Assembly (NCBI RefSeq): GCF_009734405.1
Contig: NZ_CP046453.1
Location: forward strand, 496,001-560,000
Direction: 5' to 3'
Length of the DNA: 64,000 nt
From: Corynebacterium comes
GTDB taxonomy: Bacteria > Actinomycetota > Actinomycetes > Mycobacteriales > Mycobacteriaceae
Shown: positions 1-64,000 of the stretch, in pieces
Layout: the number at the start of each line of letters is the position of its first letter
Numbering within the stretch: the first letter of the stretch is position 1
Position numbers and translations under genes: made by a program
Notes under the pieces: generated by a model
The model's input: the letters and a program-made list of their open reading frames with translations, nothing else
Told to the model about the DNA's origin: nothing
Database searches by the model: none

Positions 1-579
1 AAGTCAACGCTGCTGGCCACGGTCATGGTGGGCATCGCGGGATTGGGCAGGGCGGCCGCACGCATGGTGGTCATCGACCACCGGCGCGCGCACCTGGGGG
101 AGGTGGACGAGGATATGCTCGCCGCCTACTCCGCCACCACCACCGTCACCGCGGCAGTGCTCAAGGACACGGTTGCCACGCTGAATACCCGGCTGCCCGG
201 CCCGGACATCACCCCGGCGCAGCTTGCGGCCCGCGACTGGTGGGAGGGGCCGGAGATCTTCCTGATCATCGATGACCTTGATCTGGTCGCCGACCATGAA
301 CTGGCCAGGCTCGCCGATCTCCTGCCGCACTCCCGTGACATCGGCCTCCACCTGGTCCTGGCCCGCAAGTCCGGTGGCATCGGGCGCGCACTGTTCGGGC
401 CGTTCCTGTCGGGCGTCCGGGACCAGACCCCGGCGGTCCTGCTTCTCGACGCCGACCGTGAGGAAGGCACCATCTTCGGCATCCGTCCACGCACCCGACC
501 GCCCGGCCGGGGTACCTGGCAGGTCCGTGGAGAGACGGTGGGCGTGTGCCAGGTCGCCACAGCAGGGGAGGAGGCATGA
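1..579 (+). CDS. eccC: EccC-type FtsK/SpoIIIE ATPase of type VII secretion, C-terminal fragment
   Basis: This is the last 192 residues of a protein that begins upstream of the window. The reading frame is open at base 1, where the codons for KSTLL continue what must be a Walker A loop. A Walker B-like stretch (IFLIIDDLDL) follows near residues 84-93. The fragment matches the third ATPase domain of EccC, the cytoplasmic motor that recruits and drives WXG100 substrates through the ESX membrane channel. The next gene overlaps the stop codon (ATGA) and is an ESX-associated protein, followed by two WXG100 genes, so the assignment is supported by context. EccC proteins are usually about 1200 residues, so most of this gene is missing here. 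Confidence 0.9.
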   Translation, partial: KSTLLATVMVGIAGLGRAAARMVVIDHRRAHLGEVDEDMLAAYSATTTVTAAVLKDTVATLNTRLPGPDITPAQLAARDWWEGPEIFLIIDDLDLVADHELARLADLLPHSRDIGLHLVLARKSGGIGRALFGPFLSGVRDQTPAVLLLDADREEGTIFGIRPRTRPPGRGTWQVRGETVGVCQVATAGEEA

Positions 580-1544
580 GCGCCCCGGTCGTCCCCGGCA
601 CCCTGACCATCACGGTGCTCGACAGTGCGACGATCTTCGAGGGGCCCGACACGATCTACCGTTATGACCTGCCGGGCACCGGCATCATCGACGGCTGGGC
701 CCTGGCCGCGGTCATCGACCAGGCGAAGGAGCTGTGCAGCCTCGACTGGCCGGACGTGGAGGTCATCGTCGACGCTGACGACCCCACCACCGAGGTGCTC
801 ACCCGGACCCTGCTGAACAAGGGGGTGGCGGCCTATCCCAGTGAGGTCCTGCACGAGACGCCCCTGCCTGAGCCGGCGGGCGAGGTGGCGATCACCCGGC
901 CCACGGAGCGGTCTGGCCGCCACCGGCTGCGCGCCGGGATCCAGCCCTTCCAGCTGCTCGTTGGCGCGGTGGTGGTGGCCATCCTGGGGCTGAGCTGGTG
1001 GGTCGTCGGCGCCCAGAGCGGCCCGACGGAAGAACCGACGCCGCCGCCGGTCCCCACCACGAGCCGGGAGGTGGCGGCGGAGGCGGAGACGGAGACGAGC
1101 GCGACGTCGACAAGCAGGGCGCCGGAACCGCCGCAGGCGGTGCTGGAACATGAGCTGCTGCGGATTGTCGCGCCGGCCGGATTCCGGCTGGAGACCCGCG
1201 ACGACGGGCTGCTGGCGACCGGGGAGGATCCCGGGCTGCGCATCCACCTGGCCGCCGACGCGGTGTATTCCGTGCCGGTGGCGGCGGTGGAGGGGCAGAT
1301 CCACGCGATGATCGACGCGGATGGCACACTGCATCCGCTGGACCCCGAACGTGCGGCGCGGGGCCTGCAGATCATCCGCTACCGTGAGCTGCCCGGCGAC
1401 GGGTCGGAGGTCACCTGGAGCACCTGGATCGAGCACGGACACCAGTTGTCGGTCGGGTGCCACACCCGGGAGTCGCCGACGGTCCCGCAGGAGGCCGCCT
1501 GCCGCATGGTGATTGATTCGATCGAGCTCACGGGGAATATCTGA
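576..1544 (+). CDS. Type VII secretion-associated membrane protein (TIGR03931-like)
   Basis: A 322-residue protein. The chosen ATG overlaps the eccC stop as ATGA, which implies translational coupling; a GTG 30 bases further upstream is less likely. One transmembrane helix is visible around residues 123-146, after a soluble N-terminal domain. A Thr/Glu/Pro-rich linker follows, then a C-terminal globular domain. This architecture and the position between eccC and the esx pair fit the TIGR03931 family (Rv3446c in the ESX-4 locus of M. tuberculosis). Its biochemical role is not established. It probably belongs to the ESX-4 membrane complex or assists substrate handling. Confidence 0.8.
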   Translation: MSAPVVPGTLTITVLDSATIFEGPDTIYRYDLPGTGIIDGWALAAVIDQAKELCSLDWPDVEVIVDADDPTTEVLTRTLLNKGVAAYPSEVLHETPLPEPAGEVAITRPTERSGRHRLRAGIQPFQLLVGAVVVAILGLSWWVVGAQSGPTEEPTPPPVPTTSREVAAEAETETSATSTSRAPEPPQAVLEHELLRIVAPAGFRLETRDDGLLATGEDPGLRIHLAADAVYSVPVAAVEGQIHAMIDADGTLHPLDPERAARGLQIIRYRELPGDGSEVTWSTWIEHGHQLSVGCHTRESPTVPQEAACRMVIDSIELTGNI

Positions 1545-1584
1545 CCTGTGACAACGCGTCCGGTGGAAGAATCTGCGCGGCACC

Positions 1585-1615
1585 GGGAACCGGGGCGATG
1601 TTTTCGGAGTCCAAC
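1585..1615 (+). promoter_or_regulatory. ECF-sigma-type promoter upstream of the esx pair
   Basis: A GGGAACC element (1585-1591) is followed after 17 bases by GTCCAAC (1609-1615). The same arrangement, with the same 17-base spacing, occurs before the gene at 5303. GGAAC-type -35 boxes are typical of ECF sigma factors, and mycobacterial SigM has been reported to drive ESX-4 esx genes from GGAAC/CGTC-like promoters. The predicted transcript would have about 95 bases of leader before esxU. Which sigma factor acts here is inference. Confidence 0.6.
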
Positions 1616-1716
1616 ATTGGTGAGAGGGCCCACCTGGCGGCCTTTTCGGGGGAGCGATCGGGGAGGGACCCCGGCACCTGACTCATTTTCACATCAACTC
1701 GGGAGGGGCGAACACC

Positions 1717-2034
1717 ATGAGCCAACTGTTCAGAACCGAATCCGACGTGATGCTGGCGACCGCCGGCCACGTCGACACCACCAACAATGAAGTGCAGGGG
1801 GAGCTGACCCGCCTGCAGGGCGTCGTCGACGGCGTCCGCGCCAGCTGGGCGGGCAATGCGCAGATGTCCTTCGATCAGCTCATGCAGCGCTGGCACACCT
1901 CCGCACGCGAGCTGCGCGAGGCGTTGACCAGCATCTCGGACAACATCAGGCACAACGCGCGCGGTTTCGAGAACATGGAGGCCCAGAACGCACAGGCCTT
2001 CACCGGCGTCGGCGGCCAGGGCCTCGCGCTCTAG
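1717..2034 (+). CDS. esxU: WXG100-family protein, EsxU/CFP-10 type
   Basis: A 105-residue small helical protein with the family signature W44-A-G46 in the turn between two predicted amphipathic helices. No signal peptide is present, as expected for a type VII substrate. The C-terminal helix ends with FENMEAQN, where an F occupies the position of the Tyr in the usual YxxxD/E export signal. A strong GGGAGGGG ribosome site precedes the ATG. It is followed 38 bases later by a second WXG100 gene, so the two likely form a secreted heterodimer. Position and length correspond to esxU of the ESX-4 locus. Confidence 0.88.
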   Translation: MSQLFRTESDVMLATAGHVDTTNNEVQGELTRLQGVVDGVRASWAGNAQMSFDQLMQRWHTSARELREALTSISDNIRHNARGFENMEAQNAQAFTGVGGQGLAL

Positions 2035-2072
2035 GGCGCGGCAGGAAACCACAGAGAAAGGTCAAGGAACAC

Positions 2073-2360
2073 ATGGACGCAATCAAGTACCAGTTCGGCG
2101 CCATCGAGGCCGCCGCCGGAGACATCAACGCCACCTCGGGGCGCATCAACGCGCTCCTCGACGACCTCAGGTCCCAGCTCCAGCCCATGGTCGCGACCTG
2201 GGAGGGAGACTCCGCACTGGCATATCAGGAGGCCCAGGCGAAGTGGGACCGCTCCGCAGCGGAGCTCAACACCATTCTGGCCACCATCTCACGCACCGTG
2301 AGCCAGGGCAATGACCGGATGAGTGACGTCAATCGACAGGCTGCCGCCAGCTGGGGCTGA
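2073..2360 (+). CDS. esxT: WXG100-family protein, EsxT/ESAT-6 type
   Basis: A 95-residue WXG100 protein with W43-E-G45 between two predicted helices; it ends with an Ala-Ser-Trp-Gly tail. An AAGG-type ribosome site lies just upstream. It sits 38 bases behind the esxU-like gene and is presumably its heterodimer partner and co-substrate of the EccC motor. The following gene, rplM, has its own promoter and lies beyond a terminator, so this gene closes the ESX transcription unit. The assignment as esxT is by position and size. Confidence 0.88.
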   Translation: MDAIKYQFGAIEAAAGDINATSGRINALLDDLRSQLQPMVATWEGDSALAYQEAQAKWDRSAAELNTILATISRTVSQGNDRMSDVNRQAAASWG

Positions 2361-2508
2361 GCCCGCTGAACCGGCACTGCTGAACGGCCCCGGCCCGACC
2401 GACCCGTACCCACGGGGCAGACGCGGACCCATTTCCGGACCGGGACCCGGCGTGTGGTGGCCCGGGCAGGCCACCACGCGCGCCAGAGTGCCCACGGCGC
2501 ACCCCGTC

Positions 2509-2565
2509 AACCGCCTCCGACCGGCTTCTTTCCCAGGAGAAGCGCGGGCGGAGGCGGTTTGGTTT
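2509..2565 (+). terminator. Hairpin terminator after esxT
   Basis: The arms AACCGCCTCCG (2509-2519) and CGGAGGCGGTT (2549-2559) are perfectly complementary and are followed by TGGTTT. The right arm overlaps the -35 box proposed for the rplM promoter. The whole 2361-2702 gap holds only this hairpin, the rplM promoter and the rplM leader. Confidence 0.6.
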
Positions 2566-2588
2566 ATCCGGGGGCGGTCCCCTACACT
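2559..2588 (+). promoter_or_regulatory. Candidate rplM promoter
   Basis: TTGGTT (2559-2564) and TACACT (2583-2588) are spaced by 18 bases. The leader to the rplM start would be about 110 bases, which is usual for ribosomal protein operons in this group. Confidence 0.45.
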
Positions 2589-2702
2589 AAAACGGTTGTG
2601 TGCACTGCGCGCGGGTCTCCACCGGCCGCCGCGCTCCAGTCACGTACACGCGAAGTTCTTTTTCGGCCGGCAGCCCCCAGACAGACTTTCAAGGAGTCAT
2701 TA

Positions 2703-3146
2703 GTGTCTACTTACCACCCGAAGAGCGGTGACATCACCCGTAAGTGGTACGTCATCGACGCCACTGACGTGGTCCTGGGCCGACTCGCCACCCACGCAGC
2801 TGATCTGCTGCGCGGCAAGGGCAAGCCCCAGTACGCACCGAACGTTGACTGCGGTGACCATGTCATCGTCATCAACGCCGACAAGGTTCACGTGTCCTCC
2901 AACAAGCGTGACCGTGAGATGCGCTACCGCCACACCGGTTACCCGGGTGGTCTGCGCTCCATGACCCTGGGTAAGGCTCTGGACACCCGTCCGGACCGCG
3001 TGATCGAGGAAGCTATCACCGGCATGATGCCGCACAACAAGCTTTCCGCCGCTTCTGTGAAGAAGCTCCACGTTTTCACTGGCTCTGAGCACCCGTACGC
3101 CGGCCAGCAGCCCGAGACCTACGAGATCAAGCAGGTGGCACAGTGA
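2703..3146 (+). CDS. rplM: 50S ribosomal protein L13
   Basis: A 147-residue protein that matches L13 along its whole length, with the characteristic WYVIDA start, LGRLA segment and GMMPHNKL motif. The start is GTG at 2703, preceded by AAGGAG at 2691-2696; the open frame extends further upstream but that part has no L13 character. L13 binds early in 50S assembly. The stop overlaps the GTG start of rpsI (GTGA), giving the conserved rplM-rpsI operon. Confidence 0.97.
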
Positions 3147-3688
3147 CCGAGCAGAACCAGAACGAAGACCTGAACGTGGCTGAGGCCGACGACATCGAGG
3201 CAGCCACCGCCGCCACCGAGGAGTTCGCCTACACCATCGGCGACGCCGTCGCTCCCGAGGTCACCGAGGACGAGGTCGAGGCAGCTGCCCCGATCGAGCT
3301 CGACGGCCCGATTCAGACCGTTGGTCGCCGTAAGCGCGCCATCGCCCGCATCCACGTGGTTGTCGGCTCCGGCAACATCACCTGCAACGGCCGCTCGCTC
3401 GAGGATTACTTCCCGAACAAGCTGCACCAGCAGGACATCCTCCAGCCGCTCGAGCTGCTCGAGCGCAACGGCCAGTTCGACATCAGGGCCAACATCTCCG
3501 GTGGCGGCCCGACCGGCCAGTCCGGCGCCCTGCGCCTGGCCATCGCCCGTGCACTGAACCTGTACAACCCGGCTGACCGCGCCGCCCTGAAGAAGGCCGG
3601 CCTGCTCACCCGTGACGCTCGTGCAGTTGAGCGTAAGAAGGCTGGTCTGCACAAGGCACGTCGTGCCCCGCAGTACTCCAAGCGTTAA
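3143..3688 (+). CDS. rpsI: 30S ribosomal protein S9
   Basis: A 181-residue protein starting with GTG inside the rplM stop. The conserved S9 body begins near residue 58 ([10 protein letters not shown]) and ends with the invariant tail RRAPQYSKR, which reaches the P-site tRNA. The first ~55 residues are an acidic Glu/Ala-rich extension. S9 is normally about 130 residues in E. coli; extended acidic N-termini are common in actinobacteria. Confidence 0.97.
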
Positions 3689-3707
3689 GCTCCGCCTTCG
3701 CTTGTCG

Positions 3708-3738
3708 ACGCCGTCCCGCCTTCCGGTGGGGCGGCGTT
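3708..3738 (+). terminator. Terminator after rpsI
   Basis: ACGCCGTCCCGCC (3708-3720) pairs with GGTGGGGCGGCGT (3725-3737) around a TTCC tetraloop with two mismatches, closing the rplM-rpsI unit. Confidence 0.6.
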
Positions 3739-3876
3739 CGCCGTTTCCGACAACGTGAGCAATGTTCATCAACGGGCCGGTCGGCACCTCCCCGGAGGAC
3801 CATCCGGGGCGTCGACAAGCGCCCGCAGGTGCCCCGCCTGCCGCGAAGCAGGGCGGGGACGTGCATACTGTTCTGC

Positions 3877-5220
3877 ATGACTCGACTCTTCGGTACCGAT
3901 GGCGTTCGCGGGCTCGCGAACAAGGATCTCACTGTATCCATGGCGCTTCAGCTGGGTGCGGCGGCGGCGCACGTGCTCACCCGGGACCGGGCGGCGAGCG
4001 ACCGTCGTCCCACCGCGATCGTCGGCCGTGACCCGCGCGTGTCCGGTGAGATGCTGGCTGCAGCACTGTCCGCCGGTATGGCGTCCCGGGGTGTGGACGT
4101 GCTGCGGGTCGGTGTCCTCCCCACCCCTGCCGTGGCTTTCCTCACCGACGACTACGGCGCGGACATGGGAGTGATGATCTCCGCGTCGCACAACCCGATG
4201 CCGGATAACGGCATCAAGTTCTTCTCCGCCGGTGGCCGTAAGCTGCCGGATTCGGTGGAGGATGAGATCGAGGCTGCCATGGCGGAACTGCCCGACGACG
4301 GCCCGACCGGCACCGGCGTGGGACGTGTCATCGAGGAGGCCCCGGATGCCAAGGACCGCTACCTGAAGCACCTCGCGGAGGCCACCCCGGTGGATCTGTC
4401 GGGCATCAAGGTCGTCGTTGACGCCGCCAACGGCGCGGCCTCTGCCGTCGCGCCGAAGGCGTATGCGGCGGCGGGTGCCGAGGTCGTCGCCATCCATAAC
4501 CGGCCCAACGCCTACAACATCAACGACAACTGCGGTTCCACCCATATGGGTCAGCTGCAGAAGGCCGTTCTCGAGCACGGCGCGGACCTCGGTCTGGCCC
4601 ATGACGGCGACGCCGACCGCTGCCTTGCGGTCGACGCGCAGGGCAACATCATCGACGGCGACCAGATCATGGCTGTCCTCGCGGTGGCGATGAAGGAGAA
4701 GTCGGAGCTGCGGAAGAACACCCTCGTCGCCACGGTCATGAGCAACCTGGGTCTGCGTCTGGCGATGGAGGCCCAGGGCATCACCATGCTGGAGACGAAG
4801 GTCGGTGACCGCTACGTCCTGGAGGAGCTCAACGCCGGCGACTACCGCCTGGGTGGCGAGCAGTCCGGTCACATCGTCCTGCCCGTGCACTGCACGACCG
4901 GTGACGGCACCATGACGGGACTCAAGCTCATGGCCCGGATGGCCGAGACCGGCGAGTCCCTCAGGGACCTGGCCAGCGTGATGAAGGTCCTGCCGCAGGT
5001 GCTCATCAACGTGCCGGTGGACAACAAGGCTGCCATCCTTGAGTCCGCGGCCGTCCGGGAGTCGATGGCCGAGGCCGAGTCGGAGTTGGGTAACACCGGC
5101 CGCGTTCTGCTGCGCCCCTCCGGTACCGAGCAGCTGTTCCGCGTCATGGTGGAGGCCTCCGAGAGCGAGCAGGCCCGCCGCGTGGCCGGCCGCCTCGCCG
5201 CGGTGGTCGCAGCGGTTTAA
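3877..5220 (+). CDS. glmM: Phosphoglucosamine mutase
   Basis: A 447-residue enzyme converting glucosamine-6-phosphate to glucosamine-1-phosphate for UDP-GlcNAc and cell-wall synthesis. The ATG at 3877 gives the family N-terminus [12 protein letters not shown]. The phosphoserine loop ISASHNP carries the catalytic Ser104. The metal-binding DGDADR loop lies near residue 242, and the phosphate-binding [10 protein letters not shown] loop is near the C-terminus. It is the functional partner of glmS, which lies 2.9 kb downstream beyond an ESX-associated insert. Confidence 0.97.
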
Positions 5221-5227
5221 AGCCGTC

Positions 5228-5258
5228 GGGAACCTTTCGCCCCCTGCAGCAGTCCAAT
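5228..5258 (+). promoter_or_regulatory. ECF-sigma-type promoter upstream of the post-glmM operon
   Basis: GGGAACC (5228-5234), 17 bases, then GTCCAAT (5252-5258), followed by GTTGGTGA. This is the same architecture as at 1585-1615, and the similarity continues just past the -10 box (TTGGTGA in both). The predicted transcript starts about 40 bases before the 5303 gene. Confidence 0.6.
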
Positions 5259-5302
5259 GTTGGTGACACACCAGCCACGGACTTCTGCAAGGGGGACTTT
5301 TC

Positions 5303-5602
5303 ATGTCCGAGCTCTTCCTCGACCACACGGGGGCGCTGCAGGCGCTCAACCACCTGGTCGCCGATGGTGAGGAACAACTCGCCCGCCACATCAGCACCAG
5401 CCCGGCGTTGCCCGCCACCACCGCAGGCCGCGACTTCACCGACCGGGGCACCGCGATCGCCGCCCTGCTACAGCGCCTACATGACGTCGGCGCCGAGCGT
5501 ATCGACGCCGTCCGGGCCACCGCCGAGGCCGCGGCGTCGCAGGTGCGGGTACTTCGCGACGTCGACAAGCAGTTGGCCGCTGACCTCGGTGGTGAGCGCT
5601 GA
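5303..5602 (+). CDS. Small helical protein, probable ESX-4-associated
   Basis: A 99-residue, Ala/Leu-rich, cysteine-free protein that should fold as two helices with a connecting segment (about residues 1-28 and 46-99). It has no signal peptide, no membrane segment and no WXG. Size and predicted fold resemble EspC/WXG100-like secreted partners. Its position directly after glmM corresponds to Rv3440c of M. tuberculosis. Its stop overlaps or abuts the start of the next gene at 5602. A GGGGGA ribosome site precedes the ATG. It may be an ESX-4 substrate or chaperone; this is inference from context and promoter. Confidence 0.65.
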   Translation: MSELFLDHTGALQALNHLVADGEEQLARHISTSPALPATTAGRDFTDRGTAIAALLQRLHDVGAERIDAVRATAEAAASQVRVLRDVDKQLAADLGGER

Positions 5603-6954
5603 TGCCCGCACCACTGGCGGCCGCCGGCTACCGGGGAATCGTACAGATGCTGGCGAATGCCTCCCGCGGGAGCTATCGCGGACCGGTGGTGCCCGTCGAC
5701 GCGGTTTCGCGGGCGCTCAGCTCCACGGAGGGGCTCGACCCGGGTCAACTCGTCGAGCACACCCGCGCCGCCGTCGGAATGTCCAGCACCTCGGGTGTGC
5801 GGGGCGACGTCATCGAGTCGCTCTTCACCTTCCTGTCGCAGGCGGCCTTCGGTGAAATCCTCGGCCGGGTCGTCGACAACATCAGTGATTGGTTGGCCAA
5901 CCGGGACGACAGCGGGGACATCGCCAGGGACGCCGAGGACGCCGGGGAGGCGCTCCGCGACATCGAGGACGTCGCCGACACCGGCGTTGAGGAGATTCTC
6001 ATCGCCCTTCGCGCCGTGATCACCCAGCTGTGCGCATTCCTCAACCAGGTGGACCCGGCCAACCATCCACGCGAGTTTGCCGAGTGTGTCGCCGCAGGGG
6101 CGGACCTCATCGACTCGGCAGGCAGCACCATCCTCGACTGCTGCCGGGACCGTGACACCGCCGTCGCCTCGTGTCTGGATGAGTTCATCGCCCGCGGCAC
6201 CACTGTCTGCGAGAGGCCCGCTTCCTGCGCCCGCACGGAGGTCGTCTGCGACGACGGCACCCCGGCCGCACCCTCCGGCCAGGTTAAGCCCACGCAGACG
6301 CCGACGGCGCCCCAGTCCGTGGAGCCGGCACCGGAGCCGCCTGTGCCGCCGAAGAAGCCGGTGGAGGAACCGACCGTGCCCACGGCGCCCCAGTCCGTGG
6401 AGCCGGCACCCGAGCCGCTTGTGCCGCCGAAAAAGCCGGTGGAGGAACCGACCGTGTCCACAGTGCCCCAGTCCGTGGAGCCGGTTGACGAGTGTCCGGA
6501 AATCCCGGAAATCCCGGAAATCCCGGAAATCCCGGAGCTACCTGATCCGCCGGAAACTGTGGAACCGAACGGTACTGACTGTTGCGGGATCCTCGGACTC
6601 GTCGGTGTGGGCGCCGCGCTCCTCGGCGTCGGTCTGCTGATCAGCTCGCTCGAGGACTGCATACTGGAACCCGCTCCAGGGCCTGCATCCGAACCTGTGC
6701 CGGAACCTGCTCCCGAACCGCCACCTCCACCGAAACAGAACCTGGCCGACGTACCCGAACCGCCGCCTCCACCGAAACAGAACCTGGCCGACGTACCCGA
6801 ACCGCCGCCTCCACCGAAACAGAACCTGGCCGACGTGCCTGAACCGCCGCCTCCACCGAAACAGACGGCGGTACCGGTGGCCGTGCCACCTGTGGCGCCG
6901 GAGCCTCAGCCCACCCCGGTGCAGGGTGGCGCCCGGAAGGCAGGTGAATGGTGA
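5602..6954 (+). CDS. Ala/Pro-rich repeat protein, probable ESX-4-associated
   Basis: A 450-residue protein with three parts. Residues 1-220 form a helical domain with several cysteines (CCRDRD, CARTE). Residues about 230-312 are a Pro/Glu-rich region with two and a fraction copies of a 26-residue unit (TAPQSVEPAPEP...) and four Pro-Glu-Ile triplets. Residues about 330-352 contain a hydrophobic segment (GLVGVGAALLGVGLLISSL) flanked by cysteines. The tail carries three full copies of a 14-residue EPPPPPKQNLADVP unit. Position matches Rv3439c, an alanine/proline-rich protein after glmM. Function unknown; a surface-exposed or secreted ESX-linked protein is plausible. It shares a start/stop overlap with both neighbours, so the three genes form one operon. 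Confidence 0.7.
   Translation: MPAPLAAAGYRGIVQMLANASRGSYRGPVVPVDAVSRALSSTEGLDPGQLVEHTRAAVGMSSTSGVRGDVIESLFTFLSQAAFGEILGRVVDNISDWLANRDDSGDIARDAEDAGEALRDIEDVADTGVEEILIALRAVITQLCAFLNQVDPANHPREFAECVAAGADLIDSAGSTILDCCRDRDTAVASCLDEFIARGTTVCERPASCARTEVVCDDGTPAAPSGQVKPTQTPTAPQSVEPAPEPPVPPKKPVEEPTVPTAPQSVEPAPEPLVPPKKPVEEPTVSTVPQSVEPVDECPEIPEIPEIPEIPELPDPPETVEPNGTDCCGILGLVGVGAALLGVGLLISSLEDCILEPAPGPASEPVPEPAPEPPPPPKQNLADVPEPPPPPKQNLADVPEPPPPPKQNLADVPEPPPPPKQTAVPVAVPPVAPEPQPTPVQGGARKAGEW
6304..6483 (+). repeat. 78-bp in-frame tandem repeat
   Basis: Units at 6304-6381 and 6382-6459, then a partial unit at 6460-6483, encode the TAPQSVEPAPEP-type repeat of the proline-rich protein. The unit is a multiple of three, so copy-number change would keep the frame. 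Confidence 0.8.
6496..6531 (+). repeat. 9-bp tandem repeat, four copies
   Basis: Four perfect copies of CCGGAAATC encode Pro-Glu-Ile four times. A perfect short repeat of this type is prone to slippage. Confidence 0.85.
6715..6864 (+). repeat. 42-bp in-frame tandem repeat
   Basis: Three nearly identical 42-bp units (6715-6756, 6757-6798, 6799-6840) and a partial fourth (6841-6864) encode EPPPPPKQNLADVP. Confidence 0.85.
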
Positions 6955-7142
6955 TGGAATTCGAGGAGTTCTCGCGACAGTTCCGTCAGCGGACCACGCA
7001 ACGCATGATCGAGTTCGAGAAGGCACTGGCGCAGTCGCAGCAGCGCGTGGAGAAGGCCGTCACGCCGCCGGCGCCCACGCCGCAACGCCCCCGGCCGGGA
7101 TCGGCGAGGGGCAGGGTGCAGGGACTGCTGCGGAAGAGTTAG
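6948..7142 (+). CDS. Small basic hypothetical protein
   Basis: A 64-residue product with an N-terminal helix rich in Glu, Gln and Phe (about residues 3-40) and a basic Pro/Arg-rich tail ending in LLRKS. No known domain is recognised. It overlaps the 3' end of the repeat protein; ATG 6948 is preceded by a GGAAGG-like ribosome site, and ATG 6954 (TGATG overlap) is an alternative. It is the last gene of the ESX-associated operon and overlaps the convergent hydrolase gene by 4 bases. Confidence 0.5.
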   Translation: MVMEFEEFSRQFRQRTTQRMIEFEKALAQSQQRVEKAVTPPAPTPQRPRPGSARGRVQGLLRKS

Positions 7143-7984
7143 AGCCTGGTGCTGGTGGTGAGCTTGATGCCGGCCTTGTCGGCCAGCTCGGCACCGGTGA
7201 AGGACTCGACGCCCTTGGCGGTAGCGAGGGCCTCGGAGAAGGCGGAGTACTTGCGCTCATCACCAAGCCGGTGCAGGAGGAAGCCGGTGAGCAGGCCACG
7301 GGCGGTCTCCTGGCCGGAGAACTGCGGGATGCCGAGGCCGAAGGCCATCTTGAGGAGGTTGTCCTCGGTGAAACCGGCCTGGTTTCCGCCCTTGATCTCC
7401 CGGTAGGCGACCTCGCCTCCCCAGTTGAAGGCGACTTTGGCGGGGTTGCCGGCGCCGAAGAGATCGACGCGGCCGGGGGCGATGACCAGGCCCGGGGCCT
7501 TCACCGCACGGGCGGCCTCGGAGGCCGGCGGGGCTGTGTCCGCAGGGTAGAGGGCTCCGACGGCCCTGATGCGGGGGTTGTTCGCGGCGGTGAGGATCGC
7601 GGCGCCGGCGCCCATGCCGTGGCCGGCCACGCCGAGCCTGCCCGGGGAGACTGTCACCTTGCCGTTGCCGAGCTTCACTCCCGCCGCGATCTGCAGCGCG
7701 GTCTCCAGGTCGGCGGCGAAACCACGGTGGTCAGGGACGAAGCCGGTCTCGGTGTCGGGGGCGGTGACCACGATTCCCCAGCTCGCCAGGTGGCGCAGGG
7801 TGGCGTGGTAGGTCTTGACCGACTTCAGCCAGTCGTGTCCGAAGGCGATGGCAGGCACGCCGTTGCCCTCTGCGGGCGCATAGACCTTGCCCGCGATTCC
7901 GGCGTAGCTGAGGTCGCCGACGAGGACGCGGTGCGGGCCACGCTTGGACAGTTGAGCCAGGTGCTTCTTCAGATTCGCAGACAC
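7139..7984 (-). CDS. Alpha/beta-hydrolase-fold protein lacking the catalytic triad
   Basis: A 281-residue protein with the alpha/beta-hydrolase layout of cutinase/dienelactone-hydrolase-like enzymes. The AIAFGHDWL strand corresponds to the oxyanion-hole region, and the elbow reads VAGHGMGAGAA. The nucleophile position in G-x-S-x-G is glycine (GHGMG; the codon is GGC on the minus strand). Where the catalytic His is expected the sequence reads GGNQAGF. It therefore looks like a pseudoenzyme. GTG at 7984 was chosen because the frame upstream is Pro/Arg-rich and overlaps the glmS promoter region; no clear ATG exists. Position between the repeat protein and glmS, on the opposite strand, corresponds to Rv3438. 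Confidence 0.75.
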   Translation of the reverse strand: MSANLKKHLAQLSKRGPHRVLVGDLSYAGIAGKVYAPAEGNGVPAIAFGHDWLKSVKTYHATLRHLASWGIVVTAPDTETGFVPDHRGFAADLETALQIAAGVKLGNGKVTVSPGRLGVAGHGMGAGAAILTAANNPRIRAVGALYPADTAPPASEAARAVKAPGLVIAPGRVDLFGAGNPAKVAFNWGGEVAYREIKGGNQAGFTEDNLLKMAFGLGIPQFSGQETARGLLTGFLLHRLGDERKYSAFSEALATAKGVESFTGAELADKAGIKLTTSTRL

Positions 7985-8138
7985 GGATCCCAGGATAGTG
8001 GAATACCGTCCGGCTGAGGTTGCGAACGTCACACTGCGGGAAAACGGCGAGCGTGTGGGGCGGGGCGGGGGAGGGGCGGGCGTCGGCAAGCGGGGTATAC
8101 CTGTCGCGGGACCGGTCGTTTCGTCTACGATTTCCCCC

Positions 8139-10001
8139 ATGTGTGGAATCGTTGGATACGTCGGTGAACGTCAGGGTCTTGGTATTGCGCTGGAGGCGCT
8201 GCGGCGGATGGAGTACCGCGGTTATGACTCGTCGGGCATCGCAGTCGCCGACGGCGCCGGGATCTCCCTGGTGAAGCGTGCCGGAAAGCTCGCCAACCTG
8301 GAGGAACGGATCGCCGAGGTCGGTGAGGACAGCATGCGGGGAACCACCGCCATCGGGCATACCCGCTGGGCCACCCACGGCCGACCCACCGATGAGAACG
8401 CCCACCCGCACCTGTCCTATGACGGCCGCGCGGCGATCGTCCACAACGGCATCATCGAGAACTTCGCCTCGCTGCGCACGGAACTCGAGGCGGCCGGCAT
8501 CGAGCTCTCCTCCGAGACGGACTCCGAGGTGGCGGCCCATCTGCTGGCGCGCGCCTACAACGAGGGGGAGACCGCGGGCGATTTCCGGGCGTCCGCGCTC
8601 GCCGTCCTCGGCCGTCTCGAAGGTGCTTTCACCCTCCTGTTCACCCATGCCGACCACCCCGGCCAGATCATCGCTGCCCGCCGTTCGACGCCGCTGATCG
8701 TCGGTGTCGGTGACGGGGAGATGTTCCTGGGCTCGGACGTCGCCGCGTTCATCGAGTTCACCAAGGAAGCCGTCGAACTCAACCAGGACAACGTCGTGGT
8801 CATCACCGCCGACGGTTACGAGGTCCTCAACTTCGACGGCTCGGCCGCGCAGGGCCGTCCCTTCACCATCGACTGGGACCTGGCCGCCGCGGAGAAGGCC
8901 GGCTACGACTCTTTCATGATGAAGGAGATCCACGAGCAGCCCGCCGCCGTCCGCGACACCCTCGCCGGTCACTTCCATGACGGCCGCGTGATCCTCGACG
9001 AATCGAACATCTCCGAGAATGACCTCAAGAGCATCAACCAGGTCTTCGTCGTCGCCTGTGGCTCGGCCTACCACTCCGGTCTGCTGGCCAAGTACGCCAT
9101 CGAGCACTGGGTGCGCATCCCCGTCCAGATCGAGGTGGCCTCCGAGTTCCGTTACCGCGACCCGGTGCTGGACGAGCGCACCCTGGTCCTGGCCATCTCC
9201 CAGTCCGGCGAAACCGCCGACACGCTGGAAGCCGTCCGCCACGCCAGGACCCAGGGCGCGAAGGTGATGGCGGTGTGCAACACCAACGGTTCCCAGATTC
9301 CGCGGGAATCCGACGCCGTGCTGTACACCCACGCCGGCCCGGAGATCGGTGTGGCGTCCACCAAGGCGTTCCTCGCGCAGGTGGCCGCGAACTACATCGT
9401 CGGACTGGCGCTCGCCCAGGCCAAGGGCACCAAGTACCCGGACGAGATCCGCGAGATCTGGGACGCGCTGGAGGGGATCCCCGCCAAGATTGAGCAGCTC
9501 CTGGCAGTGAAGGGCCAGGTCAAGGAGATCGCTGACGATCTCGGCGCCGTGCGCACCATGCTCTTCCTCGGTCGTGGCGTCGGCTTCCCCGTGGCGCTGG
9601 AGGGCGCACTCAAGCTCAAGGAGCTGGCTTACATCCATGCCGAAGGGTTCCCCGCCGGCGAGCTCAAGCACGGCCCCATCGCGCTGATCGAGGACGACCT
9701 GCCGGTGGTGGTCGTGGTGCCCTCGCCGCGCGGCGTGAAGCTGCTGCACTCCAAGATCGTGTCCAACATCCAGGAGATCCGGGCGCGCGGCGCGAAGACC
9801 ATCGTCATCGCGGAGGAGGGCGATGATTCGGTGGAGCCCTACGCCAACTGGCTCATCCGCATCCCGGCGACCTCATCGATCATGCAGCCGCTGCTGGCCA
9901 CCGTGCCGCTGCAGTTCCTCGCGGCGGACATCGCCCGCGCGTGCGGCAACGACGACATCGACAAGCCGCGCAACCTGGCCAAGTCGGTGACGGTGGAGTA
10001 G
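8139..10001 (+). CDS. glmS: Glutamine--fructose-6-phosphate aminotransferase (isomerizing)
   Basis: A 620-residue enzyme making glucosamine-6-phosphate from fructose-6-phosphate and glutamine. The ATG at 8139 places Cys2 (MCGIVGYVG) at the N-terminus after methionine removal, as the Ntn glutaminase needs. Two SIS domains follow, with VVACGSAYHSG and ISQSGETADT phosphosugar motifs, and the protein ends with the usual KPRNLAKSVTVE. No glmS ribozyme was recognised upstream. It works with glmM in UDP-GlcNAc synthesis. Confidence 0.97.
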   Translation: MCGIVGYVGERQGLGIALEALRRMEYRGYDSSGIAVADGAGISLVKRAGKLANLEERIAEVGEDSMRGTTAIGHTRWATHGRPTDENAHPHLSYDGRAAIVHNGIIENFASLRTELEAAGIELSSETDSEVAAHLLARAYNEGETAGDFRASALAVLGRLEGAFTLLFTHADHPGQIIAARRSTPLIVGVGDGEMFLGSDVAAFIEFTKEAVELNQDNVVVITADGYEVLNFDGSAAQGRPFTIDWDLAAAEKAGYDSFMMKEIHEQPAAVRDTLAGHFHDGRVILDESNISENDLKSINQVFVVACGSAYHSGLLAKYAIEHWVRIPVQIEVASEFRYRDPVLDERTLVLAISQSGETADTLEAVRHARTQGAKVMAVCNTNGSQIPRESDAVLYTHAGPEIGVASTKAFLAQVAANYIVGLALAQAKGTKYPDEIREIWDALEGIPAKIEQLLAVKGQVKEIADDLGAVRTMLFLGRGVGFPVALEGALKLKELAYIHAEGFPAGELKHGPIALIEDDLPVVVVVPSPRGVKLLHSKIVSNIQEIRARGAKTIVIAEEGDDSVEPYANWLIRIPATSSIMQPLLATVPLQFLAADIARACGNDDIDKPRNLAKSVTVE

Positions 10002-10024
10002 CCGGGGTCGGATCGGCCTCCGGG

Positions 10025-11161
10025 CTACGGCGTCGCCGGCTCGGTCCGGGCCAGCGTGTGTAGACGGGGGATCGGCATGCGCATGTTCAGGGCTGCCGCG
10101 GTGCCGGACTCCGGCCAGTGGAGGACCGCCGAGCGTTCCTCGAGTGAACCCTTGACCACCACCGGGTCGGTGCCCTGCGGGATGGGGCCGGACATCTTGA
10201 GGTTGAGACCCCACTGGTCGGTCCAGAAGTAGGACTGGAAATCCAGGGGATCGGCGTCGTCGCCCCGGATCAGCGCGGCGGCGGCGACCTTGGCCTGCTC
10301 GATGGCGGCTGTCCAGATGGGGGTGCGGCGCGGCCCCTCGCCACGGTCGATGAGTACGACGTCGCCGGCGGCGACGATGGAGTCGGTGACGCGGCAGCGC
10401 TCGTCGGCGATGAGACGGCCGTCGACAAGCAGCCCGGAACTTTCCAGCCAGGCGGTGTTGGGGAGGTCGCCGGCGGCGGTGACCACCAGGTCGGAGGTGA
10501 GTACGGTGCCGTCGGTGAGGGTGACCGCCATGCCTTCTCCTTCCTCGCGGACGGAGGAGACCATGGAGTCGATGATGTTCAGGCCCTGTTCGAGTGCGGC
10601 CCGGGTGAGGATGCCGCCGAGCAGCGGTCCCAGGTGCAGTTCCATCGGTGTGCCGGGGTGGATGAGGGTGACGTCGCAGCCCAGGCCCACGGCGCCGGAG
10701 GCGACCTCCATGCCCAGCGGCCCGCCGCCGATGACGGTGACGGTGGGGCGGTTGACCAGGCTGGCCTTGAGCCGGGCAGCGTCGTCGAGCGAGCGGATGG
10801 TGTATTCGCGGGGGGAGTCGGTGAAGCGTCGGGCGTGCGAGCCCGTGGCGATGACCAGGCCGTCGTAGGTGAGCTCGGTGCCGTCGTCGAGCGTGGCCAC
10901 ACGGTTGGCCGGATCGAGGCCGGTGACGGTGCGGCCGAGCAGTTCGGTTGCGCCGTGGGTGGCCGCGGGCAGGGTGCCCACGTCGAGGTCGTCGCCCGGG
11001 GCGAGCGCCACCTTCGACAGGGCGGGGCGGGAGTAGGTGGCGTGGGGCTCCTCGCCGACGACGGTGATGGTCCCCTCGTAGCCGAGGCGGCGCAGGGTGT
11101 CGCCTGCGGTGAGGCCGGCGATGCCGTTGCCGACGATGACGACGTGTGCGGACATCCTCAC
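10025..11161 (-). CDS. FAD/NAD-dependent ferredoxin reductase
   Basis: A 378-residue rubredoxin/ferredoxin-reductase-type flavoprotein. The FAD Rossmann motif (VVIVGNGIAGLTAG) is at the N-terminus, the NAD(P) motif (VTVIGGGPLGMEVA) lies near residues 142-156, and there is a C-terminal reductase dimerisation-type region. The GTG at 11161 overlaps the ferredoxin stop (GTGA); an ATG at 11155 is an alternative. It follows a [3Fe-4S]-type ferredoxin and lies next to a P450, so its likely job is to pass electrons from NAD(P)H via that ferredoxin to the P450. Confidence 0.85.
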   Translation of the reverse strand: MRMSAHVVIVGNGIAGLTAGDTLRRLGYEGTITVVGEEPHATYSRPALSKVALAPGDDLDVGTLPAATHGATELLGRTVTGLDPANRVATLDDGTELTYDGLVIATGSHARRFTDSPREYTIRSLDDAARLKASLVNRPTVTVIGGGPLGMEVASGAVGLGCDVTLIHPGTPMELHLGPLLGGILTRAALEQGLNIIDSMVSSVREEGEGMAVTLTDGTVLTSDLVVTAAGDLPNTAWLESSGLLVDGRLIADERCRVTDSIVAAGDVVLIDRGEGPRRTPIWTAAIEQAKVAAAALIRGDDADPLDFQSYFWTDQWGLNLKMSGPIPQGTDPVVVKGSLEERSAVLHWPESGTAAALNMRMPIPRLHTLARTEPATP

Positions 11162-11358
11162 ACCAGCTTCAGTGCGGCGACGGGGCAGACGCGGACAGCG
11201 TCGCGGGCGGCGTCGAGGTCTTCCGGGCCGATCTCGGCGCGGTCGATGATGAGCTCGCCGTCATCGTCCAGGTGCATGAGGTGAGGCGCGGCCTCCTCGC
11301 ACAGGCCGTGGCCTTCGCAGCGGGGGCGGTCCAGTTCGATGCGGGTGGTGGCACTCAT
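11158..11358 (-). CDS. P450-type ferredoxin, single 3Fe-4S or 4Fe-4S cluster
   Basis: A 66-residue acidic ferredoxin. Its cluster motif is C-x2-H-x2-C (CEGHGLC) near residues 14-20, with the last cysteine in CPVAA near residue 58. His replaces the second cysteine of a standard 4Fe-4S site, a pattern known for actinobacterial ferredoxins that serve cytochromes P450. Translationally coupled to the reductase and divergent from lysR. Confidence 0.88.
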   Translation of the reverse strand: MSATTRIELDRPRCEGHGLCEEAAPHLMHLDDDGELIIDRAEIGPEDLDAARDAVRVCPVAALKLV

Positions 11359-11407
11359 GAGGGGATCCTTTCAGTGATGCAGGTCATGTTTTCCTGATCG
11401 ACAGCGT

Positions 11408-11429
11408 GACAGATTCGCCGCAATCTGTC
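11408..11429. promoter_or_regulatory. Perfect inverted repeat in the ferredoxin-lysR gap
   Basis: GACAGATT (11408-11415), six bases, AATCTGTC (11422-11429). An 8-bp perfect dyad in the 86-bp gap between divergent genes, one of which encodes a LysR regulator, is a strong candidate binding site for that regulator. Confidence 0.6.
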
Positions 11430-11444
11430 TAATGAATAACTGGC

Positions 11445-12410
11445 ATGCGCTACATTCGAAATATGAATAGTCAGAACCCTGTCCAGCTGTCCACCGGGAC
11501 CTTCGGGGTGAAGCTGGCCTCGGTGGATCTCAACCTGCTCGTGTCGCTGCACGCCATTCTCGAAGAGCGTTCCGTCACCGGCGCGGCCGAACGGGTGGGG
11601 CTGTCGCAGCCTGCGATGAGCCACGCCCTGCGGCGCATCCGGAAGCTCTTCGGCGACGAGATCCTCGTCCGCGAAGGGGGGCGCAGCCTGCTCACTCCGC
11701 GGGCGCAGGAGCTGCTCGGCCCTCTTCGGGTGGTGCTGCACGGGGTGGCCGGTCTGCTCGGCGGGCCGGCCTTCGATCCGGAGACGAGCAGGCGGACGGT
11801 GACCGTCGCGATGTCGTCGAGCATGGCCTACATTCTCGGGCACGCGATCACGACGATGCTGGAGGAGGAGGCGCCGCGGATGGGGTTGCGGATCATCACC
11901 ACCACGATCCCGAGCGATGCGGTCTTCACCGAGCAGGGGGTCGATGTCCTGCTGCTCGCCGAGGGTTATGAGATCGACCATCCGCGTGAGCGGCTCTTCG
12001 ACGACGAGTGGGTGGTCATCGGCGGCGTGCCGGAGTTTCATGAGCGGGATGTCATCGTCACCCTGCAGGACTGGCCGCACGTCGCGCTCATCTCGGACCG
12101 TCTCACGCGACCCTATGAGGTGCTGCGCCACCGTGGCGTCGAGGTTGACGTCCAGGTCCGGATCAACGACTACCTTCTGCTGCCGCAATTCGTTGCGGGC
12201 GCCCGCAAGGTCGGCCTGCACCGGCGTTCGGTGGCGGAGCGGATGGCGGAGTTCTATCCCCTGTATCTCGCCGATTTCCCGTTTCCCATGCTGGGGCTGG
12301 GCGTGGACATGGTGTGGAATCCGTGGCTCGGTGACGATGCTTTCCGCAGGTGGTTGCGCGATCTGCTGCGGCGAGCATGTGACATGCAGGGTGTGCATAG
12401 ACATGATTAG
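11445..12410 (+). CDS. LysR-family transcriptional regulator
   Basis: A 321-residue LysR-type protein. The winged HTH lies near residues 25-85 (DLNLLVSLHAILEERSVTGAAE, LSQPAMSHALRRIR), followed by a substrate-binding domain. Two starts are possible, ATG 11445 and ATG 11463; the palindrome ends only 15 bases before the first, so the second is also plausible. It lies between the divergent ferredoxin/reductase pair and the P450 and probably controls both. The NodD-like N-terminal pattern suggests an aromatic or lipophilic effector, but that is inference. Confidence 0.87.
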   Translation: MRYIRNMNSQNPVQLSTGTFGVKLASVDLNLLVSLHAILEERSVTGAAERVGLSQPAMSHALRRIRKLFGDEILVREGGRSLLTPRAQELLGPLRVVLHGVAGLLGGPAFDPETSRRTVTVAMSSSMAYILGHAITTMLEEEAPRMGLRIITTTIPSDAVFTEQGVDVLLLAEGYEIDHPRERLFDDEWVVIGGVPEFHERDVIVTLQDWPHVALISDRLTRPYEVLRHRGVEVDVQVRINDYLLLPQFVAGARKVGLHRRSVAERMAEFYPLYLADFPFPMLGLGVDMVWNPWLGDDAFRRWLRDLLRRACDMQGVHRHD

Positions 12411-12447
12411 GAGTATTCATTGGACGGATGGAAGCGGGGCGGGTTTA

Positions 12448-12470
12448 CTGTGACCCAGATCAAGTCACAG
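12448..12470. promoter_or_regulatory. Inverted repeat upstream of the P450 gene
   Basis: CTGTGAC (12448-12454), nine bases, GTCACAG (12464-12470), ending 22 bases before the P450 start. The spacing (11 bases between TGTGA and TCACA) is too wide for the CRP/GlxR site, so this may be an operator for another regulator. Confidence 0.4.
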
Positions 12471-12492
12471 CCCGCTACGAGAGGTGTCCCTC

Positions 12493-13698
12493 ATGTCCGC
12501 CCCGTCCTCCACCGCCCCCGGCGTATCTGTCCCGACCTCCGACATCGACCTGTTCTCGGATGAGGTCCTCTCCGTCAACGACGACGCCGTCTTCGCGCAG
12601 CTGCGCGAACTCGGCCCCGTGGTCTACCTGCCCGCCAACGACTCCTATGCCGTCACCCGCTACGAGGAGGTCCGCGCCGCGCTGGGTGATCCCGCGACCT
12701 TCTCCTCGAAGTCCGTCGCCTTCAACCCGCAGATGAACGAGATCCTCTCGGGCACCTCCCTGGCCTCCGACCCGCCGGAGCACGGCAAGCTGCGCGCCAT
12801 CCTCACCGACAACCTCTCGCCGCGCGCCCTGCGTGGTATGAAGGACGACATCAACGCCTCCGCCGAGAAGCTCGTCTCCGAGATGGTCGAGCGCGGCTCC
12901 TTCGACGGCATGGCCGACATGGCGGTGGCCTTCCCGGTCTCCGTCGTCCTCGACCTCATCGGCGTCCAGGGTGGTCTGCGCGAGAAGATCCTGCCCTGGG
13001 GTGAGGCCGCGTTCAACCTGCTCGGCCCGCTCAACGAGCGTGCCCAGGCCTCCTTCCCCGTCGCCGGCGAGCTGTTCAAGTGGACCCACGAGGAGATGCA
13101 GGGGGAGGACCTCGCCGAAGGCTCCATCGGCCGGGCCATCTTCGAGGCCTCCGAGCGCGGAGAGATCTCCCACGAGTCCTTCGGCTACATCGTCCACCAG
13201 ATCCTCGCGGCCGGGATGGACACCACCATCACGACCATCGGCAACGCCCTGGTCCTGCTCGGCCAGAACCCGGAGCAGTTCCAGAAGCTGCGCGAGGATC
13301 TCTCGCTGGTCCCCTCCGCCCTGGCCGAGGTCATCCGCCTGCGCACCCCGGCCCCGGTGTTCGGCCGCCGCGCCACCAGGGACGTCGAGGTCGGCGGCAC
13401 ACTCATCCCCGCCGGGGCCCAGGTCGCCCTGTGCTACGGCTCCGCCAACATGGACCCGCGCAAGTTCGACAACCCCGAGGTCTTCGACATCACCCGCAAC
13501 GCCGTCGACCACATCGGCTTCGGCTACGGCATCCATGCCTGCGCCGGCCAGGGCCTGGCCAAGCTGGAGATCCACGGGCTGCTCAGCGCCTGGGCGAAGC
13601 AGGTCGCCAGCTACCGGATCGGCGCGGTCGTCCCGCGCCTGAACAACTTCACCCGCCCCTACGAGTCCATCGAGGTCACCGACATCGTGCGCGCGTAA
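12493..13698 (+). CDS. Cytochrome P450 monooxygenase
   Basis: A 401-residue soluble bacterial P450. The I-helix oxygen-activation motif AGMDT is near residues 240-244, the ExxR pair is Glu279/Arg282, and the haem loop FGYGIHACAG carries ligand Cys350. ATG 12493 was chosen because a GAGAGG ribosome site lies seven bases upstream; GTG 12484 is in the same frame. The overall pattern, including the phrases TLASDPPEH and AFNLLGPLNERA, resembles CYP199/CYP255-like enzymes that oxidise substituted benzoates or aryl ethers, but substrate is not provable from sequence. With the ferredoxin and reductase it forms a complete class I system. Confidence 0.9.
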   Translation: MSAPSSTAPGVSVPTSDIDLFSDEVLSVNDDAVFAQLRELGPVVYLPANDSYAVTRYEEVRAALGDPATFSSKSVAFNPQMNEILSGTSLASDPPEHGKLRAILTDNLSPRALRGMKDDINASAEKLVSEMVERGSFDGMADMAVAFPVSVVLDLIGVQGGLREKILPWGEAAFNLLGPLNERAQASFPVAGELFKWTHEEMQGEDLAEGSIGRAIFEASERGEISHESFGYIVHQILAAGMDTTITTIGNALVLLGQNPEQFQKLREDLSLVPSALAEVIRLRTPAPVFGRRATRDVEVGGTLIPAGAQVALCYGSANMDPRKFDNPEVFDITRNAVDHIGFGYGIHACAGQGLAKLEIHGLLSAWAKQVASYRIGAVVPRLNNFTRPYESIEVTDIVRA

Positions 13699-13710
13699 CC
13701 CCCGCTTCCC

Positions 13711-13755
13711 GACGCCGCCCCTGACCGCCCTTGTGCGGTCGGGGGCGGAGGCGTC
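13711..13755. terminator. Strong hairpin between the P450 gene and alr
   Basis: GACGCCGCCCC-TGACCGC pairs with GCGGTC-GGGGGCGGAGGCGTC around a short loop. It separates the P450 transcript from alr. Confidence 0.7.
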
Positions 13756-13791
13756 GTGTTCCAGGGCGACCAGGGTGGCACAATGTCACCC

Positions 13792-14889
13792 ATGGATCTT
13801 CTCTCCACCCGTATCGATCTCGACGCCATCGCCCATAACACCCGTCTGCTCAAGGAGCTGGTGGGTGACACGCAGCTGATGGCGGTGGTCAAGGCCGACG
13901 GCTACGGCCACGGCGCCGGCCGCGTGGCGGAGGTGATGGCGGCCAACGGCGCCGACTGCTTCGGCGTGGCTACCCTGAGTGAGGCCGTCCAGCTGCGCGA
14001 GGGGGGTGTCAGCAAGCCCATCCTCGCGTGGATCTGGAACCCGGAACAGGATCTCGCGGAGGCTCTCGCCCTGCGCATCCAGCTCGGCGTCCCGTCGCTG
14101 CGCCATGCGCAGGCACTTGTCGACGCCGCCGTCCCCGCCCGGGTCACCGTCAAGGTCGACACCGGGCTGCACCGCTCCGGCGTCGACGAAGCCGACTGGG
14201 CGGAGGTGTTCGCGCTGCTGCGTGACGCCGAACACCTCACCGTCACCGGCCTGTTCTCCCACCTCGCGTGCGCCGATGAGCCGGAGCACCCGGCGAACGA
14301 CGAGCAGGGCGCAACCTTCCAGCGCGCCATCGACCTGGCCCGTGAGATGGGCCTGGAGGTGCCGGTCAACCACCTGTGCAACTCGCCCGGCACCCTGACC
14401 CGCCCTGACCTGCACCACCAGCTCGTCCGCGTCGGACTCTCCCTGTACGGACTCGAGCCGATCGCCGGCCTGGACCACGGGCTCAGGCCCGCGATGAGCT
14501 GGATCGGGCGGATCACCGTGGTCAAGCCCGTCCGGCCGGGCGAATCCACCAGCTACGGGCACACCTGGACGGCGGCGGAACCCGGCTGGCTCGCCGTTGT
14601 TCCGGCCGGTTACGCCGACGGCGTGCCGCGCGCCTGGCAGGGCACGCTGCAGGTGGGTATCGGCGGAAAGCTCTACCCGCAGGTCGGGCGTGTGTGCATG
14701 GACCAGATCGTGGTGGACCTGGGCGCCAACGAGTTCGGCGTCGCCCCCGGGGATGAGGCCGTGCTCTTCGGTGAAGGCGGCATGAGCGCCGATGAGCTCG
14801 CCGCCGCCACCGGCACCATCAACTACGAGATCGTCTGTACCCCGTCCGGGCGTACCACCCGCACCTATGAGGGTGGAGTGCAGCTGTGA
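13792..14889 (+). CDS. alr: Alanine racemase
   Basis: A 365-residue PLP enzyme that makes D-alanine for peptidoglycan. PLP-binding Lys34 lies in VVKADGYGHG, and the second catalytic base, Tyr255, in STSYGHTW. The start MDLLSTRIDLDAIAHN at 13792 fits corynebacterial Alr; two in-frame starts exist further upstream (13756 GTG, 13783 ATG). The stop overlaps the GTG start of tsaE. Confidence 0.96.
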   Translation: MDLLSTRIDLDAIAHNTRLLKELVGDTQLMAVVKADGYGHGAGRVAEVMAANGADCFGVATLSEAVQLREGGVSKPILAWIWNPEQDLAEALALRIQLGVPSLRHAQALVDAAVPARVTVKVDTGLHRSGVDEADWAEVFALLRDAEHLTVTGLFSHLACADEPEHPANDEQGATFQRAIDLAREMGLEVPVNHLCNSPGTLTRPDLHHQLVRVGLSLYGLEPIAGLDHGLRPAMSWIGRITVVKPVRPGESTSYGHTWTAAEPGWLAVVPAGYADGVPRAWQGTLQVGIGGKLYPQVGRVCMDQIVVDLGANEFGVAPGDEAVLFGEGGMSADELAAATGTINYEIVCTPSGRTTRTYEGGVQL

Positions 14890-15377
14890 GATCGTCGTTC
14901 CCCCGGGCAGGATCCCGCGAACTGGGCACCGCCGAGGAGACGCAGGCGTTCGGCGAGGAGCTCGGGCATGCGCTGGAGGCCGGCGACGTGGTGATTCTCG
15001 ACGGTCCCCTCGGCGCGGGCAAGACCACCTTCACCCAGGGCATCGCCCGCGGCCTGCAGGTCAAGGGGCGGGTGACCTCCCCGACATTCGTCATCGCCCG
15101 GGAGCATCGCTCCACGGTCGGCGGGCCCGCGCTCATCCACGTCGACGCCTACCGGCTGCTCGGCGAGGGCTCGTCGGGCGACCCGCTCGGCGAACTTGAT
15201 GCGTTGGACCTGGACACCGAGCTTTCCGACGCCGTCGTCGTCGCCGAGTGGGGCGGCGGGCTGGTCGAGCAGATCGCCGACGCCTACCTGGTCATCCGGA
15301 TCGACCGGGAGACTGCGGTGCTGCGTGACCCCGACTCCGAGGCACGGATCTTCACCTGGGAGCTCGTGAGGGCTTAG
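14886..15377 (+). CDS. tsaE: tRNA t6A biosynthesis ATPase TsaE
   Basis: A 163-residue P-loop protein. The Walker A motif GPLGAGKTT (Lys46) and the TSPTF switch are present. It acts with TsaB and TsaD in threonylcarbamoylation of A37 in ANN-decoding tRNAs. The GTG start overlaps the alr stop (GTGA). tsaB and tsaD are usually the next genes in mycobacteria, but here they follow after a 6.8-kb block of other genes. Confidence 0.95.
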   Translation: MRSSFPRAGSRELGTAEETQAFGEELGHALEAGDVVILDGPLGAGKTTFTQGIARGLQVKGRVTSPTFVIAREHRSTVGGPALIHVDAYRLLGEGSSGDPLGELDALDLDTELSDAVVVAEWGGGLVEQIADAYLVIRIDRETAVLRDPDSEARIFTWELVRA

Positions 15378-15409
15378 GGGCCGCGCCTTCGCCGTCTTTC
15401 TGGCGTGCT

Positions 15410-16174
15410 CTAGTTGGCCCGTCGCTTGAGCACGAGACCGGCGCCGGCGGCAGCGGCGGCCAGGCCCACGGCCAGGGCGATCAGGGTGCCGCCGAGGCCG
15501 TTGTTGGCCAACTGCATCTGCTGGGCGGCCTGCGTGGGGGTGACTTCCTCGGTGGCCGGGGCAGCGGCGGCGGGAACGGCTGCGGGAGCAGTGGCCGGGG
15601 CATTCATGGCCTGCTGCTGGGCCAGGACCTTGTAGTCGACGAAGTCGGCCTGCTGGTCCGAGGCACCTGAGGCGCCGGAGTCTCCCGAGTGTGAGCCGTC
15701 GCCGGAGGCGGTGTCGTCATGGATGTCGTCCTCGCACGGAACTTCTTCACGATCGTTCCAGGTGCGGCTCTCGGTGATGTCCTCCTCGACGACCGTGTAC
15801 GTGACGGGCTCGGAGACCTGGTTCTTGGAGTAACCGAAGTGGTAGGCCACTGCGGTGTACTCGCCCGCCGGGGTGCCCGCCGGGATGTCTGCGACGATGG
15901 TGCCCGCACCCTGTCCCGGACCTTCTGTGGTGTCCGTGTGGTGGAAGGTCCAGCCTGCGGGCCCCTCCACCTCCCCGATCGGCCAGTCTCCCTGGCGGGC
16001 GACGGGCTCGGCGACGGTACGGGTACCCACGACCTCCTCGTGGGTGACCACCTCTTCCACGAAGCACTTGTCCCCGATCTCGAGGATCTGGTCGGCGGAA
16101 GCCGGCGGGGCGAGGAAGGTGAGGGAGGCGAGGGAGGCGCCGGCGACCGCTGCGGCAATGCGTTTGTTAAACAT
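15410..16174 (-). CDS. Secreted surface protein with sortase-like C-terminus
   Basis: A 254-residue protein. A Sec signal peptide ends with PASA (cleavage after Ala27). The middle has two cysteine-containing segments and a ThrTyrThr-rich Ig-like region, followed by a Ser/Gly/Asp linker and an Ala/Pro-rich stalk. The C-terminus is a cell-wall sorting signal: LANNG at residue 222, a hydrophobic helix and a KRRAN tail. LANNG is close to the LAxTG motif of class E sortases rather than LPxTG. A good AAAGGAAA ribosome site precedes the ATG. Ligand or function unknown. Confidence 0.75.
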   Translation of the reverse strand: MFNKRIAAAVAGASLASLTFLAPPASADQILEIGDKCFVEEVVTHEEVVGTRTVAEPVARQGDWPIGEVEGPAGWTFHHTDTTEGPGQGAGTIVADIPAGTPAGEYTAVAYHFGYSKNQVSEPVTYTVVEEDITESRTWNDREEVPCEDDIHDDTASGDGSHSGDSGASGASDQQADFVDYKVLAQQQAMNAPATAPAAVPAAAAPATEEVTPTQAAQQMQLANNGLGGTLIALAVGLAAAAAGAGLVLKRRAN

Positions 16175-16521
16175 ACTTTTCCTTTGTGGGAGGTGGGTCC
16201 TTGTCGGACTGTTCGCCGGGGTCGGGCACCTTCGGCAGTGGCCACAGGCAGAAACCGACGTCGATGGCGGAACGTGCTGTGCTTCGAACGTTAGGTCAAT
16301 CTGGTCGGAAAGTATGGGCCAGCGAAGGTGATCCTGTGGAAACCGGGAAAGATGCGGCCATTATCAGCCCCATATGGGGGTGGTATCTGATTATCTCCCG
16401 ATTTAAGATTGCAATAATGCGTCCAATTACTTTCAAAATGTGACGACAGGGACTGATGTTTCTCGAGTGACGTCAAGAGGGCTCGTCCTCGGACTGCGGC
16501 GGATGGGTGGACGGCCGGGAT
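16175..16521. other. Gene-free 347-bp gap with an AT-rich core
   Basis: No gene is visible. The part between 16330 and 16450 is clearly more AT-rich than its surroundings and would hold the promoter of the surface protein gene on the minus strand. No specific operator was recognised. Confidence 0.4.
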
Positions 16522-17271
16522 CTACCCGCCCTGCGCAGTTTCTTCCCGCGGTCGAAGCACGGCGAAAGGGTCGGTGACCGTCAGTTCGTGCCGGGTGAAG
16601 CGGTACAGCTGAGCGGGCCTCCCGCCGCCGGTGCCGGGCGTGGCACGTTCACCGGTCGGGGCGAGCTGCCCGCGCCGCGTGAGGATGCGCTGGAGATTCG
16701 TCGCCGAGACCTCGTGCCCGAGCACCGCCGAATAGGCGTCGCGCAATTGTGCGATGGTGAAGGTTTCCGGGGCCAGCGCGAAGGCGATGTTGGTGTAGGA
16801 CAGCTTGGCGCGCAACCGCTCGGCCCCCGCCTGTGTCAGCTTGCCGTGGTCGAAAGCCATGTCCGGCAGGCTGGCCACCGGCAGCCACGCCAGATCCTCG
16901 TCCGCCTCCGGTCCCTCCGACCAGGGGAGCAGGGCGAGGAAGGCGGTGGCGATGGTGCGGTCCCACGGATCCCGCCCCGGCGCGCCGCAGGTCTCGAGCT
17001 GCTCCAGGTGGACCTGCCCGGCCACTCCCGTCCGGTGCCCCAGGTGGCGCAGCACCGACTCGCCCAGGGTTTCGTCGACTTCGACGGGTCCGCTGGGCAG
17101 TGCCCACTGGTCGTCGAAGGGCGGGCGACGTCGCCGGTAGGCCAGAACCTCCAGGCCCCGCGGCGAGGCGTCGGTGAACCCGACCCGCAGGAGCACCGCG
17201 ACAGCCTCGTGGCGGTACTTGGCCACACCCTCCGGGTCGCGGAGAGGGCCTGGGTTCCTGGAGGTGCGCAC
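16522..17271 (-). CDS. nrtR: NrtR-family transcriptional regulator of NAD synthesis (Nudix-like plus winged HTH)
   Basis: A 249-residue protein with an N-terminal Nudix-like domain (residues about 15-150) and a C-terminal winged helix (AQLRDAYSAVLGHEVSATN, then LQRILTRRG). The Nudix box reads GPVEVDETLGESVLRHLGH: the glutamates of the REXXEE core are replaced (RHLGHR), so catalysis is unlikely and a sensing role fits NrtR. GTG 17271 was chosen since no ATG is in frame close by. It is divergent from nadB, with a perfect dyad in the gap. NrtR proteins repress NAD genes and are released by ADP-ribose or NAD. Confidence 0.85.
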   Translation of the reverse strand: MRTSRNPGPLRDPEGVAKYRHEAVAVLLRVGFTDASPRGLEVLAYRRRRPPFDDQWALPSGPVEVDETLGESVLRHLGHRTGVAGQVHLEQLETCGAPGRDPWDRTIATAFLALLPWSEGPEADEDLAWLPVASLPDMAFDHGKLTQAGAERLRAKLSYTNIAFALAPETFTIAQLRDAYSAVLGHEVSATNLQRILTRRGQLAPTGERATPGTGGGRPAQLYRFTRHELTVTDPFAVLRPREETAQGG

Positions 17272-17296
17272 GGCCCGGATGCTAGCATGCTGCGTA

Positions 17297-17319
17297 GTTT
17301 TCGACTCCGGGTCGAAAAC
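17297..17319. promoter_or_regulatory. NrtR operator candidate
   Basis: GTTTTCGAC (17297-17305), TCCGG, GTCGAAAAC (17311-17319): a perfect 9-bp inverted repeat with a 5-base spacer in the 61-bp gap between divergent nrtR and nadB, ending 13 bases before the nadB start. Confidence 0.75.
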
Positions 17320-17332
17320 CCGAGGAGGAGCC

Positions 17333-19018
17333 ATGACACCCACCCACACCACCGGCATGCTCGCCACCCCCGCGCCCACCTGGCAGCGGGCCACCGGGGT
17401 CGTCATCATCGGCTCCGGGGCCGCCGGTCTGACCGCCGCCGTCCACCTGGCCGAGGCCGGCGTCCCCGCTATGCTGCTCACCCGCGCCACCGACCCGACC
17501 GAATCCGCCACCGACTGGGCCCAGGGCGGGCTGGCGGCGGTGTGGGATGCCGCCGACACCGCCGGGGCTCACTTCGCGGACACCCTGACGGCCGGTGCCG
17601 GGTTATGTGATCCCTCGGCGGTGCGCACCCTCGTCGAGTCCGCCCCGGGGGTCATCCGCCGCCTCATCAACCTCGGCGCCAGATTTGACCGGGCCGGGGA
17701 CGACTATGACCTGCACCTCGAGGGTGGCCACAGCGCCCGCCGGATTCTCCATGCCCGCGGTGACGGCTCGGGCAGGGAGGTCGAGCGCACGCTTCTTCAC
17801 GCCCTGCGTCGGCGCCTGGATCAACCCGGTTGCAGCGTGCGGCTGCGCACCGGCCTGCGGGCCATCGACGTGCTCACCGACGGACACGGAGCCGCCTGTG
17901 GGGTGCGCGTCCGGGACGGGGCAGGTGCCGTGGGCGACCTGCTGGCCCCGACCGTCGTCCTGGCCACCGGCGGGGCTGGCCAGGCCTGGACGTTGACGTC
18001 CAACCCCGCCGTGGCCACCGGCGACGGGCTGGCCATGGCCTGGCGGGCCGGGGCGACGGTGCGTGACGTCGAGTTCACCCAGTTCCACCCCACGATCCTC
18101 CACCGCCGTGCCGGGGAGTCCCGCACAGGTGGGCGCGATGTCCTCGTGTCCGAGGCGGTCCGCGGCGAGGGGGCCGTACTCATCGACCATGCCGGGCGCC
18201 GCATCATGCTCGGCGTGCACCCGCTGGCGGATCTCGCCCCGCGTGACGTCGTCTCCGCGGCGATGCACGCCCACATGTCCGCCACGGGGGAGGAGTGTCT
18301 GCTTCTCGACGCCCGCCACTTCGGCGCGGCGGCGTGGGAGTCGAAATTCCCCGGCATCCTCGCCATGTTGCGCGAACGCGGCGTCGACCCGGTGAGTGAC
18401 CCCATCCCGGTGCGTCCCGGCGCCCACTACCTGTGCGGCGGGGTGGCCACCGACATGGAGGGACGCACGAACGTCCCCGGACTGTTCGCCATCGGTGAGC
18501 TCGCCGCCACCGGGGTACAGGGTGCGAACCGGTTGGCCTCCAATTCGGTGCCCGAGGCGCTCGTCATGGGCGACCGGCTGGGGCGGTGGCTGCGCGACCT
18601 GCCCCTTGACCTGCCCGGTGAACCCGTCCCGCGTCGTACCCTGCCGCTCGCCGACTCCGCCAACCTGGCCCGGATCAACGAGCTCATGGACACTCACGTC
18701 GGGGTGTTGCGGACGGCCGAGGGGCTGGACGCGGCGATGGCGGGGCTTGCCGCTCTGCCCACCGGTCAGGTGCTCGACGACGACGCCCTGGACGCTACTG
18801 CCGTGCACACCACTGCGCTGCTGGTGGCGCACGCCGCCCGGGAGCGTGAGGAATCACGGGGTGCCCACCGGCGGGCCGATCATCCGCAGGCATCCCCGGC
18901 CTGGGAGGCCCACGTATGCCTGCAGGCGGGATCCGCGGGAATGCGGGTCAGCCGGGAACCGGTGGGGCAGGCGGCCACCGCCACCGCGCCCGCCGGGGCT
19001 GCGGTTCACGTGGGTTGA
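17333..19018 (+). CDS. nadB: L-aspartate oxidase
   Basis: A 561-residue flavoprotein oxidising L-aspartate to iminoaspartate, the first step of de novo NAD synthesis. The FAD motif VVIIGSGAAGLTAA begins near residue 23, with WAQGGLAAV and the EFTQFHPT and RGEGAVLI segments typical of the family. A GAGGAGGAG ribosome site precedes the ATG. No nadA or nadC lies beside it in this window, which is unusual because these genes usually form one operon. The stop is followed in TGATG overlap by a 15-codon stub that ends before a transposase remnant. Confidence 0.93.
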   Translation: MTPTHTTGMLATPAPTWQRATGVVIIGSGAAGLTAAVHLAEAGVPAMLLTRATDPTESATDWAQGGLAAVWDAADTAGAHFADTLTAGAGLCDPSAVRTLVESAPGVIRRLINLGARFDRAGDDYDLHLEGGHSARRILHARGDGSGREVERTLLHALRRRLDQPGCSVRLRTGLRAIDVLTDGHGAACGVRVRDGAGAVGDLLAPTVVLATGGAGQAWTLTSNPAVATGDGLAMAWRAGATVRDVEFTQFHPTILHRRAGESRTGGRDVLVSEAVRGEGAVLIDHAGRRIMLGVHPLADLAPRDVVSAAMHAHMSATGEECLLLDARHFGAAAWESKFPGILAMLRERGVDPVSDPIPVRPGAHYLCGGVATDMEGRTNVPGLFAIGELAATGVQGANRLASNSVPEALVMGDRLGRWLRDLPLDLPGEPVPRRTLPLADSANLARINELMDTHVGVLRTAEGLDAAMAGLAALPTGQVLDDDALDATAVHTTALLVAHAAREREESRGAHRRADHPQASPAWEAHVCLQAGSAGMRVSREPVGQAATATAPAGAAVHVG

Positions 19019-19074
19019 TGTCCCGGACCGCGTCGTGGGCGGGCACTCGGCTGCCTGATCATTGACAAGACAAA

Positions 19075-19124
19075 GCGAGAGTGTTCAGGATCGAAGTTGT
19101 GGACAACGACCTGGACACTCTCGC
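19075..19124. repeat. 50-bp inverted repeat next to a transposase remnant
   Basis: GCGAGAGTGTTCAGG (19075-19089) pairs with CCTGGACACTCTCGC (19110-19124) with one mismatch, and the loop contains a smaller GTTGT/ACAAC dyad. The right arm lies inside the start of the transposase-like fragment. Whether it is a terminal structure of an IS or a transcription terminator of nadB is not clear. Confidence 0.5.
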
Positions 19125-19206
19125 AATGTCACTGTACATCACCACCGACGACGAACCCGACACCCGTCCCGCACGGTGGCGCCGGGCCGGAGGGCCGGCC
19201 GGCTAG
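19099..19206 (+). pseudogene. Remnant of an IS982-type transposase N-terminus
   Basis: GTG 19099 opens a 35-codon frame whose product starts VDNDLDTLAMSLYITTDDEP. This closely resembles the N-terminus of actinobacterial IS982-type transposases (LDTL-x-x-x-LYV-x-x-DD). The frame then turns into Arg/Gly/Pro and stops, and nothing further of the element is recognisable. It is therefore a 5' fragment left by a past insertion. The call rests on remembered family sequence. Confidence 0.5.
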
Positions 19207-19709
19207 AGGAGGAAGCGCGACGCCTGCCGGTAGAAGGGTTCGGACTCCCGACCGGCGTTGAGCGCCACGAACGTCGTCGCCTCGATGCCGGCTCCCCGGT
19301 CGTCGAAGATGTACAGGATCGGGTCGGCCCCCATGCTGTGGAGTGCGTGGCGGACGGGGCGGGAACCGAGGGCGTCGGAAAGCGCGACGAGGGAGATGCG
19401 CTGCCATTCCTCAGTGGTGCCGGCCCAGCTGTCGCGGAGGTCGTGGGTGAGACCGCAGACCTCGGCGAGAAGCGGGTTGTTCAGAGCCGTGCAGAAATCA
19501 CCCGGGGCCCACCGGCGGTGCGGTTCTATCCCTACCGTGTCGGAATCGTCCAGCACCGCGAACCAGGGGAGCAGGTCGTCGGTGGTGGACACGAGCATCG
19601 CGCCGTAGAGTTTGTGGCCGGGCAGGTGGTCGGAGTGCAGCTCGAGCGTCTCGACGAGCGCGAGTGAGAGGCGGTAGCTGAACGTCTCGATGGAGTGGTG
19701 CACGGTCAT
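19203..19709 (-). CDS. Conserved hypothetical protein
   Basis: A 168-residue soluble acidic protein with no signal peptide. It starts MTVHHSIETFSYRLSLALVE and contains the segments GAMLVSTTDDLLPWFAVLD and DPILYIFDDRGAGIEAT. The pattern (secondary-structure-rich, one domain, aromatic strands) recalls DUF4303-like proteins, but I cannot assign it. The start at 19709 was chosen because an AGGAGA ribosome site lies upstream. It overlaps the stop of the transposase remnant. Confidence 0.6.
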   Translation of the reverse strand: MTVHHSIETFSYRLSLALVETLELHSDHLPGHKLYGAMLVSTTDDLLPWFAVLDDSDTVGIEPHRRWAPGDFCTALNNPLLAEVCGLTHDLRDSWAGTTEEWQRISLVALSDALGSRPVRHALHSMGADPILYIFDDRGAGIEATTFVALNAGRESEPFYRQASRFLL

Positions 19710-20033
19710 CGGAAATCTCCTGCCGAGATATGGTGGTGAGGTCACTGTAAACGCCCCACGTCCGCTCCGCCACAGGTCACGTTCTCCCGCCGGATCCCGC
19801 GCGGAACCTTGGGTGACCAAGGCATCGATCCAGTTGGACTCCGGGGGTGGACAGTCGTGGAAGGAGCGCAGGATCTCGGGTTCCTGCGCCCGCTCGAGAC
19901 CGTCGACGGGGCGGCGGTTCTGGTTCGGTCAGTATAGACCGTTCATGGTGTCATTGACCTGGTAATGCGTGGGTGGACCCGGGGCGGGGCCCGCGGCCGC
20001 CTGCACTTGCAGAGCCTCAGGCCCCGGAGTTCA
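19710..20033. other. Intergenic region between divergent genes
   Basis: No gene is seen in these 324 bases. They contain a small hairpin, CCTTGG-GTGA-CCAAGG (19807-19822), and a TATAGA hexamer near 19934 that may be a -10 box for the transporter gene. Confidence 0.4.
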
Positions 20034-21656
20034 ATGGGGGTTGTGCTGGACTTTCTCGCCGCCAACCCGCTCATCGCCCTCGTCGCCATCCTCGCCGCGG
20101 GCCTGGCCCTGGGCAAGATCCGCGTCCTCGGAATCTCCCTGGGGGCGGCCGCGGTGCTCTTCGTGGCGTTGGGGCTGTCTACGGCCAACCCCGAGATCCA
20201 GATCCCCGCGCTGGTGTATCAGCTGGGCCTGGCGATGTTCGTCTACGCCATCGGTCTCACGGCGGGTGAGCAGTTCTTCGCCGAGTTCCGGTCCCGGGGC
20301 TGGCGCCTGACGCTTTTCATGATCCTGCTGATCATCGGCCTGGTCGGGGTGGCCTACGGCTTCATCCGGGTATTCGGGCTGGGGGAGCTCGCCGGGGCGG
20401 GCATGTTCGCGGGCGCCCTGAGTTCCACCCCGGGCATGGCCGCGATCGTCACCATGGTGGAGGGCGGTTCCCTGGTGGATCCGACGCGCGCCGGGGAACC
20501 GGTGGTCGGTTATTCGCTGGCCTACCCGGGGGCCGTGATCGGTTCCATCCTGGTGGCCGCGATCGGCGCGAAGCTGCTCAAGGTCGACCACCGGGCGGAC
20601 GCGGAGAAGGAGGGGCTGATCATCGCCCCGCTCGAGTGGGACGGTGTGCGCATCGGCCCCGGTATCGAGGGAACGGTGGCGCAGCTGCCTACGTTGGCGG
20701 GTGCGGAGATCATCGCCACCCGCATCGTCCACGGTGAGGGAGAGCATTCCCTCGCCGCGCCCACGGACCGGCTGCACGAGGACATGGTGCTGGTGATCAA
20801 CGGAACGAAGGAGGCCATCAGGACCGCGCAACGCAACCTGGGTGCCCGGGTCACCGTGAAGATCGAGGACACCGACCTCATCTACACCCGCATGACCGTG
20901 TCGAACCCGCGGGTGGTGGGCCGCCGTCTGCGGGATCTGAACACCGTGTCCGCCGGTTTCCGGATCGCACGCATCCGTCGCGGTGACGCAGAGGAGGTGC
21001 CTCACCCGGAGGACGTGCTCAACTACTCCGACCGGGTCCGGGTCATCGCCCCACCGAACCGGATGGATGAGGTGCGCGGCTTTCTGGGGGACTCGGAAAA
21101 ATCCCTGGCAGCCCCCGATCTTCTGCCCTTCGCCGTCGGCCTGCTCGCGGGTCTGCTGCTGGGCGCGATCCCGATCCCGCTGCCGGGCGGGTCGGTGCTC
21201 TCCCTCGGGTTCGGTGGCGGGCCGATCGTCGTCGGCCTCGTTCTCGGGGCGCTGCACCGCACGGGTCCGCTGACCTGGACCATGCCCTACCACGCGGTCC
21301 ACACCCTCAACACCCTCGGGCTGTCGCTCTTCCTCGCAGGTGTGGGTACCACCGCAGGCGCCGGTTTCCGCTCCGCCCTGATGGACCCCTCCTCGTTGAA
21401 CGTCATGGCTGCGGGCCTGCTCATCACCGTCACCTCGGCGCTCGTGTGCGCGGTGTTCGGCATTCTGGTGCTCAAACTCACCTGGGATGAATCGATGGGT
21501 GTGGCGGCCGGTGCGACGACCAACCCGGCGGTCATCTCCTATCTCAACGGCCAGACCGGTACGGAGCTCGCCTCCCGCGGTTACGCCATGGTGTACCCGA
21601 CGGCGATGATCGGCAAGATCGTCGCCAGCCAGATAATTCTGCTTCTGCTGCTCTAG
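20034..21656 (+). CDS. AspT/YidE-type transporter (SucE-like anion exporter or antiporter)
   Basis: A 540-residue membrane protein. Two blocks of about five helices (residues 1-180 and 370-540) flank a cytoplasmic part with two TrkA-C-like domains (residues 200-360). This is the aspartate:alanine exchanger fold. The repeated motifs GLALGKIRV..G, LSSTPGMAAIVT and ATTNPAVISYL match the family, and the layout is close to the C. glutamicum succinate exporter SucE. ATG 20034 gives the normal MGVVLDFLAANPLIAL start. Substrate is likely a dicarboxylate or amino acid. It is not obviously co-transcribed with its neighbours. Confidence 0.85.
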   Translation: MGVVLDFLAANPLIALVAILAAGLALGKIRVLGISLGAAAVLFVALGLSTANPEIQIPALVYQLGLAMFVYAIGLTAGEQFFAEFRSRGWRLTLFMILLIIGLVGVAYGFIRVFGLGELAGAGMFAGALSSTPGMAAIVTMVEGGSLVDPTRAGEPVVGYSLAYPGAVIGSILVAAIGAKLLKVDHRADAEKEGLIIAPLEWDGVRIGPGIEGTVAQLPTLAGAEIIATRIVHGEGEHSLAAPTDRLHEDMVLVINGTKEAIRTAQRNLGARVTVKIEDTDLIYTRMTVSNPRVVGRRLRDLNTVSAGFRIARIRRGDAEEVPHPEDVLNYSDRVRVIAPPNRMDEVRGFLGDSEKSLAAPDLLPFAVGLLAGLLLGAIPIPLPGGSVLSLGFGGGPIVVGLVLGALHRTGPLTWTMPYHAVHTLNTLGLSLFLAGVGTTAGAGFRSALMDPSSLNVMAAGLLITVTSALVCAVFGILVLKLTWDESMGVAAGATTNPAVISYLNGQTGTELASRGYAMVYPTAMIGKIVASQIILLLLL

Positions 21657-21726
21657 ATCCAGCGGTCTCCCAGGAAGCGGGAGTATCGTGTGCAGGTCTG
21701 TCCACTACACCTCAGAGGAGCCCCCT

Positions 21727-22209
21727 GTGCGCCTGTCCACCACCGGCCGCTACATCGTCGCCATCGTCATCGTCGCCTGGATCGCTGTCCTGGCGTTGCT
21801 CATCTCGATGCGTCCGATGGCCAGCGAGACGCGTTTCGACACCGCCGGCTCCCTCGAGCAGGCCGTCGCCGCCGCCGACGCCCAGGGCCTGAACATTGTC
21901 GGCCTGTCCCCGCAGGATCTGTACGGGGAGGAGTGGATCGCGGCTGCCGTTGTCTGCCCCTTCACCTCCGCCGAGGGCATCGCCACCAACTTCGAGGCGG
22001 ACGCCTCGGAGCTCGAGCTCGGTTCCGGCGGCGTTCCGGAGGACACCAACTACCTGCTGCTGCGTTCCGCGGACGGCGGCCAGGCCTTCGACCGCATCGA
22101 GCGTTCCGACGTCGACCTGTGCAGCGTCCAACTCGGCGGCTACTTCGATTCCCGCGTCATGCTGCCGCTGGGCAAGACCACCGAGGGCGGCTGGGCACTG
22201 CTGAACTAG
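21727..22209 (+). CDS. Hypothetical membrane-anchored protein
   Basis: A 160-residue protein with one N-terminal transmembrane segment (residues about 8-30, IVAIVIVAWIAVLALLIS) and an exposed C-terminal domain with two cysteines that may form a disulphide. The GTG at 21727 follows an AGAGGAG ribosome site. No known domain. It ends 21 bases before tsaB, so it may be in the tsaB operon. Confidence 0.7.
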   Translation: MRLSTTGRYIVAIVIVAWIAVLALLISMRPMASETRFDTAGSLEQAVAAADAQGLNIVGLSPQDLYGEEWIAAAVVCPFTSAEGIATNFEADASELELGSGGVPEDTNYLLLRSADGGQAFDRIERSDVDLCSVQLGGYFDSRVMLPLGKTTEGGWALLN

Positions 22210-22230
22210 CGTTGCTCTATTCTGGGGGGC

Positions 22231-22893
22231 GTGCTTGTACTGGCGATTGACACCTCCACCCCCGATCTGGTCACGGGCCTGGTGGACACGTCCACGGGGC
22301 GGACCCATGACCGGGTGATCCCGGGCACGCGTGCCCACAATGAGCAGCTCACCCCCACTGTGCGGGCCCTGCTTTCCGACGCCGCCGTGGCCTTCCCCGA
22401 CCTCGACGCGGTCGTGGTCGGCTGCGGACCGGGTCCTTTCACCGGCCTGCGTGTAGGGATGGCCACGGCCGCCGCATTCGGCGACGCCCTGGGCATCCCG
22501 GTCCACGGGGTGTGTTCCCTCGACGCGATCGCCCGGCGACTGCCCGGGGGTCGCAGGCTGGTGGCAACCGACGCCCGCCGCCGCGAGATCTACTGGGCGA
22601 CCTACGACGGCGAGACCCGCACGGCTGGTCCGGACGTGGTCAAGCCCGCGGAACTCGCCCTCCCGCACGAGGTGAACGTCGTCTCCGTGCCGGAGCAGCT
22701 GGCGGAGCAGCTGCCGGAGGCGCTCCGCGGCGTGGAGAAGCATGACCTCGCGCCGGACGCGGAGTCCCTGGTGGCGGTTGCTGATCTGTCGGCCACCCCG
22801 GAGCCGCTCGTCCCGCTGTACCTGCGTCGGCCGGACGCGAAGGAACCCAAGCCGGCGCCCAGGTCGCCTGCGATCCCGGAAGTGGAGCTGTAG
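22231..22893 (+). CDS. tsaB: tRNA t6A biosynthesis protein TsaB
   Basis: A 220-residue ASKHA-fold protein with VLAIDTSTP at the start and GCGPGPFTGLRVGMATA, the family signature. It dimerises with TsaD to form the threonylcarbamoyl transferase core. GTG start. It is followed without a gap by rimI. Confidence 0.93.
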   Translation: MLVLAIDTSTPDLVTGLVDTSTGRTHDRVIPGTRAHNEQLTPTVRALLSDAAVAFPDLDAVVVGCGPGPFTGLRVGMATAAAFGDALGIPVHGVCSLDAIARRLPGGRRLVATDARRREIYWATYDGETRTAGPDVVKPAELALPHEVNVVSVPEQLAEQLPEALRGVEKHDLAPDAESLVAVADLSATPEPLVPLYLRRPDAKEPKPAPRSPAIPEVEL

Positions 22894-23355
22894 ATGGAGA
22901 TCCGGCAGCTGGATTTTGAGCACGCCACACGCTGCGCCGAGCTGGAGCAGCTGCTGTTCCCGGAGGACAACCCGTGGCCGCGGGACATTTTCGTCGTCGA
23001 GTTCGCGCAGCCCAACAACCTCTACCTGGGTGTGTTCGACGGGGATGATCTGCTGGCCTACGGCGGCATCTCCCAGTTGGGTCCGCGGCATGACCCCGAG
23101 TTCGAGATCCACACCATCGGCGTCGATCCCGGACAGCGTCGACAAGGTCTGGGGCGGCTGCTCATGCAGCAGTTCATGGCGCTCGCCGACAGCCTGGACG
23201 GGGAGGTCTTCCTCGAGGTGCGTACCGACAACGAGGCCGCGATCGCCATGTACGAGGCCTTCGACTTCCACCGCATCGGGGAACGGAAGAACTACTACCA
23301 GCCCTCGGGGGCTGATGCATACACGATGAAGCGCGCGGCGAGGAGCGAACGATGA
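22894..23355 (+). CDS. rimI: Ribosomal protein alanine N-acetyltransferase RimI (GNAT)
   Basis: A 153-residue GNAT protein with the acetyl-CoA loop [15 protein letters not shown] and the YEAFDF motif. It probably acetylates the N-terminus of ribosomal protein S18 or other proteins. It begins directly after the tsaB stop and overlaps tsaD by ATGA. Confidence 0.92.
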
Positions 23356-24401
23356 TTGTCCTGGGTGTCGAGAGCAGCTGCGACGAGACCGGCGTCGGTG
23401 TCGTCGACCTCGCTGACGACGGCACGGTGAAGATCCTGGCGGACAAGGTCGCGTCCTCGATGCAGGAGCACGCCCGGTTCGGTGGGGTTGTGCCCGAGAT
23501 CGCCTCCCGGGCCCACCTGGAGCAGATGGGCCCGGTGATGCGGGCGGCGCTGGCTGAGGCGGGCGTCGAGAAGCCCGATGCGGTGGCGGCGACGGTCGGC
23601 CCGGGCCTAGCAGGCGCACTGCTGGTCGGGGCGTCCGCCGCCAAGGCCTACGCGGCTGCGTGGGATGTGCCGTTCTACGCCGTCAACCACCTCGGCGGTC
23701 ACGTTGCGGTGGCCAATCTGGAGGGCGACCCGTTGCCGCATTCGGTGGCGTTGCTCGTCTCCGGTGGACATACGCAGCTGCTCGAGGTGGAGGCCGTGGG
23801 GCGGCCGATGCATGAGTTGGGTTCCACGCTCGACGACGCCGCCGGTGAGGCCTACGACAAAGTCGCCCGCCTGCTGGGCCTGGGTTATCCCGGCGGACCG
23901 GTCATCGACCGTCTGGCGCAGCGCGGCGACCGGGACGCGATCGCATTCCCGCGCGGCCTGATGAAGCGGGTGGATGAGGAACGCGGCCACCGTCACAACT
24001 TCTCCTTCTCCGGGCTGAAGACCTCCGTCGCCCGCTATGTGGAGGCTGCGGAGCGGGAGGGGCGGGTGATTTCGGTGGAGGACGTGTGTGCGTCCTTCCA
24101 GGAGGCGGTGTGCGACGTGCTCACCGTCAAGGCGGTCCGCGCCTGTGAGGACACCGGCGCGAAGGTGCTGCTGCTGGGCGGGGGAGTGGCGGCGAACTCG
24201 CGGCTGCGGGAGCTGGCGCAGGAACGTTGCGGGGCTGCGGGAATCGAGCTACGCGTGCCGCGTTTCTCGCTGTGCACCGACAACGGCGTCATGATCGCGG
24301 CGCTGGCCGCCCAGCTCATCCACGAGGGGGCGGCTGCCAGCGAACTCACGGTGGGCACCGACCCGTCGCTGGAGGTCGAGGTTCCGCTGGTCGGGGCCTG
24401 A
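23352..24401 (+). CDS. tsaD: tRNA N6-adenosine threonylcarbamoyltransferase
   Basis: A 349-residue enzyme catalysing the final transfer in t6A synthesis. The start [18 protein letters not shown], the metal-binding HxxxH (NHLGGH) and [10 protein letters not shown] are all present, with the [12 protein letters not shown] nucleotide motif near residue 276. Overlaps rimI and is the last gene of the t6A block. A short GGTGAC/GTCACC hairpin at 24455-24474 followed by TTTGTCTT may end the transcript. Confidence 0.96.
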
Positions 24402-24496
24402 GGGCTTCCGGGAGGCCTGCTGTTCGCCGAGCGGGCCCGCCCCGGGGCGGTTACGGTGACGGGGACCTGTCACCTTTGTCTTGAGAAGGACGTTCC

Positions 24497-24928
24497 ATGA
24501 CCACCGGATTCCTCGTCAGTCCCGACCTTTCCCACCGCACCGTCTCCTTTGAACTGGAACACGCCGCCCAGTTCCTGGGCGGCGTCACCGATGGCCGTGT
24601 CTCGGTGGCCTTCCAGGATGATGGCAGCACCTTCGCTGCGCTGTTCAACCCCGAGGCCAAGGCGCACGGCGCCGAGCCGAATCCGGTGGCCTCCCTCGGC
24701 CGTGGCCACGCCGCCACCGGCAACTCGGCGTTCCTCTCCGATCCGACCGCGGCTGTGTCCGGTCCGGTCATTTTCGTCGGCGCAGAGGGACAGGACATCG
24801 GCCTCGATGAGATCGAGCGCATCAAGGACGGCATCCGGGCCGTGCGCAACTACCGGGAGGACAACGAGGAGGACTACCGCTTCTGGCGCGCGGCCGTGCT
24901 CAACCTGGGCCAGTTCCCGATCGACTGA
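24497..24928 (+). CDS. Conserved hypothetical protein
   Basis: A 143-residue soluble, acidic protein. Segments such as AAQFLGGVTDGRVSVAFQDD and RNYREDNEEDYRFWRAAVLN suggest an alpha/beta fold, with no membrane segment or known motif. AAGGA ribosome site before the ATG. It stands alone between tsaD and the groESL promoter. Function unknown. Confidence 0.7.
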   Translation: MTTGFLVSPDLSHRTVSFELEHAAQFLGGVTDGRVSVAFQDDGSTFAALFNPEAKAHGAEPNPVASLGRGHAATGNSAFLSDPTAAVSGPVIFVGAEGQDIGLDEIERIKDGIRAVRNYREDNEEDYRFWRAAVLNLGQFPID

Positions 24929-24950
24929 TGTGATCCGGCAGACGTGAAGG

Positions 24951-24984
24951 TTGAGCGCTGGCACTCTCGAAGGTAGAGTGCCAG
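24951..24984 (+). promoter_or_regulatory. CIRCE operator overlapping the groES promoter
   Basis: CTGGCACTC (24958-24966), nine bases, GAGTGCCAG (24976-24984): a perfect CIRCE, the HrcA repressor site. It overlaps a likely -35 (TTGAGC, 24951-24956) and -10 (TAGAGT, 24974-24979) spaced by 17 bases, so HrcA binding would block RNA polymerase. Confidence 0.9.
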
Positions 24985-25080
24985 TAGGTTGTTTCACCCA
25001 CAGTTGTTCACCCGCGACGACGACTGTGCTGGCACTGCAACCGGCACATTCAACTCACTCAACTTTCACGGAGGAATATC

Positions 25081-25380
25081 GTGGCAAACGTCACCATCAA
25101 GCCGCTCGAGGACAAGGTCCTGGTCCAGATCGTCGAGGCAGAGACCACCACCGCTTCCGGCCTGGTCATCCCGGACTCCGCCAAGGAGAAGCCGCAGGAA
25201 GCCACCGTCATCGCCGTGGGCCCGGGCCGCATGGACGAGGACGGCGACCGTATTCCGGTGGACGTCAAGGAGGGTGACACCGTCATCTTCTCCAAGTACG
25301 GCGGCACCGAGCTGAAGTACAACGGCCAGGAGTACCTGCTCCTCTCCGCGCGTGACCTGCTCGCGATCGTCGAAAAGTAG
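25081..25380 (+). CDS. groES: Co-chaperonin GroES
   Basis: A 99-residue 10-kDa chaperonin with [10 protein letters not shown] near the start and the mobile loop ([11 protein letters not shown]) that contacts GroEL. GTG start with a GGAGGA site. It lies behind CIRCE and 19 bases before groEL. Confidence 0.97.
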
Positions 25381-25390
25381 TCGGAGGTAG

Positions 25391-27013
<1,623 letters not shown>

Positions 27014-27024
27014 GTGAACGGCGT

Positions 27025-27066
27025 GAAGCCCGGTCAGAACCTGCAGGTTCTGACCGGGCTTCTCTG
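27025..27066. terminator. Bidirectional terminator between groEL and whiB
   Basis: GAAGCCCGGTCAGAACCTG and its exact complement form a 38-bp perfect palindrome (27025-27062), followed by TCTGATTC. It can end both convergent transcripts. Confidence 0.85.
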
Positions 27067-27083
27067 ATTCTCCCGTCGGGGTG

Positions 27084-27422
27084 TCAGGCGTTGACGGGTG
27101 TGGGGGCAGGGGTGGTCACGCGGACCTTCTGGCGGCTCGGGCGGGTGCCGCGGTTGCGCAGCACGCTCAGGCGCTCCGACTCGGACAGGCCGCCCCAGAT
27201 GCCGTAGGGCTCTGCGACCTTGAGCGCATGTTCGCGGCAGGACGCGATGACGGGGCAGGTGTGGCAGATGGCCTTGGCGCGGTTCTCGCGCTGGGCGCGT
27301 GCACGGCCACGCTCACCATCCGGATGGTAGAACATATTTGACTCCTCGCCCCGGCAGGCTCCGTGGAGCTGCCAATCCCAGAAATCGGCGTTGGGTCCCG
27401 GAAGCAGGTGGGGTTGTGACAT
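27084..27422 (-). CDS. whiB3: WhiB-family iron-sulphur regulator
   Basis: A 112-residue WhiB-like protein. Four cysteines hold the [4Fe-4S] cluster (ACRGEE..., then CHTCPVIASC), followed by the GIWGG turn and a basic DNA-binding tail (RNRGTRPSRQKVR). ATG 27422 has a GGAGAAGA ribosome site. The position between groEL1 and sigD on the opposite strand is that of whiB3 in M. tuberculosis. WhiB proteins bind sigma factor region 4 and respond to redox change. The symbol is by synteny. Confidence 0.85.
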   Translation of the reverse strand: MSQPHLLPGPNADFWDWQLHGACRGEESNMFYHPDGERGRARAQRENRAKAICHTCPVIASCREHALKVAEPYGIWGGLSESERLSVLRNRGTRPSRQKVRVTTPAPTPVNA

Positions 27423-27745
27423 GTTCTCTTCTCCTAAGTAAAGAAGGGTTAGACTCTGGTGACGGGGAGACTCGCTGATTGCGTGGAGCCCTCCGGCGCA
27501 TGAGGGAGTCTGGCTGTCGGTCATGAACAATCGGTTGCCCAATTGTGACCTTCTGGTTACCTGAAGTTGGCCAACAGGGAAAGCAACCTTCTGACCTGCG
27601 GAAACCGTGAAGGTTAATGCTTTGTGAACTCTTGGTGCCCCGGGAACATGCGCTGAGCGGGGCAAATAGATCTCCGTTCCGGGGCCGACAGGGTATTCTG
27701 GGGCCGCCCGGTAGCTGACTTCCGGGTTATCCGGAGGAGTGGGAC
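27423..27745. other. Divergent promoter region of whiB and sigD
   Basis: 323 bases without a gene. It contains two copies of ACCTTCTG (both preceded by a GTG or CAA context around 27549-27560 and 27586-27597) and an inverted copy (GAAGGTTA) near 27610, and a TATTCT -10-like hexamer near 27693 suitable for sigD. No known consensus was matched. Confidence 0.4.
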
Positions 27746-28339
27746 GTGAGTGATACCGACGTAGAGCTGGCAGAACTTGTGCCGCTGGCCGTCGACGGCG
27801 ATCGCCGTTCCCTCCAGCGCATCATGGCGATCATTCACCCGATGGTGCTGCGTTATGCCCGGGCCCGGGTCGGCGGAGGCCGCACCCCCACCCCCGAGGA
27901 TATTGCCCAGGAGATCTGCCTGGCGGTGGCGACGTCGATAGGCAACTACGTCGACAGGGGCCGACCGTTCATGGCTTTCGTGTACGGCATCGCGTTCAAC
28001 AAGGTGGCCGACGCCCACCGCTCCAGGGCCAGGGACCATTCGCACCCCACCGACGACGTCCCCGACGTCGTCACCGAGTGGGATACGCCCGAGGATCACG
28101 CCCTGGAGGCGGACGGAAGTAACAGAGTGAGGGCGCTTCTCGATTCATTAAGTGACAAAGCCCGCGACATCGTGATCCTGCGCGTCTTCGTCGGTCTTTC
28201 GGCCGATGAAACCGCCGAGATCGTGGGCAGCACCCCCGGAGCCGTGCGTGTGGCACAGCACCGGGCAATGAACACACTGCGCAAGAACCTGGGCAGCCAG
28301 CAGGAGACCCGGGAGTCAGAGAACAAGGGAGTCAAGTGA
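27746..28339 (+). CDS. sigD: ECF sigma factor SigD
   Basis: A 197-residue group IV sigma factor with region 2 (residues about 25-95, EDIAQEICLAVATSIG, AFVYGIAFNKVADAHR) and region 4 (about 125-185, DIVILRVFVGLSADETAEIVG). GTG start after a GGAGGAG site. It overlaps rsdA by ATGA. In corynebacteria SigD controls mycolate and cell-envelope genes; in mycobacteria the equivalent pair is sigD-rsdA. Confidence 0.93.
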   Translation: MSDTDVELAELVPLAVDGDRRSLQRIMAIIHPMVLRYARARVGGGRTPTPEDIAQEICLAVATSIGNYVDRGRPFMAFVYGIAFNKVADAHRSRARDHSHPTDDVPDVVTEWDTPEDHALEADGSNRVRALLDSLSDKARDIVILRVFVGLSADETAEIVGSTPGAVRVAQHRAMNTLRKNLGSQQETRESENKGVK

Positions 28340-29187
28340 TGAAACGTCATCAGAGCGGTACCGACGTCGGTGACATCACAACCCAGCTGCAGTCACTGGT
28401 GGATGATGACGCCTTCCTCACCGAGCTCTCGCAGGGCATCGACGCCTCGGACGGCCACGATGAACTCGCCGCACTCTTTCTCGAGCTCCGCGAGGACGTG
28501 GACAAGCCGATGCCTCCCGCCCCGCTCATCGAGGGCGCGGACGAGCAGCCGATGGTCATCTCGCTCGCCTCCCGGCGCCGCACCCGGAACGGCCGCCCGT
28601 TCCTCTCCGGCATCATCGGCGCCGCCGCCGCGACCCTGGTCATCGCGGGCTCGGGTTCTATGGTGTACAACGCGACGCCCGACTCCCCGCTGTGGGGCCT
28701 GTCCAGTTCACTGTTCAGCGACCGGGCTGCGGTGGTCGAGCTGGCGGGCACCCTGGAGGAGATCGACTCCCTGGCGGCAGAGGGTGACATGGACGGCACC
28801 CGCGAGCTGCTGGACGAGGCCCGTCTGGTCCTGCGGAACCTGCAGGACACCCCCGCGGAGCGCCCTGCCCAGCAGGAGGCGCCCCGCGCTCCGGGAACGA
28901 CCGCCACGACAACGACGACAGTCGTTCGACCGGGCGAACCCGGCGTCGGAGTCGCAGAGGCCCCGGCCGCAGAAACCGTCACCGAAACCAGCGTCCGGAC
29001 CGAAACCGCCACCGCCACCGTCACGGTGACCCAGTCCCCGCCGCCGTTGCGCCCCAACCCGCTGCCTGCGCCGGTCGAGCCTTCCCCGCTGCCGCTGCCG
29101 CTGCCGGTCGATCCTGTCCCCGTTGACCCCACCACGGTCATCCCGGCTCCGACGCTGGCTCCGCCGCAGATCCAGGTCCCGGAGTAG
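28339..29187 (+). CDS. rsdA: Anti-sigma-D factor RsdA
   Basis: A 282-residue membrane protein. The N-terminal ~85 residues are the cytoplasmic sigma-binding domain, a single transmembrane segment lies near residues 92-115 (FLSGIIGAAAATLVIAGSG), and a long Thr/Pro-rich extracellular tail ends in repeated LPxP-type prolines. It has no zinc-binding HxxxCxxC motif, as expected for RsdA. Overlaps sigD by ATGA, so regulator and inhibitor are made together. Confidence 0.9.
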   Translation: MKRHQSGTDVGDITTQLQSLVDDDAFLTELSQGIDASDGHDELAALFLELREDVDKPMPPAPLIEGADEQPMVISLASRRRTRNGRPFLSGIIGAAAATLVIAGSGSMVYNATPDSPLWGLSSSLFSDRAAVVELAGTLEEIDSLAAEGDMDGTRELLDEARLVLRNLQDTPAERPAQQEAPRAPGTTATTTTTVVRPGEPGVGVAEAPAAETVTETSVRTETATATVTVTQSPPPLRPNPLPAPVEPSPLPLPLPVDPVPVDPTTVIPAPTLAPPQIQVPE

Positions 29188-29201
29188 AGGACACGCTCAA
29201 C

Positions 29202-29250
29202 GGACACGTCCCCGCCCCGGAGATAACTGAACCGGTGCGGGGACGTGTCC
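29202..29250. terminator. Bidirectional terminator between rsdA and the DUF5319 gene
   Basis: GGACACGTCCCCGC (29202-29215) pairs perfectly with GCGGGGACGTGTCC (29237-29250). Confidence 0.8.
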
Positions 29251-29265
29251 TGTGGCTGGCGGGTG

Positions 29266-29637
29266 TCAGCTGGCGTTGAGCCCGTCGAGATAGCCTGCCG
29301 CGTAGTCCCACGGCACATATGCCTCGACGTCGGGCTCCATGGACGGCTCATGCACGGGCGCGAGTTCACCTGCCAGGGTGGCGACCATGTTGGCGGCCAT
29401 GATGTCCCAGTCGTAGTAGTGGAAGTCGTCGCACTCCTCGCACAGGAAGAAGATTCCGAGGATTCCCCGCGGGGTGAGTTCCTTCTTGAAGCGGGCCACG
29501 AGGGCCAGGTCCTGGGTGATGCCGGCACGCTCCTCGTCGGACAGGGGCGGAGCGGGCTCGTCGGGGTCCAGGAAGGACGCCGGATCGTTCGGATCATCGG
29601 CGAACGGGTCGAGCGGCATCTGCGAGTTGTAGTTCAC
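29266..29637 (-). CDS. DUF5319 family protein
   Basis: A 123-residue acidic protein with the motif FLCEECDDFHYYDWDIMAANM, which has two close cysteines, and a Pro/Asp-rich N-terminus (PLDPFADDPNDPASFLDPDE). Position corresponds to Rv3412, conserved next to sigD and guaB in mycobacteria and corynebacteria. The start is uncertain: GTG 29637 gives VNYNSQM; ATG 29619 and TTG 29673 are alternatives. Function unknown; a metal-binding role for the CEEC segment is possible but not shown. Confidence 0.75.
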   Translation of the reverse strand: MNYNSQMPLDPFADDPNDPASFLDPDEPAPPLSDEERAGITQDLALVARFKKELTPRGILGIFFLCEECDDFHYYDWDIMAANMVATLAGELAPVHEPSMEPDVEAYVPWDYAAGYLDGLNAS

Positions 29638-29706
29638 ACTGGCCACACTATTGTGGAGCAGCTCAATGGGCAATTCCCTGCCGCTAACAACCTCGGCGGA
29701 AACGGT

Positions 29707-29719
29707 ACTACAGTGTAGT
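29707..29719. promoter_or_regulatory. 13-bp palindrome upstream of guaB
   Basis: ACTACA-G-TGTAGT overlaps a TACAGT hexamer that could be the guaB -10 box. It may be a small operator or only a symmetrical promoter. Confidence 0.35.
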
Positions 29720-29745
29720 CATTGCGGTAGCCACACAGTGCGTAG

Positions 29746-31281
<1,536 letters not shown>

Positions 31282-31306
31282 GTTCCCACCGGTTCCTGAG
31301 CTGACT

Positions 31307-31340
31307 GACCGCCCCGCCATCTGATGGCAGGGCGGTCTTT
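31307..31340 (+). terminator. Terminator after guaB
   Basis: GACCGCCC (31307-31314) and GGGCGGTC (31330-31337), with an inner CCATC/GATGG pair, followed by TTTCGG. Confidence 0.75.
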
Positions 31341-31438
31341 CGGGTTTCTGTTCCGGGCCAAGAAGCAGAATCATGGACGAACGGGCAGCTGGGGGAGTTG
31401 ACTGTGAAGTAGAGCCTCAACGAATGGAGGGAGTCGCC

Positions 31439-31852
31439 GTGACCGGACGCGCTTACCTGGTGCGGGGATTGGCGGTCATCGGCCTGCTCGGGCTGGTCAT
31501 CGGCACCCTCGATCCGCTGGAAGGCTCGGTGCTCATCGTCGCGGGCGTCGCCCTGATCACCCTGGCCGCTTTCCTCGGCGGCAGCCGCCACCGGAGTCTG
31601 CTGGCGTGGTCGCTGGTGATCATCGTCCTCGCTGTGGCCGGCATGTGGATCAGCAGCCTGTACGGCGGTTTCGGCGGAGACACCGGGCGCTCGCTCTGGT
31701 GGCTGGTGCCGGTCTTGGCCCCCTACATCCTCGGCTGGCTGCTGGCCGTCGTGGGAACCGTGCGTCTGTTCCGGGAAACCTTCCGCCGGGGGACGCATCC
31801 GGGCGGGGAAGCCGACGCGAACGGTCGGCCCCGCAGGGGTGCGGTAAAGTAG
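31439..31852 (+). CDS. Small integral membrane protein
   Basis: A 137-residue protein with four predicted transmembrane helices (about residues 5-23, 27-45, 49-70 and 85-108) and a basic C-terminal tail. GTG 31439 was chosen for its GGAGG site; ATG 31424 is in frame but lacks one. No family recognised. It lies between guaB and guaB3. Confidence 0.6.
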   Translation: MTGRAYLVRGLAVIGLLGLVIGTLDPLEGSVLIVAGVALITLAAFLGGSRHRSLLAWSLVIIVLAVAGMWISSLYGGFGGDTGRSLWWLVPVLAPYILGWLLAVVGTVRLFRETFRRGTHPGGEADANGRPRRGAVK

Positions 31853-31887
31853 GCCTCCGATATCACCAGCGAGGATCGGAGCAGTAC

Positions 31888-33030
31888 ATGCGCGACTACA
31901 TCGAGATCGGTGTGGGCCGGGAGGCCCGCCGTACCTACAGCCTGGAGGACATCTCGATCGTCCCGTCCCGGCGTACCCGGTCCTCGAAGGACGTCGACAC
32001 CACCTGGCACATCGACGCCTACACCTTCGACATCCCCGTGATGTCACACCCGACTGACGCACTGGCCAGCCCGGAGTTCGTCATCGAGATGCACCGCCAG
32101 GGCGGTCTGGGCGTCATCAACGCCGAAGGTCTGTGGGGCCGTCACGCGGATCTCGACGCAGCCGTGGCCCGTGTCGTCAACGCGGTCGCCGACACCGATG
32201 AATTCCGTGGTGGCGCCGCCGCGATCGCCGCGCTGCAGGAGCTGCACGCCGCTCCGGTGGATGATGATCTGCTGGCAGACCGGATCAGCGAGGTCCGGGC
32301 CTCCGGCGCGACCGTCGCGGTGCGCGTCAGCCCGCAGCGGGCCCGCGAAGTCGCCCCGAAGGTGATCAAGGCGGGTGCCGAGCTGCTGGTCATTCAGGGC
32401 ACCATGATCTCTGCGGAGCACGTCGCCGAGGGCGGGGAGCCACTGAACCTCAAGGAGTTCATCGGATCCCTCGAGGTGCCCGTGGTCGCCGGCGGCGTGG
32501 CTGACTACACCACCGCCATGCACCTCATGCGCACCGGTGCCGCCGGCGTCATCGTCGGTGGCGGCGCCAACACCAACCACCTCGCACTGGGTATCGAGGT
32601 TCCCATGGCCACCGCGATCGCCGACGTGGCGGCCGCACGTCGCGAGTACCTCGATGAGACCGGCGGCCGGTACGTCCACATCATCGCCGACGGGGAGATC
32701 GAGAACTCCGGGGACATTGCCAAGGCCATCGCCTGCGGTGCCGACGCCGTGATGCTGGGCACCCCGCTCGCCCCCGCCGCCGAGGCCGCCGGCGGAGGAG
32801 CCTACTGGCCGGCCGTCGCCGCCCACCCACGTTTCCCGCGCGGCATGGTGGAGAACGTCGCCTCCCTGCTTCTCGACGACACCGCCACCCTCGAGACCAT
32901 CCTCAACGGCCCTTCGACCGACCCGTTCGGCTACCAGAACCTCGTCGGCGGTCTGCGTCGCGCGATGGCGAAGTGCGGTTACACCGACCTGAAGAGCTTC
33001 CAGAAGGTTGGCCTGGCGGTCAACCGCTAG
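31888..33030 (+). CDS. guaB3: GuaB3-type IMP dehydrogenase-related protein
   Basis: A 380-residue TIM-barrel paralogue of IMPDH without CBS domains. It begins with the family motif MRDYIEIGVGREARRTY. At the position of the catalytic loop ([16 protein letters not shown]) it reads VGGGANTNHLALG, so the catalytic cysteine is missing. Role unknown; a regulatory or altered-activity protein is likely. The arrangement guaB-guaB3-guaA is conserved in actinobacteria. Confidence 0.9.
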   Translation: MRDYIEIGVGREARRTYSLEDISIVPSRRTRSSKDVDTTWHIDAYTFDIPVMSHPTDALASPEFVIEMHRQGGLGVINAEGLWGRHADLDAAVARVVNAVADTDEFRGGAAAIAALQELHAAPVDDDLLADRISEVRASGATVAVRVSPQRAREVAPKVIKAGAELLVIQGTMISAEHVAEGGEPLNLKEFIGSLEVPVVAGGVADYTTAMHLMRTGAAGVIVGGGANTNHLALGIEVPMATAIADVAAARREYLDETGGRYVHIIADGEIENSGDIAKAIACGADAVMLGTPLAPAAEAAGGGAYWPAVAAHPRFPRGMVENVASLLLDDTATLETILNGPSTDPFGYQNLVGGLRRAMAKCGYTDLKSFQKVGLAVNR

Positions 33031-33044
33031 AGCGCGACCACGGC

Positions 33045-33083
33045 AACGCGGCACGGGAGAGGAATTCCGGTGCCGCGTTTTCC
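33045..33083 (+). terminator. Terminator after guaB3
   Basis: AACGCGGCAC (33045-33054) and GTGCCGCGTT (33070-33079) form a perfect 10-bp stem followed by TTCC. Confidence 0.75.
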
Positions 33084-33122
33084 TTGGGAACCACGCCAGT
33101 TAGGACTGCCACCGCGGCGTAG

Positions 33123-33136
33123 TAGGATCAGATCCG
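33123..33136 (+). promoter_or_regulatory. Probable leaderless promoter of guaA
   Basis: A TAGGAT -10 box (33123-33128) lies 7-8 bases before the GTG start of guaA and no ribosome site is present, so a leaderless transcript starting at or near the GTG is likely. Confidence 0.5.
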
Positions 33137-34698
33137 TGACTTCCGCAACCCCTCGCCCCGTCCTCGTCGTGGACTTCGGCGCCCAGTACGCCCAGCTCAT
33201 CGCCCGGCGCGTACGTGAGGCACGAATCTACTCCGAGGTTGTCCCGCACACCGCCACTATCGAGGAGATCCAGGCCAAGAACCCGGCCGCGTTGATCCTC
33301 TCCGGCGGCCCTTCCTCCGTCTACGCCGATGAGGCGCCCAAGCTGGATCCCGCGATCCTGGAGCTGGGTCTGCCGGTGTTCGGCATCTGCTACGGCTTCC
33401 AGGCCATGACCGCCGCACTCGGCGGCACCGTGGCCGAGACCGGTGCCCGTGAGTACGGCCGCACCGACCTCGAGGTCGTGGACGGTGGCGGCGTGCTCCA
33501 CGATGAGCTGGCAGCCACCCACAAGGTGTGGATGAGTCACGGTGACGCCGTGACTGAGGCCCCCGAGGGCTTCACCGTCACCGCGTGCTCCGCCGGTGCC
33601 CCCGTCGCAGCCTTCGAGAACGTGGAGAAGAAGTTCGCCGGTGTGCAGTACCACCCGGAGGTCCTGCACTCCCCGCACGGCCAGCAGGTGCTGACCCGCT
33701 TCCTCACCCAGATCGCCGGCCTCGAGCCGACCTGGACCGCGGCGAACATCGCGCAGCAGCTCATCGACGCCGTTCGTGAGCAGGTCGGCCCCGAGGGCCA
33801 CGCCATCTGTGGCCTGTCCGGAGGCGTGGACTCCGCCGTGGCGGCAGCCCTGGTGCAGCGCGCCATCGGTGACCGTCTGACCTGTGTCTTCGTCGATCAC
33901 GGTCTGCTGCGTTCCGGCGAGCGCGAGCAGGTGCAGAACGACTTCGTCGCAGCAACCGGTGCCCGCCTGGTCACCGTTGACGAGCGACAGGCTTTCCTGG
34001 ACAAGCTGGCGGGAGTCAGCGAGCCGGAGGCCAAGCGCAAGGCCATCGGCGCCGAGTTCATCCGCTCCTTCGAACGCGCCGTCGCCGATGTCCTCGCGGA
34101 CGAGCAGGTCGACTACCTGGTGCAGGGCACCCTGTACCCGGACGTCGTCGAGTCCGGTGGCGGCACCGGTACCGCGAACATCAAGAGCCACCACAACGTC
34201 GGTGGTCTGCCGGACGACGTCGAATTCGACCTCGTCGAGCCGCTGCGCCTGCTGTTCAAGGACGAGGTCCGGGCGGTCGGCCGTGAGCTGGGTCTGCCGG
34301 AGGACATCGTCAACCGTCAGCCTTTCCCGGGCCCGGGCCTGGGTATCCGCATCATCGGTGAGGTCACCGAGGAGCGCCTGGAGATCCTGCGCGCCGCCGA
34401 CCTCATCGCCCGCACCGAGCTGACCGCAGCCGGCCTGGACGATCAGATCTGGCAGTGCCCGGTCGTCCTCCTCGCTGATGTCCGCTCCGTCGGTGTCCAG
34501 GGTGACGGCCGCACCTACGGCCACCCGATCGTCCTGCGCCCGGTCACCTCCGAGGACGCGATGACCGCCGACTGGTCACGCATCCCCTACGACGTGCTGG
34601 AGCGCATCTCCACCCGCATCACCAACGAGGTCAATGACGTCAACCGCGTCGTCCTCGATGTGACCTCCAAGCCGCCGGGGACCATCGAGTGGGAGTAA
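33136..34698 (+). CDS. guaA: GMP synthase (glutamine-hydrolysing)
   Basis: A 520-residue two-domain enzyme making GMP from XMP. The class I amidotransferase has Cys85 in GICYGFQ and HPEV near residue 173. The ATP pyrophosphatase loop GLSGGVDS follows near residue 229, and the C-terminal dimerisation domain ends in PPGTIEWE, the family signature. Confidence 0.97.
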
Positions 34699-34711
34699 CC
34701 CCCAACCGGAC

Positions 34712-34748
34712 AATGCGGTGATCAGCCTTCAGGGCTGGTCACCGCATT
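34712..34748 (+). terminator. Terminator after guaA
   Basis: AATGCGGTGATCAGCC (34712-34727) pairs with GGCTGGTCACCGCATT (34733-34748) with one mismatch. The island borders begin about 100 bases further on. Confidence 0.7.
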
Positions 34749-34903
34749 TGCGTCTGCGGAAGAGATTTTCGACGCGCGCCTCTTCCTCTCGACTTCGGGA
34801 TAAAGATGATCCGAAAACCTGAAATCCCGCAAGTATAGGCGGAAGGGTGCTGTTGCAGAGTGGGGCGATGGCCGGGAAGGCTCATTTTATTGCCCGAGGA
34901 ATG

Positions 34904-35804
34904 GGTCGTGTCCTTCAGCGTGGTGTATCTGCAACTGCCGGCGAGGACCCCATAGAAGACGTGGGCGACCACCCGAGTCACCTTTCGAATCAACTCCTAC
35001 ATCTCCTCGAAAGGCAAGACCCACGGTGGCCGCTGGCCCCCATCCTATCGACCCCACGACCTATCTCGACGACCTGCTGTCCCAAGCCTCCCCGGACCTG
35101 ATGAGACAGATGCTTGCAGGGTTTCATCAGCCAGATCCTGTCCTCCCAGGCTGACCAGATCTGCGGCGCCGACTACGTCACCACTTCCGCCTCCCGCACC
35201 AACGTCCGCACCGTTGATGTCGCCGTCCCGAAACTGCGCACCGGCTCCTTCTTCCCCGACTGGCTGCTGGAAAGCCACACCCGGGCCGAACGGGCCCTGC
35301 CCACGGTCATCGCCACCGGCTACCTCAAGGGTGTCTCCACCCTGTGGATGAACGACCTGGTCGCATCGTTGGGAATCAACAATCTCTCGAAGTCCCAGGT
35401 GTCCGAGATGGCCAAGGATCTTGATCAGATAGTGAAGGCCTCCGGCCTGCTGGCCGGCGGGGTGAACGCCGAGGGCTACCGCGAACTACTCGGCATGCAG
35501 GTCGCCACGAGCGAGTCGGTGGCCTCGTGGACGGGCTTCTTCCCCCACCGCGACGCCGTCGTCTGTCTGGTCGGCGCGGTGCTCGCGGAGCAACACGATG
35601 ACTGGATCCAGCAGAAACGCTACATGTCGTTGACGAGCCTGGAGCAGACGAAGACGAACAGGACCGCCGCCGTGATCGACGCCGGCCAATCCACTCAGGA
35701 GATTGCATGAGCCCCGCACCGGCACAGGGTCCGTGCCAGTCCCTGACACCGTCAGAGCTTCTGTTTCATCGAAAGGCAGAACCACCACCTCCCAGGACTT
35801 GACC
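34904..35804 (+). mobile_element. Decayed IS256-type element nested in the IS6 remnant
   Basis: Imperfect terminal inverted repeats of about 22 bp are visible: GGTCGTGTCCTTCAGCGTGG at 34904 and, on the minus strand from 35804, GGTCAAGTCCTGGGAGGTGG. The inside holds a collapsed mutator-type transposase gene. At about 900 bp it is shorter than the usual ~1300-1450 bp, in line with internal deletions. Confidence 0.6.
35026..35710 (+). pseudogene. IS256/mutator-type transposase, frameshifted and internally deleted
   Basis: The frame from GTG 35026 encodes a typical N-terminus (PHPIDPTTYLDDLLSQASPD, then LMRQML) and is broken near 35113 by one extra T (ATGCTTGCAGGG instead of ATGCTGCAGGG). The +1 frame from there runs to 35710 with unmistakable family segments: [75 protein letters not shown]. 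Stretches that normally lie between them are absent, including the parts that hold the DDE acidic residues. It is not functional. Confidence 0.8.
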
Positions 35805-35887
35805 GACATGATGACCAGAGAAGATACCTATGGGGGCCGATCATCCCACGCTCACCCCATCACGATCCTGAGTCTGTAACAGCAACG
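35804..35887 (-). repeat. Island-border inverted repeat, left copy
   Basis: Read on the minus strand, this segment matches 42358-42441 at roughly 9 of 10 positions, including GACTCAGGATC, GTGAGCGTGGGATGATCGG and GGTATCTTCTCTGGTC. The two copies face each other across the catabolic cluster. Confidence 0.8.
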
Positions 35888-36204
35888 AGAGCCGATGAAG
35901 AACATAAGAGAGAATCAGTCAACCGGGTTGACGGATTCCTTCCATCGGTCGCAGATTCCTTTGGGAGGAATATCTTCTGCGGTGGTGAGGTGATGGGAAT
36001 CGCCGTCGAAAAGCAAGAAAAGCGGCTTCTTACTGCAAATTCTAGTAGTAGTGGTCTGATTTGGGCGGGCTGGGCAGGGGAAGGGGTGTCTGTTGATATG
36101 GGGGAAGAGGGGAGCCTCGTGGGAAAGGGATTCCGCCAGTCGGCATGGCTAGAGGTCTAGACTGGCCACTCACATCCCACCATCCTTTCCGAAAGGTCAC
36201 CATC
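35888..36204. other. Gene-free region upstream of the amidohydrolase
   Basis: 317 bases of lower GC than the core genes. It holds one copy of the ATTCCT-N5-AGGAAT dyad (35955-35971) and should contain the cluster promoter. No reading frame with coding character was found. Confidence 0.5.
35955..35971. promoter_or_regulatory. IclR operator candidate, copy 1
   Basis: ATTCCT-TTGGG-AGGAAT, 234 bases before the amidohydrolase start. Same dyad as at 37893 and 38009. Confidence 0.6.
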
Positions 36205-37086
36205 ATGCGTTATCAGTCCGCCGTCGATTTTGCCGCGGTAGAGGCGATCGACATGCACGTGCACTACGAGACCGATACGTGCGGCCATCATTCGATGCCG
36301 CAGGAGTATCTCGATGCTTCGGCCGCCTATTTCAAGGGCGTGGAGCGCATCCCTTCGATCGAGGCCATCGCGGAATCCTACCGGGAGTTGAATATGGCGG
36401 CGGTGATCTTCACCATCGACGCCCGCACGCAGCTCGGCCACCTTCCCAACTCCATCGACGATCTCGTAGCGGCAGCCCAGGAACACAACGACGTGCTCAT
36501 CCCCTTCGGTAGCGTCGATCCGCGGATGGGGGAGGACGCCATCGTGGAGGCCATCCGGCAAGTGGAGGAGCTGGGGGTCTGGGGGATGAAGTTCCATCCT
36601 TCCCTGCAGGGCTTCGACCCTTCGGAGCCGCAGTACCTGCCGTTGTGGCGGAAGCTCGCCGAGCTCGGCGTTCCTGCCCTGTTCCACACGGGTCAGAACG
36701 GCATCGGGGCGGGCATGGCGGGCGGTGGCGGCATCAAGCTGCGCTACTCCAACCCGCTGCTGCTTGATGACGTCGCCGCCGAGGTACCGGACCTGACGAT
36801 CATCATGGCGCACCCCTCCGTGCCGTGGCAGGACGAGGCCAACTCGATCGCGATCCACAAGCCGAATGTCTACATCGACCTCTCCGGGTGGCGGCCGAAG
36901 TACTTCCCGGAGTCGCTGGTGCGCTTTGCCTCCAACATGCTGGCCGACAAGCTGCTCTTCGCCACCGACTACCCGCTGCTTGCCCCCGAGAGGTGGCTGG
37001 CCGATTTTGCGGAGCTGCCGATCAAGGACGAGGTCCGACCGAAGATCCTCAAAGGCAACGCGCTGAAAGCGCTCGGCCTGAAATGA
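36205..37086 (+). CDS. Amidohydrolase 2-family metal-dependent hydrolase or decarboxylase
   Basis: A 293-residue TIM-barrel enzyme of COG2159 type. Likely metal ligands are HVH near the N-terminus (IDMHVHYETD), His in KFHPSLQGF, His in LFHTGQNG, His in IMAHPSVPW and Asp in LLFATDYPL. The family includes ACMSD/resorcylate-type decarboxylases and hydrolases of aryl-beta-keto-CoA esters in phenylpropanoid catabolism. ATG 36205 starts the conserved part; upstream codons have no family character. It overlaps the IclR gene by ATGA. Substrate unknown; the nearby CoA ligase and dehydrogenase favour a role on a keto-acid or its CoA ester. Confidence 0.82.
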   Translation: MRYQSAVDFAAVEAIDMHVHYETDTCGHHSMPQEYLDASAAYFKGVERIPSIEAIAESYRELNMAAVIFTIDARTQLGHLPNSIDDLVAAAQEHNDVLIPFGSVDPRMGEDAIVEAIRQVEELGVWGMKFHPSLQGFDPSEPQYLPLWRKLAELGVPALFHTGQNGIGAGMAGGGGIKLRYSNPLLLDDVAAEVPDLTIIMAHPSVPWQDEANSIAIHKPNVYIDLSGWRPKYFPESLVRFASNMLADKLLFATDYPLLAPERWLADFAELPIKDEVRPKILKGNALKALGLK

Positions 37087-37904
37087 GCTCAAGGCACGAC
37101 ATGACTTCGCAAAGTGGGGTGCCGGCAGATGACCGGCCGGCGCCGGTGGAATCGGTGGATCGTGCTCTTCGGCTTCTTCTGTACTTACGCGACAATGAAT
37201 CCATCTCGGTGAAGGAGGCGGCGGAGTATCTGGGCATCGCCGCTTCGACAGCGCACCGCCTGTTGACCACGCTGGCTCGGCAAGGATTCGCGGTCCAGGA
37301 CTTCGCACGGCGCTACTGGTTGGGATCGGCGATGTCCGATGTTGGCCCGCGGGAGGTAACGGAGACGGAGCTTCTCGACGCCGCCGCCCGGCCCTTGGCT
37401 GAACTGCAGGCGCGCGTCCAGGAAACCGTGCAGATCATGGTGCTACGCCGGGGCAATATTCGCTTCCTTGATGGTCTGGAGCCAAACACCCTTCTGCGGG
37501 TCACCCGGCGGAAGGACTACGAGATGCCGGCGTTCGTCTCTGCCGGGGGCAAGGCGATTCTCGGGCACCTGTCCAACCCGGAGGTCGAGGAGATCTACCG
37601 TCGCGGGCTGCTGAAGTGGCCGACCAGACGCGTGGAATCAATGAAGATGATGAAACGGATGCTCTCCCAGGTCCGGCGCCTCGGCTACGGATTGAGTGTG
37701 GAGGAGACCGAGCAGGGGGTGGTGGGCGTCGGCGTCGCCATCCTGGGCCCTGATTCGAAACCGGTGGCTGCGTTGACGGTCGCCATCCCGAGCGTCCGCT
37801 TCCGGCGGGAGGATGTGCGGGAGTACGCGGCAGCGCTGCGTGAGGCAGCTGCTCAGGTGGAGAGTGCCCTGTTCGGTAAGCGTCCGTCGCAGATTCCTGA
37901 TTAA
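37083..37904 (+). CDS. IclR-family transcriptional regulator
   Basis: A 273-residue IclR protein. The winged HTH is near residues 20-82 (SVKEAAEYLGIAASTAHRLL) and the effector domain near 100-265 (FVSAGGKAILGHL, GYGLSVEETEQGVVGVGVAI). Coupled to the amidohydrolase by ATGA. Its own stop codon lies within a copy of the ATTCCT-N5-AGGAAT dyad. IclR proteins of this type usually control aromatic or short-chain acid catabolism through similar imperfect palindromes. Confidence 0.9.
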   Translation: MSSRHDMTSQSGVPADDRPAPVESVDRALRLLLYLRDNESISVKEAAEYLGIAASTAHRLLTTLARQGFAVQDFARRYWLGSAMSDVGPREVTETELLDAAARPLAELQARVQETVQIMVLRRGNIRFLDGLEPNTLLRVTRRKDYEMPAFVSAGGKAILGHLSNPEVEEIYRRGLLKWPTRRVESMKMMKRMLSQVRRLGYGLSVEETEQGVVGVGVAILGPDSKPVAALTVAIPSVRFRREDVREYAAALREAAAQVESALFGKRPSQIPD

Positions 37905-37909
37905 GGAAT
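37893..37909. promoter_or_regulatory. IclR operator candidate, copy 2
   Basis: ATTCCT-GATTA-AGGAAT spans the last codons and stop of the iclR-type gene. Confidence 0.5.
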
Positions 37910-37920
37910 TAATTCCCACG

Positions 37921-37967
37921 GATCCCCGTTCCCGCTGGCTAACAGGCAGGGGGAACGGGGATCTTTC
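37921..37967 (+). terminator. Terminator after the IclR gene
   Basis: GATCCCCGTTCCC (37921-37933) pairs perfectly with GGGAACGGGGATC (37951-37963), followed by TTTCT. Confidence 0.8.
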
Positions 37968-38008
37968 TGGATTCTTCCCTAGATTTTCCGCCTTGAACCC
38001 TCGTCTAC

Positions 38009-38025
38009 ATTCCTATAGAAGGAAT
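38009..38025. promoter_or_regulatory. IclR operator candidate, copy 3
   Basis: ATTCCT-ATAGA-AGGAAT lies 107 bases before the transporter start, in the position expected for control of the second half of the cluster. Confidence 0.65.
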
Positions 38026-38132
38026 ATGGGACAAATGTGGTGACAATGTGACTTCCGCCTTCCTATGCTTCCGGTCACACCCTGAGATGTCCCGCGACTA
38101 CAGTCACAGATCGCTCGCCCGGAAGGTACACA

Positions 38133-39494
38133 ATGACAACCATGACGCACACCCCCACGCGGGGACCGGAGCAGGTTCTCTCCGAAGTCCGCAAGGGCAG
38201 GATGACCCGGTTCCAGATCATCACCGTCACCATCGCACTGCTGCTCGTCGTCCTCGACGGTTTCGAGGTCGGCATCATGGCCTTCGCCGCACCGCAGATC
38301 CAGCAGGAGCTGGGCATCGGTCCGGACGTCCTGGGGTACGTCCTCAGCGCCAGCCTCTTCGGCATGGCGGCCGGCTCCATTGTCCTCGCCCCGCTGGCTG
38401 ACCGGATGGGGCGCCGCCGCCTTACGCTGGCGATGCTCGTCGTGATCGTCATCGGTATGGCGTTCACGGTGATCGCACCGAGCGTCGGTGCACTGATCCT
38501 GTGGCGCATCGTCACCGGACTCGGAATCGGCGGCATGATGGCCAACCTCAACGCCCTCGTCGCTGAATACTCCTCCGACGCCCGCCGCACCACCGCCATC
38601 GCCATCTACGCAGCCGGATACCCGATCGGCGCCACCGTCGCGGGCTTCGTCTCGCGACCGCTGATCCCCCAGTTCGGCTGGCACTCCATGTTCATCGCCG
38701 GCACCGTCCTCGCGGCCGTCGCCCTGCTGGCGGCCTGGGCCCTCCTGCCCGAATCCCTCCACTACCTGCTGGGCCGCCGCCCCGCCGGCGCACTCGAGAA
38801 GACCAACGCCATCCTGGGCCGAATGAATCTGGCGCCCCTGAGTGAGCTGCCGGAGCAGGTTCCCGCCGGGCAGGAGAACACCGCCGACAAGGGCATCCTG
38901 CGCGAGGTCCTCACCCCGCCGACCCTGCGCCTCACCCTCGCCCTGTGGATCGGGTACGGCCTGCTGGTGGCGTCGTACTACTTCGCCAACACCTGGATCC
39001 CCACCATCCTGACACAGGTCAGCGGGGATCCGCAGCTCGGCACCACCATGGGCATCGGTGCCAACCTCGGCGGTGTCCTGGGTTGCTTCCTCTTCGCCGG
39101 CCTCGCGGTCCGCTTCAGCGGCCGCCGCCTCCTCTTCCTGACCCTCTTCGCCGCTGCCGCCGCCTATCTGCTCTTCGGTCTGATCTTCAGCATCGTCCCC
39201 GTGGCCATCGCCGTCGGCTTCGTCCTCGGAGTGCTGACCACGGCTGCCATCGCCGGTTTCTACGCGGTCGCCCCCACCGTCTACACCTTCCAGGCCCGCG
39301 CCACCGGAATCGGCTGGATGATCGGCCTCGGCCGCTTGGTTTCCGTCGCCGCCCCCATCATCGTGGGGTACATCCTGGCCATGGGAATCGCCCCTGAGCG
39401 TGTCTTCATCGGCTTCGCCATCCCGCTTGCCATCGCCGGCCTGGCTGCGCTCTCCCTGCTGGTCGGACGAACCGCCACTGACATGGCCGACTAG
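38133..39494 (+). CDS. MFS transporter, aromatic acid:H+ symporter type
   Basis: A 453-residue protein with twelve predicted helices. The AAHS-type motifs are present: DGFEVGIMAFAAP in helix 1, the loop DRMGRRRL between helices 2 and 3, and PESLHYLLGRRP after helix 6. This is the PcaK/BenK/MhpT class that imports aromatic or related carboxylic acids with protons. It is followed by CoA ligase and dehydrogenase genes, so the substrate is probably an acid then activated or oxidised by these. Confidence 0.88.
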   Translation: MTTMTHTPTRGPEQVLSEVRKGRMTRFQIITVTIALLLVVLDGFEVGIMAFAAPQIQQELGIGPDVLGYVLSASLFGMAAGSIVLAPLADRMGRRRLTLAMLVVIVIGMAFTVIAPSVGALILWRIVTGLGIGGMMANLNALVAEYSSDARRTTAIAIYAAGYPIGATVAGFVSRPLIPQFGWHSMFIAGTVLAAVALLAAWALLPESLHYLLGRRPAGALEKTNAILGRMNLAPLSELPEQVPAGQENTADKGILREVLTPPTLRLTLALWIGYGLLVASYYFANTWIPTILTQVSGDPQLGTTMGIGANLGGVLGCFLFAGLAVRFSGRRLLFLTLFAAAAAYLLFGLIFSIVPVAIAVGFVLGVLTTAAIAGFYAVAPTVYTFQARATGIGWMIGLGRLVSVAAPIIVGYILAMGIAPERVFIGFAIPLAIAGLAALSLLVGRTATDMAD

Positions 39495-39546
39495 CCCGCA
39501 CCCACCCGTACCCCGCAACGCCCGCCGCACCCACGGAGGAACCCCC

Positions 39547-41574
39547 ATGAGCATGGCACTGACCGCCCCCGAGAATCTGACCGTCACCTGGCGCCCTACC
39601 GAGGACCAGCTCCACAACTGCCGGATGAACCGTTTCGCCCGCTGGTCTGAGCAGCGCTTCGGCCGCGACCTGCCGGACTTCCGGACCCTGTGGGGCTGGT
39701 CGGTCACACAGACCGGTGAGTTCTGGCAGGCCGTCCAGGAGTATTTCGACGTCCTCGGTGAGGGCTTCGCGGATGCCCCGGTACTGGTGGACGACGCCAT
39801 GCCTTTCGCCGACTGGTTCCCGGGCGCGAGGCTCAACTTCGCGGAGAATGTTCTGCGCCACGCGACAGATCCCGCACTCCGCCACACGCCTGCGATCATC
39901 CAGGTCAACGAGGACGGGGAACACGACTCGCTCACCTGGGCCGAGCTCGAAGCACACGTCGCCTCGATGGCCCGGACCCTGCGTGAACTCGGTGTGGGGC
40001 CCGGCGACCGCGTGGCGGCGGTGCTGCCCAACATCCCGGAGGCGGTCATCGGTCTGCTGGCTGCGGCGTCCATCGGTGCGGTGTGGACCATCAATTCCCC
40101 CGATATGTCCGCAGAGGCCAGCGTTCGCCGGATCCGCCAGCTGGAGCCCAAGGTCCTCGTCGCCGGCGACGGCTACCTTTTCAACGGTAGGGCGATGGAA
40201 CGCCGCAGCCACACCGCCGAGATCGAGCGTGAGCTGCCCTCGCTGGAGGCCACCATCTTCGTCCGTACCCTGGAACCGACTCGCCCGGCGGGGATGATGG
40301 CCGACGGTGACAGGCAGCGGGTGGCCTTCGACGACATCGTGGCCACGCCTGCCCCGGTGGACTATGAGCGCGTCCCGTTCAACGCCCCCCTGTGGATCCT
40401 CTTCTCCTCCGGCACGACCGGAGAACCCAAAGGCATCGTGCACGGCCACGGCGGCATGGTGCTCGACAGCCTCAAGGGCATCGCCCTGCACCAGGACATG
40501 GGCCCCGGCGACGTCTACTATGTCGCCGCGAACACCTCCTGGATGGTGTGGAACACCCTGGTGCAGAACCTGCTGGCGGGTGCCGCGATCGTCACCTACG
40601 ACGGCTCGCCGAAGGTGACCGGCAAGGACCACCACTTCCAGATCATCTCGGACCTGAAGGTGACGATGTTCGCCACCGGCGCCGCCTACCTGTCCATGGT
40701 GGAGAAGTCCGGCCTGGACCCCCGTCGCGGCCGCGACCTGTCTTCTCTGCGCTCCATCCTCTCAACAGGGTCCCCGCTGCCGCCGAGTACCTGGCGGTGG
40801 GTGCATGAGGCGGTCAAACAGGACGTCCACCTGGGCTCCGACTCCGGCGGCACCGACATCTGCGGTGGTTTCCTGGGGTCTAACCCGATGGAGCCTGTGC
40901 ACCTGGGGTACCTGCAGGGACCTCTGCTCGGGGTGGCCGCTGAGGCGCATGACGACGACGGTGAGTCGTTGATCGGCCAGGTCGGAGAAATGGCGGTCAC
41001 CCGCCCGCTGCCCTCCATGCCGTTGTTCCTGTGGGGAGATGGGTCGGGGGAACGTTACCGGTCGTCCTATTTCACGGCCCGGCCCGGGGTATGGATGCAC
41101 GGCGACTGGATCACAGTGACCGAGGGCGGAAGTTACGTCGTCCACGGCCGCGCGGATGCCACACTCAATCGCCAGGGCGTGCGCATCGGACCGTCGGACA
41201 TCTATGACGCCCTGCAGGACATCGCTGAGATCGAGGACTGCCTCGTCCTCGGGATCGAGCAGGAGGGCGGTGGGTATTGGATGCCACTATTCGTCGTGCC
41301 CGCCGAGGGGGCCGTGCTTGACGACGCGCTCCGCGACCGCATCTGCGGCACCCTCCGGGCGCGCGCCAGCGCCCGCCACGTCCCCGATGAGATCATTGAG
41401 GCGCCGGGTATCCCCGTGACGAACACGATGAAGCGTCTCGAGGTCCCCCTCAAGCGCTTGTTCAGCGGCCACGCAGACTCGAAGTCGGTCAACCGGGATT
41501 CCGTGCACAACCCCGAGGTCCTCGACTGGTTCCGTGACCTGGCCACCACACGCCGATGCACACAGGCAGCCTGA
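39547..41574 (+). CDS. Acetoacetate--CoA ligase-like acyl-CoA synthetase
   Basis: A 675-residue ANL-superfamily enzyme of the acetoacetyl-CoA synthetase type. The N-terminal segment typical of AacS (FARWSEQRFG, FWQAVQEYFDV) precedes the AMP-binding loop FSSGTTGEPKGIVHGHGG near residue 285. SDSGGTDIC and the C-terminal hinge DATLNRQGVRIG follow. It forms a CoA thioester from a keto acid. The length equals the family norm. A GGAGGA site precedes the ATG, 52 bases after the transporter. The true substrate could be a longer or aryl-substituted beta-keto acid. Confidence 0.85.
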   Translation: MSMALTAPENLTVTWRPTEDQLHNCRMNRFARWSEQRFGRDLPDFRTLWGWSVTQTGEFWQAVQEYFDVLGEGFADAPVLVDDAMPFADWFPGARLNFAENVLRHATDPALRHTPAIIQVNEDGEHDSLTWAELEAHVASMARTLRELGVGPGDRVAAVLPNIPEAVIGLLAAASIGAVWTINSPDMSAEASVRRIRQLEPKVLVAGDGYLFNGRAMERRSHTAEIERELPSLEATIFVRTLEPTRPAGMMADGDRQRVAFDDIVATPAPVDYERVPFNAPLWILFSSGTTGEPKGIVHGHGGMVLDSLKGIALHQDMGPGDVYYVAANTSWMVWNTLVQNLLAGAAIVTYDGSPKVTGKDHHFQIISDLKVTMFATGAAYLSMVEKSGLDPRRGRDLSSLRSILSTGSPLPPSTWRWVHEAVKQDVHLGSDSGGTDICGGFLGSNPMEPVHLGYLQGPLLGVAAEAHDDDGESLIGQVGEMAVTRPLPSMPLFLWGDGSGERYRSSYFTARPGVWMHGDWITVTEGGSYVVHGRADATLNRQGVRIGPSDIYDALQDIAEIEDCLVLGIEQEGGGYWMPLFVVPAEGAVLDDALRDRICGTLRARASARHVPDEIIEAPGIPVTNTMKRLEVPLKRLFSGHADSKSVNRDSVHNPEVLDWFRDLATTRRCTQAA

Positions 41575-41587
41575 ATTGGAGAAGGAC

Positions 41588-42349
41588 ATGACGCAACGAG
41601 TACTCATCACCGCCGGAGCCGGCGGAATCGGCTGGGCCATCGCCCAGGCATTCCTTGCCGAGGGACACCACGTCCACGTCTTCGACATCGACCAGGAAGC
41701 GGTGGACAACGTTCTGGGCAGCTATCCGAACCTCAGTGGAAGCAGCGGAGACGTCTCCTCTGACGCCGACGTCGCCAGCCTCGTCGACACCTTGGAGGAG
41801 CAGTGGGGTGGCCTTGACGTCCTGGTCAACAACGCAGGTATCGCAGGCCCGACCGCTCCGGTTGAGGAGTACGATACGGCGGCCTGGAACGCCGTGGTCA
41901 ACGTCAACCTCAACGGTTCTTTCCATGTCGTCCGGCACACGGTTCCGCTCATGAAGAAATCCGGTGGCGGTTCCATCCTGGTCATGTCCTCCCTGGCGGG
42001 AAGGTTCGGCTACGCGAATCGGATCGCTTACTCCACCACCAAGTGGGGTCTGGTCGGTTTCACGAAGACGCTGTCCCTGGAGCTGGGGCCGCACAACATC
42101 ACCGTCAATTCCATTCACCCGGGTGCGGTGAAGGGCGAGCGTATCAACCAGGTCTTCGAGGGTCGGGCGAAGCTGTCCGGACGCAGCGTCGAGGATGAGA
42201 AGAACGCGGCACTGGAGAATCAGTCGGTCAAGGCCTTCACGGATCCGGCGGACATCGGCGCTCTCGCCGTGTTCCTCAGCGGGCCGCACGCCCGGACAAT
42301 CTCCGGCCAGCAGTTCCCCATTGACGGAGATTCCCGGTCCGCGCAGTAG
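41588..42349 (+). CDS. SDR-family NAD(P)-dependent oxidoreductase
   Basis: A 253-residue classical short-chain dehydrogenase. The cofactor loop is TAGAGGIG near residues 8-15 with Asp at the end of strand 2 (VFDID), favouring NAD. NNAG, the Ser in MSSLAG and the catalytic YSTTK are present. It starts 13 bases after the ligase with an AAGGA site. Oxidation of a hydroxy acid or hydroxyacyl-CoA to the keto form would fit its neighbours. The gene ends only 8 bases before the IS6 remnant. Confidence 0.9.
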   Translation: MTQRVLITAGAGGIGWAIAQAFLAEGHHVHVFDIDQEAVDNVLGSYPNLSGSSGDVSSDADVASLVDTLEEQWGGLDVLVNNAGIAGPTAPVEEYDTAAWNAVVNVNLNGSFHVVRHTVPLMKKSGGGSILVMSSLAGRFGYANRIAYSTTKWGLVGFTKTLSLELGPHNITVNSIHPGAVKGERINQVFEGRAKLSGRSVEDEKNAALENQSVKAFTDPADIGALAVFLSGPHARTISGQQFPIDGDSRSAQ

Positions 42350-42357
42350 ATCCGGAA

Positions 42358-42441
42358 GGTGCTGTTGCAGACTCAGGATCTTGATGGTGTGAGCGTGGGA
42401 TGATCGGTCCCATCGGTATCTTCTCTGGTCGTCATGTCCCT
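42358..42441 (+). repeat. Island-border inverted repeat, right copy
   Basis: Begins GGTGCTGTTGCAGACTCAGG and matches the reverse complement of 35804-35887. Confidence 0.8.
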
Positions 42442-42727
42442 CGCTAGGTCATTCTGTGGGCGGTGCGATGGTCTGCCGCTGCGGGCTCACCTGATCTAAG
42501 CCCCGGAGGAAGCGACGACTTCAGCGCGGAGTACCCGTCGATCACCCCACCATCTACCGGCGAGTCCAGAAATACGCCCCTGAGCTGGACACACAAACAC
42601 GTAGGTCACCGGCAGGTCCCAGACTGCATGCCCGGTCCTGGCGGGTGGATGAAACCTACATCCCGGTCGGCGGGAAGTGGTGCTATCTCCATCGGGCGAT
42701 CACCGCGGGGAGGTTACGGCAGGGACG
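42397..42727 (+). pseudogene. IS6-type transposase fragment with nonsense and frameshift mutations
   Basis: The start encodes IGIFSGRHVPR, then an in-frame TAG where Glu is expected, then VILWAVRW, a typical IS6 N-terminus. After a frameshift near 42470-42530 the next frame gives RGVPVDHPTIYRRVQKYAPE and SWRVDETYIPVGGKWCYLHR, which includes the first catalytic Asp of the DDE triad. The rest of the gene is missing. Confidence 0.8.
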
Positions 42728-44032
42728 TCAGGCGCCTCGAGGTCCTTCCTCCACCATGCCGGAGACGAGGAACGCCCGGTAGTCCTCCAGTGACAGTTCG
42801 GCGTAGGCGTTGGACCAGTCCACGATGGCGCGTCGGATGCGCTTGCCGCCGCCGATGAAATCGACCACCCGCCGGGCGTTGGAGGACTGCGCGTGGGCGC
42901 GGGCGAGCACCGCCGCACACGCGATGGCATAGCCGTTGAAGGCGTCGTCGTTGAGCTCCTCTATTTCGACGCTGCCCTTCATGTCGTGGTACTGCCTGAC
43001 GTAGAAGGACCTCCCGGAGGACTGCAGATGCCCCAGGAAAGGATCGGAGTAGGCCTGCAGGATGCGTTGGAGCCCCACCACCCGGGCCCCTTCCCCGGAG
43101 ACATCCGTGACCTCGGTCAGGGCGGAGGGCTGGGGGAATCCCCCGTATTCCTCGAGTGCGCTGCGTATCGCCTGCTTGACCTGGAGAATGAGCACCCCGC
43201 CGTCCTCATCGCGCATGAGCACCAGATAGCAGCGGGTGCCGACACTGCCCACGCCCACGACTCTCCGTCCGATGTCCTCCATCGTGTAGTGCGAGAGCAG
43301 CATGCGGATGTCCACACTGGCTGACAGCAGGTACTGCCGGTAGCTGGCGTCCACGTTCAGCTCGACTTCATTTTCCACGTGAGTCATCACCGGAGGTTCC
43401 TCGATGAATCGGCGTCGACCGTCCCCGATGTCCTCGGTCAGTCGCCTGGCCGCCCGCGCGCTGGTGCGTTTGCGGGCGTCCTCGGCGGCCTCCTCCAGCA
43501 CACGGCGCGATGCCTTCCCCAGGTGTCGGCGGGCCATCTCCTGGTTGAAGTGGGAGTAGTAGCGCTCCAGCGGGCTGTATCCGTCGGATGCGGTCAGCGT
43601 GGAGACGTAGGCCCTCACCGCATGATCCGCCGCGGCCTGCACCACCTTCTCCGGGCGATCAGTGTCACGCCCGCCGATGATCACGCTGGTGACCAACCTC
43701 TTGAGATCCCATTCCCAGGGTGCCCAGGCGGATTCGTCGAAGTCATTGAGGTCAAAGGCCTGGGTGCGCTGCGGCGTGGCGTAGAACCCGAAGTTGCTCA
43801 GATGGGCGTCACCGCTGGAGACCACCGGGATCCCACTGTGCGGGTCCCGTGAGTGGTCCGCGGCCATGATCGCCGCGGTGCCGCGGTAGAAAGTGAAGGG
43901 GCTCTGCGCCATCCGCGTCATCCGCAGCGGGATCAGCCACTCCAACCGCGTGGAGTTCTGCCTGCTCAGAACCCCCAGAGGGTCCCGCCCGGTCGTGGTG
44001 AGGGTGGCCAGGTCACCGCGTGAAACCGTCAT
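42728..44032 (-). CDS. DUF2252 family protein
   Basis: A 434-residue protein with the kinase-like DUF2252 pattern: PFTFYRGTAAIMAADH, VSSGDAHLSNFGFY, FDLNDFDESAWAPWEWDLKRL. The HLSNFG and DFD motifs resemble aminoglycoside-phosphotransferase-type catalytic and metal sites. ATG 44032 was chosen; ATG 44086 is an alternative. The 3' end abuts the truncated IS6 element, and the last residues (EEGPRGA) could be altered by it. Function unknown. Confidence 0.8.
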   Translation of the reverse strand: MTVSRGDLATLTTTGRDPLGVLSRQNSTRLEWLIPLRMTRMAQSPFTFYRGTAAIMAADHSRDPHSGIPVVSSGDAHLSNFGFYATPQRTQAFDLNDFDESAWAPWEWDLKRLVTSVIIGGRDTDRPEKVVQAAADHAVRAYVSTLTASDGYSPLERYYSHFNQEMARRHLGKASRRVLEEAAEDARKRTSARAARRLTEDIGDGRRRFIEEPPVMTHVENEVELNVDASYRQYLLSASVDIRMLLSHYTMEDIGRRVVGVGSVGTRCYLVLMRDEDGGVLILQVKQAIRSALEEYGGFPQPSALTEVTDVSGEGARVVGLQRILQAYSDPFLGHLQSSGRSFYVRQYHDMKGSVEIEELNDDAFNGYAIACAAVLARAHAQSSNARRVVDFIGGGKRIRRAIVDWSNAYAELSLEDYRAFLVSGMVEEGPRGA

Positions 44033-44157
44033 ACCTGCTGAGCCTATTGTTTGTTCGCGCACTCGGAACCCCGAATCCGGCAACATCTCTGCAACGTCGG
44101 CGGCCGACGGCCCGCGCCGTGGGCGGGGCCGCCGGGTGCCGGGTGGGGGAGGTGGCG

Positions 44158-45234
44158 TCAGGACGCCGCCGGTACCGTCACCCGCACCGGGCCGATCCCG
44201 CCTTCGACTCTGACGTTCAGGGTCTCGCCCGCTGCGTCGTCGTTGTAGCTGCCCGGGATGCAGTTGCTCTCGCCGATGCCCTCTTCGCACTCCAGGGCGA
44301 CCGGGACATCATCGGGCAGGAACACGTTGACCGGGCCGATCCCGCCTTCGACGGTGACGTCACGGGAGTCGTCGAGATCGGAAAGCCGGCGCAGATCGAC
44401 GATGAGGTCGCCGATCTCACCCTTGTAGTGGGTCTGAAGCTCGGCTCCGGAGGTCGGGGCGTAGCTGCGGTCCTCGGCGATGTCCTCGTAGTTGCCGCCG
44501 ACCCAGAGCCCGAGTATGCCGCCGAGGACGGTCAGGGCGCCGAGCGTACCCAGCAGGCCGAGCGCGATCCAGGGCCAGATGCGGGGCTTGCGCGGCTGTG
44601 GCTGAGGGGCGGGCCCGGGATCGGGGAGGTCCCAGGCGAAGGGCGCGGTGCCCAGCGGGTCCCAGGCGGGCGGGGACGTGCGCCCCGGGGGGACGGCAGT
44701 GCCCTCGGCGGGGAGGTAGGTGGAGAGGTCGACGGGGTCGGGCAGGGTGCGGGCGGGGGCGTCGGCAAGCAGGCCGGCCGGAGGCTCCGGGGTGCGCAGG
44801 TGGAGCGCCCACCAGGCGACCAGAAGCGCCACGATCGCCAGGATTCCGGTGGAGGCGAGGGTGCCCTCGGAGGTGAAGAGGCCGGAGGTGAGGATGAAGA
44901 AGATGATCAGCCACCAGCCGGTGGAGCGTTCCTTCCGCTCCGGTGGGGTGAGCTGTTCCTTTCGGCGGGCGACGGCCTGCATCGGGGAGGTGGACATCCC
45001 GTAGCGGGGCATGGCCAGCCAGGCGAGCAGGTAGGCGGGGAGACCTCCGCCGAGGGTGAACAGTGAGACGACGAACAGGACGCGGACGATGGTCGGATCG
45101 ATCTGGTAGCGCACGCCGATGCCCTCACAGACGCCGGCGATCTTTGAGTTGCCGCCCTGTTCGGAGGGGATGCGGGGAGGACGGGTGTCCCACATCCGCC
45201 GGACGGTGTCGGTGAAGGAGGTCTGAGTGGTCAT
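44158..45234 (-). CDS. esrI: EsrI-type membrane inhibitor with PspC domain
   Basis: A 358-residue protein. An N-terminal PspC domain lies at residues about 20-85 (GVCEGIGVRYQIDPTIVR) with its transmembrane helix. Two more helices (about 107-150) and a Pro-rich cytoplasmic linker come next, then a further helix near 220-245, and a C-terminal beta-rich toastrack-like domain with repeated EGGIGPV strands as in LiaF/DUF2154 proteins. It is divergent from a PspC-containing kinase and its response regulator, the arrangement of the envelope-stress system EsrISR of C. glutamicum, in which EsrI inhibits signalling. Confidence 0.85.
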   Translation of the reverse strand: MTTQTSFTDTVRRMWDTRPPRIPSEQGGNSKIAGVCEGIGVRYQIDPTIVRVLFVVSLFTLGGGLPAYLLAWLAMPRYGMSTSPMQAVARRKEQLTPPERKERSTGWWLIIFFILTSGLFTSEGTLASTGILAIVALLVAWWALHLRTPEPPAGLLADAPARTLPDPVDLSTYLPAEGTAVPPGRTSPPAWDPLGTAPFAWDLPDPGPAPQPQPRKPRIWPWIALGLLGTLGALTVLGGILGLWVGGNYEDIAEDRSYAPTSGAELQTHYKGEIGDLIVDLRRLSDLDDSRDVTVEGGIGPVNVFLPDDVPVALECEEGIGESNCIPGSYNDDAAGETLNVRVEGGIGPVRVTVPAAS

Positions 45235-45276
45235 GGCTTCATTGTGGGCCGTGACGTGCGGAGAAGGTATCGGGAT

Positions 45277-45325
45277 CCACCCTGAAATCCGGGAATCAGG
45301 GTCTGCCCCGATGTGCTCAGGGTGG
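45277..45325. promoter_or_regulatory. Repeated half-sites in the esrI-esrS gap, EsrR operator candidate
   Basis: CCACCCTGA (45277-45285) is the exact reverse complement of TCAGGGTGG (45317-45325), and a third half, TCAGGG, lies at 45296-45301, forming CCCTGA-N10-TCAGGG with the first. They lie in the 112-bp divergent gap. Confidence 0.5.
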
Positions 45326-45346
45326 CGTCTCTGACAGGATCGGGGC

Positions 45347-46543
45347 ATGAACACCCCCTCCTCCCCGGTGCCCTACGGGCCGGACCGCCCGGGCGCCGGC
45401 CCGTATCCGGTGTATCTGCGTCCCCGTTCGGGGCGTGTCGTCGCAGGGGTCGCCGGTGGCCTGGCGGTGCATCTGAGGGTGGACGTCTTCTACGTGCGCC
45501 TGGCGTTCATCATCGGCTCCTTCCTCTCGGGGTTGGGGGTGGCGGTGTACGCGGGCCTGTGGATGTTCTCGAAGGCCTCCGAAGAAGTGGCGCTGCCGCC
45601 GCGGGAGCGGGAGTTGTCGCGGTCGGTGTATCTGCTGCTGGCGCTGGTGGGTGGGGCGGGTTTCGTCGTGTCCGCGAGCTTCGTGTCGGGGCTGCCCGCC
45701 GTGGTGCTCGTCCCGCTGCTGTTGGCGGGTGTGGGGGCGGTGCTGGCATGGCAGGCCTATGACCGGGGGTTGGGGTCCGGGCGCAGTAACCTCAACATCT
45801 TCATCGGCGCGGTGCTGATGCTCGCGGGCATTGTGGTGACGATCTTCTACGCGGAGCGGTCGGGGGGATTCGCCGCGGCGATCTTCGCGGTCATGCTCAC
45901 GCTGGCGGGTGCGGCGGCACTGGGAGTGCCGCTGGTGGTGCGGCTGTGGGATTCGCTCGCGGAGGAGCGGGCGGCGAAGGCGGCCAGTGAGGAACGCGCG
46001 GAGATCGCCTCCCGGTTGCATGATTCCGTGCTGCAGACACTGGCGTTGATCCAGAAGCGTTCCGACGACCCCGCCGAGGTCATCCGCCTCGCCCGCGGCC
46101 AGGAGCGCGAGCTCCGGCAGTGGCTCTTCGACGCCGAAGAGAAATCCACCCAGTCGGTCTTCGCCGCTGTGGAGACCGCCTGTGGTGAGGTGGAGGATCT
46201 CTTCGGCGTCCGCATCGCACCCGTCACCGTCGGCGAGGACACCGGGCTGACGGAGGACACCAAGGCTGTGGTGCTTGCTGCGCGGGAGGCGATGGTGAAC
46301 GCGGCGAAGCACGCGGGCGTCGAGAAGCTCGACGTCTACGCGGAGATCCTCGCCGGAGAGCTGTCCATCTTCGTCCGCGACCGCGGCACCGGGTTCGATC
46401 CCGCGGATATACCCGCGGACCGACACGGTATCCGCGACTCCATCGAGGGGCGCATGGAGCGTATCGGCGGACAGGCGCGTATCCGTTCCACGGAGGGGGA
46501 GGGAACGGAGGTCTCCGTGATCTACCGGCTGCCGGTATCCTGA
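45347..46543 (+). CDS. esrS: EsrS-type sensor histidine kinase with PspC domain
   Basis: A 398-residue NarL-class kinase. A PspC domain (RVVAGVAGGLAVHLRVD) and about five transmembrane helices fill residues 20-200. The DHp helix has phospho-acceptor His225 (RLHDSVLQTL), and the HATPase domain has AAREAMVNAAKHA (N box) and RDRGTGFD (G1). Divergent from esrI and five bases before esrR. It responds to cell-envelope stress in C. glutamicum. Confidence 0.9.
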   Translation: MNTPSSPVPYGPDRPGAGPYPVYLRPRSGRVVAGVAGGLAVHLRVDVFYVRLAFIIGSFLSGLGVAVYAGLWMFSKASEEVALPPRERELSRSVYLLLALVGGAGFVVSASFVSGLPAVVLVPLLLAGVGAVLAWQAYDRGLGSGRSNLNIFIGAVLMLAGIVVTIFYAERSGGFAAAIFAVMLTLAGAAALGVPLVVRLWDSLAEERAAKAASEERAEIASRLHDSVLQTLALIQKRSDDPAEVIRLARGQERELRQWLFDAEEKSTQSVFAAVETACGEVEDLFGVRIAPVTVGEDTGLTEDTKAVVLAAREAMVNAAKHAGVEKLDVYAEILAGELSIFVRDRGTGFDPADIPADRHGIRDSIEGRMERIGGQARIRSTEGEGTEVSVIYRLPVS

Positions 46544-46548
46544 GCGGC

Positions 46549-47199
46549 ATGGTGAAGGTGTTTCTCGTCGACGATCATTCCGTCTTCCGTTCCGGCGTCC
46601 GTGCTGAACTGGGCGGCCGGGTCGAGATCGTCGGTGACGCCGGGACCGTCGCCGAGGCCATCGCGGGTATCGACGCCGCGCGTCCCGACGTCGTGCTTCT
46701 CGACGTCCACATGCCGGACGGCGGCGGCGTCGCCGTCCTCAAGGGCGTGGGCGTGGACACCACCTTCCTGGCACTGAGCGTCTCCGACGCGGCGGAGGAC
46801 GTCATCTCCGTCATCCGCGCCGGCGCCAGAGGCTACGTGACAAAGAACATCTCCGGTCCCGAACTGGCGGAGGCCATCGAGCGGGTCCACTCCGGTGACG
46901 CCTACTTCTCCCCCCGTCTGGCCGGTTTCGTCCTCGACGCCTTCGCCGGTGGGGAAGTGGTCGAGGACCCGGCGGAGGAACCCCGCAAGATCGACGATCC
47001 GGTGGTGGATGCCCTGACCCGCCGGGAGCTGGAGGTGCTGCGGCTGCTGGCGCGTGGGTACACGTACAAGGAGATCGGCCGGGAGCTGTTCATCTCCGTC
47101 AAGACCGTGGAGACCCACGCCTCCAACATCCTGCGCAAGACACAGCAGTCCAACCGCCACGCCCTGACCCGCTGGGCGCATTCCCGGGATCTGGACTAG
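46549..47199 (+). CDS. esrR: EsrR-type response regulator (NarL/LuxR)
   Basis: A 216-residue regulator. The receiver has acidic DD near residues 7-8 and the phospho-Asp in VVLLDVHMPDGG; the LuxR-type HTH is near 150-210 (LTRRELEVLRLLARGYTYKEI). It is co-transcribed with the kinase. Confidence 0.92.
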   Translation: MVKVFLVDDHSVFRSGVRAELGGRVEIVGDAGTVAEAIAGIDAARPDVVLLDVHMPDGGGVAVLKGVGVDTTFLALSVSDAAEDVISVIRAGARGYVTKNISGPELAEAIERVHSGDAYFSPRLAGFVLDAFAGGEVVEDPAEEPRKIDDPVVDALTRRELEVLRLLARGYTYKEIGRELFISVKTVETHASNILRKTQQSNRHALTRWAHSRDLD

Positions 47200-47418
47200 A
47201 TGAGGGACTACACCTTCCAGCCGGCCCGCGTGGTCATCGCGGCGCTGATCTTCACGGCGATCGTCCTGTGGCAGGCCGACCTTCCCTGGGGGTGGTGGCT
47301 ACCGGCGTTCCTGCTCATCGTGGTGGTTTTCGCCGGGATGCACGCCTTCTACAACTGGGCGAACCTCCGGCTCAACGAGATGGGCAGACGGGCACGCGAG
47401 GTCGAGGACGGGCTCTAG
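47200..47418 (+). CDS. Small two-helix membrane protein
   Basis: A 72-residue protein with two predicted helices (residues about 8-26 and 31-50) and a charged C-terminus (RLNEMGRRAREVEDGL). It starts directly after the esrR stop, so it is likely part of the esrSR operon. Family not recognised. Confidence 0.7.
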   Translation: MRDYTFQPARVVIAALIFTAIVLWQADLPWGWWLPAFLLIVVVFAGMHAFYNWANLRLNEMGRRAREVEDGL

Positions 47419-47423
47419 GTCCG

Positions 47424-48815
47424 TCAGGCCCGCCGGCTGACCGCCACAGCAGCGTCGGCGGGCTCATCATCCGCCGCATCCGCGGCGGCGTGCCCGGATT
47501 CGGCTGCGTTCCAGGTCTCCTCGTCGAGGATGCCCGCCCGCTTGGCGACGACCGCCGCGACCAGCGCCTGGCCGGTGACGTTGGTGGCGGTGCGACCCAT
47601 GTCGATGATCGGCTCGGTGGCCAGCAGCAGACCCACACCGGCCAGCGGCAGACCTAGGGTGGACAGGGTCAGCGTGAGCATGACGGTGGCGCCCGTGGTG
47701 CCGGCCGTGGCGGCGGAACCGATGACCGAGACGAAGATGATGAGCAGGTAGTGCGTCAGGTTGAGTTCGATGCCGTAGAACTGGGCGACGAAGATCGCCG
47801 CGATGGCGGGATAGACCGCGGCACAGCCGTCCATCTTCGAGGTGGCGCCGAGCGGGATGGCGAAGGAGGCGTATTCACGCGGCACACCCATGGAACGCTC
47901 GACCACGCGCTGGGTCACCGGCATCACGCCCATCGAGGAGCGGGTGACGAAACCGAGCGAGGTCACCGGCCAGACCCGCCTGAAGAAGCCCAGAACCGGG
48001 AGTCCGTTGAGTTTCAGGGTCAGCGGGTAGATCACGCCCATGACCAGGGCCAGACCGACGTAGATGGCCAGCACGAACTTGCCCAGCGAGCCCAGCGCCT
48101 CCCAGCCGTAGGTGGAGACCGCCTTGCCGATGAGTGCCGCGGTACCGATCGGCGCCAGACGGATGATCCACCAGAGCACCACCTGGATGACCTTGAGGAA
48201 GGACTCCGTGAATCCCAGGAAGGGCTCCGCAGCCTTACCGGCCTTCACGGCGGCGATGCCGATGGCCAGGGAGATGACCAGCAGCTGGAGGACGTTGAAG
48301 GAGAGACTGACCCCGCCGTCGGCGGTGGTGGAGGCATTCAGCCCCATGAAGTTCGCGGGCACGATCGACTGGAGGAAGCCCAGCCAGGAACCGGTGCGGG
48401 CAGGTTCAGCGGCGCTGCCCGGATCCACGGAGGTACCCACGCCCGGCTGCAGGACCAGAGCCACCGCGATGCCGGCGAGTACGGAGAAGAAGGCGGTGAG
48501 GGCGAACCACACCAGCGTGGACACCGCCAGCCGGGCGGCATTGGCGACCTTGCGCAGATTGGCCACAGAGGTGACCACGGCGGCGAAGATCAGCGGCGGG
48601 ATCATCAGCTTGAGCAGCTGGACGTAGGCATTGCCGACGCCCGTCAGCAGGCCCGTCAGCGGCCCTGTCCCACCATCGGGGAGGCCGGCGTCAGAGGCGC
48701 GGGCGATGAAACCCAGAACCAGGCCGAGGAGCAGGCCGGCGATGACCTGGGCGCCGAATCCGGTCGCCCATTTCGGCAGGCCGGCCCGGGAGCGGGCTGG
48801 GGCGGAGATGGTCAT
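47424..48815 (-). CDS. Dicarboxylate/amino acid:cation symporter (DAACS)
   Basis: A 463-residue GltP/DctA-type transporter with eight helices and two re-entrant loops. The serine-rich HP1 region is TRSSMGVMPVT, and the NMDGT-like motif in helix 7 reads SKMDGCAA. The HP2-type segment AATAGTTGATVM and the helix 8 motif DMGRTATNV are present. ATG 48815 follows an AAGGAGCTCCC region. It imports dicarboxylates or acidic amino acids with Na+ or H+. It is convergent with the esr operon. Confidence 0.9.
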   Translation of the reverse strand: MTISAPARSRAGLPKWATGFGAQVIAGLLLGLVLGFIARASDAGLPDGGTGPLTGLLTGVGNAYVQLLKLMIPPLIFAAVVTSVANLRKVANAARLAVSTLVWFALTAFFSVLAGIAVALVLQPGVGTSVDPGSAAEPARTGSWLGFLQSIVPANFMGLNASTTADGGVSLSFNVLQLLVISLAIGIAAVKAGKAAEPFLGFTESFLKVIQVVLWWIIRLAPIGTAALIGKAVSTYGWEALGSLGKFVLAIYVGLALVMGVIYPLTLKLNGLPVLGFFRRVWPVTSLGFVTRSSMGVMPVTQRVVERSMGVPREYASFAIPLGATSKMDGCAAVYPAIAAIFVAQFYGIELNLTHYLLIIFVSVIGSAATAGTTGATVMLTLTLSTLGLPLAGVGLLLATEPIIDMGRTATNVTGQALVAAVVAKRAGILDEETWNAAESGHAAADAADDEPADAAVAVSRRA

Positions 48816-49055
48816 GGGAGCTCCTTGCTGTGTCAGCGGGAGACCCGACATCGCTAGACCGATCTGTACGTTTGCCCTCCGGGTATTCTCCTGGTGGGGG
48901 GCATGGTCTGGCTCGGTCCGGCGAGGGGGTCAGCGTGTTCTGTCTCCCCATGTAACCAGATGACCTCGCAGTTTCCCACATTGGTGTGACTAAAATAACT
49001 GCCGGGGCGGGCGGGAGTAATCTTATGTACCAACCGGTCTATTTTCGGCAAGATC

Positions 49056-49469
49056 CTATGCGTAGGCCAGGGCCCGGGTGCCGTCGATGTGCGGGAAGAT
49101 CCAGAACATCCAGCCGGACGTGGCCAGCCACACCAGGGCCGTGCCCCACAGTGGCAGGGGGGCGAAGACGGGCACGATCATGAGCGCCAGCCACACCAGG
49201 AACAGCGGCAGGAGCTGGCTGGGCCGGAGGCGGATGACGGCGTTCTTCTTTTTGAGGAACTCCCTGATCTCGCGCCGGTAGGGATGTCCGAACATGAGGA
49301 GCAGGCCGGCGGCGATCGCGATGATCATGACCCCCACCTGGATGCCGCGGTCCAGGCCGGTGGACAGAACCGCCACTCCCAGCCCGATGAGCAGGGAGGT
49401 TCCCGTCCGTACCGGGGGAGGGGTGGGGATGGGGGTCTGTCGCGAACGTATGTCGGAATAGGCGTTCAT
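49056..49469 (-). CDS. Hypothetical four-helix membrane protein
   Basis: A 137-residue protein with paired helices at about residues 25-60 and 88-125 and a basic loop between (REIREFLKKKNAVIRLRPSQ). No family recognised. It is divergent from imuA'. The 240-bp gap from 48816 to 49055, upstream of the symporter, holds no gene. Confidence 0.6.
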   Translation of the reverse strand: MNAYSDIRSRQTPIPTPPPVRTGTSLLIGLGVAVLSTGLDRGIQVGVMIIAIAAGLLLMFGHPYRREIREFLKKKNAVIRLRPSQLLPLFLVWLALMIVPVFAPLPLWGTALVWLATSGWMFWIFPHIDGTRALAYA

Positions 49470-49487
49470 GCGGTGTGACGCTACCAG

Positions 49488-49517
49488 TTGACGGCGCTTC
49501 GCCTCCGGGCGCATACT
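49488..49517 (+). promoter_or_regulatory. imuA' promoter
   Basis: TTGACG (49488-49493), 18 bases, CATACT (49512-49517). The transcription start would fall at about 49524, the GTG start itself, so the transcript may be leaderless. Confidence 0.6.
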
Positions 49518-49523
49518 GGATCC

Positions 49524-50228
49524 GTGAATGGAACAGGTGTTCGGAAAATGCAGGGGGTGGAGAACCTCCCGGACCTGGATCGGGCCGGGCAGGTTGAGTT
49601 CCTGCGTTCCCGGATGGCGGCCATCGGCGGCGGCCGGGGCGCCGTGGCGCAACCTCAGATCGCCGGGCCCGACCTTCTTCCCGTTCCTTCTGACCTGGCG
49701 AAAGTACTGCCTGGCGGCGGCCTGGCGCGTCGGGCGGTGACGGAGGTGTCGGACTGTCCGGCGCTCATCGTGCAACTCATCGTGCAGGCTACCGCAGGGG
49801 ACGGACACGTCGGAGTGGTCGGCTGGCCGGAACTCTCTCTCGCTGGTGTGATCGACAACGGGAGGCTGGAGAAGATCATCACCGTCCCGGATCCGGGGAG
49901 CGATCCGCTCGGGGTCATCGGCGTGCTGGTGGAGGGCCTGGATCTGGTCGTGGCCCGCTGGCCCGCCCCGCTCGAACTCTCCCCGGTGCGGGCCCGGCCG
50001 ATGCTGGGCAAACTCCGCGGCGGGGTGGCGGCGCTCGTGCTCGTGGGGGCGCGGGTGCCGTCGCCGACCGTGCGCATTCAGGCAGACGTCACCACCTTCC
50101 GCGGTATCGGCGAGGGCACCGGTCGGATTCGTGGCGTGGACATCGCCGTCCGCGTCGAGGCGAAGGGGAAACCCCCGGCGTCGACGACGGTGACGGTGGG
50201 CCGGCCTGCAGGTCTGAGGACGGTGTAG
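49524..50228 (+). CDS. imuA: ImuA'-type mutasome protein
   Basis: A 234-residue RecA-like accessory protein without a clear Walker A. It contains LPGGGLARRAVTEVSD and GVVGWPELSLAGVIDNGRLEK, the recognisable core of actinobacterial ImuA', which links RecA, ImuB and DnaE2. GTG 49524 is favoured because of the promoter; ATG 49548 is an alternative. It is one base before imuB, so they are co-transcribed. Confidence 0.8.
   Translation: MNGTGVRKMQGVENLPDLDRAGQVEFLRSRMAAIGGGRGAVAQPQIAGPDLLPVPSDLAKVLPGGGLARRAVTEVSDCPALIVQLIVQATAGDGHVGVVGWPELSLAGVIDNGRLEKIITVPDPGSDPLGVIGVLVEGLDLVVARWPAPLELSPVRARPMLGKLRGGVAALVLVGARVPSPTVRIQADVTTFRGIGEGTGRIRGVDIAVRVEAKGKPPASTTVTVGRPAGLRTV
49529..49544. promoter_or_regulatory. 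LexA (SOS) box at the imuA' start
   Basis: TG-GAAC-AGGT-GTTC-GG. The GAAC-N4-GTTC core is that of actinobacterial SOS boxes (TCGAAC-N4-GTTCGA), though the outer bases deviate. It lies immediately downstream of the predicted transcription start, overlapping the first codons. Confidence 0.6.
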
Positions 50229-50229
50229 C

Positions 50230-51792
50230 GTGCGCGTCGCGGCCCTGTGGTTTCCGGACTGGCCGGTGCAGGCCGCCCGGATCGACGATGAGGAACTCCC
50301 CGACACCCTGGCGATTGCCGCCCGGCACCGCATCCGGGTGTGCTCGCAGGCGGCGCGCCGGGCCGGGGTGCGCCGGGACATGCGGGTGCGTCAGGCGCAG
50401 GCGGTGTGTCCGGGTCTGGTCGTGCTGGACGAGGACCTGGACCGGGACGGACGGATGTTCGAGTCCATCGCCGCAGGTCTGGATGACGTGGCATCCTCGG
50501 TGGAGATCCTGCGCCCCGGTCTGGTCATCGTCGACGCGGGTGCTGCGGGCAGGTTCCACGGTTCGGAAGGCGAGGCGGTGGAGATGCTCGTCGACGCCGC
50601 CGCGCGCCGCGGTGTAGACGCCACCGTCGGGGTGGCCGATGAGATCGCCACTGCGCTCATCGCCGCGCGCGTGGGGGAGGGACGGGTCGTGCCGACCGGT
50701 GGCTCCCGGGAGTTTCTGGCCGCTCAACCCGTGACGCTGCTGGCTGCCGAGACGTCCCTGCACTGTGACGCGGCGCTGGTGGTTTCCCTCCGGCAGCTGG
50801 GTGTGCACACCCTGGGCGACCTGGCTGTTCTACCCGCAACGGCCGTGTCCACCCGTTTCGGGGTGGCCGGGGAACGCTGCCACCGGATCGCCCGGGCCGC
50901 GGCTGATCGTCGGGTGGCTCCGGACCTGCCGAGGACGGACCTGTCGGTGTCGGTCACCCCCGAGGACCCCATCGACCGGGTGGACGCCGCCGCGTTCGCG
51001 GCCCGCCAGCTGGCGGGCACACTGCATGAGCGGCTACGCACCGCCGGGCTGTCCTGTCTGCGTCTGCGGGTGCTCGCGGAGCTCGGTGACGGGACCCGGC
51101 TGGAGCGGATCTGGCGTACCCGGGAGGCGCTCACCGAGGCGGCCACGGCCGACCGGGTGCGGTGGCAGCTCGACGGATGGCTCACCTCAGGCGGGGCGGG
51201 GACGATCGTCTCGCTCATCCTGGAGCCGTTGGAGACCGCGCCACCCGATCCGGTGGCCAGCCTGTGGCACAGCGCGGGCGCAGGTGATCGGGCCCGGGCA
51301 CGCCGGGTGGTCGGCCGGGTTCAGTCGACCCTCGGGACAGACGCGGTCCTGAGCCCCCGCGTCGTCGGGGGCCGGGGCGTGGCGGAACGGGTCGATTTCG
51401 TGCCCTACGGGGAGGAGAGCGGCGTCGAGAAGCGGGGGACATGGCCTGGCCGGATCCCCGGGCCCCTGCCCGCGCGGCTGGGCGGCGGGCCGGCGCACCC
51501 GGCGTCGCTGGTGCGGCTCGTCGACGCCGCGGCAGGAGACGTCACCGTCACCGCCGAGGCGTTGCTGAGTTCAATCCCGCACACGCTGGGCTGGGGTCGG
51601 GAGCGCTACCGGGTCGCGGCCTGGGCGGGACCCTGGCCCGTGGACGCCGGATGGTGGGGCAGTGAGCCGCAGAAGGTCGCCCGCCTGCAGGTCGTGGGGC
51701 AGGCCGAGGATGAGCGACACCCCCGCGCCTGGTTGCTGCTGTGGCTGGGCGGGGGTGTGGGGCGCTGGCGGATCGAGGCCAGTTACTTCTAG
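50230..51792 (+). CDS. imuB: ImuB, catalytically inactive Y-family polymerase homologue
   Basis: A 520-residue Y-family fold protein. It begins MRVAALWFPDWPVQAARID, where active polymerases have the DxD-type acidic motif, and the second acidic site reads RPGLVIVDAGA instead of SLDE/SIDE. This is as known for ImuB, which works as a clamp-binding scaffold for DnaE2 rather than as a polymerase. GTG start. Confidence 0.9.
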   Translation: MRVAALWFPDWPVQAARIDDEELPDTLAIAARHRIRVCSQAARRAGVRRDMRVRQAQAVCPGLVVLDEDLDRDGRMFESIAAGLDDVASSVEILRPGLVIVDAGAAGRFHGSEGEAVEMLVDAAARRGVDATVGVADEIATALIAARVGEGRVVPTGGSREFLAAQPVTLLAAETSLHCDAALVVSLRQLGVHTLGDLAVLPATAVSTRFGVAGERCHRIARAAADRRVAPDLPRTDLSVSVTPEDPIDRVDAAAFAARQLAGTLHERLRTAGLSCLRLRVLAELGDGTRLERIWRTREALTEAATADRVRWQLDGWLTSGGAGTIVSLILEPLETAPPDPVASLWHSAGAGDRARARRVVGRVQSTLGTDAVLSPRVVGGRGVAERVDFVPYGEESGVEKRGTWPGRIPGPLPARLGGGPAHPASLVRLVDAAAGDVTVTAEALLSSIPHTLGWGRERYRVAAWAGPWPVDAGWWGSEPQKVARLQVVGQAEDERHPRAWLLLWLGGGVGRWRIEASYF

Positions 51793-52430
51793 GAATGCAG
51801 GACGTCGATGACCAGGCGGTGGGGCTCCTGGAGCACCTCCACCGAATAGGGCAGCTTTTCCTTCACTCCGATGACGAACTGTGAGTGGCCCTCGAACGTG
51901 CCCGCCGAGATGACCTGCGTGACGCGACCGGCACCCGCGACGGTGCCGATGTGCGGGTCCTCCCGGTTGAGCTCGAAGGGGTAGGTGGTGCCGTCGATGT
52001 TGACGTTGAGGGCCACCGCGCCCTCGAAGGCGATGGGGTTGCCGGAGCCCTGCTGGGCAGGGTCGGAGGTGTAGTCGATGAACCAGCCGGGTTCGCCGCT
52101 GCCGAAGAGGTGGAAGACGACGCGGTCGAAACCTTCGTGGCTGGCCACCTCCACCGATTCCACCATCAGCTGCGCAGGGGTGTCCGGACGAGCGGTCTTC
52201 CGGGCGACATCGGTCTTTCCGACGGCAACAACTCCGGTTCCGCCCAGCGTGCCGGACTGGATTGTCCCGGAGAGGGGGCGGTTTCCCCCGTCGGAGGTTT
52301 CCGCTGTCTCTGATTCCGCGCCGGCCCCGGTGCCGCAGGCGGCGAGCCCGAGGGAACCCGCCGCGAGGATGGCAGCGAGGATGGTACGACGTTGTGAGGG
52401 CTTGCGAAGCGGACCAAGGGAATCAGTCAT
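51789..52430 (-). CDS. AMIN-like domain lipoprotein
   Basis: A 213-residue lipoprotein: a twin-arginine/Lys-rich start, hydrophobic core and lipobox LAAC with Cys near residue 32. A Ser/Gly/Glu linker and a beta-rich domain follow (VESVEVASHEGFDRVVFHLFG...HRLVIDVLH), typical of AMIN-like domains that bind cell-wall components. ATG 52430 gives a normal signal peptide. Its stop overlaps the end of imuB. Confidence 0.8.
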   Translation of the reverse strand: MTDSLGPLRKPSQRRTILAAILAAGSLGLAACGTGAGAESETAETSDGGNRPLSGTIQSGTLGGTGVVAVGKTDVARKTARPDTPAQLMVESVEVASHEGFDRVVFHLFGSGEPGWFIDYTSDPAQQGSGNPIAFEGAVALNVNIDGTTYPFELNREDPHIGTVAGAGRVTQVISAGTFEGHSQFVIGVKEKLPYSVEVLQEPHRLVIDVLHS

Positions 52431-52626
52431 GTGGTTCACCGTAGCCATCTGTGTCGGGCGGAACGAAGCCGGAAAGGGGTTTAAGGAGGTATCGTGAACA
52501 AATCGTTGTAAACGGGAGCCAAGGGCCATATTGGTCTTACCTGAGGGTGAGCTGGGGGCCGTCGGCTGGAACCTGAGTGACGACCTTGCTTTACGACGTC
52601 CCGGTAGGGATCGCTAGGCTGGGGCC

Positions 52627-53535
52627 ATGACCACTGCTGATGCTGTACGTTGCTCCGATGTCCCTGGTGAGCCACTGCCCGGCTCCGCGAAACAGCAGCG
52701 GGTGTACGTCATTCTGGAGTGGCCGCACGGTTGGAGCCATGACATTCTCGACGGCGGCGTCTTCGGCGACGATCTCACCGCAAGCCTGAAAGAGAAGCTC
52801 GGCGAGGACGTCGGCCTGCAGCTCATCCGCCACCCGGGGCGTGACGGCCGTCGGATTGAGAGCCACCATCTGTTCCTCGTCTTTGCGGATCAGGCGAAGA
52901 CGGAGCTGCTCATGGTGGACGGCCCCGAGGCGATCCTCGACCTGGATCTCACCGGGCCAGGCCTTAACGGCGCTGAACCTGTCGACGGCCCCCTCATTCT
53001 GGTCTGCACCCACGGCAAGCGGGACGTGTGCTGCGCCCTCAAGGGACGTCCGCTGGCGGCGGCGCTCTCGGAGCGCAACCCGGGGACGGTCGTGTGGGAG
53101 ACCTCGCACACCAAGGGGCACCGTTTCGCCCCGTCCGTGCTGCTCATGCCCTGGGGTTACAGCTACGGTCGGCTCAACGAGGAGGCGGGCGATGCCCTGG
53201 TCAAGGCCGCCGTCCGTGGCGAATACTTCTATCCCGGCAACCGCGGCCGGGGGCTCTACGGTCCGCGCGGCCAGGTCGCGGAACTCGCGGTCGCCCGGGA
53301 GCTGTTCGGGGCCCGGGAGACGCTGTTCTTCGGCAACCTCCGGGTGCTCGACGAGACGGATGCCGACGCCCTGGTCATCCACGCCGACGGCCGCTCCTGG
53401 CACGTCACGTTGGAACAACGGGAGGTGGAGGGTGTGATCGCCTCCTGCGGCGATGAACCGAAGACCGGCACCGTGTGGGTGGCCACCAACGTCATCCCGG
53501 ACCAGGCCGACCTGGGCTGGGACGAGCGCGAGTAG
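52627..53535 (+). CDS. Sucrase/ferredoxin-like family protein
   Basis: A 302-residue protein of the Suc_Fer-like family with a C-terminal thioredoxin-like ferredoxin fold. The cluster-type motif is CTHGKRDVCC near residues 128-137, followed by SHTKGHRFAP, which carries conserved His residues. The family probably binds a [2Fe-2S] cluster. No partner genes adjoin it. Function unknown. Confidence 0.8.
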   Translation: MTTADAVRCSDVPGEPLPGSAKQQRVYVILEWPHGWSHDILDGGVFGDDLTASLKEKLGEDVGLQLIRHPGRDGRRIESHHLFLVFADQAKTELLMVDGPEAILDLDLTGPGLNGAEPVDGPLILVCTHGKRDVCCALKGRPLAAALSERNPGTVVWETSHTKGHRFAPSVLLMPWGYSYGRLNEEAGDALVKAAVRGEYFYPGNRGRGLYGPRGQVAELAVARELFGARETLFFGNLRVLDETDADALVIHADGRSWHVTLEQREVEGVIASCGDEPKTGTVWVATNVIPDQADLGWDERE

Positions 53536-53715
53536 TTCTCGGAGACCTCCGCCGGGGCCCGGTCGAGGGTCTCCCGCATCTCGCCGGGCGTGAACCCCAG
53601 GATTTCATCCGGCGGATGGGCGGGATGCGTTCGATGCAGGCGAGGCTTGAACCTACCGTTACGGTAGGTGTTGGTTATCTTCCTGCCTTTTCGTCACCTA
53701 GAGAGCACTTCTGCC

Positions 53716-55212
53716 ATGCCCGACACCGGTATCGTCGCCTCCTTCCGCTACGCCTTCTCTTCACCCGCCCGCCTGCGGATGGAGGTGCTCGGCGGCCTCG
53801 TGGTGGCGCTCGCGCTCATCCCGGAGGCGATCTCGTTCTCCATCATCGCGGGCGTCGACCCGCGCGTCGGCCTCTTCGCCTCCGTCACCATGGCGGTCAC
53901 CATCGCCTTCACCGGCGGCCGCCCCGCCATGATCAGCGCGGCGACGGGTGCCGTCGCCCTGGTCATCGCGCCCGTCATGCGTGATCACGGCATGGACTAC
54001 TTCATCGCCACGGTCCTCCTCGCCGGCGTCATCCAGATCCTGATGGCACTGCTCGGCGTGGCCAAGCTGATGCGCTTCATCCCCCGCTCGGTCATGACCG
54101 GCTTCGTCAACGCGCTGGGCATTCTCATCCTCTTCACCCAGCTCCCGTATCTGTGGGACGTGCCGTGGATGGTGTACCCGCTGTTCGCCGCCGGCATTGC
54201 CATCCTCTACCTCTTCCCCCGGCTCACCACGGCCATCCCGGCGCCGCTGGTGACCATCGTCATCCTCACCGCCGTGGTCGTCGCCGCCGGCTGGAACGTG
54301 CCGAACGTCTCCGACATGGGCGAGCTCCCGGAATCACTGCCGGAGCTCTTCTTCCCGGCGGTGCCGCTCACACTGGAGACCCTGCGCATCATCGCCCCCT
54401 ATGCCTTCGCCATGGCGCTCGTCGGACTGATGGAGTCCCTGATGACGGCCAAGCTCGTCGACGAGATCACCGACGAACACTCCGACAAGACCCGCGAGAG
54501 CTGGGGCCAGGGCGTGGCCAACATCGTCACCGGCTTCTTCGGCGGCATGGGCGGTTGCGCCATGATCGGCCAGACCATGATCAACGTCAAGCAGTCCGGC
54601 GCCCGCACCCGGCTGTCGACGCTGCTGGCCGGAGTGTTCCTGCTCATTCTGGTGGTGGCGCTCGGCGATCTGGTCGGGCTGATCCCCATGGCGGCGTTGG
54701 TGGCGATCATGGTCGTCGTGTCGCTGGCCACGATCGACTGGCACTCCCTGCAGCCGCGCACCCTCAAGCTCATGCCTTTGAGCGAGACGCTGGTCATGGT
54801 CATCACTGTCGTGGGCACGCTGGCCACCCACAACCTCGCCGTCGGTGTCGTCCTGGGCGTGGTCACCGCGACGATCCTGTTCGCCCGCCGCGTGGCGCAT
54901 CTGGTCGAGGTGGAGAAGGTCTCCGAACTGGACACCGACAATGACGGCCGCGCCGACATCCGCACCTACCGTGTCACCGGCCAGCTGTTCTTCGCCTCCT
55001 CCAACGACCTGGTCTCCCAGTTCGACTACGGCGAAAGCGTCGGACGCATCGTCATCGATCTCACGGATGCAGAGATCTGGGACGCGTCCACCGTAGCCAC
55101 CTTCGACGCCATCCAGCAGAAGTTCCAGAGCCGCGGCAAGATCGTGGACATCATCGGCCTCGACGGGCCGAGCAAGTACCGGCTGGACATGCTCTCCGGC
55201 AAGCTGGGCTGA
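53716..55212 (+). CDS. SulP-family anion transporter with STAS domain
   Basis: A 498-residue permease with about 10-12 helices. The SulP signature region (GGLVVALALIPEAISFSIIAGVDPRVGLFAS) is at the N-terminus, and a short STAS domain lies at about residues 405-498 (GRIVIDLTDAEIWDASTVA). Substrate may be sulphate, bicarbonate or a dicarboxylate. ATG 53716 is the start of the conserved part. Confidence 0.9.
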   Translation: MPDTGIVASFRYAFSSPARLRMEVLGGLVVALALIPEAISFSIIAGVDPRVGLFASVTMAVTIAFTGGRPAMISAATGAVALVIAPVMRDHGMDYFIATVLLAGVIQILMALLGVAKLMRFIPRSVMTGFVNALGILILFTQLPYLWDVPWMVYPLFAAGIAILYLFPRLTTAIPAPLVTIVILTAVVVAAGWNVPNVSDMGELPESLPELFFPAVPLTLETLRIIAPYAFAMALVGLMESLMTAKLVDEITDEHSDKTRESWGQGVANIVTGFFGGMGGCAMIGQTMINVKQSGARTRLSTLLAGVFLLILVVALGDLVGLIPMAALVAIMVVVSLATIDWHSLQPRTLKLMPLSETLVMVITVVGTLATHNLAVGVVLGVVTATILFARRVAHLVEVEKVSELDTDNDGRADIRTYRVTGQLFFASSNDLVSQFDYGESVGRIVIDLTDAEIWDASTVATFDAIQQKFQSRGKIVDIIGLDGPSKYRLDMLSGKLG

Positions 55213-55234
55213 CCGAGGTCTAGGCTCGGGCAGT

Positions 55235-55567
55235 GTGAGCGACTTCCAGACCTACGTCACCGAAAGACGGCACAGGGCGGCCTCCGCGATGGCGGAGCTA
55301 TCGGGAAACACCTCCGCCTGCGCGATGGGGCGTGCGGGGCAGAGTTTCCCTGCGTACAAGTACCACGAGGGGGCCACTGCGGCGCTGGGTGCGTTGTCGC
55401 GGAAGCTGCGCCGGGAGCCGGACGCTGACCCGGCCGGGCTCGTCAATTCCGTGCTGCCGGAGTGGCAGAGCCCCGGCGGTGAAGGCCGGGACTGGGAGGC
55501 CTACACCGCCGGCGGACGGGAGGCGCTGGAGTCGGCGGCCGACCACATCCGTCGGGGCATGCCCTGA
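55235..55567 (+). CDS. Hypothetical protein
   Basis: A 110-residue soluble protein with GTG start, 22 bases behind the SulP gene. It contains ASAMAELSGNTSACAMGRAG and is Ala/Arg-rich. No motif recognised. Confidence 0.55.
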   Translation: MSDFQTYVTERRHRAASAMAELSGNTSACAMGRAGQSFPAYKYHEGATAALGALSRKLRREPDADPAGLVNSVLPEWQSPGGEGRDWEAYTAGGREALESAADHIRRGMP

Positions 55568-55576
55568 CACAGGGGG

Positions 55577-55616
55577 GCGTGGCCGGGGCGCCGCGGTTGC
55601 GGTGCCCCGGCCACGC
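55577..55616. terminator. Bidirectional terminator
   Basis: GCGTGGCCGGGGC (55577-55589) pairs perfectly with GCCCCGGCCACGC (55604-55616), between convergent genes. Confidence 0.8.
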
Positions 55617-55637
55617 AACCGGAAACAGGGAAGGGTG

Positions 55638-57170
55638 TCAGCCGGCCAGGGGGATGACGCCGATGAGGACGCCGACCGCCAGCATGACCAGGGAGACGAC
55701 CGTGGCGCGCCAGAGCACCTTCTTGTGGTGGTCGCCCAGGTTGACCTTGGTCAGAGAAACCAGCAGCAGGATCGCCGGGACCAGCGGTGACTGCATGTGC
55801 ACCGGCTGGCCGGTGATGGACGCCCGGGCCATCTCCACCGGCTCGATGCCGAAGTGGGTGGCGCTTTCCGCCAGGACCGGCAGGATGCCGAAGTAGAAGG
55901 CGTCATTGGACATGAAGAAGGTCATCGGGATGGAGAGCACGCCGGTGATCACGGCCAGGTAGGGGCCCATGGAGCTCGGAATGATCTGGGTAATCCAGGC
56001 GGCCATCGCCTCCACCATGCCGGTGCCGGTGAATACTCCCACCAGCACACCGGCGGCCAGGACCATGGAGACCACACCGACGATGGAGGAGGAGTGGGAC
56101 AGGATCTCGGTGGCCTGGTCCTTGACGTCGGGGAAGTTCACGGCCAGGGCCAGTCCGGTGCCGACGATGAACACGAAGGCCAGCGGGAAGATGTCGGCGA
56201 CCAGCAGCACCATGACCACCACGGTCAGGATCAGGTTGAACCAGATCAGCCTGGGGCGCAGGGTGGCGCGGTGCGGATCCAGCATGGTGTCGGTCAGGTC
56301 GGACTCGGCCTCGGAGCTGAGGGAGACGTGCTCGAGGTCTGCGGTGCGGGTTTCGCGGTCGTCGAGAAGCACACCGCCTCCGGTGGGCGTGCGGTCGTCC
56401 GAGTTGCCCTGTCGGCCCGTGCCACCGCGCGGGCCGGTGCCGCCGGAACCTGTCCCGCCTTCGCCGCCGAAACGGGAGGTGTCCAGGGAGCCGCCGAGGC
56501 GGCGGCGCTCAGCCACGCCCAGGGACCAGGCGAAGAAGAAGACGATCACGACGCCGACCACGAGGGAAGGGATCATCGGCACGAAGACCTCGGAGGGGTC
56601 GAGACCCAGGGCGGTCGCGGCACGCACCGTCGGCCCGCCCCAGGGGAGGATGTTCATGGTGCCGTTGATCAGGCCGGCGACCACCGTCAGCACGACCGGG
56701 CTCATGCCCAGGCGAAGATAGATGGGCAGCATCGCGGAGGTGGTGATGATGAAGGTGGTGGAGCCGTCGCCGTCGAGGGAGACGACGCCGGCCAGCACGG
56801 CTGTGCCGAGAACCACCTTCGCGGGGTCATCGCCCAGGGTGCGGGTGATCACCCGGATCAGCGGGTCGAAGAGTCCGACGTTGATCATGATTCCGAAGAA
56901 CATGATGGCGAACATCAGCAGCGCGGCGGTGGACGCCATGTCGCCGATGGCGTCGAGGACCATGTCGCCGATGCCGAGGCCCGCGCCGGCCAGGAGTCCG
57001 AAGACGGTGGGCACCAGGATGAGGGCGACCATCGGGGTGGAGCGGCCGACCATGATCAGGGCCATGAAAGAGAGGATCATGGCGAATCCCAGGGCGACGA
57101 GAATGCCGTCGGACGGGGTATGGCTCAGCGTGTATTCCGCGGCGAGCAGTACGTCGGTGGGAGGGTACAT
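55638..57170 (-). CDS. citH: Citrate transporter, CitMHS family
   Basis: A 510-residue transporter with about 12 helices. Family segments include GLINGTMNILPWGGPTVRAA and MTFFMSNDAFYFGILPVLAE. Between the two halves lies a long hydrophilic insert (about residues 235-300) rich in Gly/Thr/Arg. CitMHS proteins import metal-citrate complexes with H+ or cations. ATG 57170 has an AGGAGT site. It is divergent from a CitA/CitB-type two-component system, the arrangement known for citH-citAB in C. glutamicum. Confidence 0.87.
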   Translation of the reverse strand: MYPPTDVLLAAEYTLSHTPSDGILVALGFAMILSFMALIMVGRSTPMVALILVPTVFGLLAGAGLGIGDMVLDAIGDMASTAALLMFAIMFFGIMINVGLFDPLIRVITRTLGDDPAKVVLGTAVLAGVVSLDGDGSTTFIITTSAMLPIYLRLGMSPVVLTVVAGLINGTMNILPWGGPTVRAATALGLDPSEVFVPMIPSLVVGVVIVFFFAWSLGVAERRRLGGSLDTSRFGGEGGTGSGGTGPRGGTGRQGNSDDRTPTGGGVLLDDRETRTADLEHVSLSSEAESDLTDTMLDPHRATLRPRLIWFNLILTVVVMVLLVADIFPLAFVFIVGTGLALAVNFPDVKDQATEILSHSSSIVGVVSMVLAAGVLVGVFTGTGMVEAMAAWITQIIPSSMGPYLAVITGVLSIPMTFFMSNDAFYFGILPVLAESATHFGIEPVEMARASITGQPVHMQSPLVPAILLLVSLTKVNLGDHHKKVLWRATVVSLVMLAVGVLIGVIPLAG

Positions 57171-57403
57171 CCGGACTCCTAGTTCCCTTGCTTCAGTGAG
57201 TGTTCTGGAATGCTGGACCCAGACTAAAGTGATGTCCCTCACTCGCATAGTGTTGAGTGCATTGCCTTCCGTACTGTGCATTAACGCACTTCTGCGCATT
57301 GAGATCAGATAGTTGTCCGAACCGAATAACCCGTGTTGAAATGGAGTTTTCCGGCAGTGCCCTCCGGTGGGACGGTTCTGCCGGTGGTCGTCACCGCGAC
57401 CTG

Positions 57404-59098
57404 ATGGCGGCGGAAGGGAAGAGGACCGGGAACGTGCGATTCGCAACCAGAGTGCTGCTGCTGCAGCTGGCGACCGTCGTGGCCGTGGTGGCCGCGAGCA
57501 CCGGGGTGTTCATCATCCTGGCGGTCGAACAGCTCAAGAATGAGACTGAAACCTCGGCGTTGTCGATCGCGCGTTCCGTGGCCTCGGCCCCGGTGGTCCG
57601 CTCCGAGGTGGCCCTGGAGACCGCCCGGCAGACCAACCCATCCGCGACGGAACTCGCCGCAGGCCCCCTCCAGGCCTACGCCCGGGACATCACGGACCGG
57701 ACGGGGGCGTTGTTCGTGGTCATCACCGACGGGGAGGGGATCCGTATGGCGCACCCGGACCCGGAGCAACTCGACCGGGAAGTGAGCACGAGCTTCGAGG
57801 CCGCACTCCGCGGCGAGGAGGTCATCGCCTGGGAACGCGGCACGCTGGGTGAATCGGTCCGGGCCAAGGTGCCGGTCTTCGCGGCGGGCACCCGGGACCC
57901 GGTGGGTGAGGTCAGCGTCGGTTTCGAAAGGGCGGGCGTCTTCGATGAACTGCCCCAGCTGTTGCTCGGTGTCGGTGCTGCCGCTGTGTCGGCCCTGTTG
58001 ATCGGCGTCGGAGCGACCCTGCTGCTGCGGCGCCGTTGGGAGCAGCTGACTCTCGGGGTGCAGCCGGAGGAGCTGGTCGTCCTGGTGCAGAACCAGGCGG
58101 CGGTGCTCGACGGGGTGGGGGACGGAGTCATCGCCCTCGACGAATCGGGCGTCATCCGGGTCTGCAACGATGAGGCGGAGAAGATGTTCGGGGTGTCCAC
58201 GGCGGAGGGAATGTCCCTGAGGGAGCTGGATCTGCCGGAGGACGTCATCCTCTCCCTGGAAAAGGGGGAGGCGCGGGACGGTGTGGTGGTCGGGGGTCGG
58301 GTGCTCTATCTGGACTCCCGGCAGGTGGAGCGCGGCGGGCAACGCCTCGGCTCGGTGATCATCCTCCACGACCGCACCGACATGATGGGACTGAGTAAAC
58401 GCCTGGATTCGGTCCGGGCCATGACGTCCGCGCTGCGGGTGCAACGCCACGAGTTCGCCAACCGGATGCACGTGGCCGCCGGCCTGGTCGAGGCGGGGCG
58501 CGGGGATGAGGCCGCTGAGTTCCTGCGCACCATGCGCGACAGGGGTCCGGTGGACTATCCCCTGGAAGGCGCGGATCTGCTCACCGAACCCTTCCTGCAG
58601 TCCTTCCTCGGGGCGAAGTCCATTGAGGCTGCCGAGCGTGGGGTGCAGCTGCAGATCCGCGATGAGACTCTGGTCCTGGGCAGCGTCGAAGGGGTCGAGG
58701 GGGTGGAGGACACCGCCACCGTACTGGGCAGCCTGGTGGACAATGCCGTCACTGCTGCTTTACGCGCCCCGGAACCACGGCTGGTGTCGGTCACCCTCAT
58801 GGATGACGGCCCCGAGCTGGTGCTGGTGGTCGCCGATTCCGGGCCCGGCATCGCAGCCGGGGCCGAGGTCGGGGGCGAACCTTCCGCAGCTGAGGAGACC
58901 GGGTCCGACCGTGTCCACGGCCACGGCATCGGATTGGCGCTTTCCCGGGATCTGCTCCGCCGCCGGGGCGGGGAACTGTGGATCATCGATCGTGGTGGGG
59001 GAGAAAGCGGCCGGGGCGCCGTTTTCGGCGCCCGGCTCCCCGGGGTCATGGCCGGTCCGGCGGATCTGCCCGGGAACTTCCGAGAGGATGATGAGTAA
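57404..59098 (+). CDS. citA: CitA/DcuS-type sensor histidine kinase
   Basis: A 564-residue kinase. Helix 1 is near residues 18-42. The periplasmic PDC/CitAP-like sensor (about 43-180) contains GPLQAYARDITDRTGALF and RMAHPDP. Helix 2 lies near 190-212 and a PAS domain near 225-335. The phospho-acceptor is His349 in QRHEFANRMH, the pattern of the CitA family. Start uncertain: ATG 57404 is used; GTG 57434 has the better ribosome site (GAAGAGG) and ATG 57341 is also open. Confidence 0.88.
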   Translation: MAAEGKRTGNVRFATRVLLLQLATVVAVVAASTGVFIILAVEQLKNETETSALSIARSVASAPVVRSEVALETARQTNPSATELAAGPLQAYARDITDRTGALFVVITDGEGIRMAHPDPEQLDREVSTSFEAALRGEEVIAWERGTLGESVRAKVPVFAAGTRDPVGEVSVGFERAGVFDELPQLLLGVGAAAVSALLIGVGATLLLRRRWEQLTLGVQPEELVVLVQNQAAVLDGVGDGVIALDESGVIRVCNDEAEKMFGVSTAEGMSLRELDLPEDVILSLEKGEARDGVVVGGRVLYLDSRQVERGGQRLGSVIILHDRTDMMGLSKRLDSVRAMTSALRVQRHEFANRMHVAAGLVEAGRGDEAAEFLRTMRDRGPVDYPLEGADLLTEPFLQSFLGAKSIEAAERGVQLQIRDETLVLGSVEGVEGVEDTATVLGSLVDNAVTAALRAPEPRLVSVTLMDDGPELVLVVADSGPGIAAGAEVGGEPSAAEETGSDRVHGHGIGLALSRDLLRRRGGELWIIDRGGGESGRGAVFGARLPGVMAGPADLPGNFREDDE

Positions 59099-59751
59099 TG
59101 GCTCGAACCTGGTCAGTGCTTGTGGTCGATGATGATTTCCGGGTCGCCGGCATCCACTCCGACATCGTGGAGGCCGCGCCGGGCTTCCGGGTACAGGGAT
59201 CGGTGCGCACCATCGCCGAGGCCCGGGAGGTTCTGGCCGCGAACCCGCCGGACCTGATGCTCGTTGACGTCTACCTCCCGGACGGGGACGGCATCGAACT
59301 GGTCCGTGGCGTGGGGGTGGACGCCTTCATCCTCAGCGCCGCGGACGAAGCGGCCACCGTCCGCCGCGCACTGCATGCCGGGGCGCTGGGTTACCTGGTC
59401 AAACCGTTCCAGCGGCAGGTCCTCAGTGAGCGGCTGGACCGCTACGCCCGCTTCCGGCACGTCCTCACCGGCACCCGGGGGCTGCGGCAGGAGAAGATCG
59501 ACCAGGCACTCTCCATCCTGTACGGACAGACCGCCAGCACGGCGATCTCCCGCTCGTCCACCGAACAACTGCTTCTCGACGCCCTGGCGCAGGGCGAACT
59601 CTCCGCGGCCGAGGCCGCGGAACGCACCGGGGTCTCCCGGGCCACCGCGCAACGTCGACTGGCGACGATGGCCGGCCAGGGGGTGGTGCAGGTGCGCCTG
59701 CGCTACGGCACCTCGGGGCGGCCCGAGCATCTCTACTCGAAGCTGGCCTGA
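59098..59751 (+). CDS. citB: CitB-type response regulator
   Basis: A 217-residue regulator with a receiver (VVDDDF, phospho-Asp in LMLVDVYLPDGDG, LVKPF) and a C-terminal HTH (SAAEAAERTGVSRATAQRRL) of the CitB/DcuR type. Overlaps citA (TAATG). It probably activates citH in response to citrate. Confidence 0.9.
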   Translation: MARTWSVLVVDDDFRVAGIHSDIVEAAPGFRVQGSVRTIAEAREVLAANPPDLMLVDVYLPDGDGIELVRGVGVDAFILSAADEAATVRRALHAGALGYLVKPFQRQVLSERLDRYARFRHVLTGTRGLRQEKIDQALSILYGQTASTAISRSSTEQLLLDALAQGELSAAEAAERTGVSRATAQRRLATMAGQGVVQVRLRYGTSGRPEHLYSKLA

Positions 59752-59761
59752 GGGGTCACAT

Positions 59762-60439
59762 TCAGCGGCGCAGAATCTTCCGCGACAACCAGTTGCCCAG
59801 CAGCTGGGCGATCTGGACGATGATGACGATGACGATGACGGCGGCGTAGGTGACCTCCAGGTCATACGCGCGGTAACCGTAGACGATGGCGAAGTCACCG
59901 ATGCCTCCGCCGCCGATGTAACCGGCCATGGCCGACATGTCGACGACGGCGATGAAGATGAACGTGTAGCCCAGAACCAGGGGGCCGAGAGCCTCGGGGA
60001 CGATGACCGTCGTGATGATCCGCCACGGCCCGGCACCCATGGCGCGGGCGGCCTCGATGACGCCGGGGTCGATGGCGACGAGGTTCTGCTCGACGATGCG
60101 GGCGACGGCGAAGGTCGCGGCGATGCACATGATGAAGATCGCGGCGGACCTGCCGATGGTGGTGCCGACGACGTTCAGGGTCAGGGGCGCGAACATCGCG
60201 ATCATGATGATGAACGGGATGGGGCGGATGAAGTTCACCAGCAGGTTGAGCGCCCAGTAGATCGGACGGGACTGCAGGATGCTGCCTGAACGGGTGGTGT
60301 AGAGCAGGACACCGACGACCAGGCCGGCGAGCCCGCCGACGACCATGGTCAGGGACACCATGACCAGGGTGTCGATGATGGCCTCGAAGAAGGTGGGGCC
60401 GAGACGGTTCCAGTCGGCGGCGAGATAGGTGTGGGTCAT
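59762..60439 (-). CDS. metI: Methionine ABC transporter permease MetI
   Basis: A 225-residue permease with five or six helices and the EAA-type loop EAARAMGAGPWRIITTVIVPEA. ATG overlaps the metN stop. Convergent with citB, with only 10 bases between. Confidence 0.93.
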   Translation of the reverse strand: MTHTYLAADWNRLGPTFFEAIIDTLVMVSLTMVVGGLAGLVVGVLLYTTRSGSILQSRPIYWALNLLVNFIRPIPFIIMIAMFAPLTLNVVGTTIGRSAAIFIMCIAATFAVARIVEQNLVAIDPGVIEAARAMGAGPWRIITTVIVPEALGPLVLGYTFIFIAVVDMSAMAGYIGGGGIGDFAIVYGYRAYDLEVTYAAVIVIVIIVQIAQLLGNWLSRKILRR

Positions 60440-61497
60440 CGCGTGATCTCCTGGATGTCGGTGGTGCGGGCGAGCGTGGTGCGGAAGCGCTCGATGGCCT
60501 CGTGGGAGCCGGTGAGTCGGACGGTCATCTTGCCGAAGGACTGGCGCTGCAGCGTGGTCACACCACCGTGGACGATGTTGATGCCCAGTCCCTCATCACG
60601 CGCGGCGGCCGCCGCGGAGAAGAAGCCGGAGTCCTCGGTGAGGTTGATCGTGAACAGACGGCCACCGTGGGCGAGGAGATCCTCCTCCTCCACGAGGTCG
60701 GGGGTGTTCCGCAGGGAGGAGGAGACGAATCGCTTCGCCACGTTGGTCCGTGGCGAGGAGAACACCTCGTAGACGCTGCCGTACTCGACGACCTTGCCGG
60801 CCTCCATGACGGCGACCTTGTCCGCGATGGTCCGGACGACGTCCATCTCGTGGGTGATCACCACGATGGTGATGCCGAGCTCCCGGTTGATTTCACGGAG
60901 CAGGTTGAGCACGTCGTGGGTGGTCTCCGGGTCGAGCGCCGAGGTGGCTTCGTCGGCGAGCAGGAGACGGGGGTTGGTGGCCAGGGCGCGGGCGATGCCG
61001 ACACGCTGCTTCTGCCCGCCGGAGAGCTGCTCGGGGTAATTCCTGCCCTTGTCGGCGAGGCCGACGAAGTCCAGGAGCTCCGCCACCCGCTTCCTGCGCT
61101 CCGCCTTCGGCATGCCCGCGAGGGTGAGCGGGTACTCGACGTTGCCGGCGGCGGTGCGCGAATGGAAGAGGTTGAACTGCTGGAAGATCATCCCGATGCC
61201 CCGGCGGATCGTGCGCAGCTTGGACTCGGGCATGCCGGCGACGTCGGTGCCGTCGAGAAGCAGCTGGCCGGAGGTGGTGGTGTCCAGCCCGTTGATGAGG
61301 CGGACGAGGGTGGACTTGCCGGCACCGGAGTAACCGATGACGCCGAGGATCTCACCGGGTTCGACGGTGAGGGTGACGCCGTCGACGGCACGGGTCTCGG
61401 TCTTCTGCTGGTTGGTGAAGACCTTCGTCACATCGCGGAATTCGATGCGGGTGCCGGTACGCGGCCGGGTGGGTGATGCAGAGACTGGTTCGGACAC
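60436..61497 (-). CDS. metN: Methionine ABC transporter ATP-binding protein MetN
   Basis: A 353-residue ATPase with Walker A GYSGAGKST, signature LSGGQKQR, Walker B LLLADEAT and a C-terminal NIL domain (about residues 270-345), which binds methionine to inhibit transport when the cell is replete. GTG-type start candidates exist but ATG 61497 is normal. Confidence 0.95.
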   Translation of the reverse strand: MSEPVSASPTRPRTGTRIEFRDVTKVFTNQQKTETRAVDGVTLTVEPGEILGVIGYSGAGKSTLVRLINGLDTTTSGQLLLDGTDVAGMPESKLRTIRRGIGMIFQQFNLFHSRTAAGNVEYPLTLAGMPKAERRKRVAELLDFVGLADKGRNYPEQLSGGQKQRVGIARALATNPRLLLADEATSALDPETTHDVLNLLREINRELGITIVVITHEMDVVRTIADKVAVMEAGKVVEYGSVYEVFSSPRTNVAKRFVSSSLRNTPDLVEEEDLLAHGGRLFTINLTEDSGFFSAAAAARDEGLGINIVHGGVTTLQRQSFGKMTVRLTGSHEAIERFRTTLARTTDIQEITR

Positions 61498-61549
61498 GGG
61501 TGATCAGAGCCGTTCTTGGAGGAGGAGAAGGTGACGGTTAAATGCTAAA

Positions 61550-61573
61550 CCCCGCCGCGGACAGGCGACGGGG
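61550..61573 (-). terminator. Hairpin between metQ and metN
   Basis: On the minus strand CCCCGTCGC and GCGGCGGGG pair with one mismatch and are followed by TTTAGCATTTAA. It may reduce read-through so that more binding protein than ATPase is made. Confidence 0.5.
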
Positions 61574-61597
61574 TCGGGCACGGGTGTGTGGTGGTGC

Positions 61598-62488
61598 TTA
61601 CTGGTCGCCGGACTCGCGCAGACGCTCCAGGATGGCGTCGAGGTCCTCGCGCGGGCGGTCGACCTTGACGGCGGTGTTGCCGGAGGACTCCATGATGGCC
61701 TCGGTGACGGCCGGGTCCCTCCAGAGCTCGGCGAGGCGGTTGATGGTCTCGTCGTCGGCGCGCTCCGGGGTGGTCACCCAGACGTTGATGTAGGGCTCGG
61801 CCTGCTCGTTGTTCGGGTCGTCCTGGAAGATGGCGTCGAGCGGATCGATGCTGGCGCGCTCGAGGAAGGAGTTGTTGATCACGGCCGGGCGCCCCTCGTG
61901 GAACACGGCGGTGGTCTGTGCGGCGTCGACGGGGATGACGGAAACCTCGGAGGCCTCGGTGTCGATGTCGGCCGGGGCCGGGTTGAGCAGGCCCTCCTCG
62001 CGGAGGGTGACCAGACCGGCCTGGACGAGGACGTTGATGGCACGACCCTGGTTGGTGGCGTCGTTCGGGATGGCGATCTCCTCGCCCTCGATGCCGTCGA
62101 GGTTGTCGTGGTCCTTCCAGAACAGGGCCAGCGGGTAGATCTCGGTGGAGGAGATCGGCACGAGGTCTTCGCCGGCGCCGGTGTTGTAGTCGTTGAGGAA
62201 CAGCAGGTGCTGGAACTTGTTCACGTCGATCTGGCCCTGCGCGACCGCATCGTTCGGGGTGTTGTAGTCCGAGAACGGCACGATCTCGATGTCGATGCCC
62301 TCTTCCTCGGCGAGGTCCGCGAAGACGTCCCACTCCTTGAGGTTCGCGTCGGTGGTGCCGATGCGGACGGTCTCTCCGGCGGCGCCGGCGTCGGTGCCCT
62401 CGGAGTCGGAGTCGGAGGAGCAGGCGACGAGGCCCGCGGCGGCGATGGCAGATGCGGCGGCACCGGCGAAAATGCGACGGAAGTTCAT
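61598..62488 (-). CDS. metQ: Methionine-binding lipoprotein MetQ
   Basis: A 296-residue NlpA-family lipoprotein with lipobox LVAC (Cys23) and the family phrases VRIGTTDANLKEWDVFADLAE and PFSDYNTPNDAVAQGQIDVN. It is the first gene of metQ-metN-metI. Upstream, minus-strand TAGAC and GTCTA half-sites of the McbR type occur, but not as a proper palindrome. Confidence 0.95.
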   Translation of the reverse strand: MNFRRIFAGAAASAIAAAGLVACSSDSDSEGTDAGAAGETVRIGTTDANLKEWDVFADLAEEEGIDIEIVPFSDYNTPNDAVAQGQIDVNKFQHLLFLNDYNTGAGEDLVPISSTEIYPLALFWKDHDNLDGIEGEEIAIPNDATNQGRAINVLVQAGLVTLREEGLLNPAPADIDTEASEVSVIPVDAAQTTAVFHEGRPAVINNSFLERASIDPLDAIFQDDPNNEQAEPYINVWVTTPERADDETINRLAELWRDPAVTEAIMESSGNTAVKVDRPREDLDAILERLRESGDQ

Positions 62489-62626
62489 GGCTTCTGGTTC
62501 CTTAGACGTTCGTTGAGCAGTTGGTTGTGAAACCTAGCATTAAACGTACCGCTCTGTCTAGGCGGTGGCCGGGAACTGCGGGAAAATGATTGGCACATGC
62601 ATTCGACTGGCGGTAGGTTGTGGGGC

Positions 62627-64000
62627 ATGGGATTCGATGGTGGCGCCCCCCTGCACTGGTCCCGGCTGGAGCGCATCCTCGCCGGCCGGGAGGCGCCGAC
62701 GCCGGTGCCGGTCGATCATCTGGCCGCACCCGCTTCCCGACGTCCCACCCTCACCCGTCCCGCCGTCCCCTTCGCCGAACTGCACGCCGTGAGCTCCTAC
62801 AGTTTCCTCGGTGGGGCGAGCGATCCGGAGGCGCTGGTCCACCGGGCGGTGGAGCTGGACCTGGAGGCATTGGCGCTGGTGGACCGGGACGGTTTCTACG
62901 GTGTGGTGAAGTTCGCCGAGGCCGCGGCCACGCTGGGCCTGTCGACCGTGTTCGGCGCGGAACTCGCCCTGGGTGACCGTGTCCTGCCGGTGCTGGCCCG
63001 CGGCGTCGAGGGCTACCGCCGACTGTCGCGCCTGATGTCGGACGCCCACCTGGCCACCGGAGAGAAGGGGGAGGTGGCCTATCCGTCGCTGGGGGAGATC
63101 GCCCGGCGCCTGGACGGCCATTGTGTGGTGTTGCTGGGGCACGAATGGGTGGAAGGAATCGACCAGGTGGTCGAAGCGTTCGGTGTGGGTGATGTGGTGC
63201 TCGAATATGCGGTGACCATGACTCCTGAGGACACGGATAACCATGAGAAGCTGGATGGTTGTAGACGGCATGGTCTACGTCGGATCATCACCGCGTTACC
63301 TGCGGCCGCCACCCGGGATGACGCCCGGCTGGCAGGAGCGAAGCGGGCCCTGTCGCGTCGGCTCTCCCTGGGGGACGCCGAACCGGATCTCCATCCGATG
63401 GGCGCGTCCTGGTTGCGCTCCGGCCGACAGATCGCGGCCCTCCTGCCCGGCCGGGCGGAGCTGATGGCAGAGACCGTCACGCTGGCCCGCGAGTGTGCCT
63501 TCACCCTCGATCTCGTCGCCCCCGAACTGCCGGATTACCCCACCCCGGCCGGGCACACGGAGATGACCTGGCTGAGGGAGCTGACGCTGGAACGGGCACG
63601 CCGCAGATACGCCAACCGGACGGATGACGTCCGGGCGAGGGCGGAGAAACAGATCGCCCATGAGCTGGCGGTGATCGGGAAGCTGAACTTCCCCGGCTAC
63701 TTCCTCATCGTCACCGACCTGGTCGATTTCTGCCGGGATGCAGACATCCTCTGCCAGGGGCGTGGCTCCGCGGCGAACTCGGCGGTGTGCTTCGCCCTGG
63801 GCATCACCAACGTGGAACCCATCTCCGCGCGCCTGCTGTTCGAACGTTTCCTCTCGCCCGAGCGCGACGGCCCGCCCGACATCGACATCGACATCGAATC
63901 CGGTCGCCGCGAGGAGGTCATCCAGTACGTCTACGAACGGCACGGCCGTGACAAGGCTGCACAGGTGGCCAACGTGATCACCTACCGCACGAAAAGTGCG
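62627..64000 (+). CDS. dnaE2: Error-prone DNA polymerase III alpha subunit DnaE2, 5' part
   Basis: 458 codons are open to the window end. The PHP domain starts near residue 50 ([20 protein letters not shown]). Its C-family polymerase part is entered with [30 protein letters not shown] and the catalytic-region [11 protein letters not shown]. The early PHP segment and the [10 protein letters not shown] phrase are typical of DnaE2, the polymerase of the ImuA'/ImuB mutasome, rather than DnaE1. ATG 62627 is used. Divergent from metQ. Confidence 0.93.

Follow-up and report, generated by a model that had tools for sequence, protein, structure and literature searches.

A conserved ECF-type promoter class upstream of ESX-4 substrate genes and DNA-handling genes in Corynebacterium, a candidate SigM regulon

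The window, which is the whole stretch of 64,000 nucleotides analysed from the genome of Corynebacterium comes, opens in an ESX-4 type VII secretion locus, and the features described here lie on its forward strand. Profile matches identify the 3′ end of an EccC-type ATPase gene (1..579), and EccB, mycosin and EccD are encoded upstream of the window (locus families PF01580, PF05108, PF19053 and PF00082). EccB, EccC, EccD, mycosin and a WXG100 pair stand together in this locus. The first gene of this esx pair encodes a 105-aa WXG100 protein (1717..2034; PF06013, 8.3e-21; TIGR03930), which is of the EsxT/EsxU type and served as the 'EsxT' query, and the second encodes a WXG100 protein of 95 aa (2073..2360; PF06013, 3.4e-20; TIGR03930). 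The open reading frames of rplM, rpsI and glmM, named by sequence and gene order, occupy 2703..5220 and separate the pair from a second unit that encodes proteins of 99 aa (5303..5602), 450 aa (5602..6954) and 64 aa (6948..7142).

The 64-aa protein belongs to no family, and neither of the other two post-glmM proteins matched a Pfam or NCBIfam family; the 99-aa protein gave no match to PF06013 or TIGR03930. A two-helix hairpin resembling PE and WXG100 proteins is predicted for the 99-aa protein, and its 450-aa partner is predicted to form a helical domain (residues 1-205) followed by a disordered, proline-rich tail with one hydrophobic helix (331-353) and a C-terminal RKAGxW that is preserved in many relatives. 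The hairpin partner and the helical domain with its disordered tail have weakly PE/PPE-like predicted folds, and fold searches with both proteins returned no match at E 0.001. On these models the two proteins look like a secreted pair, and it is plausible that small/large protein pairs of this kind are exported through ESX-4. The preliminary description had assigned the genes at 5303-7142 to the ESX-4 system; the look of a secreted pair keeps this plausible, for proteins outside every Pfam and NCBIfam family. Among 8000 candidates scored for each, 66 relatives of the 450-aa protein (the named ones from Corynebacterium, except one filed under Staphylococcus) and 40 of the 99-aa protein were found. 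Homology of the 450-aa protein to Rv3439c/Rv3440c, the mycobacterial proteins downstream of glmM, found no support among these relatives; the literature on Rv3439c/Rv3440c, judged by titles and the starts of abstracts, held nothing bearing on the question.

Each of the two units is preceded by an ECF-type promoter, recognised by motif match and conservation. The promoter upstream of the esx pair (P1, 1585..1623) consists of the -35 box GGGAACC (1585-1591), a 17-base spacer, the -10 box GTCCAAC (1609-1615) and the segment TTGGTGA (1617-1623). The promoter downstream of glmM (P2, 5228..5266) consists of GGGAACC (5228-5234), a 17-base spacer, GTCCAAT (5252-5258) and TTGGTGA (5260-5266). The pattern GGGAACC-N17-GTCCAAY at 1585 and 5228, as first described, was exact in coordinates and spacing, and the common TTGGTGA past the -10 box was present at both places. 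Its generality is partial, with a loose GG or TGGTG at that place in 11 sites of the same genome, and this segment should be the transcription start region. An operator formed by the inverted repeat CCAA-YR-TTGG at P1 and P2 was dropped because other sites in the genome lack the repeat.

Inside the window, the short pattern by itself is not significant, since GGGAACC-N16..18-GTC was found twice against 0.94 expected and 25 of 100 shuffles reached two. In the genome-wide search proposed earlier, GGGAACC-N15..19-GTC is frequent (91 against 39 in the reversed control), whereas GGAACC-N16..18-GTCYAA is rare and beyond chance, with 11 sites, every one with a 17-base spacer, against one in the reversed control. 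GGGAACC-N17-GTCCAANNTTGG matched exactly only at P1 and P2, nine times at up to two mismatches and 16 times at up to three (7 in the reversed control); without TTGG, the signal at two mismatches was swamped (179 against 148). Across 61 Corynebacterium genomes, 369 strict sites were counted against 32 reversed; at least one occurred in 50 genomes and none in the other 11, and some relatives use an 18-base spacer where the C. comes genome has N17 throughout. Beyond the genus, no site with this -10 form was found at nine HNH loci from Rhodococcus (5), Dietzia (3) and Millisia (1).

Conservation was assessed from proteins outward, the esx, glmM, recA, yraN and HNH regions being queried by protein and not by motif. 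GGAAC-N17..19-GTC lay at most 400 bases upstream of the esx gene at 50 of 60 loci (reverse strand, 0/60), a loose site lay downstream of glmM at 40 of 47 loci (reverse strand, 1/47), and both regions were positive at 40 of the 47 loci having both, thereby upholding the original claim that a common ECF-type promoter stands before both units. Ten of the 60 esx genes lacked even a loose site; six of these ten came from the 13 loci whose stretch does not include glmM. A site was also found upstream of recA in 32 of 48 regions examined out of 60 matches, namely in 24 of the 30 best-scoring matches and in 8 of a set of 18 that includes four regions picked because the genome has no sites; any GGAAC-N16..19-GTC was counted, including GGAACG in G007 and GTCTAT in G047. 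The recA gene of C. comes itself (genome G000) has only a degenerate -35 box, GGGAGCT-N17-GTCTAA, read by eye. Sites preceded yraN in 13 of the best 30 of 60 matches, with none in G000, and comM and the start of dprA lie 3′ of yraN in G016, the one genome in which this order was observed. Membership of comEC/comEA was dropped, as no site was found in flanks of about 1.5 kb (3.5 kb for the C. comes region). Of the best 80 of 158 HNH loci, 67 had a site when loose matches were included and 52 had a strict one, compared with 15 strict sites in 1600 random windows that may overlap a true site.

In C. comes, strict sites stand upstream of the esx pair and of the 99/450/64-aa unit. The remainder of the 11 sites lead into genes for a 92-aa protein and an NlpC/P60 hydrolase (one unit), for a 586-aa effector-like protein with its DUF3558 lipoprotein, for a membrane HNH nuclease, for the glycosylase TagI, for AbiEi/DUF559-type proteins (two AbiEi-like, one REase-like), for a SAF membrane protein and for a 180-aa protein upstream of treY. 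No strict site was found upstream of rplM, rpsI or glmM in this genome, or at the ESX-4 machine genes, and one loose match (GGAACC-N16-GTCAGA, L103:8689) lies near the eccD/eccC starts. Seven of the 11 strict sites precede genes not read as secretion substrates, and the motif is not limited to ESX genes; the pairing of esx and post-glmM units first proposed stands, but the regulon was drawn too narrowly. Held against the refuting condition set in the preliminary description, a frequent motif without relation to ESX, the short pattern fails, and the full pattern does so in part, being rare but lying mostly upstream of other genes. Compared with other ESX-4 loci, the same EccB, mycosin, EccD, EccC and WXG100 pair are present, and the post-glmM small/large protein units are added under the same promoter type.

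Further features were drawn from 80 sites fetched from 11 genomes, a part of those listed, which were themselves a part of the 369; among others, C2:9741 of G044 and two G018 sites were left out. The base 5′ of GTC was A in 58 of the 80, and an ATG stood 11-13 bases from GTC in 48, against an expectation of 0.94 per offset. This spacing looks like that of leaderless mRNAs, and many transcripts appear leaderless. Eighteen of the 80 were upstream of no ortholog of the G000 regulon, about eight of them without a convincing gene. The motif, its conservation, the downstream genes and the preferred start-codon spacing are read directly from sequence, and the promoters are presumed to be transcribed.

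We consider it fairly probable that P1 and P2 belong to a single ECF sigma regulon, with SigM as the most likely reader, and a corynebacterial SigM regulon is the best reading of the site class. SigM, the factor named in the preliminary description, is the best-supported candidate on the -10 sequence, co-variation and mycobacterial precedent. In C. comes, sigM adjoins trxB at about 2.79 Mb (L093) with an intergenic gap of 71 nt, and among the 48 loci with trxB, 44 have a gap no longer than 250 nt; the best NCBIfam model for its protein was NF007225 SigM, at a score of 139 below the cut-off of 190. The number of sites tracked SigM similarity (rho 0.69; partial 0.77 given SigC; G033, with no SigM match, was given an arbitrary score of 40), and since SigM evolves fast, this correlation may partly mirror general distance. 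The idea that site-less genomes lack sigM was wrong, as all 20 low-scoring genomes examined carry a trxB-linked sigM, and several of these genomes have no strict site; the missing sites would thus need an assumed change in specificity. A changed -10 form, GTCTCT, occurs in G003 and G030. Autoregulation was rejected, with a strict site upstream of sigM in 0 of 50 loci and one loose match (G028). In mycobacteria, an anti-sigma gene stands beside sigM, unlike in the corynebacterial genomes, where an anti-sigma-like gene was found at only 1 of 50 loci (a 228-aa candidate in G013); many leaderless-looking transcripts are a further difference.

SigM-ESX-4 coupling is already known in mycobacteria. 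SigM of Mycobacterium tuberculosis is described as coupled to esx-4 (PMC10117145, PMC8593097), and according to a review, SigM drives ESX-4 in M. smegmatis on contact, along with a cell wall hydrolase and a nuclease; the review also names a transmembrane anti-SigM (PMC9514802). The SigM-type ECF factor, the esxU/esxT targets and the ESX-4 coupling are common to both groups, as are the hydrolase and nuclease in the case of M. smegmatis. In comparison with the mycobacterial regulon as these citing papers give it, the corynebacterial set also holds recA, TagI, SAF and AbiEi/DUF559 proteins and, in some genomes, yraN(-comM-dprA).

Such a regulon would probably serve DNA acquisition or repair in connection with ESX-4, and one stress-type sigma factor may turn on both secretion and DNA handling. 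SigM would transcribe 11 units in C. comes, with recA in many and yraN in some other genomes; ESX-4, the secreted hydrolase and the PE/PPE-like pairs may open or bridge the envelope, and nucleases of the membrane or cytoplasm, together with RecA and, in some species, DprA and ComM, may receive and recombine incoming DNA, perhaps in response to contact between cells, as has been described in M. smegmatis. Competence regulons (recA, dprA, comM) offer a parallel in that the promoter precedes recA in many genomes and yraN in some, but comEC is not included in the sequence examined, and the sigma factor and the type VII context differ. The chances of a DNA-acquisition/recombination state as opposed to a DNA-damage or envelope-stress response are about even. 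A widespread SigM-driven recipient programme of the M. smegmatis gene-transfer kind is a tentative proposal to which we give somewhat less than an even chance, and none was found for Corynebacterium in the literature searched.

A less probable reading, still deserving some weight, is that the SigM-read promoters serve a response to DNA damage, oxidative stress or envelope stress, with ESX-4 as an export route and not for DNA acquisition; RecA, TagI and NucS would then serve repair, and NlpC/P60 wall repair. It agrees with recA and tagI being repair genes and with the lack of a comEC site in the sequence examined, but a stress programme does not usually include dprA-comM or nucleases that are secreted or membrane-bound. 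Damage control of recA, moreover, already has its own route, the SOS response. In C. glutamicum, SigM, of the same family and in the same genus, is linked to oxidative stress (PMC5483222), and the type VII system is described as serving iron uptake and oxidative stress survival (PMC12607788), both in keeping with a stress role; the same system is described as Fur-regulated, which counts against the main reading (PMC12607788). Against the stress role, the four sigma-M target promoters that were retested proved sigma-H-dependent (PMC5483222). That 2017 study could confirm no SigM-dependent promoter and calls for more work on the function and promoters of SigM (PMC5483222).

That a genuine regulon is read by another ECF factor (SigE/SigH, SigC or SigD) is improbable, and we retain it beside SigM. 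The genome encodes seven sigma factors, and sigma-E and sigma-H of C. glutamicum share a -35 GGAAC (PMC10012870); sigma-C there uses GGGAACT (PMC5483222). However, the -10 trimer was GTC in 48 of 48 GGAACC-N17/18-GTx matches upstream of esx, neither the GTT of sigma-E/H nor CGACTA, and SigE/SigH were rejected on this basis. SigC is unlikely, being 65-100% identical in 61 of 61 genomes with or without sites and not tracking site number once SigM was included (-0.28). Equally doubtful is interbacterial competition, in which effectors would leave through ESX-4 and the HNH and AbiEi/DUF559/REase proteins would be toxins, nucleases or protection: AbiEi and REase-like members differ among genomes, G053 has multiple lipoprotein-effector cassettes whose promoters are similar or near-identical, and the DUF3558 operon is effector-like, but neither Pfam nor NCBIfam showed a toxin domain in the 450-aa and 586-aa proteins, and recA, tagI, dprA and comM do not fit. 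A chance likeness of two short sequences, which the window shuffles would allow, is refuted almost beyond doubt by the pairing conserved across the genus and the genus-wide excess of strict sites over reversed ones.

Within the literature covered, outside of which most subscription journals lie, no corynebacterial SigM-ESX-4-recA link was found. The site class provides 11 candidate SigM promoters in C. comes and hundreds in the genus, thereby offering a candidate promoter class and regulon for a factor whose promoters had, by 2017, not been confirmed in C. glutamicum (PMC5483222). It also points to new candidate ESX-4 substrates (the 99/450-aa pair, the 92-aa protein with the NlpC hydrolase, and the 586-aa protein) and to genes of unassigned role, those of the 180-aa and SAF proteins, for study as one system. 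If the reading is right, recA, and in some genomes yraN-comM-dprA, under the promoter of ESX-4 substrates would tie the oldest ESX system to recombination, and this regulatory link could explain the wide retention of ESX-4.

GGGAACC-N17-GTCCAAC lies at 1585-1615, before the WXG100 (esx) gene pair, and GGGAACC-N17-GTCCAAT at 5228-5258, behind glmM and before the unit encoding 99, 450 and 64 residues; both are followed by TTGGTGA, as the preliminary description had reported. The short pattern alone was unremarkable in 64 kb (two seen, 0.94 expected). The same description had proposed a genome-wide search with a list of downstream genes, and in the 2.89-Mb genome (window at 496001-560000 of contig 1) the extended motif GGAACC-N16..18-GTCYAA had 11 matches against one for the reversed control, with a spacing of exactly 17 bases in all 11. 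Exact matches to GGGAACC-N17-GTCCAANNTTGG were confined to the two window sites; nine sites were found with at most two mismatches, and 16 with at most three, compared with seven for the reversed pattern.

A same-strand ORF was located a short way downstream of each of the 11 strict sites. Besides the esx pair (site 1585) and the unit behind glmM (site 5228), the listed genes encode a 92-aa protein with an NlpC/P60 hydrolase (PF00877, 9e-23), a DUF3558 lipoprotein (PF12079, 7.3e-12) accompanied by a protein of 586 aa, a membrane HNH nuclease (GmrSD_C 2.7e-10, HNH_4), TagI (PF03352, 6.5e-65), a membrane protein with a SAF domain, and a protein of 180 aa whose gene precedes one that we take, from reading its sequence, to be treY. 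The remaining three sites stand before genes for an AbiEi_4/DUF559 protein, for another protein resembling AbiEi (only a weak Pfam match; the top PADLOC AbiEi model scored 8.1e-08) and for a product of 353 aa that matches a REase model weakly (MTES_1575, 0.0075). At loci L100, L102 and L095 of one genome, the promoter precedes three distinct AbiEi/DUF559/REase-like proteins, two of which resemble abortive-infection AbiEi proteins. The 450-aa protein carries in-frame repeats (IPEIPEIPE and PPPPPKQNLADVPE; window 6481-6900), and their number may vary between strains.

The strict N17 motif was counted 369 times in 61 Corynebacterium genomes, 50 of which contained it, against 32 for the reversed pattern. 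Gene-by-gene tests were started from proteins rather than from the motif. EsxT-type matches were obtained in 60 of the 61 genomes, and 60 esx loci were read (59 from relatives and the window). In 50/60 loci, GGAAC-N17..19-GTC lay no more than 400 bases ahead of the esx gene (43 in the GTCNRA form). glmM was identified in 47 loci, and 40 of these had the motif behind it (37 in the GTCNRA form). Both sites occurred together in 40 of these 47 (34 in the stricter form), the esx site only in three and neither in four; in the 13 loci whose stretch contained no glmM, the esx site was present seven times. The opposite strand of the same regions gave 0/60 (esx) and 1/47 (post-glmM). CAA or TAA followed GTC in 65/91. 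Among the best 80 of 158 HNH loci in genome_contigs, a loose site lay just upstream of the gene in 67 and a strict one in 52, compared with 15 strict matches when 1600 windows were drawn at random from these loci; the nine loci from Rhodococcus, Dietzia or Millisia had no site.

A further 80 sites from 11 relatives were chosen for carrying the motif, thereby showing membership rather than an unbiased rate. Their ATG offset from GTC was 11 in 13, 12 in 31 and 13 in four (0.94 expected per offset), and at five of the 11 sites in the own genome (HNH, TagI, SAF, 92 aa, REase-like) the distance between the GTC guanine and the start codon was 12-14 bases. The peak at 11-13 is as expected of leaderless transcripts, and provides good indirect evidence that these sites are promoters.

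Seven sigma factors are encoded in the own genome. Gene order and the top-ranking NCBIfam model mark the one adjoining trxB as SigM, although its score is under the cut-off of that model. A SigD-like sigma factor gene lies at window 27836-28033. The -10 box before esx was GTC in 48/48, whereas PMC10012870 gives GTT for sigma-E/H promoters of C. glutamicum; PMC5483222 gives CGACTA for sigma-C. Site number per genome followed SigM similarity (rho 0.69; 0.77 with SigC similarity removed) more than SigC similarity (0.35; -0.28 with SigM removed). Against SigM as the reader, a trxB-linked sigM was also present in genomes without strict sites, and a specificity shift must therefore be assumed there. 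G003 (L224) and G030 (L220) have GGAACC-N17-GTCTCT at both the esx and post-glmM loci, and the SigM of each shares only about 30% identity with that of the own genome; this joint change is a natural test of sigma-promoter co-evolution. No strict site was found upstream of sigM in 50 loci read, and an anti-sigma-like gene adjoined it in only one. At L454 (G013), a 228-aa membrane-protein-like ORF, a candidate anti-sigma factor, lies between sigM and trxB and is absent there in the other 49.

Orthologs of the own set at the 80 sites comprised NlpC, SAF, HNH and the 180-aa gene (9/11 genomes each), TagI (8/11) and the 586-aa effector-like protein (5/11). Eighteen sites had no such ortholog, and about eight of these had no convincing gene; the 18 included recA in two genomes, a site in G016 followed by yraN-comM and the start of dprA (PF02021, Mg_chelatase, PF02481), and, in one genome only (L288, G044), a site before nucS. 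Tested from the protein, recA had a site in 24/30 and 8/18 genomes (48 of 60 recA matches); read by eye, the own recA has GGGAGCT-N17-GTCTAA, and those of its neighbours G018 and G019 have similarly degenerate -35 boxes. Among the best 30 of 60 yraN matches, 13 had a site; the own yraN had none upstream. A comEC domain was found in 36/36 genomes searched, and the flanks of 30 comEC loci read contained no site. G053 harbours several lipoprotein and effector-like cassettes with similar promoters (L293, L296, L299, L300), near-identical in the last three, as if the unit had multiplied together with its promoter.

The coupling of SigM to ESX-4 is already known. In M. tuberculosis, according to PMC8593097 and PMC10117145, esxU/esxT and esxE/esxF rise on SigM overexpression and esx-4 transcripts fall on SigM loss. 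The C. glutamicum T7SS is reported in PMC12607788 to serve iron uptake under Fur. The open-licence literature searched listed neither a Corynebacterium SigM promoter class or regulon nor its extension to recA and yraN-comM-dprA. According to a review (PMC9514802), contact frees SigM in M. smegmatis recipients, thereby switching on ESX-4 and easing gene transfer, and the SigM targets are ESX-4, a cell wall hydrolase and a nuclease. The corynebacterial set holds the same three kinds and, beyond what that review lists, also includes recA and, in part of the genomes, yraN(-comM-dprA). For these reasons DNA acquisition is the leading reading of what the regulon would serve, with repair or stress close behind.
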